Source: Pseudomonadota bacterium
Lineage (GTDB): Bacteria > Pseudomonadota > Gammaproteobacteria > Burkholderiales > Ferrovaceae
NCBI GenBank assembly: GCA_021826025.1
Contig: JAKBBG010000013.1
Coordinates: forward strand, 1 to 32,882
DNA: 32,882 bases
Reading direction: 5' to 3'
In this document: positions 1 through 32,882 of the stretch, piece after piece
How positions within the stretch are numbered: position 1 is the first letter of the stretch
How the letters are laid out: each line of letters opens with the position of its first letter
The notes under the pieces: generated by a model
Told to the model about the DNA's origin: nothing
The model's input: only the letters and a program-made list of their open reading frames with translations
Databases searched by the model: none
Program-made: the position numbers and the translations under genes

Positions 1-940
1 GGATCGCCGTATTGAGGGAATTGTAGGCACTCACGAACGTATTGACGGCGGCCGTGATGCCGGAGGTGTTGTTGGTGACCGAAATGGAGGCCGGCGACGT
101 GGTGACCGCATTGAGGTTGAACGTCAGACCCTGGATGGCGCTGCTCACCGTGTTGCTGTTCTGGGTGACGTTGATGCCATTGACCGTCATCTGAGCACTT
201 TGCGCGGCGGCGGTTTGCGACAGGTTTTGCGTTCCGGCGGGGTTTTCGCTCAGCAGGCTGCTGATCGCCGAATCGCCCGTCACGGAAATCTGCATGCTGT
301 TGCTGGCGCCGGTGGGCCCGGTCAAAACCAGCCGGTAGGGGTTGGCGCTGCCGTCGTTGACGATGCTGGCAGAGACCCCGATGTTGGCCGCATTGATGGC
401 ATCCGCAATGCCCTGCAGCGAATTGTTGCTGCTGTCGATGGTGACCGTCTTGGTGCCGTTGCCGCCGGGGGTAAACGTGGCGCCGCTGTAAGTGCCGTTG
501 CTCAGCGTGCCGCCGCTGATGGTGCCGAACGTGAAGGACAGCGTGGTGGAAGCGCCGCTGCCGATGGCGGCCGTGGAGCTGGTCTGCCCGGCAGCCACCA
601 GGCTTTGCGCCTGGGCCAGCGCCGACACCGACACGGAGTAGTTGCCCAAGGCTGCGCCGCTCGCCGCGCTCACGCCGACAGCCGAACTGGACGAGGTGGC
701 ATTGAGCGACTGGTATTGTCCCACCGACGTCAGCGCCTGAACCGACGTCTGGAAAGCCGTGAGCGCGCCCTTGACGGTACCCAGGGCCGTGAGCTGGGTC
801 TGGTACCCCGCTTCCTGCTGTTGCAGCAGCGTGACGGGCTGGCTTTCCACCGTCATCAGCTGGCTGACGATGCTGGAAACGTCGATCGACTGGGTGGTGA
901 CAGGGGCTGCGGAAATCGTCGATGCGGTGCCGATGGCCAT
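1..940 (-). CDS. fliD: Flagellar filament cap protein FliD (HAP2), 5' part only
   Basis: FliD forms the cap at the filament tip and folds exported flagellin into place. About 313 N-terminal residues are visible; the 3' end lies outside the window. The protein starts MAIGTASTISAAPVTTQS and continues with a typical FliD N-terminal region (SIDVSSIVSQLMTVESQPV, then a Leu/Gln-rich coiled coil), followed by Ser/Thr/Gly-rich surface repeats with hook-IN-like segments. The start at 940 is supported by AAGGACG four bases before the ATG. It lies 14 bp after flaG and is probably co-transcribed with flaG and fliC. No sigma-28 promoter is visible directly in front of it. Assignment is by sequence recognition and by the fliC-flaG-fliD order common in proteobacteria. 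Confidence 0.93.
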   Translation of the reverse strand, partial: MAIGTASTISAAPVTTQSIDVSSIVSQLMTVESQPVTLLQQQEAGYQTQLTALGTVKGALTAFQTSVQALTSVGQYQSLNATSSSSAVGVSAASGAALGNYSVSVSALAQAQSLVAAGQTSSTAAIGSGASTTLSFTFGTISGGTLSNGTYSGATFTPGGNGTKTVTIDSSNNSLQGIADAINAANIGVSASIVNDGSANPYRLVLTGPTGASNSMQISVTGDSAISSLLSENPAGTQNLSQTAAAQSAQMTVNGINVTQNSNTVSSAIQGLTFNLNAVTTSPASISVTNNTSGITAAVNTFVSAYNSLNTAI

Positions 941-954
941 GGAACGTCCTTAAC

Positions 955-1353
955 TCAGACTTTCTGCTGATGCAGCATGCCCTGCTGCATGGAATCGATC
1001 GCCTGGGCGATGGCCAGCGCCTGTTGCGACGGAATCTGCTTGATCACGGTACCGGTTCCCGATTCCACCACCTTGACCACCGTCTCCTTGGTGCTCTGGT
1101 CGATGCTGAACGTCACTCCCCGGTTGAGGAACTGGGCAGACTGGTTGAGACTCACCACGGCCGCCTGGATCTGTGCCGCACTCTGGGCTGAAGGCTGGGC
1201 GCCGTTCTGCTGGGTCGTGCTGGCGCCCTGGCTGCCGGGCACCGGCGGCGTCCCGGCAGGCACATTGGGCAGCGGCGCGGCAGAAGACGAAATCGGCCCG
1301 TCGCCAGGAGGCGGGGCCGGTGCGCTGCTGCCACTCAAATTCTGGATAATCAT
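955..1353 (-). CDS. flaG: FlaG family flagellar protein
   Basis: 132 residues. FlaG proteins are small cytoplasmic or secreted factors coded between flagellin and fliD that influence filament length; their mechanism is poorly known. The N-terminal 60 residues are a Pro/Ala/Ser/Gln-rich low-complexity stretch. The C-terminal half (about residues 70-125) is the conserved FlaG domain: SLNQSAQFLNRGVTFSIDQ, then VVKVVESGTGTVIKQIPS and an Ala-rich helix (residues in these motifs are directly readable). The ATG at 1353 has GAGGAT upstream. The gene sits between the flagellin terminator-like hairpin and fliD, so transcription probably depends on partial read-through from the flagellin promoter or on a weak local promoter that I could not identify. 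Confidence 0.9.
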   Translation of the reverse strand: MIIQNLSGSSAPAPPPGDGPISSSAAPLPNVPAGTPPVPGSQGASTTQQNGAQPSAQSAAQIQAAVVSLNQSAQFLNRGVTFSIDQSTKETVVKVVESGTGTVIKQIPSQQALAIAQAIDSMQQGMLHQQKV

Positions 1354-1377
1354 GGCCGTTATCCTCGAAGGTCGAAA

Positions 1378-1408
1378 CCCGGCGGACAGTCGTGAACTGT
1401 CCGCCGGG
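1378..1408 (-). terminator. Stem-loop between flagellin and flaG (terminator or processing site)
   Basis: A perfect 12-bp inverted repeat (CCCGGCGGACAG / CTGTCCGCCGGG) with a 7-nt loop lies 27 bp after the flagellin stop codon. On the minus strand it is followed by only three T residues, so it may be a leaky terminator. Such an arrangement would give much flagellin mRNA and little flaG-fliD mRNA, which suits the protein amounts needed. The structure is seen in sequence; the effect is inferred. Confidence 0.65.
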
Positions 1409-1435
1409 TCATCTTACTTTAAACGCCTCATTGCG

Positions 1436-3742
1436 TTACTTCAACAGCGTCAACACGGCGTTCGGCAGGGCGTTGGCCTGGGCCAGCATCGCCGTACCGG
1501 CCTGCTGCAGGATCTGGGCCTGCGTCAGGCTGGCCGTGGTGGCCGCAAAGTCGGTGTCCTGAATCCGGCTTTGGGCGGCTGACAGGTTCTGCACGCTGGT
1601 CTGGAGCGTGGTCACCACCGACTGGAAGCGGTTCTGCACCGCACCCATCTGGCCCATGGCGGTGTTCACCGTGTTGATGGCCCCGTCGATGGTGGCAATC
1701 GCGTTCGAGGCATCGGATGCCGTGAGAACGTCCATCGCCGAAATGCTGTTCACCGTTGAAGACAGCGTGGAGGCAACGGTTTGGGTCGTGAATCCCGCTT
1801 CAGTTGCCAATGCCCCGCCGATCACGATCCCGCCGCTCTGTGTGCTGGACAAGGAAATCGTGCCATGTGTTTGCTGAGTCGTATCGCTAATCAATGCAGT
1901 GCCACCCGCGACTGTGGAAATTCCACCATAAGACTTCGTCGCCGAGGTAACAGAGCTGGCGGTGGAAGTCGAGGTTTGCCCCGTTGCAGTTAATGCACCG
2001 CCAGTTACAGAAGATAGCGTCAGTGCCGACCCGGTGGCTAACGTACCGCCAGTAAAGTTACTGGCGGCTACAGCCACCCCTCCAACATTAACCGCTGTTG
2101 CAGCTGTGCTCGAGCTTGCTGCAGTAACGGTATTACCATTTACTGTTGCGGTACCAGCCGTCGAGCTGGTTTCGGTAGCCAGTTGATATGAGACACTGAC
2201 ACTGACAGCCTTTCCATCCGGACCTGTCACTTGAAAGTTGCCGTTGGCAAAGCTACCGCTGACATGATAGCCCGCTGCCAGGAGCGAGGACAACGTGCCA
2301 CTTGCAGACGTAGCACCAAGCGCACTGTCGATGTTGGCCCCTGTAACTGCGGAAGCTACGTTGCCTCCCGTATAACCATTACCTACGCCAAAGACAGACC
2401 CCCCCGCAGTAAAAGAACTGGTTGTTCCGTTATACCCGATTGTAACTACGGCCTGCATCTGATAGTAGTTATATTGACCTGAAGTACCCGGAACGGTGGG
2501 TGTGACCGTATAAGAGGCCCCAGACGCACCAATCCCCGTTCCTTGCGTTGCCGTTCCCACAGTACTGGCCACCGAAACTTGAGAACTGGTGAAACCCGTC
2601 AGATTCAAGAAGTTCTGCAGCTGGGCTGACCCGGAATAGTTAGCGGAAGTACTGTTTCCGGTCGAGGCTCCGTTAAGCGTTGTATTGCCTGCGGTGCCGC
2701 CGTCCGTAAATTTGAAGTAGCCCGAGTTGAGCTGGATCTGGATATTCCGGCCATCCGCTGCCGATAGGGAAACTGCGCCTGTGGAGGCGTTTGCAGTGGC
2801 TGTCACGCCAGTCTGGGCAGTTACCGCATTGATTGCGGCAGCAAGATTCGCACCCTCACCAGCAGCCGTGCCACCAGCAACCACGGCGCCAACATTGACT
2901 CCATTTACGCTGAAAGAATTCGCCGCAAGCGACTGCCCAAAGAGGGATGTCGCTGACGGAGTGTATCCAGTATCACTTGCAACAGTCCCTGTAGGCACAG
3001 TTCCAGTCACGGTCGTTGCGTTGGCTGTTGCGGTGACCCCGCTAGAGGAGGTAATGCTATTAATTGCCTGGGCGATGGAATATGCGCTGTCGGCAGTTTG
3101 GCCCGGCGCAGAGCCCAGCTGTGAAGCTCCAACTTGATAGCCATTCAGGGTCAGATCACCTGCCGCAAGCGCTGCCGTTGTGGCTGTACCCGTATAGTTG
3201 GACGAATAGCTAGAGCCCGCGCTACCCAGCTGGGTGGTGCCCATGTTGGCAATGGAGGCAACTTGGATCACGTCGTTGGACGTGTTGTTGGCACCGACCT
3301 GGAAGTTCTGGGCGGTGAACGTGCCGTTCAGCAGGTTCACACCGTTGAACGCGGTGGAGCCCGCCACGCGGTCGATTTCAGCCTTGAGCTGTTGCACTTC
3401 CGCGTTCATGGAAGCGCGGTCGGAAGCGGAATAGGTGGCGTTGGCGGACTGCACGGCGAGGCTTCGCATCGTCTGCAGGTTCTGCACGATGGACTGCATG
3501 GCGCCCTGCGCCGTCTGGGCCAGCGAAATGCCGTCGTTGGCGTTTCGGATGGCCTGATTCTGGCCGGCGATCTGGCTGCCCATGCGGGTGGCAATGGCCA
3601 TCCCTGCCGCATCGTCCGCCGCGCTGTTGATGCGCAGGCCGGAGGACAGGCGCTGGATGTCGGTCGCCAGGGTGCTCTGCGAATTGGCCAGGTTGGCTTG
3701 CGCGTTGAGCGATACGATGTTGGTGTTGATGTACATTGCCAT
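1436..3742 (-). CDS. fliC: Flagellin, unusually long (768 aa)
   Basis: The filament subunit, exported through the flagellar type III machine. The N-terminal D0/D1 region (MAMYINTNIVSLNAQANLAN, then residues to about 180) and the C-terminal D1/D0 region (last ~110 residues, with SRIQDTDFAATTASLTQAQI and ending in LLK) are classic. Between them lies a ~470-residue Ser/Thr/Gly/Ala-rich variable region with at least two Flagellin_IN-like repeats, near residues 195-250 and 270-340 (FSVNGVNVGAVVAGG and AAAINAVTAQTGVTATA). Typical flagellins have 270-500 residues, so the surface domains are greatly enlarged. The ATG at 3742 is chosen because AAAGGAG lies about 9 bases upstream; an in-frame start 33 bases earlier lacks such a site. 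A sigma-28 promoter lies upstream and a strong hairpin downstream. The central region is visibly poorer in GC than the ends. Confidence 0.97.
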   Translation of the reverse strand: MAMYINTNIVSLNAQANLANSQSTLATDIQRLSSGLRINSAADDAAGMAIATRMGSQIAGQNQAIRNANDGISLAQTAQGAMQSIVQNLQTMRSLAVQSANATYSASDRASMNAEVQQLKAEIDRVAGSTAFNGVNLLNGTFTAQNFQVGANNTSNDVIQVASIANMGTTQLGSAGSSYSSNYTGTATTAALAAGDLTLNGYQVGASQLGSAPGQTADSAYSIAQAINSITSSSGVTATANATTVTGTVPTGTVASDTGYTPSATSLFGQSLAANSFSVNGVNVGAVVAGGTAAGEGANLAAAINAVTAQTGVTATANASTGAVSLSAADGRNIQIQLNSGYFKFTDGGTAGNTTLNGASTGNSTSANYSGSAQLQNFLNLTGFTSSQVSVASTVGTATQGTGIGASGASYTVTPTVPGTSGQYNYYQMQAVVTIGYNGTTSSFTAGGSVFGVGNGYTGGNVASAVTGANIDSALGATSASGTLSSLLAAGYHVSGSFANGNFQVTGPDGKAVSVSVSYQLATETSSTAGTATVNGNTVTAASSSTAATAVNVGGVAVAASNFTGGTLATGSALTLSSVTGGALTATGQTSTSTASSVTSATKSYGGISTVAGGTALISDTTQQTHGTISLSSTQSGGIVIGGALATEAGFTTQTVASTLSSTVNSISAMDVLTASDASNAIATIDGAINTVNTAMGQMGAVQNRFQSVVTTLQTSVQNLSAAQSRIQDTDFAATTASLTQAQILQQAGTAMLAQANALPNAVLTLLK

Positions 3743-3838
3743 GGTGTTAGCACTCCTTTTAAACAGGACCCGCACAGCGTGCCTGCTGTGCTGCGGGCGG
3801 TCTCTGGATTGCGCTCAGTGAGCAACCCTTTGGTCCAG

Positions 3839-3865
3839 TTATCGGAAGCGCCTTGGGAAACTTTA
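3839..3865 (-). promoter_or_regulatory. Sigma-28 (FliA) promoter of flagellin
   Basis: On the minus strand: TAAAGTTT (3865-3858), 11-nt spacer, TCCGATAA (3846-3839). The sigma-28 consensus is TAAAGTTT-N11-GCCGATAA, so only one position differs. Transcription should begin near 3832, giving a leader of about 90 nt before the flagellin ATG. Confidence 0.93.
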
Positions 3866-3911
3866 GCGCGAAATTTGCAACAGCCTGCATTCCCGGTGCG
3901 GCCGGCATAGC

Positions 3912-5636
3912 CTAGTCCGCCTTCACCACGCGGTTTTTTCCCGCATCCTTGGCCTGGTACATGGCCTGGTCCGCCCGCGAGATGACATCCTCCACGGGTT
4001 CGCCGGCCGCGCGGGACGCGACGCCGGCGCTGAACGTGATCACCAGACGTTCCCCGTTGTATTCGAAAAGCTTTTTGGTCAGAAGCCGCTGCAGGCGGCC
4101 GATGATGTCGGTGGCTTCGCCGGCCCCGCTGCCCGGCAGGACCACCAGGAATTCCTCGCCGCCGTAGCGCGCCACGGAATCGGACGGGCGCAGGGCCTCC
4201 CTGATCACTTCCGACACGTGCATCAGCGCCCGGTCTCCCGCCTGGTGTCCCAGCGTGTCGTTGAGCAGCTTGAAATTGTCGATGTCGATGAGCGCCACGC
4301 TCAGGGATTCCTGGCTGCGGTCCGACCGCGCCGTTTCCCGCTCCAGCATTTCGTCCAGCCCGCGCCGGTTGAGGGTGCCTGTGAGCTGGTCTTCCCGCAC
4401 CAGTTCGCTCACCTGCTCCAGTTCCTGCTCCAGTTGCCGGATGCGGTGTTCCGCTTCGTCGGCCTGGCGTCGCGCTTCCACCAGCTCCTCATGGGAGCGC
4501 AGGGCGCTTGCCTGGATCACGCGCGTGTCCTGCATGATGTCTTCCAGGATATGGCCCAGTTCGGTGAGGTTGTCCGCCTGGCCGATTTTCTGGTTGTAGG
4601 CTTCCATTTTGGCGTGGTATTCGCCGGTGCTTTCCGTCAGCTCGCCCATGCGGTCGATGAACGAGGTCATGAGGCTCTTGAGCGTCGCCTTGGCGTCCGC
4701 CAGGCTTTTCTTGAGCGTGCTCTGCTTGATGAGCGCATCGCGCAGGTTGCGTTCCGCGTCGGTGATGCTGCGCTTGTCGAGCGGCCGGGCAATGATTTCC
4801 TGCAGCACCACGATCTGCCCGCGCAGCCATTTGTCGTCGGCCACCAGTTCGCCCACGTTTTCCACCAGCAGGCGCAGCAGGCGCAGCAGCCCTTCCTGGA
4901 TTTTGGCCTTGTCCCCGCCGCGCAATTCCAGCTTCACCCAGAAATGGCGCAGCTTCTTCGCCAGTTCCATGAGCTGCCCCTGGTCGTTCACGGCGCGCAC
5001 CTGCCGGGCCAGATCCCGCACTTCTTCGGCGAGTTCCGGTTGCAGCGTCATGCCGCTTTCCAGGCTCTGGGCCAGCAATTCCTTCAGATGGCCGGTGATT
5101 TCGTGAGCGAGCGGGGCGGCGCTTGCCGGCGCGGCGGCAGCCGGCACGGCAGCGGGTACCGCGGAAGGCGCAGCCCCTTCCGGCGCAGCCGCGACGGGTG
5201 GCATCTTGCCCAGTTCCGGCTCCCGGTTTGCCGCGCCGCTCTCGGCTGCGGGAGGTGTTGCGGGCACCGTGCCTCCGGCACTGGACCAGGAGCGCAGCAA
5301 GCCGTGCAGTTTCTCGTAGAGCACGTCGGGGTTGGCTGAAAACTTGCTGAGCACCGTATCCAGGCCGTCCTTTTTGCGCGAAAGGGTGATGCCTTTGTGA
5401 TGGGCTTCGAGCTGGCGCAGCAGATCCCGGATCAGTCCCGACCAGGCCGGCACGGGGCGCGCCGGCGCAGCCGCCTCCTGCGGCTGTCTGCCGCCGCCTT
5501 CGGAAGGTTCCGGAGGTTTGCCGCTGACTTCGGCATAAATGCGTGCGTAATTTTCCGGTGTCGGCGCGAGTTTCCGGGAAACCAGGGTTTTCAGGGTCTT
5601 GCTTGCGATTTCTGCGGGGCTGCTGGGGGATGCCAT
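3912..5636 (-). CDS. GGDEF diguanylate cyclase with long helical N-terminal region
   Basis: 574 residues; predicted to make cyclic di-GMP from two GTP. The GGDEF domain spans about residues 416-574: DQLTGTLNRRGLDEM, ALIDIDNFKLLNDTLGH (metal and GTP-binding part), active-site GGEEF at 492-496, and an intact product-inhibition I-site RPSD at 483-486, five residues before GGEEF. The rest has no transmembrane segment: residues 1-115 are helical (starting near SKTLKTLVSRKLAPTPENYA), 120-175 form an Ala/Pro linker, and 180-410 are long helices ending in a coiled coil directly before the GGDEF domain. The protein is probably cytosolic and dimerises through that coil. It is the last gene of a unit with a ParA-like ATPase and a membrane-anchored coiled-coil protein (20-bp gap). 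Activity and target are not known. Confidence 0.9.
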   Translation of the reverse strand: MASPSSPAEIASKTLKTLVSRKLAPTPENYARIYAEVSGKPPEPSEGGGRQPQEAAAPARPVPAWSGLIRDLLRQLEAHHKGITLSRKKDGLDTVLSKFSANPDVLYEKLHGLLRSWSSAGGTVPATPPAAESGAANREPELGKMPPVAAAPEGAAPSAVPAAVPAAAAPASAAPLAHEITGHLKELLAQSLESGMTLQPELAEEVRDLARQVRAVNDQGQLMELAKKLRHFWVKLELRGGDKAKIQEGLLRLLRLLVENVGELVADDKWLRGQIVVLQEIIARPLDKRSITDAERNLRDALIKQSTLKKSLADAKATLKSLMTSFIDRMGELTESTGEYHAKMEAYNQKIGQADNLTELGHILEDIMQDTRVIQASALRSHEELVEARRQADEAEHRIRQLEQELEQVSELVREDQLTGTLNRRGLDEMLERETARSDRSQESLSVALIDIDNFKLLNDTLGHQAGDRALMHVSEVIREALRPSDSVARYGGEEFLVVLPGSGAGEATDIIGRLQRLLTKKLFEYNGERLVITFSAGVASRAAGEPVEDVISRADQAMYQAKDAGKNRVVKAD

Positions 5637-5656
5637 GCGATTTTTCAGGATAACGG

Positions 5657-6394
5657 TTACGGGAACAGGTAAAGTTTCAACGGGTGCAGCCAGGTCTGCC
5701 CTTGCCAGGCCAGGCCGGCGCCCATGCCGGCCCAGGTGAGCGCGAGCAGGATTGACAGTGCCCGAACCCTGCGGCGGCTGCGGCGCACGGTCACCTGCAT
5801 TTCCAGCAAGTCCACGGTTTCCTGGGCGGCCTGCAGGGCTTGCCGCTGACTTGCCGCCAGCGCCTGCTCGAGCGCCTCCTGCTGCTGGAATTTCTGAACC
5901 AGGTCGGCCTGGACCGCCCTGCGCGCCGCCGTGGCTTCCTGGGCGCGGGTTTCCGCTTCGCCCCGCTGCCGGGCGAGCACCGTGGCCCGGACCTCCTCGT
6001 CGATGCGCTCGCGCGCCGCCTTCAAGGCCGCCTCCAGGGCGAGCCGGCGTTCCTCGGCGGCTTCCAGGGCGCGCACTTCCAGCAGTATGCGCTCATTGTC
6101 CGTTTCGATGGCTCGCAATTCCGCTTCCATTCGGCGCTCCACCGCCGCGATGGCCTGATTTTCGGCCCGCAGACGCTCCTGCTCCAGGCGTTGCAGGTCC
6201 ATCTCCCGGGACTGCAGCAGCTCGCCGGGCGATACGGACCGCAGCTGGGCCTCGGCACGCTGCCGCGCCTGCTCTGCAAGCTGCGCTTCCGTTTCGGCCT
6301 CGATGCGGGCGCGCGCCTGCCGGATGTTTTCCACGGCATCGGGATAGTCTTCGGCCAATGCGTTGAATCGATACACCGAACCTTGAGCAGACAT
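5657..6394 (-). CDS. Coiled-coil protein with C-terminal membrane anchor, unknown function
   Basis: 245 residues, not recognised as a named family. Residues 1-20 look non-helical (MSAQGSVYRFNALAEDY); residues about 20-205 are an almost unbroken Glu/Ala/Arg/Gln-rich coiled coil (for example MDLQRLEQERLRAENQAIAA). A basic patch (RRSRRRVR) is followed by one hydrophobic segment (ALSILLALTWAGMGAGLAW, about 213-231) and a short tail ending in KLYLFP. It is thus likely an inner-membrane protein with a long cytoplasmic rod. The start at 6394 has GGGGAGG five bases upstream; an in-frame start at 6421 would overlap parA. It lies 23 bp after the ParA-like gene and 20 bp before the diguanylate cyclase, so a shared role is likely. 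The role itself is inference: it could be a scaffold or membrane landmark. Confidence 0.8.
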   Translation of the reverse strand: MSAQGSVYRFNALAEDYPDAVENIRQARARIEAETEAQLAEQARQRAEAQLRSVSPGELLQSREMDLQRLEQERLRAENQAIAAVERRMEAELRAIETDNERILLEVRALEAAEERRLALEAALKAARERIDEEVRATVLARQRGEAETRAQEATAARRAVQADLVQKFQQQEALEQALAASQRQALQAAQETVDLLEMQVTVRRSRRRVRALSILLALTWAGMGAGLAWQGQTWLHPLKLYLFP

Positions 6395-6417
6395 GGTGCC
6401 TCCCCGCTGGGTTAAAT

Positions 6418-7197
6418 TCACTGGGCCGAACCGGCCTCAAAAAAACCGCTCTCCAGGAGCTCGTGCGCGAGCGCGGCGTAATCGGCCGCCCCCGCGCTCT
6501 GTGCGGCGTAGCTGAACACGTCCTGGCCGTGCATGGGGCTCGTGGCGAGCGCCGCGTTTTCGCAAATGCGGGTATTGCATACCCGCGTCCCGTAACGCTC
6601 CTTCAGCTGCTGGTAAATTTCGTAAGACAGCTTGCGGCGGGGATCGAATCGGGTCACCACGATGCGCTGCCGGTAAATCCGGCCAAGTTTCTTTTCCAGC
6701 ACGCGCAACGCCCCGTCAAGCTTGTGCACCCCTTCCAGCGACAGGTAGTCGGCCGAGACCGGGATCAGCACCCGGTCGGCAGCCAGCAGCGCATTGAGCG
6801 TCAGAACCCCCAGCATCGGACAGCAATCGATCAGGATGGGAGCCCCGCGCGCCGTAAGGTCCGGATCGAGCCCCTGCCGCAGCAGGGTGGCTGCCCTGGC
6901 GTCGCTGCCGTAAAGGGCGTCCACTTTGGAAAGCTCCAGGGAAGAAGGCACGATTTTCCAGCCGGCAGGCGCGTCCCGCAGCAGCTGCGACAGCGGCGTC
7001 TTGTCCTTGAAAAAGGCCACCATGCCTGTGCCCAGCGCCCCGTCGCGGATGCGGCAGGCCAGGCTCAAATGGGCCTGCGGGTCGAGGTCCAGGGCGATGG
7101 GCGGGCGTTTTTCACGGGCAAGGGCCGATGCCAGATTAAGACAGGTCGTGGTCTTGCCGACCCCTCCCTTCTGGTTGAATACCGCAATGACCGCCAT
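6418..7197 (-). CDS. ParA/MinD-type ATPase
   Basis: 259 residues; a Walker-type cytoskeletal ATPase of the kind that positions DNA, chemoreceptor arrays or other cargo. A deviant Walker A is intact at residues 10-17 (KGGVGKTT), the A' motif is LDLDPQAHLS, and the Walker B region reads ILIDCCPMLG, where most ParA proteins have D(C/T)PP. No N-terminal DNA-binding helix-turn-helix is visible, which places it with short, orphan ParA-like proteins and not with plasmid ParA carrying a DNA-binding domain. No parB follows; the next genes encode a membrane-anchored coiled coil and a diguanylate cyclase. Cargo positioning at the pole is a reasonable idea given the flagellar setting but is not shown. 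It is transcribed away from flgM across a ~220-bp gap. Confidence 0.92.
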   Translation of the reverse strand: MAVIAVFNQKGGVGKTTTCLNLASALAREKRPPIALDLDPQAHLSLACRIRDGALGTGMVAFFKDKTPLSQLLRDAPAGWKIVPSSLELSKVDALYGSDARAATLLRQGLDPDLTARGAPILIDCCPMLGVLTLNALLAADRVLIPVSADYLSLEGVHKLDGALRVLEKKLGRIYRQRIVVTRFDPRRKLSYEIYQQLKERYGTRVCNTRICENAALATSPMHGQDVFSYAAQSAGAADYAALAHELLESGFFEAGSAQ

Positions 7198-7358
7198 GCC
7201 GGAATGCCTTCATCCTGTGAAAACTGTCAATCCAGCCCCATTATGTCAAACGGGGGGAGCCGGCAATCTCATGAAATGAAGGGGTTTTCCCCGCTTTTGC
7301 CCGCTCAAAAATGCATGCGGCGGGGAAAATTGGGCGTACAATTAATTTCGGATCACCC

Positions 7359-7385
7359 TAAAGTTTTGATGGAAGCTGCCGAAAC
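7359..7385 (+). promoter_or_regulatory. Sigma-28 promoter of flgMN
   Basis: TAAAGTTT (7359-7366), 11-nt spacer, GCCGAAAC (7378-7385). The -35 matches the consensus fully; the -10 differs at two positions. Transcription should start about 25 nt before the flgM GTG codon. Confidence 0.88.
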
Positions 7386-7418
7386 CGGGGCTATGAGGCG
7401 AGTTTTCAGGAGATTCCC

Positions 7419-7751
7419 GTGAAAGTCGAAAAATCCGGCAAGACCCCACCTGTCAGTCCCGTTCGGGACGGGGTTGGCCGCGCCCAGTCGCCGCGCGCGA
7501 CGGGCTCGGGAACGGTTGCCGGGAACGTTCAGTCCGGCGGCTCCGGCAGCACCAGCGTCCACCTCGGGGAAAATGCCGCGCAATTGCAAAGCATCAGCAA
7601 CGGCATGGCCAACACGCCCGTGGTCAATTCGGCCAAAGTGGCGGAAATCAAGCAAGCCATCAGCGAAGGGCGGTTCCAGGTGAATGCCGGCGTGGTCGCG
7701 GACCAGTTGATCGCATCGGTGACCGAACTCATCAATTCAAGCCCGCACTGA
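7419..7751 (+). CDS. flgM: Anti-sigma-28 factor FlgM
   Basis: 110 residues. FlgM binds FliA and blocks late-gene transcription until it is exported through the finished hook-basal body. The N-terminal half is disordered and Ser/Gly/Pro-rich, as in other FlgM proteins; the C-terminal sigma-binding helices are visible in NSAKVAEIKQAISEGRFQV and ADQLIASVTELINSS (about residues 68-107). It starts with GTG at 7419, with CAGGAGA a few bases upstream. It is followed after 3 bp by flgN. The sigma-28 promoter just upstream means FliA drives its own inhibitor. Confidence 0.93.
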   Translation: MKVEKSGKTPPVSPVRDGVGRAQSPRATGSGTVAGNVQSGGSGSTSVHLGENAAQLQSISNGMANTPVVNSAKVAEIKQAISEGRFQVNAGVVADQLIASVTELINSSPH

Positions 7752-7754
7752 GCG

Positions 7755-8192
7755 ATGCCCGTTTCGGCCCCTGCCAACTGGGAGGACTGTCTCGCGGCTG
7801 AACACAAAGCCCTGCTGTCTTTTGTCGCCCTGCTGGAAGAAGAGCAGCGCACGCTGTTGTCCGGACAGCCGGAGTCCCTTCTCGATCTTGCGGACACCAA
7901 AACCCGCCTGGTGGAGGAACTCACGCACCTTGTCGGGCAGCGCCATCAGCTGCAGTCTGCCAGCCCGACCCCCGACGACCTGCGGTCGCGCCAGCTTTGG
8001 TCGGATATCCGGCAGCTGGCCGGGCGTGCCGAACAGCTCAACCGTACCAACGGGGAACTCATCCAGATCAAGCTGAGCCATAACCAGCAGGCTCTGGCGG
8101 TGCTGCACCAGGCCGCCAACAGCCCAAGCCTGTACGGCCCGGATGGCCAGCAGAACCTGTCCATCGGCAGCCGGAATCTGGGACGCGTCTAA
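7755..8192 (+). CDS. flgN: Flagellar export chaperone FlgN
   Basis: 145 residues, the usual size. FlgN escorts the hook-filament junction proteins FlgK and FlgL to the export gate. The protein is almost all helical, with the FlgN-type pattern LLEEEQRTLLSGQPESLLDL and a late NRTNGELIQIKLSHNQQAL segment, ending in a region with the common LYGPDGQ motif. It follows flgM by 3 bp, and the flgM-flgN pair is a standard arrangement. Its TAA stop overlaps the TAG stop of motD on the other strand (shared CTAA, 8189-8192), so there is no room for a terminator between the two convergent genes. Confidence 0.92.
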   Translation: MPVSAPANWEDCLAAEHKALLSFVALLEEEQRTLLSGQPESLLDLADTKTRLVEELTHLVGQRHQLQSASPTPDDLRSRQLWSDIRQLAGRAEQLNRTNGELIQIKLSHNQQALAVLHQAANSPSLYGPDGQQNLSIGSRNLGRV

Positions 8193-8965
8193 ACGCCCGG
8201 CTTTGCCTCCGGTTCCGCGGTATCCGTTTGCGTCTGCGGAGTCAGGATGGTCACGGTCACGCGGCGGTTTTTGGCCCGATGCTCCGGCGTGTCGTTGGGC
8301 ACCAGCGGCTGGTTGTCGGCCACGCCGGCCGCCGTCAGGCGCTTGCCGTCCACCCCTTCCTTGACGAACAACCGGACCACGCTGCTTGCCCGCGCAGAAG
8401 AGAGCTCCCAGTTGGACGGAAACCTAGCGGTGCTGATGGGGATATTGTCCGTGTGCCCCTCCACCTGGATGGCGAGGTCGCCCGGCTGCAGCACTTTGGC
8501 CACGGCCGCCAGAGTCTGAACGGCCTTCGGTTGCAGGGTGGCATCCCCCTCCTGAAACAGGGCGCTCACGTTGAGATCCAGAACGATGCCCCGCCCGCTC
8601 TGGATGACGCTCACCTGCCCTTTGCTTACCAGGGGTGCGAGTACCCGGCTCAGGTTGTCGAACAGGTTCTGCATGTATTCCTGCTGCTTGCGCTGCTGCT
8701 TGGCAATCCGGGCGTTCCTGCGATCCACCAGGGTGTGCAGCAGTTCGTCCTGGTCCATGTTCTGGGTGTCGGCGTCCAGCGTCAGGGTCATCCGGCTGAA
8801 GGCGGAATTGATCGACGTGCTCAGCACCTTGTATTTGCCTTCGTTGACCGATGAGATGGCATACATCACGACAAAAAATGCGAACAGCAGCGTGATGAAA
8901 TCCGCGTAGGACACCAGCCAGCGGTCGTTGTTGTCCCGATCGGCGCGCTTGGGGCGCCGGGCCAT
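8189..8965 (-). CDS. motD: Flagellar stator protein MotD (MotB family, second stator)
   Basis: 258 residues. It is the peptidoglycan-anchored half of a second proton-driven stator. Residues 16-36 form the single membrane helix with the proton-carrying aspartate D22 (WLVSYADFITLLFAFF). The C-terminal OmpA-like domain (about 135-240) carries VEGHTDNIPI and NWELSSARASSVVRLF, the peptidoglycan-binding signature. A start at 9025 is possible, but the ATG at 8965 gives the usual MARRPKR N-terminus and sits one base after the motC stop (TGAGATG), implying coupled translation. The assignment as MotD and not MotB rests on the short N-terminus, pairing with MotC, and the position behind fliA, as in pseudomonads. 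Confidence 0.92.
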   Translation of the reverse strand: MARRPKRADRDNNDRWLVSYADFITLLFAFFVVMYAISSVNEGKYKVLSTSINSAFSRMTLTLDADTQNMDQDELLHTLVDRRNARIAKQQRKQQEYMQNLFDNLSRVLAPLVSKGQVSVIQSGRGIVLDLNVSALFQEGDATLQPKAVQTLAAVAKVLQPGDLAIQVEGHTDNIPISTARFPSNWELSSARASSVVRLFVKEGVDGKRLTAAGVADNQPLVPNDTPEHRAKNRRVTVTILTPQTQTDTAEPEAKPGV

Positions 8966-8966
8966 C

Positions 8967-9707
8967 TCAGGGTAGATACCCTTGAAGTTTCCCTTGGACA
9001 AAATGGGGGTTTTCTCCGTTGGCAATCAGCATGAAGCCGTCCACCAGCATTTCGTAATGCGCAATCTGCTGTTGTATCAGCATCTTAAGCTTGTTTGCGA
9101 CGGGCAGGAACAGCAGGTTGGCAAATCCCACCCCGTAAATGGTCGAAATGAACGCCACCGCGATGCCCGAACCGAGCCGGGATGGCTCGCCCAGGCGCTC
9201 CATCACCTGGACGAGGCCCAGCACGGCGCCCAGCATGCCGATGGTGGGCGCATACCCGGCAGCCGCTTCCCATACCCGGGCCGAAGCCCAGCGAAAATGC
9301 TCGTAGGTCTGGATCTCCACGGCCATGACTTCCCGGATCTTGTCCGCGCTGTAGCCGTCCGCCAGAAGCTGCAGTCCTTTGCGGATGAACGGATCTTCCT
9401 GTTTCCCCACCTGGGTTTCCAGCACCAGCAGGCCTTCGCGCCGGGCCTGGTTGCTCCATTCGAGAATCAGGCGCTGCAGTTCCAGGGGGGAATCCAGGGG
9501 GCTTGTGAACACCCACCCCCCCATGCGCAGTGCCGTCACGAATACCCTGAACGGCGTTTGCACCATCACCGCGCCCACCGTTCCGCCGAACACGATGACG
9601 AAGGCGGTGCCTTGCAGCAGAGTGCCCAGGGCGCCGCCTTCCAGCCACTGACCGCCAACCACCCCGGCCAACCCCACCAGCAGGCCGGCGATGCTGAGCT
9701 TTTCCAT
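8967..9707 (-). CDS. motC: Flagellar stator protein MotC (MotA family, second stator)
   Basis: 246 residues. It is the ion-channel subunit that pushes on the rotor together with MotD. Four membrane segments are visible: about 4-20, 28-50, 152-172 (YAPTIGMLGAVLGLVQVM, with the conserved proline P154) and 179-203 (GSGIAVAFISTIYGVGFANL). The cytoplasmic loop between segments 2 and 3 has a charged helix (EGLLVLETQVGKQEDPFIRKG). It starts 3 bp after the fliA stop and is one base from motD, so the stator genes are expressed with the sigma-28 gene. The window has a separate motAB pair, so the organism probably has two stators on one motor. Confidence 0.93.
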   Translation of the reverse strand: MEKLSIAGLLVGLAGVVGGQWLEGGALGTLLQGTAFVIVFGGTVGAVMVQTPFRVFVTALRMGGWVFTSPLDSPLELQRLILEWSNQARREGLLVLETQVGKQEDPFIRKGLQLLADGYSADKIREVMAVEIQTYEHFRWASARVWEAAAGYAPTIGMLGAVLGLVQVMERLGEPSRLGSGIAVAFISTIYGVGFANLLFLPVANKLKMLIQQQIAHYEMLVDGFMLIANGENPHFVQGKLQGYLP

Positions 9708-9710
9708 CCG

Positions 9711-10424
9711 TCAGTGCCCTTTGAGGCGGCTGCGCAGACGCGCCACAGCCTGGCTATGCAATTGGCATACGCGCGACTCGCTGACCCCCATCACCTCCCC
9801 GATCTCGCGCAAGTTCATTTCCTGCTCGTAATGCATGCCCATCAGCATCCGTTCCCGTTCGGGCAGGTCTTCGATGGCTTCGATCAGTGCGGAACGGAAC
9901 CGCGCATCGCGCAGCACGTCCACCGGGTCAGGGTCGTTGCCCACTTCATGCCGGTCGAAAAAGCTGTCGTCACCGTCCAGCTCGTGAAAGTCTTCGTAGT
10001 AGATGAGTTGGGCGCCGCGCGATTCGAACAGCATTTGCTGATAGTCGGCCAGGGCCATGCCCATCTCGCCCGCGATTTCCGATTCGCTGGGCGCCTTGCC
10101 GAGCTGCTGCTGGAGGCGGTGAATGGCCTGTTCGATGCGCCGCATGTCCCGGCGCATCGAACGGGGCAACCAGTCCGACTGCCGCAGCTCGTCCAGCATG
10201 GCACCGCGGATGCGCTGGGCCGCATAGGTTTCGAACTGCGCTCCGCGCAGCTCGTCGTACCGGTTGGCCGCCTCCAGAAGCCCCATCATGCCGGCCTGGA
10301 TCATGTCGTCCACTTCGACGCTTCCGGGCAGCTTGGCCTTCAAATGGTGGGCGATGCGTTTGACCAGCGGCGCATACTCCCTCAGGCACTGCTCCTTGTC
10401 GTTCAAACCGGCTGGCGTATACAT
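9711..10424 (-). CDS. fliA: RNA polymerase sigma-28 factor FliA
   Basis: 237 residues. FliA directs transcription of late flagellar, motor and chemotaxis genes. Region 2 is seen in LPGSVEVDDMIQAGMMGLLE and the following YD...RGAMLDELRQSDWLPRS; region 3 covers the middle; region 4 is LPERERMLMGMHYEQEMNL followed by GVSESRVCQLHSQAVARLRS. The ATG at 10424 is chosen because MYTPAG...DK...YAPLVKR aligns from the first residues with enteric FliA and gives the usual length; a GTG at 10490 overlapping flhG by 7 bases is the alternative. It is embedded between flhG and motC, as in pseudomonads (flhA-flhF-fleN-fliA). Confidence 0.95.
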   Translation of the reverse strand: MYTPAGLNDKEQCLREYAPLVKRIAHHLKAKLPGSVEVDDMIQAGMMGLLEAANRYDELRGAQFETYAAQRIRGAMLDELRQSDWLPRSMRRDMRRIEQAIHRLQQQLGKAPSESEIAGEMGMALADYQQMLFESRGAQLIYYEDFHELDGDDSFFDRHEVGNDPDPVDVLRDARFRSALIEAIEDLPERERMLMGMHYEQEMNLREIGEVMGVSESRVCQLHSQAVARLRSRLKGH

Positions 10425-10483
10425 GTCATCAGTCGATGCTCTGAGCCCACTGTCGGACGGCGTTGTTGACGAAAGATCCGAGG

Positions 10484-11317
10484 CTACCACGAGAGGGGGT
10501 CGGCGGGGCGTCGCCCGAGCTGCAGCGAACCCATCAAGACCTGCCCCAGCCTGCGGATGGCCACTGAAGCCGGCACATCGGCAACGGCCGCCGGTGCGTC
10601 AAAACGTAATTGTGTCGCACGACGGATGGGTTCATCAACTGGGAGGGTTCCCAGCCATTCCAGGGAAAGGGCGAGGTGGTCGCGGGCCACGCGTGCCAGG
10701 TTCCCGAACACCCATTCGGCGTCCGACGGGTCGCTCACCCGGTCCATGACGATTCCGAAGCGGGTCAGGCCGTCCTCCTGGTGCAGGCGTTTGATCAGGG
10801 CATAGCCTGCCTTGAGGCCGGCGGCCGTGCAGTCCATGACCAGCACCACGGTGAACGACTCCCCGTCCCCCGGCCTCGGCGCTCCTGCCTGGTTCGCAGC
10901 GTCCACCAGGATCACCTCGGCCGAATGGATGATCCGGTCGAAAAGCCCTGCCAGGGCGCTGCGCTCTTCCCGCCCCAGCCTTGGGAAGTCGCGCAGGATC
11001 CGGGCCATGGGCAGCACGCGCAGCCCCGGGGCAGCTTCCAGCATCACGTCCGCAAGGGACTTGTCGCCCCGCAGGACATGCAGCAGGTCCAGCCGGGGCT
11101 TCATGGACAGGCGATGGGCCACGGTGTCGTGGGACAGGTTTTCGTCCAGGACCAGCACATCGCATCCCTGCCGGGACAGATCGGCCGCAAGCCCGGTGAC
11201 GAGAGCGGACGTCACGCTGCCGGGCTGCGTCCCGGAAAACGCCCATATGGGCGCCGCGGGCCGCACCAGCAGCCGGCGCAAACCGGAAGCCTGGTCGGCG
11301 CCTTGCTCAGCCTGCAT
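10484..11317 (-). CDS. flhG: FlhG/FleN-like MinD-family protein with degenerate P-loop
   Basis: 277 residues. FlhG normally is an ATPase that limits flagellar number and stimulates the FlhF GTPase. The start at 11317 places the FlhF-activating motif DQAxxLR at residues 8-14 (DQASGLR), where it belongs. However, the P-loop region reads AFSGTQPGSVTSAL; family members have SGKGGVGKT, so both lysines are gone. The later parts are still MinD-like: VLVLDENLSHDTVAHRL, LRGDKSLADVML, and a Walker B-like VILVDAANQAG. ATP binding is therefore doubtful, while FlhF activation could remain. It overlaps the flhF end by 11 bases and is followed by fliA. The gene name rests on context and the remaining motifs. 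Confidence 0.85.
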   Translation of the reverse strand: MQAEQGADQASGLRRLLVRPAAPIWAFSGTQPGSVTSALVTGLAADLSRQGCDVLVLDENLSHDTVAHRLSMKPRLDLLHVLRGDKSLADVMLEAAPGLRVLPMARILRDFPRLGREERSALAGLFDRIIHSAEVILVDAANQAGAPRPGDGESFTVVLVMDCTAAGLKAGYALIKRLHQEDGLTRFGIVMDRVSDPSDAEWVFGNLARVARDHLALSLEWLGTLPVDEPIRRATQLRFDAPAAVADVPASVAIRRLGQVLMGSLQLGRRPADPLSW

Positions 11318-12413
11318 GGGCTGCCAGGGCCCCCTGGGGGAATTCGAGCGCATCGTGGGCCGCATGGGCGGTCGTATCCAGGCTGTCGAACGTGCAGCGC
11401 AGCAGATACGGGATGCTCACTTCGTGAAGGTCTTCCGGGACGCGTTGGCCGTTGGCAATGAAGTGCATCACCAGCTTATGCCGGATCACCACATCCAAAA
11501 CCCCGCCCAGGGATACGGATTCATCCAGTTTCGTGGGAATGCATCCGGCGACTCCCGGGCTGCGGTAAACCCGGACCACGTCTTCCAGAGTGCGCAGGTT
11601 GCTGGTGGCATTGAGCAGCAGAAGCCGTCGCACCCCGCAGGCGTCCAGCATGGCCGCCTGATCCATGACGCGGCTGTCGCGCTGGCCCATGCCCATGGTA
11701 TCGATCAGCACCAGGTGCTTTTGTTTGAGGGCGGATAGCGTCAACTGAAGGTCGGCTGCATCGCGCACGCTGTGCACCGAGACGCCCAGGATTTTTCCAT
11801 AGATGCGCAGTTGCTCGAAGGCACCGACGCGGTAACTGTCCGTGCTCACCAGCGCCACCCGCTCGGGCCCGAAACGAACCACGGCGCGCGCAGCGAGCTT
11901 GGCCGTGGTGGTCGTTTTGCCGACCCCGGTGGGTCCCACCAGGGCGTAAACGCCCCCGTTCTGCACGATTTCCTCGTCTCCGGCGCGGTAGCGCAAATTT
12001 CGCTCGAGCACTTTCAACACCCAGTCCAGGCCCGCGTTTTCCGGCATGCGTTCCAGCATCTGTTCCGCCAGGGCCTGACCGAAACCCGCTTTCATCAGGC
12101 TGCGCTGAATACGCACTGCAGAGGCCCCACCCGTATTTGCGCCGGGCTTGGCCAGCGCCGAGAGCCGGTCCAGAAGCTGGTCGTGCAGGGCGCGGAGTTC
12201 ACCCATCATGCCGTGCGATTGCCCCGCAGGCTGCGATGGGGCTGCCGGCAGCGATTGCCCCATCTTCTTGAGCAACGCCGGGTGGGCCGCCACGATTTCC
12301 ACCTGCTCGCCCGCCTTGCGGTTGGACAGAATGACGGCATCTTCCCCAAGTTCAGCCCGCACTTGCCGCAGCACTTCCCTTGAATTGGCCCCCAGAAACG
12401 TCTTCATGCTCAT
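11307..12413 (-). CDS. flhF: Flagellar placement GTPase FlhF (SRP family)
   Basis: 368 residues. FlhF marks the site, usually the cell pole, where the flagellum is built. Residues 1-50 form the basic B domain (MKTFLGANSREVLRQVRAEL). The N and G domains follow: G1 GPTGVGKTTTTAKLAAR at about 160-176, STDSYRVGAFEQLRIYGKIL (SRP-type insertion), G3-like DTMGMGQRD at 238-246 (most relatives have DTAGM), and G4 TKLDES. The ATG overlaps the flhA stop by 4 bases (ATGA), so translation is coupled. Together with flhG it suggests polar flagella, even though the cell uses FlhDC as regulator. Confidence 0.95.
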   Translation of the reverse strand: MSMKTFLGANSREVLRQVRAELGEDAVILSNRKAGEQVEIVAAHPALLKKMGQSLPAAPSQPAGQSHGMMGELRALHDQLLDRLSALAKPGANTGGASAVRIQRSLMKAGFGQALAEQMLERMPENAGLDWVLKVLERNLRYRAGDEEIVQNGGVYALVGPTGVGKTTTTAKLAARAVVRFGPERVALVSTDSYRVGAFEQLRIYGKILGVSVHSVRDAADLQLTLSALKQKHLVLIDTMGMGQRDSRVMDQAAMLDACGVRRLLLLNATSNLRTLEDVVRVYRSPGVAGCIPTKLDESVSLGGVLDVVIRHKLVMHFIANGQRVPEDLHEVSIPYLLRCTFDSLDTTAHAAHDALEFPQGALAAHAG

Positions 12414-14497
12414 GCCCTACCTCCAACCATGGATGTCACCCGGATCGTCTTGAAACCGGGCACTTCATCGTGAGAAATCACTTTCAGCTGCGGAAGCGAC
12501 CGCTTGAGGAAGCGCGCCAGCAGTTCCCGTATCTGGGCCGGAACCAGCAACACGGCCGGCAACCCCAGTTTTTCCTGTTTTTCAGTGGCGACCCGCGTCT
12601 CCCGCAGCAGCGTATCGGCCAGTCCCGGTTCGATGGCCTGGCTCGCGCCGCCCGCCTGAAGCGCCTGGACAAGCAGATATTCCAGCTCCTTGTCCATGCC
12701 GATGACCTGGAGTTCCTGCGACGCGGGATAAAGCTGTTGCACGATGGCCGGCCCCAGCGCCACGCGCACCTGGGCCGTGAGCGCATGGGGATCCTGGGTC
12801 TGTCCGGACTGTTTGGTCAGCGTTTCCAGGATGGTGCGCATGTCGCGGATGTGCATGCCTTCGTCCAGCAGGCTTTGCAGCACCTTCTGTACGGTCGCCA
12901 GAGGCAGCAGTTTGGGCACCAGGTCTTCCGTCAGCTTGGGCGCGTGCTTGCCCACATGCTCGAGCAGCTGCTGCAATTCCTGGAGGCCCAGCAGCTCGCT
13001 GGCATGGGTATTGATCAGGTGGCTCAGATGCGTGGCCACCACGGTGCTCACGTCCACCACGGTGTACCCCTGGGCCTGCGCGTGCTCCCGCAGCGAGGCG
13101 TCGATCCAGACGGCCGGCAATCCAAAAGCCGGGTCGCGCGTCTGGGTTCCCTGCAGCTGTCCGCTCACGTTTCCCGGATTGATGGCCAGATACATGCCCA
13201 CGAAAGCTTCCCCTGCTCCGATTTCCGCACCTTTGAGGGTGATGCGGTAGGCGTTGGGCTTGAGGTCGAGATTGTCGCGAATATGGATGGACGGCGGCAG
13301 GAAGCCGATTTCCTGGGCGAATTTCTTCCGGATCCCCTTGATCCGGCGCAGCAGGTCGCCGTCCTGCGTCTTGTCCACCAGCGAAATAAGGCGGTACCCC
13401 ACTTCGAGCCCCAGCACGTCCACCTGGGACACGTCGTCCCACGTGGCTTCAGGCGGCTCCAGGCTCGCGGGAGCGGCGGTCCCGGCTTCCGGCGCCGCCG
13501 CTTCGCTTTCCTGTTTTTGCATCTGCAGCCAGTACCCACCCCCGCCCAGCAACAGGGCAAACATCAGGAACGCCACGTGCGGCATGCCGGGCACCAGCCC
13601 CAGCCCCCCCACGATGCCCGAGGTCAGCATGAGCACCAGGGGTTGGGTAAAAATCTGTCCGACCAGCTGCTGGCCGATGTTTTCTTCCGTCGTGACGCGG
13701 CTCACCACGATGCCCGCGGCCGTGGATATGACGAGGGCGGGGATCTGGGCCACCAGTCCGTCGCCGATGGTGAGCAGGGTATAGTTTTTCGCCGCGGTCG
13801 CAACGTCGAGATTGTGCTGCAGCACACCGACAATGAAGCCGCCCACGATGTTGATGAGCAGGATCACGATGCCGGCCACCGCGTCCCCGCGCACGAATTT
13901 GCTGGCACCGTCCATGGAACCGTAAAAGTCCGCTTCCTGGGCTATCATGGCCCGGCGCCGTCGCGCTTCGTCCTCACCGATCAGGCCGGCGTTCAGGTCG
14001 GCGTCGATGGCCATTTGCTTTCCGGGCATGGCGTCGAGGGTGAAGCGGGCACCCACTTCCGCTATGCGCCCCGCCCCTTTGGTGATCACCACGAAATTGA
14101 TCACCACCAGGATCATGAAGACCACGATCCCCACGGCGTAGTTGCCCCCCACCAGAAAATGACCGAACGCTTCGATGACTTTCCCCGCCGCGTCCGGCCC
14201 GGTATGCCCTTCCAGCAGCACCACGCGGGTCGATGCCACGTTGAGGGACAGGCGCAGCAGGGTGGTGATCAGCAGAACCGTGGGAAATGCCGAGAAATCG
14301 AGCGGTTTCATCGTGTTCATGCTCACCAGCAGCACCATGATGGCCACCGCGATGTTGAAGGTGAACAGGATGTCCAGAAGGAAAGGAGGCAGCGGCAACA
14401 CCATCATGGCGAGCACCAGGATGATGAGCAGGGGTCCCATCAAGCCCCGGACGCCGGACCGTTTCAGGAATTCCAGTAGGCCTGTCAGCAGGTTCAT
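12410..14497 (-). CDS. flhA: Flagellar export gate protein FlhA
   Basis: 695 residues, the normal length. FlhA is the large ring subunit of the flagellar type III export gate and its cytoplasmic domain binds chaperone-substrate complexes. The N-terminal half has eight membrane segments (first: GLMGPLLIILVLAMMVLPLP) and the conserved cytoplasmic loop (AGRIAEVGARFTLDAMPGKQ, then MAIDADLNAGLI). A linker at about 325-350 leads into the soluble C-terminal domain (DVLGLEVGYRLISLVD, PSIHIRDNLDLKPNAYRI). It lies 2 bp after flhB and overlaps flhF by 4 bases, giving the standard order flhB-flhA-flhF. Confidence 0.97.
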   Translation of the reverse strand: MNLLTGLLEFLKRSGVRGLMGPLLIILVLAMMVLPLPPFLLDILFTFNIAVAIMVLLVSMNTMKPLDFSAFPTVLLITTLLRLSLNVASTRVVLLEGHTGPDAAGKVIEAFGHFLVGGNYAVGIVVFMILVVINFVVITKGAGRIAEVGARFTLDAMPGKQMAIDADLNAGLIGEDEARRRRAMIAQEADFYGSMDGASKFVRGDAVAGIVILLINIVGGFIVGVLQHNLDVATAAKNYTLLTIGDGLVAQIPALVISTAAGIVVSRVTTEENIGQQLVGQIFTQPLVLMLTSGIVGGLGLVPGMPHVAFLMFALLLGGGGYWLQMQKQESEAAAPEAGTAAPASLEPPEATWDDVSQVDVLGLEVGYRLISLVDKTQDGDLLRRIKGIRKKFAQEIGFLPPSIHIRDNLDLKPNAYRITLKGAEIGAGEAFVGMYLAINPGNVSGQLQGTQTRDPAFGLPAVWIDASLREHAQAQGYTVVDVSTVVATHLSHLINTHASELLGLQELQQLLEHVGKHAPKLTEDLVPKLLPLATVQKVLQSLLDEGMHIRDMRTILETLTKQSGQTQDPHALTAQVRVALGPAIVQQLYPASQELQVIGMDKELEYLLVQALQAGGASQAIEPGLADTLLRETRVATEKQEKLGLPAVLLVPAQIRELLARFLKRSLPQLKVISHDEVPGFKTIRVTSMVGGRA

Positions 14498-14499
14498 GA

Positions 14500-15645
14500 T
14501 CAGTGATGCCGGGTTTCAGGATCGAGTTCGGGGGGGACCACGAGATGCTGCGGAGCTGCGGGTGCGGTGCCCCCGCCCACTTCGTACCGGCGCAGCTGGT
14601 AGGCATAGGCCAGCACTTCCGCCACGGCAACATAAAGCTGTTCGGGGATGAGTTGGTCCAGTTCCGCATGTTTGTAAAGCGCGCGGGCCAGGGGCGGAGC
14701 TTCGAGAATCGGCACCTGGTGCTCTTGCGCAAGCGCGCGGATCCGTTCTGCGAGCAGGTGCGTCCCTTTGGCCACCACGATGGGAGCCCGCATGCTCTGC
14801 TCCTGGTAGCGCAACGCAACCGCATAGTGCGTCGGGTTGGTGACGACCACGTCGGCCGTCTGGACTTTCGACATCATCCGGCGACGGGCCATTTCGCGCT
14901 GCATGCCGCGGATGCGGGCGCGTACCTGCGGATCGCCTTCCGTTTCCTTGGATTCCTGGCGAACTTCCTCGCGCGTCATCCTGAGCCGCTTGGCATGCTC
15001 CCAGAGCTGGAAAGGCACGTCCACGGCCACAATCAGCAGCATGCCGCCCATGATGGCAAAAAATCCGTCCCACAACAGCTGCCCCATCTGGGCCGTCGCC
15101 ACGGTCACCGGCTGTGCGGCCAGCCCCAGCATGGCATCCTTGTGATGCCACAGGGCCCAGGCCCCCGCCACGGCCACGACCAATGCCTTGGCGATGCTTT
15201 TTCCCAGTTCGACCCAGCTGTGCACGGAGAACAGGCGCTTCAGCCCGCTGATCGGGTCGAGCCGTTCCATGTTTGGCTGCAGCGCCTTGAAACTCAGCAT
15301 CCAGCCGTTCAGCAGAAGCGGGGAAAACACCGCTGCCACCAGCAGGAGGCCGAGCAGCGGCAGAAAAGCCAGAAACGCTTCAAAGGTGAGTTTGTACAGC
15401 CGGGGAACCAGAAGGTCGCTGTGGAAAGCCAGGGCGGCGTCCCAGGTGAGCCCTTCCTGCAGAATCCCCAGAAGCCGGTTCGACCAGTAGCCCCCCATCA
15501 ACCAGACCCCGGCGCCCCCTGCCAGCAGCACTGCAAAGGTGGAAAGTTCGCGGGAGCGCGCAACCTGCCCTTCTTCGCGGGCCTGATCCAGGCGCCGCTG
15601 CGAAGGTTGTTCCGTTTTTTCCAGGTCGCTGCTGTCTTCGGCCAT
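14500..15645 (-). CDS. flhB: Flagellar export switch protein FlhB
   Basis: 381 residues. FlhB switches export from rod/hook proteins to filament proteins after cutting itself. The start MAEDSSDLEKTEQPSQRRLD is typical, followed by four membrane segments and the autocleavage motif NPTH at residues 270-273 (VVVTNPTHYAVALRY). The C-terminal domain is of normal size and ends in a flexible Pro/Ala tail. It is the first gene of the long minus-strand unit flhB-flhA-flhF-flhG-fliA-motC-motD and lies 69 bp after cheR. That gap may hold a promoter, but I find no convincing sigma-28 or sigma-70 site there. Confidence 0.97.
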   Translation of the reverse strand: MAEDSSDLEKTEQPSQRRLDQAREEGQVARSRELSTFAVLLAGGAGVWLMGGYWSNRLLGILQEGLTWDAALAFHSDLLVPRLYKLTFEAFLAFLPLLGLLLVAAVFSPLLLNGWMLSFKALQPNMERLDPISGLKRLFSVHSWVELGKSIAKALVVAVAGAWALWHHKDAMLGLAAQPVTVATAQMGQLLWDGFFAIMGGMLLIVAVDVPFQLWEHAKRLRMTREEVRQESKETEGDPQVRARIRGMQREMARRRMMSKVQTADVVVTNPTHYAVALRYQEQSMRAPIVVAKGTHLLAERIRALAQEHQVPILEAPPLARALYKHAELDQLIPEQLYVAVAEVLAYAYQLRRYEVGGGTAPAAPQHLVVPPELDPETRHH

Positions 15646-15714
15646 GAGTCCATCCGTCTCTCACGGCCATTATCCGGGTGTCAGCACCGTTCAATCCTGG
15701 AATAAGCACCCGAT

Positions 15715-16587
15715 TTAGGGGGCTTTTCCCTTGCGCCAGGCGGGCGCCAATTCGTATACGGTTTTGCCGCGCAGCCTGAAGCAGTCTTCGGCGTGGCTGA
15801 ACCTTTCGGAATGCCCGGCGTACAGCAGCCCGTCGGGGTGCAGGAGCGGTGCGAACCGCCGCAGCACTTTCAATTGGGTGTCGCGGTCGAAGTAGATCAT
15901 CACGTTCCTGCAAAAAATGGCATCCAGGGGCGCCCTGACGGGCCACTGGGGTTGCAGGAGGTTGACTTGCCGGAAGGAAACCAGGCGCCGGATTTCCTCC
16001 TTGACCTGCACCAGGGGTCCCGATTCGCCCATCGATTTGACGAAATAGCGTTCCAGCCGCTGGCTGTCGATCCGGCTGACCCTTTCCGCGGGATAGATGC
16101 CCCGTTTCGCGGTTTCCAGGACTTCCGTATCGATGTCCGAGGCAATGATCGTGACCGCCGGCGACCAGGTCGCAAACGTTTCCACCACGGTGATGGCCAT
16201 GCTGTAAGCCTCCTCCCCGGTGGACGCCGCGCTGCACCAGAGCACGATGGAACTCTTCCCTTTGAGTCCCCGCAACTGTTCCGACAGCAGTTCAAAATGG
16301 TGCGGTTCACGGAAAAAGGCGGTGTGATTGGTGGTGAGCGCATTGGTAAAGGCTTCCCATTCGCGCTGGTCACCCCGCTCCAGCAGTTTGAGGTAGTCCG
16401 AAAAGGTCCTGATGCCGGTGGCCCGTAGCCGCCGGGAAAGCCGTCCGTACACCAGATCGTACTTGCTGTCGCCCAGAAAAATCCCCGCGCGTTCCCGAAT
16501 GAGGTCGCGGACACGCTCGAAGTCCTTGATCGTGAAGTGAAATTCACGATCGAACTGCCCGTCAGGGTGGGGATCTCTCAGTACCAT
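15715..16587 (-). CDS. cheR: Chemotaxis receptor methyltransferase CheR
   Basis: 290 residues. CheR transfers methyl groups from S-adenosylmethionine to chemoreceptor glutamates. The N-terminal helical domain (DFERVRDLIRERAGIFLGDS) precedes the SAM-binding domain with TNHTAFFREPHHFELL, WCSAASTGEEAYSMAI and IFCRNVMIYFDRDTQLKVL. The ATG at 16587 is chosen; extending upstream would need a TTG codon inside an A/T homopolymer stretch. There is no cheB or cheD beside it, and the other che genes lie 3 kb away on the opposite strand, so it is an isolated adaptation gene here. It is transcribed away from flhDC. Confidence 0.94.
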   Translation of the reverse strand: MVLRDPHPDGQFDREFHFTIKDFERVRDLIRERAGIFLGDSKYDLVYGRLSRRLRATGIRTFSDYLKLLERGDQREWEAFTNALTTNHTAFFREPHHFELLSEQLRGLKGKSSIVLWCSAASTGEEAYSMAITVVETFATWSPAVTIIASDIDTEVLETAKRGIYPAERVSRIDSQRLERYFVKSMGESGPLVQVKEEIRRLVSFRQVNLLQPQWPVRAPLDAIFCRNVMIYFDRDTQLKVLRRFAPLLHPDGLLYAGHSERFSHAEDCFRLRGKTVYELAPAWRKGKAP

Positions 16588-16642
16588 GCTGTTGAATATG
16601 GAACCGCCGGAAAGAAAAATCAAAAAAAATTAAAAAAAACCC

Positions 16643-16669
16643 TAAAGTTTTTTTGGGGGGCGCCGATAA
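16643..16669 (+). promoter_or_regulatory. Perfect sigma-28 promoter upstream of flhDC
   Basis: TAAAGTTT (16643-16650), 11-nt spacer, GCCGATAA (16662-16669): an exact match to the consensus, facing flhD. The predicted leader is about 210 nt. It suggests that FliA feeds back on the master regulator. A separate sigma-70 start site elsewhere in the gap is possible but not obvious. Confidence 0.85.
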
Positions 16670-16683
16670 AGACTCAAAGAGAG

Positions 16684-16790
16684 GATGCCGGAAAGCATCT
16701 GATTGAAGCATATGAGTTTTTTGCGCGTTTTTTCGGATTCGACCCGAAAAAACCGTCTTTGCTCGTCCAAATGTAGGGCATTTCCCTACA
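16684..16790 (+). promoter_or_regulatory. flhDC leader with three inverted repeats
   Basis: Downstream of the sigma-28 promoter the flhDC leader holds three stem-loops in a row: GATGC/GCATC (16684-16699, 6-nt loop), TTTTTTCGG/CCGAAAAAA extended by one G-C pair (16727-16753, 7-nt loop), and TGTAGGG/CCCTACA (16772-16790, 5-nt loop). None is followed by a clear T tract on the plus strand, so they are not classic terminators. They could act in mRNA control, or the last one as a protein-binding palindrome. Function is unknown. Confidence 0.5.
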
Positions 16791-16886
16791 CAAAAATCAG
16801 GGTTTTTCCGGTTTCCTTTTCCGCCCCCCCTCCGCACAATGCGTCTGACCACGATGCATTTCATCGCTGCGCAAGGGGGAACCGCT

Positions 16887-17207
16887 GTGACTTCCGCTCA
16901 ATTACACGAAGAAATCAAGGAAACCAACCTGTCCTACCTGTTGCTCGCCCAAAACATGATCCATCAGGATCAGGCCTCGGCGCTTTTCCGACTGGGCATC
17001 AGTGAGGAAATGGCTCAATTGATCTCGAACCTCACCCCCGCACAGCTCATCAAGATGGCGGCTTCCAACTTGCTGGTATGCCGGTTCCGCTTTGACGAAG
17101 ACCTGCTGTTCCATTTGATCAACGACTATTCCAAGGACCGCCTGATGGCGCAGCCCCACGCAGCCATCCTGATGTCCAGCCAGCCCGCAGCGCAGCTTGA
17201 CGCCTGA
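16887..17207 (+). CDS. flhD: Flagellar master regulator subunit FlhD
   Basis: 106 residues. FlhD joins FlhC in the FlhD4C2 complex that activates early flagellar promoters. The core is close to the enteric protein: NLSYLLLAQNMIHQDQASAL, FRLGISEEMAQLISNLTP and LLVCRFRFDEDL, including the cysteine that bridges FlhD dimers in enterics. GTG at 16887 is chosen because AAGGGGG lies seven bases upstream; an ATG at 16854 adds 11 residues but has no ribosome site. flhC follows after 14 bp. A perfect sigma-28 promoter and three hairpins lie in its leader. Confidence 0.94.
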   Translation: MTSAQLHEEIKETNLSYLLLAQNMIHQDQASALFRLGISEEMAQLISNLTPAQLIKMAASNLLVCRFRFDEDLLFHLINDYSKDRLMAQPHAAILMSSQPAAQLDA

Positions 17208-17221
17208 AGGGCAGTCCGGCC

Positions 17222-17779
17222 ATGGAGGCAGCCCCCCCCAGAAAAAGCGTACTTGCGGAGGCGCAGCAAATCCGCTGCGCCTCGGAACTGATCGAACTGG
17301 GAGCCCGCCTGCAGCTGTTGCAGGAAGAGACGTCCCTTAGCCGCGAACGTCTGCTCAAGCTGTTCAAGGAAGTGACCGGACGCTCTCCGTCCAAAGGTAT
17401 GCTGCCCTACTCCACCGACTGGTTCATGAGCTGGCAGCCCAATATCCACTCCTCCCTGTTCATGGGCGTGCACCAGTTTCTGGTTCAAAATGCCCGCCTG
17501 TCCCGTATCGAGCGCATCATCAAGAGCTATCGCCTTTATCTGGAGCAGGTCGAGGTCAGCGGAGAAGAACCCATCCTCAGCATCACCCGGGCCTGGTTCC
17601 TGATCCGCTTCATGGATGCCGGCATGCTGCAGCTCAAGCCGTGCACCAGCTGCGGCGGGCATTTTGTCGTTCATGCCCAGGAACTTTACGAAGATTTTGT
17701 CTGCGGCATCTGCCGCCCCCCCTCCCGGGCCGGAAAGACGCGCAGGCAGAGCGCCGCAACGCCCCCCCTCCCAAGCTGA
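17222..17779 (+). CDS. flhC: Flagellar master regulator subunit FlhC
   Basis: 185 residues. FlhC is the DNA-binding partner of FlhD. Core motifs include RCASELIELGARLQLLQEET, GRSPSKGMLPYSTDWFMSWQ and ITRAWFLIRFMDAGMLQL. The zinc site is intact: C141-x2-C144 (CTSC) and C161-x2-C164 (CGIC), close to the enteric positions. The last ~20 residues are a Pro/Arg/Ser-rich tail. It ends nine bases before the sigma-28 promoter of motAB, so read-through from flhDC into motAB is likely as well. Confidence 0.95.
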   Translation: MEAAPPRKSVLAEAQQIRCASELIELGARLQLLQEETSLSRERLLKLFKEVTGRSPSKGMLPYSTDWFMSWQPNIHSSLFMGVHQFLVQNARLSRIERIIKSYRLYLEQVEVSGEEPILSITRAWFLIRFMDAGMLQLKPCTSCGGHFVVHAQELYEDFVCGICRPPSRAGKTRRQSAATPPLPS

Positions 17780-17787
17780 TTTCGCCG

Positions 17788-17814
17788 TAAAGTTTCCCCT
17801 TTTTTTGCCGCTAA
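17788..17814 (+). promoter_or_regulatory. Sigma-28 promoter of motAB
   Basis: TAAAGTTT (17788-17795), 11-nt spacer, GCCGCTAA (17807-17814); one mismatch to the consensus. The predicted leader before motA is about 75 nt. Confidence 0.9.
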
Positions 17815-17895
17815 CATACCCGATGACGCAGGATGCGTCTGGGTTTTGTGCTTGAATAGCACTTTGGGCTGTTTTCATCGTCGCGGGGGCAGGCA

Positions 17896-18750
17896 ATGCT
17901 GGTCATCGTCGGATATTTTATGGTTGTTGCTGCCGTTTTTGGCGGTTTTGCCCTGACCGGCGCGCATATGGGGGCGCTTCTCCAACCCCTGGAACTCCTG
18001 ATGATCGGCGGCGGCGCAGCCGGCGCCTTTTTTGTGGGCAACTCCTCCAAAGCCGTCAAGGCCACCCTGAAAGCCATTCCGACGGTGTTCAAAGGATCCA
18101 AATACAGCAAGGCGAGCTATATGGAGCTGATGGCATTGCTGTACGAATTGCTGGGGAAAATGCGCAAGGAAGGGCTGATGTCCATCGAAGGGGATGTGGA
18201 ACGGCCGGCGGAAAGCCCCATTTTCTCCAAATATCCGAAAATTACGGCAGACCACCATGTTGTTGAATTCATGACGGATTATTTGCGCATCATGGTGAGC
18301 GGCAACCTCAATGCCATGGAAATCGAAAACCTGATGGACGTGGAAATCGAAACCCATCACCACGAATCCCTGATTCCCGCCCATGTACTGACCAAGGTGG
18401 GCGAAGGGCTCCCGGCGTTTGGCATCGTGGCAGCCGTCATGGGCGTGGTCCACACGATGGAATCCGTGGGTGCTCCGCCGGCGGAGCTTGGCCTCATGAT
18501 CGCCCACGCCCTGGTCGGAACCTTTCTCGGGATTCTGCTCGCGTACGGATTCGTGGGCCCCTTGGGCAGCCTGCTCGAGCAAAAGGCGGAAGAATCTTCA
18601 AAAATGTTCCAGACCATCAAGGTGACCCTGCTGGCCAGCCTGAACGGCTATGCGCCGGCCATGGCGGTCGAATTCGGGCGCAAGGCCCTGAACTCGACGG
18701 AGCGCCCGGGCTTCAGCGAGCTGGAAGAACACGTCAAGCAAAAACGCTAG
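17896..18750 (+). CDS. motA: Flagellar stator protein MotA
   Basis: 284 residues. MotA forms the proton channel with MotB and contacts the rotor protein FliG. Residues known to matter in Escherichia coli MotA are found at the same numbers: R90 and E98 in the cytoplasmic loop (KMRKEGLMSIEG) and P173 (EGLPAFGIVAAVMGVVHTME). Four membrane segments lie at about 1-20, 28-47, 171-190 and 200-222. GGGGGCAGG lies just before the ATG. motB follows after 22 bp. Compared with MotC it is longer and closer to the enteric type, so this is probably the primary stator. Confidence 0.96.
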   Translation: MLVIVGYFMVVAAVFGGFALTGAHMGALLQPLELLMIGGGAAGAFFVGNSSKAVKATLKAIPTVFKGSKYSKASYMELMALLYELLGKMRKEGLMSIEGDVERPAESPIFSKYPKITADHHVVEFMTDYLRIMVSGNLNAMEIENLMDVEIETHHHESLIPAHVLTKVGEGLPAFGIVAAVMGVVHTMESVGAPPAELGLMIAHALVGTFLGILLAYGFVGPLGSLLEQKAEESSKMFQTIKVTLLASLNGYAPAMAVEFGRKALNSTERPGFSELEEHVKQKR

Positions 18751-18772
18751 CCGGTCTTGAGGAAACGCAGCC

Positions 18773-19735
18773 ATGGCCAATGACGATAAAAGACCCATCG
18801 TCATCAAGCGCATCAAAAAAATCGTGGGCGGCCATCACGGCGGCGCCTGGAAAATCGCCTACGCCGACTTCGTCACGGCCATGATGGCCTTTTTCCTCCT
18901 GATGTGGCTGTTAGGCTCCACCACGAAAGGCGACCTGCAGGGTATCGAGGACTACTTTAAAACGCCTCTCAAGGTGGCTCTGGCCGGCGGCTCCGGCAGC
19001 GGTGACAGTTCCAGCGTCATCAAGGGAGGGGGGAAGGACCTGACGCGCAGCGAGGGACAGGTCAAACGGGGCGACCTGCCGACGGAGAGACGGATCATCA
19101 ACCTCAAGGCGGCCGAAGAGGAATTTCAGAGACAGGAACGCGAGAAGGAATTAAACAAACTCAAGGCCCTCAAGGCCAACATCGAGAAGGCCATCGACTC
19201 CAGCGACAAGCTTTCCAAATTCAAGAACCAGATCCTCCTCGACATCACGAGCGAGGGGTTGCGCATCCAGATCGTCGACGAGAAAAACCGGCCCATGTTC
19301 AAGCTGGGCAGCTCCCAGCTTGAACCGTACACCCGGGACATCCTTCACGAAATCGGCAAGATGCTGAACGAAGTGCCCAACAAGGTCAGCCTTTCGGGCC
19401 ACACGGACGCCCATTCGTATGCCGGCGGAAAATTGGGTTACAACAACTGGGACCTGTCGGCGGACCGGGCCAATGCTTCCCGGCGGGAATTGATCATCGG
19501 CGGCATGGACCCGGCCAAGGTGGCCCGCGTGGTGGGGCTTTCCTCCGCGGTGCTGCTCAACAAGAACGACCCCTACGACCCGGTCAACCGGCGAATCAGC
19601 ATTATCGTCATGAACAAGCGGGCGGAGGAATCCGCCCAGCACGACGGCGGCACCCTTGAAGTGGAAAATCCGGAACAACACCCGGGCAGCGAGCCGGCTG
19701 CAGCCGCTCCGCCCTCCCCGGGGCCCCCTCGTTAA
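18773..19735 (+). CDS. motB: Flagellar stator protein MotB
   Basis: 320 residues. MotB anchors the stator to peptidoglycan and carries the proton-binding aspartate, D32, at the same number as in Escherichia coli (WKIAYADFVTAMMAFFLLMW). A plug/linker region is followed by an OmpA-like domain (about 165-285) with KVSLSGHTDAHSYAGGKLGY and NNWDLSADRANASRREL. The C-terminal ~35 residues are Pro/Ala/Glu-rich. The ATG has GAGGAAA upstream. The start of the next sigma-28 promoter overlaps the end of this gene by a few bases. Confidence 0.96.
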   Translation: MANDDKRPIVIKRIKKIVGGHHGGAWKIAYADFVTAMMAFFLLMWLLGSTTKGDLQGIEDYFKTPLKVALAGGSGSGDSSSVIKGGGKDLTRSEGQVKRGDLPTERRIINLKAAEEEFQRQEREKELNKLKALKANIEKAIDSSDKLSKFKNQILLDITSEGLRIQIVDEKNRPMFKLGSSQLEPYTRDILHEIGKMLNEVPNKVSLSGHTDAHSYAGGKLGYNNWDLSADRANASRRELIIGGMDPAKVARVVGLSSAVLLNKNDPYDPVNRRISIIVMNKRAEESAQHDGGTLEVENPEQHPGSEPAAAAPPSPGPPR

Positions 19736-19759
19736 AGTTTCCTCGCATCGGGCCGAAAC
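19733..19759 (+). promoter_or_regulatory. Sigma-28 promoter of the cheV-cheV-cheY-cheZ-cheA block
   Basis: TAAAGTTT (19733-19740), 11-nt spacer, GCCGAAAC (19752-19759). The -10 has the same two differences from consensus as the flgM promoter. The TAA at its start is the motB stop codon. The leader before the first cheV is about 140 nt, in which I see no other gene. Confidence 0.85.
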
Positions 19760-19906
19760 AGTCATACGGCTGCAAAATCTGCAACAAAGCCATTTGCAAA
19801 ACGGAAACAAGGGAGCCAGGGCACATGATGACGTGGTGGAACAGCCAGCCGCCGATCACTTCGAGGATTCAGGCTGTCAATTCAACGCCCTGCGGAGCAT
19901 GCCCCC

Positions 19907-20851
19907 ATGTCTGATCTGCTTTCGAAAGTTGATGCCAGGACCAAGCTCGCCGGGACCAACAAGCTCGAAATCCTCATGTTCACCCTCGGGCAGGACCAGC
20001 GCACCAGTCGCCGGGAAACGTTCGGGATCAATGTCTTTAAAGTCAGGGAAGTGCTGCGGGTCCCCCCCATCACCCAGGCGCCGGACATGCCCCCCGCCGT
20101 GGAAGGGATGGTCAGCCTGCGCGGCGTGCTGGTCCCGATCATCGATCTGGCCAAGTATGCCGGCGTGGATGTATCGGCCCGCCCCGAAATCATGATCGTG
20201 ACCGAATACAACGGTCATACCCAAGGATTTCTGGTGGAATCGGTTGACACCATTCTCCGGCTCGACTGGTCTTCCATGAAAGTACCCCCCGACATGATGA
20301 ACGCCAACATGGGAGGCCTCGTCACTGCCGTGACAGAACTGGCTGACGGCCGCCTGGTCATGATGCTGGATGTGGAAAAAGTCCTGGCAGAGACCGCCAG
20401 CGTCGGCGACGACGACATGATTTACAAGAACGTGCTGCCGCTCGGACTGGCCAATCGCCGCGTATTTTTCGCGGACGACTCGGCCGTGGCAAGACGCCAG
20501 ATCGAACGCACGCTGGAAGCCATGGAAGTCAAAGGCATTTCTGCGGTCAATGGCCGCCAGGCCTGGCAGGAGCTCCAGAAGATGGCCGAATACGCAGACT
20601 CCGCCCACGTTCCCCTCAAGGAACTCATCCAGGTGATCCTGACGGACGTGGAAATGCCGGAAATGGACGGGTACATGCTGACGCGCAAGATCAAGGAAGA
20701 CAAGCGTTTCGCCAACATTCCGGTGGTCATGCATTCCTCCCTCTCCGGAAGTTCGAATCACCAGCTTGGAAAAACCGTCGGCGTGGATGAGTACGTGTCA
20801 AAGTTTGAACCCAATCGTCTGGCGCAGACGCTGGCACGACTTCTGAAGTAA
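19907..20851 (+). CDS. cheV: Chemotaxis coupling protein CheV (first copy)
   Basis: 314 residues: a CheW-like domain (about 10-165) fused to a response-regulator receiver (about 180-314). CheV links receptors to CheA, and phosphorylation of its receiver tunes adaptation. The CheW part has [14 protein letters not shown] and GMVSLRGVLVPIIDLAKYAG; the receiver has the acidic pocket FFADDSAVARR, the phospho-acceptor in [13 protein letters not shown] and the late lysine in YVSKFEPN. GGAG lies upstream of the ATG. It is followed after 9 bp by a second cheV, with a near-identical start (VDARTKLAGTNKLEIL versus [16 protein letters not shown]), indicating an old tandem duplication. Confidence 0.95.
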   Translation: MSDLLSKVDARTKLAGTNKLEILMFTLGQDQRTSRRETFGINVFKVREVLRVPPITQAPDMPPAVEGMVSLRGVLVPIIDLAKYAGVDVSARPEIMIVTEYNGHTQGFLVESVDTILRLDWSSMKVPPDMMNANMGGLVTAVTELADGRLVMMLDVEKVLAETASVGDDDMIYKNVLPLGLANRRVFFADDSAVARRQIERTLEAMEVKGISAVNGRQAWQELQKMAEYADSAHVPLKELIQVILTDVEMPEMDGYMLTRKIKEDKRFANIPVVMHSSLSGSSNHQLGKTVGVDEYVSKFEPNRLAQTLARLLK

Positions 20852-20860
20852 TCGGGGCCC

Positions 20861-21841
20861 ATGATGAATCATTCGGAAAACGTCGCTTTCAACCTTCAGT
20901 TCCCGCTGGAAAGCGAAGCCAAAGGACTGCTGGAATCCGTTGACGCACGGACCAACCTGGCGGGTTCCAACAAGATGGAAATCCTCCTGTTTTCCCTGGG
21001 CACGCAAGAGCATTTCGGCATCAACGTCTTCAAGGTCCGTGAAGTGACCAACGCCATGAAAGTCACGCGCACCCCCAACATGCCTGCGGGGGTGGCGGGC
21101 ATCGTGAGCCTGCGCGGCCACATCATCCCGGTCCTGGACCTGGCAAGCTACATGAAACTCGAAAATGCGCGCGAACACGAACGGACCACGATGATGGTGA
21201 CCGAGTACAGCCGTCACACCCTGGGGTTCCTGGTGGGCGGAGTCAATCGCATCATTCGCGTGGACTGGGACAAGGTGCATGCCCCCGAGAACGCCATGGG
21301 CAGCAACAGCAACCTGATCAACGCCATCACCGAACTCCCCAACGGCGACCTGGTTTCGATCGTGGACGTGGAACAGGTGCTGGCCAACGCCTTCGGCGAG
21401 GATGTGGTCGGTGCCGTGGCCAAGATTGAAAGAGGGCATGAATTGTGCGTCTTTTTCGTGGATGACTCGTCCGTCGCGCGAAAGACAATAGCCGAGTTAC
21501 TGGACAAGATGGGAGTCAAGCACCTGCGCGCCAACAACGGGAGGGAAGCCTGGGAACGGCTTCAGGGCCTGGCCGACAGCTCCGCCCAAAGCGGAACGCC
21601 CCTGCACGACCAGATCCAGGTGATACTGGTGGATGCTGAAATGCCGGAAATGGACGGTTACGTGCTGACCCAGCATATCAAGGCGGACCAGCGTTTCGAT
21701 GGCATCCCCGTGGTGATGCATTCGTCACTGTCCTCCCAGGCCAACCGGGCCATGGGCAGCCGGGTCGGAGTGGACCATTACGTCGCCAAATTCGACGCCG
21801 CCATGTTGTCGGAAACCCTGCGGCCGTTGCTGGCATCATAG
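20861..21841 (+). CDS. cheV: Chemotaxis coupling protein CheV (second copy)
   Basis: 326 residues with the same CheW plus receiver layout as the preceding gene. The CheW domain has [20 protein letters not shown] and [19 protein letters not shown]; the receiver has [27 protein letters not shown] and YVAKFDAAM, so the phosphorylation site is intact. It has an N-terminal extension of about 20 residues relative to the first copy and lacks a short insert after the first beta strands. Both copies keep all key residues, so neither looks decayed; they may couple different receptor sets. The start is either of two adjacent ATG codons. cheY follows after 20 bp. Confidence 0.95.
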
Positions 21842-21861
21842 CGTTTTTTTGGAGAGTCACA

Positions 21862-22251
21862 GTGGTTGATGCAAACATGAAATTCCTGGTGGTGGACGAT
21901 TTTTCCACCATGCGGAGAATCGTTCGCAACCTGTTGAAAGAGCTTGGATTCACAAACGTCCAAGAGGCTGAAGACGGGGTTGATGCGCTGCAAAAGCTGA
22001 CGGGGGGCAATTTCGATTTCGTGGTGTCGGACTGGAATATGCCCAACATGACCGGCATCGAGCTTCTGAGAAAAATTCGTTCGGACCCTTCCCTCAAGCA
22101 TTTGCCCGTGCTGATGGTGACGGCCGAAGCGAAGAAGGAGAACATCATCGAAGCTGCCCAGGCTGGCGCCAGCGGCTACATCGTCAAGCCGTTCACCGCG
22201 GCCACGCTGGATGAAAAACTGAAAAAGATTTTTCAAAACATGCAGAAGTGA
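21862..22251 (+). CDS. cheY: Chemotaxis response regulator CheY
   Basis: 129 residues. Phosphorylated CheY binds the flagellar switch and changes rotation. With the GTG start at 21862 (GGAGAG six bases upstream) the key residues fall on the standard enteric numbers: D12, D13, phospho-acceptor D57 ([12 protein letters not shown]), T87 (LMVTAEA) and K109 ([10 protein letters not shown]). This agreement supports the GTG start. It is directly followed by cheZ, with the stop codon at the junction. Confidence 0.96.
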
Positions 22252-22259
22252 ACCGGATC

Positions 22260-22985
22260 ATGACGCCAAATTCCGCCGACAACCAAGACAGCGAAAGCCT
22301 GGAAGCCCTCTTCGACAGCATCATTGCGTCGAATCAGCCGGCTGCCGGCCCAGCGCCCGCTGCTGCCCTGGAGGCTGCAAACGAACATCCTGGAAAGGTC
22401 TTCACCCAGTTGGGCGTCATGGCGCGTGCCTTGCACGACACCCTGCGCGAACTTGGATTCGACAAGAACATCGAGACGGTCACGTCTTCCATCCCCGATG
22501 CGCGCGACCGTCTGAGTTACGTGGCTGCCATGACCCAGCAAGCGGCGGAGCGGGTTCTCAATGCCACCGATGCCGCGCAACCCATCATGAACAAGCTGGA
22601 GGCGGATGCCCAATCGCTGTCCGCCGAATGGCAGAAGCTGTTTGAGCGCCAGCTCAGCGTGGACCAGTTCAAGGCTCTGGCAGCGCGCACCCGCGATTTC
22701 CTTGAATCGCTCCCCAAGCAGGCCAAGGCAACCAACGCGTTCCTGCTTGAAATCATGATGGCCCAGGACTTCCAGGACCTGACGGGACAGGTGATCAAGA
22801 AAATCCTGGAATTGACGCAGCTGATGGAACAGCAGCTGCTCGCCCTGCTCGTCGAAAGCGCCCCCGCTTCCTTCAAACTCGACCAGGGGCTCCTGAATGG
22901 CCCCGTCATCAACCCTCAGGGAAATCCGGATGTGGTCACGAGCCAGGACCAGGTTGACGAACTGCTCGAAAGCCTCGGGTTCTGA
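22260..22985 (+). CDS. cheZ: CheY phosphatase CheZ
   Basis: About 241 residues. CheZ speeds removal of phosphate from CheY. The long helical hairpin is visible, with the active-site segment MAQDFQDLTGQVIKKILEL carrying the catalytic glutamine, and the C-terminal CheY-binding peptide is seen in SQDQVDELLESLGF. The N-terminus is Ser/Ala-rich. The ATG at 22260 is preferred, but a GTG at 22248 that overlaps the cheY stop is equally possible. The presence of CheZ fits beta- and gammaproteobacteria. Confidence 0.93.
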   Translation: MTPNSADNQDSESLEALFDSIIASNQPAAGPAPAAALEAANEHPGKVFTQLGVMARALHDTLRELGFDKNIETVTSSIPDARDRLSYVAAMTQQAAERVLNATDAAQPIMNKLEADAQSLSAEWQKLFERQLSVDQFKALAARTRDFLESLPKQAKATNAFLLEIMMAQDFQDLTGQVIKKILELTQLMEQQLLALLVESAPASFKLDQGLLNGPVINPQGNPDVVTSQDQVDELLESLGF

Positions 22986-22990
22986 CCATC

Positions 22991-24829
22991 ATGAACGACT
23001 TTGCAGGCATGGAAGATCTTCTGCAGGATTTCCTCCAGGAGTCCTCTGACCTGCTGTCCGACGTGGACAGCAAGTTGCTGAGCCTTGAACAGGCGCCCAA
23101 CAACAGCGGCCTGCTTAACGACATTTTCAGGGGATTCCACACGATCAAGGGGGGCGCAGGATTTCTCAACGCCACCGAGCTGGTCTCCCTTTGCCATCTG
23201 ACGGAAAACCTCTTTGACCGCCTGCGCAACGGTCAGATGCAGATGAACGCTGAAATCATGGACGTCATCCTGGCTGCCACCAGTGAAATCCGCCACATGT
23301 TCAACGCGCTGTCCCAATCCATGCAGCCCGGAGCGGCGCCGCCGGATTTGATCGCCTCCCTGGAAACCGCCTTGAGCGGAGGCCGCCCTGCGCCACTTGC
23401 CGCCGCGGCCAGACCGGTGCAAGCGGCCTCCCGGCCCGCACCCGAGCCGGACTGGAATGCCCTCTACGCTGCCGTCACGGGGGCTGCGCCGGAGGTTCCG
23501 GCACCCCCGGTCGAGCCGGTTGAAACGGAGCCGAAGGATGAACCCCAAGTCGACCTGGAACGGTTGAAGACGAGCGCTTTCGGCCGGCGCGCCACAGACG
23601 TACCCGGCAACAATGCCGTTTCCGATCGCCGCCGGGAATCCGATGCCGGCAAGGAAAATACGATCCGGGTCGACACCGAACGGCTGGATCAGGTGCTCAA
23701 CCTGTCCGGCGAAATCGGCCTCACGAAAAACCGCCTCAACCAGCTGCGCACGGAAATCCTGCTGGGCACGACCGAACCGGCCACCATGCGCGCCCTGGAC
23801 GAAGCGGTCAACCAGCTGGACATGCTGGTGGTGAGCCTGCAGAACTCGGTCATGAAGACCCGGATGCAGCCTATCGGCCGCCTTTTCAAGAAATTCCCGC
23901 GCCTGGCTCGCGACCTTGCCCGCCAGTTGGGCAAGGAGGTCGAACTGGTGCTTTCGGGGGAAGAGACCGAAATCGACAAGACGATGATCGAGGATCTCAA
24001 CGACCCCCTGGTACACCTGATCCGCAACGCGGTCGACCACGGAGTGGAAGAAACCGAACAGCGCATTGCGGCCGGAAAGTCCGAGAAAAGCTTCATTCAC
24101 CTTCAGGCGCGCCAGGTGGGCGACCACATCATCATTTCCATCGCTGACGATGGCAAGGGGATGCATCCGGACACCATCCGGGCCAAGGCGATCGAGAAAG
24201 GCCTCATCAGCCCGGAAGTCGCCAACAACCTGGATGAAACCCAGTGCCTGGAGCTGATTTTCCTTCCCGGATTTTCCACCAAGGACCAGATTTCCAGCGT
24301 TTCCGGGCGCGGCGTCGGGATGGACGTGGTCAAGACCAACATCCAGAAACTCAACGGTACGGTGGCAATCCGTTCCGAAGTGGGAAAAGGCACTGCGCTC
24401 ACCATTTCACTGCCGCTCACGCTGGCCATTCTGCCGGTGCTTCTGGTGCGGCTGGGCGACCAGTCGTTTGCCGTGCCGTTGTCCATGGTGCGCGAAATCA
24501 TTTCCGTCAAGCCGGACCTGCTTCAGCACGTGGGCGGAAAGGCCAATATCGTGGTGCGCGGCGAAGTGCTTCCTGTCGTTTCACTGGCCAGCATGATCGG
24601 CTGGGAAGTGCCGGGATCGCCGGAAGTGGGCGTGCTCATGCACGTGGAGAACCACAGCTTCATCCTTTCCGTGGACGGTTTCGACGGGCACGACGACGTG
24701 GTCATCAAGTCCATGGATACCTTCCGGCCCAAAGGCGTGGCGGGCGTCACCATGTCAAGCGACGGCGAAATCGTCCTGATCCTCGACATCAAGGAACTGC
24801 TGGGCATTTCCAGCGCCGCGGCCGCCTGA
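22991..24829 (+). CDS. cheA: Chemotaxis histidine kinase CheA, apparently without P2
   Basis: 612 residues, shorter than enteric CheA (654). P1: histidine phosphotransfer domain with H50 (FRGFHTIKGGAGFLNATEL). Residues about 112-221 are a linker rich in Ala, Pro and charged residues where a folded P2 (CheY/CheB-binding) domain would be expected; I do not see one. P3 dimerisation begins near 222 (IRVDTERLDQVLNLSGEIGL). P4 has the N box (HLIRNAVDHGVEETE), IADDGKGMHPD and GRGVGMDVVKTNIQKLNG. P5 is the CheW-like regulatory end (SLPLTLAILPVLLVRLGDQ onward). It is the last gene of the che block; 23 bp separate it from the convergent ChaN-like gene. Confidence 0.95.
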   Translation: MNDFAGMEDLLQDFLQESSDLLSDVDSKLLSLEQAPNNSGLLNDIFRGFHTIKGGAGFLNATELVSLCHLTENLFDRLRNGQMQMNAEIMDVILAATSEIRHMFNALSQSMQPGAAPPDLIASLETALSGGRPAPLAAAARPVQAASRPAPEPDWNALYAAVTGAAPEVPAPPVEPVETEPKDEPQVDLERLKTSAFGRRATDVPGNNAVSDRRRESDAGKENTIRVDTERLDQVLNLSGEIGLTKNRLNQLRTEILLGTTEPATMRALDEAVNQLDMLVVSLQNSVMKTRMQPIGRLFKKFPRLARDLARQLGKEVELVLSGEETEIDKTMIEDLNDPLVHLIRNAVDHGVEETEQRIAAGKSEKSFIHLQARQVGDHIIISIADDGKGMHPDTIRAKAIEKGLISPEVANNLDETQCLELIFLPGFSTKDQISSVSGRGVGMDVVKTNIQKLNGTVAIRSEVGKGTALTISLPLTLAILPVLLVRLGDQSFAVPLSMVREIISVKPDLLQHVGGKANIVVRGEVLPVVSLASMIGWEVPGSPEVGVLMHVENHSFILSVDGFDGHDDVVIKSMDTFRPKGVAGVTMSSDGEIVLILDIKELLGISSAAAA

Positions 24830-24852
24830 CGATTCCGGCGCGGCCCGGACCG

Positions 24853-25746
24853 TCACGGTTTCCCGAACCGTTTCCTCAAGGCTTCGCAGGGATCCGGCCG
24901 CGGAGTACGGGCCACCCAATAAACCGCATCGAATGCCTTTTCCGGCGGACTGTCTTCAGGGCTGGCGTCCCGTTCCAGCACGGCCACGCTGGCCACCTTC
25001 GCTCCGGGATCCAGCTGGTGCAGCCACACCGGCACCGCCAGATCGTTGCGCAAATGCCCGTTTCCTGCCAGCAGGATGACCGGTTTCCCGGTTTTCCGGT
25101 GCAGCGCCACCAGGGCTTGCGCCATGGTCAGATCGCGTGCGCGCTGGGCCCCGGCAAGCAGGGGCAATTGCGATTCGGGCATGAGGTTGCAATGCCCTTC
25201 CTTCACTTCATGTAACAGGGCCGCGCGCTGGGCATCGCTCCAGCGGGCAGGTTCCGGCGGCAACGGTTGCTGCCCGCTCATGATTTCCCCCAGGCTTTTT
25301 CTTGAAAGGTTTGCCGGGTAGAGGGGAACCCCCTGCGCCAGCGCCAGCGTGAGGACGGGTTCATAAAGCGGCCAGCGCCATCCCTTGAAGTTGAATTTTC
25401 CGGCTTCGGCGATGCGGCGTGCCGCATCCGGATCGTCGGGCCTGCCCGAATTCCGGACCTGGTCGAGCGCAGCTTCGAGGGGCTTCTGGTTTTCCACGTC
25501 GAACTGTTCCATGGCCAGGGCCGAAGGACGGCTCATGAGTTGTGCACGCAGCCAGGCAAGGCGAAGGGCATGTCCTGCGGGATTGTCGTGGATTTCCCCC
25601 AGCAACAGGTAGTCGGCTTGCCGTGCCGAGGATGGCAGTTCGGAAACAGCCGGCTCCTCCCGGGCTGACGCGGACCAGGACAGCAAGGCGATGAGGCTGA
25701 TGCGCACAACGCGAAGCGGGAGCCTTTTGAAAAACCGGTCAGTCAT
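24853..25746 (-). CDS. ChaN-like exported protein (Tiki/EreA-type fold, possible haem binding)
   Basis: 297 residues. ChaN proteins are outer-membrane or periplasmic haem-binding proteins linked to iron uptake. The family motifs are present: ADYLLLGEIHDNPAGHALRL (about 44-63), ALAMEQFDVENQKPLE, FNFKGWRWPLYEP and the late VILLAGNGHLRNDLAVPVWL. Residues 1-28 look like a signal peptide (basic start, LISLIALL-type core, ASA cleavage region), but no lipobox cysteine is seen, unlike Escherichia coli ChaN. It is separated from the porin upstream by a strong terminator, so it has its own promoter or relies on read-through. A specific haem role is inferred from the family only. Confidence 0.82.
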   Translation of the reverse strand: MTDRFFKRLPLRVVRISLIALLSWSASAREEPAVSELPSSARQADYLLLGEIHDNPAGHALRLAWLRAQLMSRPSALAMEQFDVENQKPLEAALDQVRNSGRPDDPDAARRIAEAGKFNFKGWRWPLYEPVLTLALAQGVPLYPANLSRKSLGEIMSGQQPLPPEPARWSDAQRAALLHEVKEGHCNLMPESQLPLLAGAQRARDLTMAQALVALHRKTGKPVILLAGNGHLRNDLAVPVWLHQLDPGAKVASVAVLERDASPEDSPPEKAFDAVYWVARTPRPDPCEALRKRFGKP

Positions 25747-25792
25747 GAGCGGTAAGGATAACGGATTGGGAAGTACCGCGCCTGTTGGAAAT

Positions 25793-25825
25793 AAAAAACG
25801 CCAGCTGACGGGCAGCTGGCGTTTT
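25793..25825 (-). terminator. Rho-independent terminator after the porin gene
   Basis: A perfect 13-bp stem, AAAACGCCAGCTG / CAGCTGGCGTTTT, with a 5-nt loop and T-rich flank on the minus strand, 20 bp after the porin stop codon. The A/T ends on both sides would allow weak activity on the other strand too. Confidence 0.92.
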
Positions 25826-25845
25826 GATCAGGTTGCCCTGGTCGT

Positions 25846-27588
25846 TCAGAAGCGGTAGTGCAAGCCTGCGGAAACACCCATGATGTGGCAACCGCCCCAG
25901 GTGGTGGGACCGGCGCTGGAATAGTCCGTTGCCGAGTAGTTGGTGGCATCGTGGCAATCCGTGGTGATACCGTGTCCGCCGGCACCAAGGTCATAGTGGG
26001 CGTTGCCGTTGTTCACGGTTTCAGCCACGTTGAGGTACCAGGACAGTTGCTTGTCGATCTGATGCTTGTACGCGAAGCTGTACATGTTCGCCGTATTGTT
26101 GGTCATGAACGGGCTGTAGTTATGCTGACCACCGGGGTCTCCAGGGGTCGATCCTGCATGTCCCCAGCCAAGGTCCACTTCGTTCTTCTGGTTGATACGC
26201 TGGCTCAGGGCAAGCCAGGAACCGTCACGGCTACGCTCGTTCTGGAACTCGAGGTAGGCCGGAACGTCGCGGCGCAGGCGCTCCAACACGCCGCTGATGG
26301 TCAGACCGAAGTCGGTGATGTACTGCGCGCCGATCTTGCCCGCCCATTCGTTGGCGATGTCCTGGGTATAAGCGCCCAGGGGCATCGTGCCGCCACCGTT
26401 CAAGGGGGAGACAGGAATCTGCGTCGTGTTCAGCCAGCCGGAAGGTGCCCCCAGAGGACCGCCACCATTGTTGGTGTAGTACGCGGTGATCGGGTTCAGG
26501 GCGCCAATGCCGTCGCTGTTGCGGTTCACGGCCTTGTGGATTTCATAACCCGCCATGGCATAGAACTTCTTGCTTTCATAGGTGAAGGCCGAGCTCAGCG
26601 CGTCCCCGAAAGCGCCGTCGTCGCAGTTCATGGGCAGGTTGCCGCTGCCGGGCACGTTGCCGCCGTTACAATCAGGCGATCCGGCCGACTGGATCACGTT
26701 GTCGTAGGCCCGGTTCTGCCCCGGCGAAAACAGGACGTTGGCATGGAAGCCGTTCATGTTGGGCGATTCCCACCACAGGGAATGGTCGAGACGGGTACCG
26801 AATTCAACCCGGTTGTCGCCGCCGGTGTTGCCCATGATGGTGCCGTAGCCGCCCAGCATGCCGGAAAACGGATCCAGGCGGTCAGAGGCTCTCTTGTAGG
26901 GGGTGAATGATTTCCCGAACTTGAAGGCGCCCCAGCTGCCGGTGCGGAAGCCGACATAGTTGTCACCCGTTCCCAGCGTGCCTTTCACCGTATTCTTTTG
27001 CGCGGTGTAGCTGGTGTTGAGGCCCGGGGCGGTCGTCAAAGCCACCGTGGCTTCAAACTGGTATATGAACTTGGTGTCGCTTCCTTCGATGTCATGATCC
27101 CCGCGATAACCGAAACCAGACTTGTTCGTGGAAATCTGGGGCATCCATCCCATGCGTCCGCAGGCGGTGGACTGGCTATAGATATTCTCGTTGCAAGGGC
27201 CGGATTTAATGCCCTGGGGTCCCGAGTAACCACCCCCCGGAGTCCAGTTGTAGTTGGACGCGGTCATGCCGCCCATGCCTTTGGTGGTATCGTCCACCGA
27301 CATGTCGATCACGCCGTAGAACCCTTTCAGGAACTTGTCGATCCGGTTGTCGTGGCCGCCACCGCTTGAGCTCGTGACCGTCTGTTCAATCTGCTCCTGC
27401 TTCTTGTCCTGGGAGTCCTGTTTCTTGGACAGGTCTTCGACCTTCTTCATCAAGACCCGGATCTGGTCTTTCAGCGCGTCGATGTCTTGCGGATTTCCGC
27501 TGTCCGCATGCGCTGCCATGGGTAACGAAATGGATGCTCCTAACGCGACTGCCATCGCAGCAGGTCGGAGCTTGATGCGCCTTATCAT
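25846..27588 (-). CDS. Large outer-membrane porin with N-terminal coiled coil
   Basis: 580 residues. It starts with a signal peptide (MIRRIKLRPAAMAVALG, cleavage after AAHA near residue 28), then a coiled coil at about 34-70 (IDALKDQIRVLMKKVEDLSK) and a Gly/Ser linker, as in some DcaP-like and OprP-like trimeric porins. The rest is beta-barrel sequence with GFYGVIDMSVDDT, VGFRTGSWGAFKFGKSFTPY (loop L3-like) and a C-terminal HYRF with the terminal Phe used by the BAM machine. Six cysteines occur in three close pairs in loop-like parts, unusual for porins. GAGGAGAT precedes the ATG. A strong terminator follows. The substrate cannot be told from sequence. Confidence 0.9.
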   Translation of the reverse strand: MIRRIKLRPAAMAVALGASISLPMAAHADSGNPQDIDALKDQIRVLMKKVEDLSKKQDSQDKKQEQIEQTVTSSSGGGHDNRIDKFLKGFYGVIDMSVDDTTKGMGGMTASNYNWTPGGGYSGPQGIKSGPCNENIYSQSTACGRMGWMPQISTNKSGFGYRGDHDIEGSDTKFIYQFEATVALTTAPGLNTSYTAQKNTVKGTLGTGDNYVGFRTGSWGAFKFGKSFTPYKRASDRLDPFSGMLGGYGTIMGNTGGDNRVEFGTRLDHSLWWESPNMNGFHANVLFSPGQNRAYDNVIQSAGSPDCNGGNVPGSGNLPMNCDDGAFGDALSSAFTYESKKFYAMAGYEIHKAVNRNSDGIGALNPITAYYTNNGGGPLGAPSGWLNTTQIPVSPLNGGGTMPLGAYTQDIANEWAGKIGAQYITDFGLTISGVLERLRRDVPAYLEFQNERSRDGSWLALSQRINQKNEVDLGWGHAGSTPGDPGGQHNYSPFMTNNTANMYSFAYKHQIDKQLSWYLNVAETVNNGNAHYDLGAGGHGITTDCHDATNYSATDYSSAGPTTWGGCHIMGVSAGLHYRF

Positions 27589-27716
27589 GCTTGGATCTCC
27601 TCAGGTTGGTGCGGTCCTAACCGGTTGTGCCAGCCGAGCCGCTTATATGGGTGGGTCAAACTTACTATCTGGGTTTTCAAAAGGCAAGCAGAAGGGGGCA
27701 GATTCGTTAAACAAAA

Positions 27717-27730
27717 TTGACACAAATCAA
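27717..27730 (-). promoter_or_regulatory. FNR/ANR-like box upstream of the porin gene
   Basis: The minus strand reads TTGAT-TTGT-GTCAA, matching the FNR/ANR/CRP-family half-sites (TTGAT-N4-ATCAA) except for one base. It is centred about 135 bp before the porin ATG. No good -10 hexamer lies at the expected distance, so confidence is low. The rest of the gap 27589-27911 holds the leader of the porin and the terminator listed next; I see no gene in it. Confidence 0.35.
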
Positions 27731-27767
27731 CACTCTGTTGGAATTAAGACACACAAGAAGCAGGCAA

Positions 27768-27794
27768 AAGGCCGGGCAAGCTGCACCCGGCCTT
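27768..27794 (-). terminator. Rho-independent terminator after the TonB-dependent receptor gene
   Basis: Inverted repeat AAGGCCGGG / CCCGGCCTT with a 9-nt loop, followed on the minus strand by further T residues (CTTTTGCC). It lies about 115 bp after the receptor stop codon. Confidence 0.75.
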
Positions 27795-27911
27795 CGCATC
27801 AACTACGTTTGCTTATGGTCTTCATAGCGTGAAGATTAGCGTTCCGGCAATGAACGGTCGCCCGATTCCTTTCCGCCGCCGCGCGAAAGCCGCCCTGATC
27901 TGCAGAAGCAC

Positions 27912-30152
27912 TCAGAACACCAGCGCGAAGTTGGCCTGGACATAACGTTCCGGCAACGTGAAGAACGCCGGGTTGCCGTTCTGGTCGGTGGCTCCGAACG
28001 TCGCGTAGATGTCGTTGCGGTTGAAGAGGTTGTTCACCTGCAAACCGAGCTTCGCCTGCTTGGCCCAGCTCCATCCCGTGTCCACCTTGTAGCTCACGTT
28101 CAGGTCGGTCACCGTATAGGAACCGAAGGGAATGGTGCCGTTGCCCGTTCCGCTGTTGCGTTCGCCGACTTCCTTGGCGATCAGGGACGCGTACCAGCGG
28201 GCATTTTCGTAAATCGTGCCAAGCGCTGCCGTGGTATGCGGCGTGTAGGGCAGGATGCTTCCGTCGCTGGTGGAATAATTGTTGATCCCCAGGTTGCCGT
28301 ACAGGCCCCAGCCTTTGACGAACATCCAGGTGGCCTGTGCTTCCCCGCCTTCGTAGCGGACACCGCCGATGTTGTTGAAGCAGGTGAAGATGCCGCAGGC
28401 GTATGACGTGATCTTGTTGGTGAAGTCGATACGGTAAATGTCGGCACTGACGTTCAGGTCCTTCGTCGTCCACACGGTCCCGACCTGATAGTTCGTGGTG
28501 GATTGGGGCTTGAGCGCTCCGGTCTGCGGGTTGCCTTTGAAGAACAGGTTCATGTTGGGAGCCATGAAGCCTTCTGCGGCTTCCGCGTACACGGACCAGA
28601 CCGGAGAAATCTTGTAGTTCGTGGTCAGGGCCGGCAACAGCTTTTCCCAGCTTTGGGAGCCGTTGTAGGGGACGCCGCTACCCTGCTGTACGGCGGAATC
28701 GAACCCGCGCCGGAAATAGGAGTACTTGAGGCCCGGGGTCACCACCCAGTTGTCCTGCAGTTTCCATTCGTACTGTGCATAGGGCTGGAAGGTAGTCAGG
28801 GTGTCCTGCATCAGCCGGTCGGTATAGGCCAGCATGCCGGTGCTGCCGTTGACCTGGTTGGCCGTGTTGAAAGCCTGGTTCTGCGTCCAGTCCGTTTCGA
28901 TCTGCGAACGGTTGTTGGTCTGGTAATCGAACCACGCCCCATAATCGAAGGTGCCTTGACCCAGTTTTTGCGAAAAGCGGGCGATGTCGCCCACGGAACG
29001 GTAATTCATGGTCATGGCCTGTCCGGGAACATCGTTGGGATAGGCGACGCCCCCCACCACGGTCCCGGTTTGCGGCAGGCCGGCAGGGTTCCCCGTACCC
29101 AGATAGGTGTCGAAAGTGGGGTTCAAGCCGTTATAGCCGTTATGGTAATACGCATAGGTGTAGACCTTGTTGTCCAGCTGTACGTCGCCGAAGTGGGTTT
29201 TCAGGCCCAGGTACTCGAAGTCCGACGTGATCTGGTCGTAGTTGTAGCCATAGAAGGCCTGGCTCGCGGGATTCGATGACAAGCCGTAGTTTTGCCCATA
29301 CTGCGCCATCTGTCCCAGCGTCGCCCCATAGGGCACGTTCTGGAACAGGCGGTTGCCCATGGCCACGAAGGTCAGGAGCGAATCGTCGGCGACGACTTTC
29401 TGGAACTTCATGAACAGGTTTTCCCGCCGTTGCGTGCTGTTGGTCAGGTACCCATCGGTGGAAAAGGATTTGTAGCTGATGAAACCTTTGCCGTCGCCGT
29501 AGTTCTGCAGGTTGCCCGTGTCGAACTGGGCCCCGAGCAGGTGGGTGTTCCAGCTGCCCGTGCTGCCGAAAATGGATGTCGCCGGCGTGTTCGTCGGATC
29601 TTTCGAATGCACCGCAACCGTTCCGCCGAAGGTGGCGTAGCCGATGTTGCTGGCATCGCCCGGCCCCATGTCCACGGCCACGTTGCCGATATCCTGGGCC
29701 ATGAAGTAGGAAGTGGAATGGTGCGTGAAATCGTTGGAATCACCCCAGGGAATGCCGTCAAAGGTCACGCTGTACTGGCCGTCCTGGAATCCCCGAATGG
29801 TCAGGCTTTGGGTTTCCATCATGCCGGGGCCGTTGGGATCGACGCTGACCACGCTGGGAAGAATGGAAATGATGTCCGTGTAGTTCGACCCGGCGTAGGT
29901 GTTCTCTTCCACGTAATGCTGGTTGATGTCGAATACGGGTTCAGTGGCGTTGATGGACATGCTGCCCGGGGCCTGGTACACGGCGGAATCCCGGTCGTTC
30001 TTCTGGGACACCGCAGCCGTGCCGGTCGTGCCCACTGCGCCCAGATCCACCGGCTGGTCGGCCATCGCCGGTGCGACGGCACCCAGCATGGCCCAAGCTG
30101 CCAGCACAGCATGATGCAGGCTGTGCGTTTTGAAACGCCTCGCGTTACCCAT
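27912..30152 (-). CDS. TonB-dependent outer-membrane receptor
   Basis: 746 residues. These receptors import scarce substrates through a plugged 22-strand barrel using energy from TonB-ExbBD. The ATG at 30152 begins a normal signal peptide (MGNARRFKTHSLHHAVLAAW, cleavage after PAMA) and GGGA lies just upstream. A possible TonB box, PVDLGAV, follows cleavage. The plug includes LTIRGFQDGQYSVTFDGIPW and FGGTVAVHSKD; the barrel ends in QANFALVF with the terminal Phe. A single cysteine pair (YACGIFTCFN) lies in a late loop. The receptor lacks clear siderophore-type landmarks, so the substrate is open. It follows the phosphoesterase gene by 142 bp, in which a promoter may lie. Confidence 0.93.
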   Translation of the reverse strand: MGNARRFKTHSLHHAVLAAWAMLGAVAPAMADQPVDLGAVGTTGTAAVSQKNDRDSAVYQAPGSMSINATEPVFDINQHYVEENTYAGSNYTDIISILPSVVSVDPNGPGMMETQSLTIRGFQDGQYSVTFDGIPWGDSNDFTHHSTSYFMAQDIGNVAVDMGPGDASNIGYATFGGTVAVHSKDPTNTPATSIFGSTGSWNTHLLGAQFDTGNLQNYGDGKGFISYKSFSTDGYLTNSTQRRENLFMKFQKVVADDSLLTFVAMGNRLFQNVPYGATLGQMAQYGQNYGLSSNPASQAFYGYNYDQITSDFEYLGLKTHFGDVQLDNKVYTYAYYHNGYNGLNPTFDTYLGTGNPAGLPQTGTVVGGVAYPNDVPGQAMTMNYRSVGDIARFSQKLGQGTFDYGAWFDYQTNNRSQIETDWTQNQAFNTANQVNGSTGMLAYTDRLMQDTLTTFQPYAQYEWKLQDNWVVTPGLKYSYFRRGFDSAVQQGSGVPYNGSQSWEKLLPALTTNYKISPVWSVYAEAAEGFMAPNMNLFFKGNPQTGALKPQSTTNYQVGTVWTTKDLNVSADIYRIDFTNKITSYACGIFTCFNNIGGVRYEGGEAQATWMFVKGWGLYGNLGINNYSTSDGSILPYTPHTTAALGTIYENARWYASLIAKEVGERNSGTGNGTIPFGSYTVTDLNVSYKVDTGWSWAKQAKLGLQVNNLFNRNDIYATFGATDQNGNPAFFTLPERYVQANFALVF

Positions 30153-30192
30153 TTCCCTGAACCCCCTAAGTTGAATGCGATTGGTCGTTATG

Positions 30193-30210
30193 GCCTGCAG
30201 CACTGCAGGC
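30193..30210. repeat. Short perfect inverted repeat in the receptor leader
   Basis: GCCTGCAG-CA-CTGCAGGC: 8-bp arms around 2 bases, about 40 bp before the receptor ATG. It is a candidate operator or leader hairpin; the two-base gap suits a dimeric protein site better than an RNA loop. Confidence 0.5.
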
Positions 30211-30229
30211 GTTTGTTCAAGCGGATCGC

Positions 30230-30274
30230 ATTATCCGGAGGGAACGTTGCAGGAAAATGTGTGGGAAATGACAG
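30230..30274 (-). promoter_or_regulatory. Candidate Pho-box-like promoter of the receptor gene
   Basis: The minus strand shows three heptamers at 11-bp steps: CTGTCAT (30274-30268, exact Pho half-site), CACACAT (30263-30257) and CTGCAAC (30252-30246), then exactly 10 nt, then GATAAT (30235-30230) as a -10. The periodicity and spacing fit PhoB promoters, but the second and third heptamers match poorly, so this is tentative. Confidence 0.3.
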
Positions 30275-30294
30275 CGGGATGAATCGGGTACCGC

Positions 30295-31638
30295 TCAGGG
30301 AGCGCAGGTCACGCCATAGGGAGGATGCTGCAGGTCCAGGACGCAGCGCCTGCGCACGCGTCCTTCCGTGTCCTTTTCATAGAGCGTCCAGCGGTTCTCC
30401 TCCCGCTCCAGCAGCACGTAACCGAACTGCTGGGTGCTGAAGGTCTGGGCCAGTGTCACCCCCGGCACGACGTGAAGTTGCGCCGGCACCGTCGGAGGAA
30501 ATTCGTCTTCCAGGGTCGAGCCGCCAAAGCCCGCAAGCAGGCTCACCGGGTAATTCCCCTGGAACTGGTTGAGCTCGAAGGTGTGGATATGCCCCTGCAG
30601 GACCATCTGGATCCCTGCGGGCAAAAAATCCGGGAACCGCAGCTGCGACAAGGCTTCCGTCAGAACCCCGGCATCCCTGACGTAGCCGGCCAGCGGACGG
30701 TATCCGTACCCCAGCACCGGATGGTGCAGAACCAGCCAACTGGAAGGCGCCTGTGCCGCCAGCCCGGCGGCTTCCGAAAAACGGCGCACATAGCGCGCCG
30801 TGGCCGCGACGTTCGGCGCATCGTTGCGCTCCGACGCCCCGGAGGAATCAAAGACGATCAGTTGCGGGCCGGAAGCCAGGGGGACGGCGAAAGGCTCGGT
30901 AAAGTCCTCTTCATAGGGCGCCTCTCCGCGACAGGCATGGGCCGGATCGTAGCGACGCGCGTCCAGGAACCGGAACCAGCCTTGGCCTGCCCGCGCACAG
31001 GCTTCATGATTGCCGCGGACCATGACCCAGGGAGCCGCTTGCAGGAGCGGTCGGGCCGGCTCGAAAAAATCCGTATGCCAGGCTTCCCAGCCATAACCGT
31101 ACGGACTGTCGGCGCATCCCGCCGCCCTGCAACGGCTTTCCCGATAATGGTAATCCCCCACATGAATGACCAGGTCGGGCCGGTCGGCGGCCGCGCTCGC
31201 GGCAATGCGGGCGAGCGGCCAGCGGGACGCATCGTCGCAGTCCTGGAACGATGCAGGCCATTTCATCCGGCAGCCCGTGTCGCCCAGCACCACGATCCGC
31301 TGCACCACCGGCGAGGGGCGCGGCAGCGGCTTTCCGCCAAGTTGAACGCGGCGTGCCGTCGCGGGCAGATCGAGTTCGCAGGTGGTCACAGGAAACGGGG
31401 CGGACCGCGCGACATCCTCCGGCTGCGTTTCAGGCCCGACCCGGACCTGCATGGGCAGGGGCCGGCCGTCCACGTCGAGGACCGGGCAGGGGTTGCCGGG
31501 CGGGAGGAGAATGCGCGCGATGGCCCGCCCTTCAGGGCCCAGAAGCACATAGGCGGGCGGTTCGAACGCGGCTGCCTGCCGGATGGCACAGGCCAGCAGG
31601 AGCGCCATCGCTGCCGTGATCCATCCCCACTGTCGCAT
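30295..31638 (-). CDS. Secreted metallophosphoesterase (calcineurin-like)
   Basis: 447 residues. It probably hydrolyses phosphate esters outside the cytoplasm. The ATG at 31638, five bases after the tonB stop, gives a clear signal peptide (MRQWGWITAAMALLLACAIR, cleavage near QAAA). The two-metal motifs are in order: VVLGDTGCR, VIHVGDYHYRE, MVRGNHEAC, LVLHHPVLGYG and LQGHIHTFE. An N-terminal ~85-residue beta-rich domain precedes the catalytic domain. Many cysteines (for example SRCRAAGC and the last CVLDL...VTC) suggest disulfides and hence periplasmic or surface location. The C-terminal domain carries TFSTQQFGYVLLER, as in purple-acid-phosphatase relatives. It is linked to exbB-exbD-tonB and a TonB-dependent receptor. 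Confidence 0.9.
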   Translation of the reverse strand: MRQWGWITAAMALLLACAIRQAAAFEPPAYVLLGPEGRAIARILLPPGNPCPVLDVDGRPLPMQVRVGPETQPEDVARSAPFPVTTCELDLPATARRVQLGGKPLPRPSPVVQRIVVLGDTGCRMKWPASFQDCDDASRWPLARIAASAAADRPDLVIHVGDYHYRESRCRAAGCADSPYGYGWEAWHTDFFEPARPLLQAAPWVMVRGNHEACARAGQGWFRFLDARRYDPAHACRGEAPYEEDFTEPFAVPLASGPQLIVFDSSGASERNDAPNVAATARYVRRFSEAAGLAAQAPSSWLVLHHPVLGYGYRPLAGYVRDAGVLTEALSQLRFPDFLPAGIQMVLQGHIHTFELNQFQGNYPVSLLAGFGGSTLEDEFPPTVPAQLHVVPGVTLAQTFSTQQFGYVLLEREENRWTLYEKDTEGRVRRRCVLDLQHPPYGVTCAP

Positions 31639-31643
31639 GGTGC

Positions 31644-32336
31644 CTATGACCTGAATTCCACCCAAACCTGGTAAGACCGTGACTCCCCTCCCAATCCTGA
31701 GGGGGGCTGAGGATACTGGGCATTCCGCACGGCCGCCAGCGCTGCCTGGTCAAAAATGCGAAAGCCGCTGGAAGCGATGATCCTGGCCCCGCTTTGCACG
31801 CCGTGGTTCAGCCGGAATTCGACCCGCACCCTGCCTTCAAACTGGAGCTCGCCGCCCACTGCAGGGTACACCAAAGCCGTCTGCACGGCAGCACGGATTT
31901 TGGCCATGTAATCCGCTAGCAGGTCCGGAGAAGGAGGCGCTGGCGCCTGGGGAGGGGAAGGTACGGGTTGGGCTGCAGCCACTTTTTCGGCAAACGGCGA
32001 TGGTTCGGTCGAAGCCACCGGTCTGGCGACGGGCTCGGGCTGGGGGGCCGGGGCTGGCGCGACCTGTCGCGGCTGGGGCAGGTGCTTTTCCACCGGTCGT
32101 GGCGGTTCCGGAGGCGCCGGTTTCGGTGCCGGCGGCAATTCCGCCAGCTGGATGAGGGTCGGCGGCTGGGTCTCCACGGGAGGGCGCAGGGCTTGCGCCA
32201 GGAAAAAGAGGGCTGCGATGGCGGCGACCAGCATGGCTTCGACCGCCAGGGCCATCCCGAATGACGGAAGCCACCCCTTTTTTTCATCCGCGAAGGGGGC
32301 CGTCAAGGCGGCCGCACCCAGGACGTCAGTTGACAC
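31644..32336 (-). CDS. tonB: TonB-type energy transducer
   Basis: About 230 residues. TonB carries energy from ExbBD to outer-membrane receptors. There is one N-terminal membrane helix (MALAVEAMLVAAIAALFFLA), then a long Pro/Ala/Glu/Lys stretch spanning the periplasm, then the C-terminal TonB domain (YPAVGGELQFEGRVRVEFRL, SSGFRIFDQAALAAVRNAQY). The start is uncertain: GTG at 32336 overlaps exbD by 11 bases; ATG at 32384 would overlap by 59. Neither has a strong ribosome site, so coupling to exbD translation is likely. The nearby receptor is its obvious partner. Confidence 0.88.
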   Translation of the reverse strand: MSTDVLGAAALTAPFADEKKGWLPSFGMALAVEAMLVAAIAALFFLAQALRPPVETQPPTLIQLAELPPAPKPAPPEPPRPVEKHLPQPRQVAPAPAPQPEPVARPVASTEPSPFAEKVAAAQPVPSPPQAPAPPSPDLLADYMAKIRAAVQTALVYPAVGGELQFEGRVRVEFRLNHGVQSGARIIASSGFRIFDQAALAAVRNAQYPQPPSGLGGESRSYQVWVEFRS

Positions 32337-32715
32337 GGCTGGCAGCAATCGCAATCTGGGAAACGCCGGCAGCCTTGACCGCATCGAGCACGGCCATCAC
32401 TTTCTGAAGCGCCACCTCCTGGTTGCCGACGATGGTCACCGCCGTCTTCGGTCCCAGGGTGCGCAGCCGGGCTGTCAGGTCCGGCAGTGCGACGGACGCA
32501 TGGTCCACCTGGATGCTGCCGTCATCCTGGAGCTCCACCAGAAGCTTTGGCGCAGGCAGGGCTTGCGCCGTCGTGCTGGTGGGCAGCTTCGTGATATGGC
32601 CCGATGAAGGGATCATCTTCAGCAGCAGCATCGCAAAAAATACCAACAAAAACAACATGATATCAATCATCGGTATGATTTCGATGCGGACGCGCCGTTC
32701 GTTCAGGTATCGCAT
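32326..32715 (-). CDS. exbD: ExbD/TolR family membrane protein
   Basis: 129 residues. ExbD works with ExbB to turn the proton gradient into TonB movement. One membrane helix lies at about 13-34 (IIPMIDIMLFLLVFFAMLLL) and carries the key aspartate D18. The periplasmic domain has VELQDDGSIQVDHASVAL and VTIVGNQEVALQKVMAVLDA. It lies 29 bp after exbB and overlaps the start of tonB. Gene order exbB-exbD-tonB supports the ExbD reading over TolR. Confidence 0.92.
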   Translation of the reverse strand: MRYLNERRVRIEIIPMIDIMLFLLVFFAMLLLKMIPSSGHITKLPTSTTAQALPAPKLLVELQDDGSIQVDHASVALPDLTARLRTLGPKTAVTIVGNQEVALQKVMAVLDAVKAAGVSQIAIAASRVN

Positions 32716-32744
32716 GGACAGCCTTTATCCAGAGGACCGGCGGA

Positions 32745-32882
32745 TCAGAGGGATTGCAGATGGCCCTGGATCGTCGTGTCGGCGCGATTCAGGATCATGA
32801 TCTTGAGCGTTTCCATCTGGTGGACCACCAGACGAATGCGTGTGTTGAGCCTGTTGAAGAAAATCAGTCCGACCATGGCCAC
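32745..32882 (-). CDS. exbB: ExbB (MotA/TolQ/ExbB family), 3' end only
   Basis: Only the last 45 residues are inside the window. They read VAMVGLIFFNRLNTRIRLVV, then a charged amphipathic tail ending in GHLQSL, before TGA. A membrane segment followed by a cytoplasmic tail is what ExbB/TolQ proteins have at their C-terminus. The position 29 bp before exbD makes ExbB by far the most likely identity. Confidence 0.8.
   Translation of the reverse strand: MAMVGLIFFNRLNTRIRLVVHQMETLKIMILNRADTTIQGHLQSL

Follow-up and report, generated by a model that had tools for sequence, protein, structure and literature searches.

A ParA-family ATPase, a tail-anchored coiled-coil protein and a diguanylate cyclase as a candidate flagellum-dependent module in Ferrovaceae

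Three adjacent genes in a flagellar locus of a member of the family Ferrovaceae, encoding a ParA-family ATPase (ParA), a coiled-coil protein (CC) and a GGDEF diguanylate cyclase (DGC), appear to form a flagellum-dependent joint module, a reading well supported by the co-occurrence of the genes with flagella and by a second clustering in the Gallionellaceae. The flagellum dependence was established, at the level of gene content, from the distribution across genomes: in 131 related genomes (Ferrovaceae and Gallionellaceae), parts of the trio are found almost only where flagella have been kept. Orphan ParA proteins abound, and the cargo is known for few of them. In the present analysis one of their clades (clade A) is tied to flagella, unlike a second clade used as internal control, and the neighbouring genes supply a candidate membrane partner and effector. 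No paper describing the trio was found in the open-licence literature.

Gene organization and genome setting

The window is the whole 32,882-bp stretch of contig JAKBBG010000013.1 that was analysed, from a 1.74 Mb genome of the family Ferrovaceae that is 92.7% complete. The host is an acid-loving, iron-oxidising bacterium. From homology and known flagellar loci we take the gene order to be fliD-flaG-fliC-[DGC-CC-ParA]-flgM-flgN-motD-motC-fliA-flhG-flhF-flhA-flhB-cheR, followed by flhDC-motAB-cheVVYZA. The three genes of the trio all lie on the minus strand between fliC and flgM, with intergenic gaps of 23 bp (ParA/CC) and 20 bp (CC/DGC). The features are as follows:

3839..3865, minus strand: sigma-28 promoter of fliC (consensus scan, 1 mismatch)
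3912..5636, minus strand: DGC, 574 aa, with a conserved N-terminal helical module, a linker, a helical/coiled-coil middle and a GGDEF domain (Pfam GGDEF 1.5e-44; AF2; Foldseek)
3930..4391, minus strand: GGDEF domain with GGEEF active site and RxxD inhibition site (Pfam, alignment, sequence)
5657..6394, minus strand: tail-anchored coiled coil CC, 245 aa, homologous to a long coiled coil of Gallionellaceae (AF2 long helix; 17 homologues)
5705..5761, minus strand: C-terminal hydrophobic (membrane) segment of CC (hydropathy peak at the same position in 17/17 homologues)
6418..7197, minus strand: ParA-family ATPase, 259 aa, clade A of beta-proteobacterial orphan ParA (Pfam AAA_31 1.2e-33; tree)
7144..7176, minus strand: deviant Walker A NQKGGVGKTTT (sequence; conserved in the ParA alignment)
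7240..7266, minus strand: possible, weak vegetative promoter of the trio, sigma-70-like (TTGCCG, 15 nt, CATAAT; alignment)
7359..7385, plus strand: sigma-28 promoter of flgM (consensus scan, 2 mismatches)

The window contains five sigma-28 sites where 0.03 would be expected, and the scan of it revealed no sigma-28 promoter for the trio. Given the site at 3839..3865, fliC has its own promoter, separate from the DGC transcript, and the trio lies between the fliC and flgM promoters; coordinates and sigma-28 sites agree with the initial annotation of three closely spaced, same-strand genes at this position. The putative trio promoter at 7240..7266 was missed by the consensus scan, and its blocks are largely kept in an alignment of five genomes of the genus. 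Elsewhere in the window (19907-21841), two cheV-like genes are found in tandem ahead of cheY-cheZ-cheA, an arrangement also present in relatives.

The ParA-family ATPase

The Walker A motif of ParA (KGGVGKTT, residues 10-17) is intact, as first annotated, and together with the ParA fold it places the protein in the ParA/MinD superfamily (KGGxGK[ST]). The closest solved relatives are Soj/ParA chains, and ParA scored below the cut-off of every NCBIfam equivalog. ParA is not the ATPase of a chromosomal ParABS system: no parB lies beside it, again as initially described, its gene is not near gidAB/oriC, and the genome's own Soj sits between mnmG and a parB (G000:C29). Nor is it FlhG/FleN, since it lacks the N-terminal DQAxxLR module and does not occupy the flhF-flhG-fliA position; a separate FlhG with this module is encoded at 10484-11365. 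By gene neighbourhood it was likewise not assigned to ParC/PpfA, having CC and DGC as neighbours in all Ferrovaceae with ParA and no CheW-like ParP or TlpT partner. Outside the Ferrovaceae, ParA orthologues are usually solitary and mostly adjoin glmS/glmU or argS. On the sequences compared, ParA belongs to a distinct beta-proteobacterial clade and the parts of the trio are not a Ferrovaceae invention.

Two Arg residues serve DNA binding in ParA proteins (PMC7229837). At the corresponding sites, the Arg of TRFDPRRKLS is kept and doubled and that of RNVRLAEAP is replaced (CENAALATSP). Because one of the two is lost, it is uncertain whether ParA runs on the nucleoid, and it may use a different track.

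The FlhG encoded in the window has lost its catalytic Walker A, with GTQPGSVTS in place of KGGVGKT. The idea that ParA substitutes for a degenerate FlhG was rejected: the full KGGxGK is missing from FlhG in all beta-proteobacterial loci read where FlhG could be located, with or without ParA, so that there is no correlation between FlhG decay, which varies in degree, and ParA.

The coiled-coil protein and its long homologue

The CC gene starts at an ATG preceded by a GGGGAGG Shine-Dalgarno sequence. AlphaFold2 modelled the protein as a 34-residue helix, a break and one 175-residue helix that includes the C-terminal hydrophobic segment (mean pLDDT 87), and a hydrophobic end was found in 17/17 homologues, both in keeping with the coiled coil and C-terminal membrane helix proposed earlier. 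The segment keeps its position although the sequences diverge, and is mostly preceded, among the 17 homologues, by an Arg-rich stretch; by the positive-inside rule, the coiled coil is therefore predicted to be cytoplasmic.

CC matched no Pfam or NCBIfam family, its protein identity falls to 34-40% among homologues, and single-sequence searches had suggested an orphan confined to the Ferrovaceae. This was overturned by the profile search that the initial annotation had called for, in which a profile built on the conserved portion of CC retrieved a coiled coil of 770-1140 aa (CC-long) from Gallionellaceae. Two collinear parts are common to both proteins, an N-terminal module spanning roughly residues 1-57 and a core (ELRAIEADNERI), each scoring ~1e-10 or better alone; most of the CC-long repeats between them score as noise. 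The N-terminal module is Arg-rich and is one of the two stretches best kept between CC and CC-long, and several CC-long copies also end in a hydrophobic segment. By the shared collinear module and core, CC is a short form of CC-long, or CC-long is an expanded form. The CC-long gene adjoins guaA/guaB in several genomes and gltX in one. Matches to CC-long were also seen in very large coiled-coil proteins, with open frames of 1700-2200 aa, in six Gallionellaceae genomes (G283, G285, G296, G314, G315 and G320).

The diguanylate cyclase

DGC has the motifs and fold of a diguanylate cyclase, with GGEEF at residues 492-496 and RxxD at 483-486; judged by sequence the catalytic motifs are intact, as had been noted at the outset for the active and inhibition sites. 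Foldseek matched the DGC model to SiaD, WspR and DgcB. The gene adjoins fliC, and in Gallionellaceae and Rhodocyclaceae the genes for a histidine kinase (HK) and a LuxR-type regulator mostly lie upstream of it; in Ferrovaceae, ParA-CC occupy the place held elsewhere by this kinase pair. In some other lineages DGC is located in the flgA-flgB gap (L097; gene names inferred from lengths and order). DGC is widespread in genomes lacking clade-A ParA, and its linkage to fliC is older than the trio and persists without ParA. Since the N-terminal helical module is present in genomes without a linked ParA, it is not a dedicated ParA contact.

Conservation within the Ferrovaceae

Thirty-two Ferrovaceae genomes were searched using FlhA as a proxy for flagella; draft genomes can miss genes. 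FlhA was found in 23 of these, 19 of them in genera g1, g2, g3, g6 and g8. ParA is directly followed by CC in 18 of the 19, the contig of the remaining genome (G025) stopping inside ParA, and DGC comes next in 17/17 genomes where the contig continues. As far as contigs reach, the order ParA-CC-DGC-fliC is invariant in Ferrovaceae with ParA, and its retention in 18 genomes indicates that the trio is more than chance. None of the three genes was found in the four flagellated g7 genomes, nor in the nine Ferrovaceae without FlhA. The flagellar locus of g7 (L181, L182, L183) is divergent, with flhA at 67-69% identity. A chance neighbourhood was rejected on the 18 conserved loci and the Gallionellaceae profile.

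Distribution with flagella in the Gallionellaceae

The Gallionellaceae sample consisted of 99 genomes at least 90% complete, 78 with FlhA and 21 without, and Fisher p values from it ignore relatedness. Clade-A ParA was present and intact in 71/78 FlhA-positive genomes versus 0/21 FlhA-negative ones; the counts for DGC were the same (71/78 versus 0/21), and those for CC-long were 58/78 versus 1/21. The sister ParA clade B, which served as a control in the same search, showed no such flagellar tie (40/78 and 10/21). The FlhA-negative genomes are spread over four genera, which points to several losses. Across the order, as counted from the searches and the tree, FlhA was present in 43/45 genomes with clade-A ParA versus 130/205 without.

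The genes for ParA, CC-long and DGC are mostly unlinked in Gallionellaceae, and pairwise ties within FlhA-positive genomes are weak when relatedness is ignored (CC-ParA, p 0.07; DGC-ParA, p 0.12). Genus g136 has ParA and DGC without CC, and CC is missing from some Gallionellaceae; together with the wide occurrence of DGC without ParA, the case of g136 indicates that no part strictly needs the others. The initial annotation had set beforehand that rare co-occurrence in related genomes would refute a joint system. The trio was instead found to be invariant in flagellated Ferrovaceae except g7, and its parts to track flagella in Gallionellaceae.

In the sole FlhA-negative genome with CC (G320), the ParA gene beside glmS is split by a stop and a frame change (L263:7824-8542), which is consistent with recent decay after flagellar loss or with an assembly error.

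A second clustering of ParA with the cyclase

In four Gallionellaceae genomes (G237, G304, G281 and G291; loci L189, L260, L261 and L262), ParA is separated by one or two gene positions from (HK-)RR-DGC, and fliC was also read beside DGC in L189, L261 and L262. In a fifth (G302, L259), CC-long is followed after ~90 bp by ParA, both are divergent from the same HK, and the contig ends there. The clustered ParA proteins of the five genomes form one clade (98/98) nested in Gallionellaceae, apart from Ferrovaceae (96/92); unlinked glmS-type Gallionellaceae relatives flank this clade, and one member, G290, is on a short, uninformative contig. The simplest reading of this nesting is that ParA moved to the DGC locus twice, independently.

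Elsewhere, GGDEF genes are enriched among the direct neighbours of the family's ParA genes, at 7/155 versus 18/1138 among the other genes of these loci (4.5% versus 1.6%; p 0.02, relatedness not removed), and these GGDEF genes are unrelated to the DGC of the trio. Flagellar genes beside ParA elsewhere in the order were few (L198, L220), about the chance level by estimate. A different ParA-cyclase operon was seen in genus g77 of another family, where a GGDEF-containing protein of ~790 aa is encoded 27-50 bp downstream of a clade-B ParA (L225:9776-12958, L226, L231). In G190 (L187:9989-11901), which has no flagellar DGC, the gene for another GGDEF protein (356 aa) starts 66 bp behind a clade-A ParA.

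Proposed mechanism and alternative explanations

The trio is a variant of the ParA/MinD positioning systems. The best explanation as a whole, to which we give an even chance of being correct, is a flagellum-dependent ParA module with CC as partner and the cyclase held nearby. CC would be a cytoplasmic rod whose C-terminal helix anchors it in the inner membrane, and would act as partner to a dedicated ParA, with its Arg-rich N-terminal module probably stimulating ATP hydrolysis; many partners of ParA/MinD ATPases trigger hydrolysis via a basic N-terminus (PMC7993993), and it is by analogy with these that CC is proposed as the ATPase partner. ParA and CC may then set the position of a flagellum-associated assembly, most likely at the flagellated pole, with DGC held in or near it via its helical N-terminal and middle regions, and a local cyclic-di-GMP source at the flagellum would result from this placement. 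The protein contacts, ATPase activation, polar placement and local signalling are steps of the model that we infer. It is plausible that the trio places the cyclase at the flagellated pole; a ParA that places the cyclase, and a ParA and CC that organise the flagellar pole where the cyclase joins, fit equally well. More tentatively, the trio could represent an undescribed class of flagellar-pole organiser, in which the ParA clade and a tail-anchored CC scaffold, short in Ferrovaceae and reaching ~1000 aa in Gallionellaceae, position a DGC and cyclic-di-GMP is made where motility is controlled. If true, beta-proteobacteria would have their own equivalent of the ParC and TipN circuits, and whether cyclic-di-GMP signals locally at the flagellum could be tested in iron-oxidising bacteria.

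It is conceivable, though rather unlikely, that ParA and CC act together as a polar landmark, or as a pair that positions the flagellum or a chemoreceptor array, in a TipN-like or ParC-like role, and that the DGC gene is simply co-regulated as a flagellar gene, its product making no direct contact. The DGC-fliC linkage, which predates ParA and persists without it, fits such a pair, as does the adjacency of CC-long and ParA in L259, and in Caulobacter the large membrane coiled coil TipN both binds ParA and recruits a flagellar c-di-GMP receptor (PMC9178275). Against this, ParA came beside the same DGC twice, and other ParA genes of the family adjoin other GGDEF genes.

We consider it improbable that these are three independent flagellar-regulon genes without a shared role, which chance or a need for co-expression has brought together. 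Although the locus also houses unrelated flagellar genes and g7 is flagellated without all three, ParA and CC follow flagella in Gallionellaceae even where unlinked, gene order is invariant in 18 genomes despite the low identity of CC, and CC-long once more adjoins ParA in one Gallionellaceae genome.

A BcsQ-like ParA, which would help to assemble a polar secretion or adhesion machine under cyclic-di-GMP control instead of moving cargo, is very unlikely, for although BcsQ (TIGR03371) is the top NCBIfam match of ParA and is itself polar and tied to cyclic-di-GMP (PMC9178275), the score of 102.4 bits is under the BcsQ cut-off of 157.85, ParA presence tracks flagella, and its immediate neighbours are flagellar.

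Comparison with known systems

In PomX/PomY/PomZ of Myxococcus and in McdA/McdB, as in the trio, a ParA-family ATPase is encoded with a coiled-coil or self-assembling partner, without ParB/parS. The candidate partner in the trio differs in being tail-anchored in the membrane and of no known family, and the trio is tied to flagella and a cyclase, where those systems serve division or carboxysomes. ParC/ParP of Vibrio and PpfA/TlpT of Rhodobacter resemble the trio in having a ParA-like ATPase that serves motility, in their case by positioning chemoreceptor arrays, and the ParC gene also sits in a chemotaxis/flagellar region; in contrast, the ParA of the trio has no CheW-like ParP or soluble receptor beside it, and its closest solved relatives are of the Soj type. 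Among cyclases, SiaD, WspR and DgcB share the coiled coil and GGDEF fold of DGC (Foldseek), but the N-terminal half of DGC differs and its score is under the SiaD family cut-off.

In the TipN-ParA-TipF circuit of Caulobacter, a large coiled coil anchored in the membrane makes contact with ParA and is linked to flagellum placement and to cyclic-di-GMP (PMC9178275). By its description it is set apart from the trio, since TipN is anchored N-terminally and uses the chromosomal ParA, and TipF is a receptor, not a cyclase. In RcbA/RcbB of Vibrio vulnificus, an operon partner keeps a cyclase at the flagellar pole (PMC12282931), much as proposed for the trio, whereas RcbA and RcbB are TPR proteins and their operon has no ParA-type ATPase.
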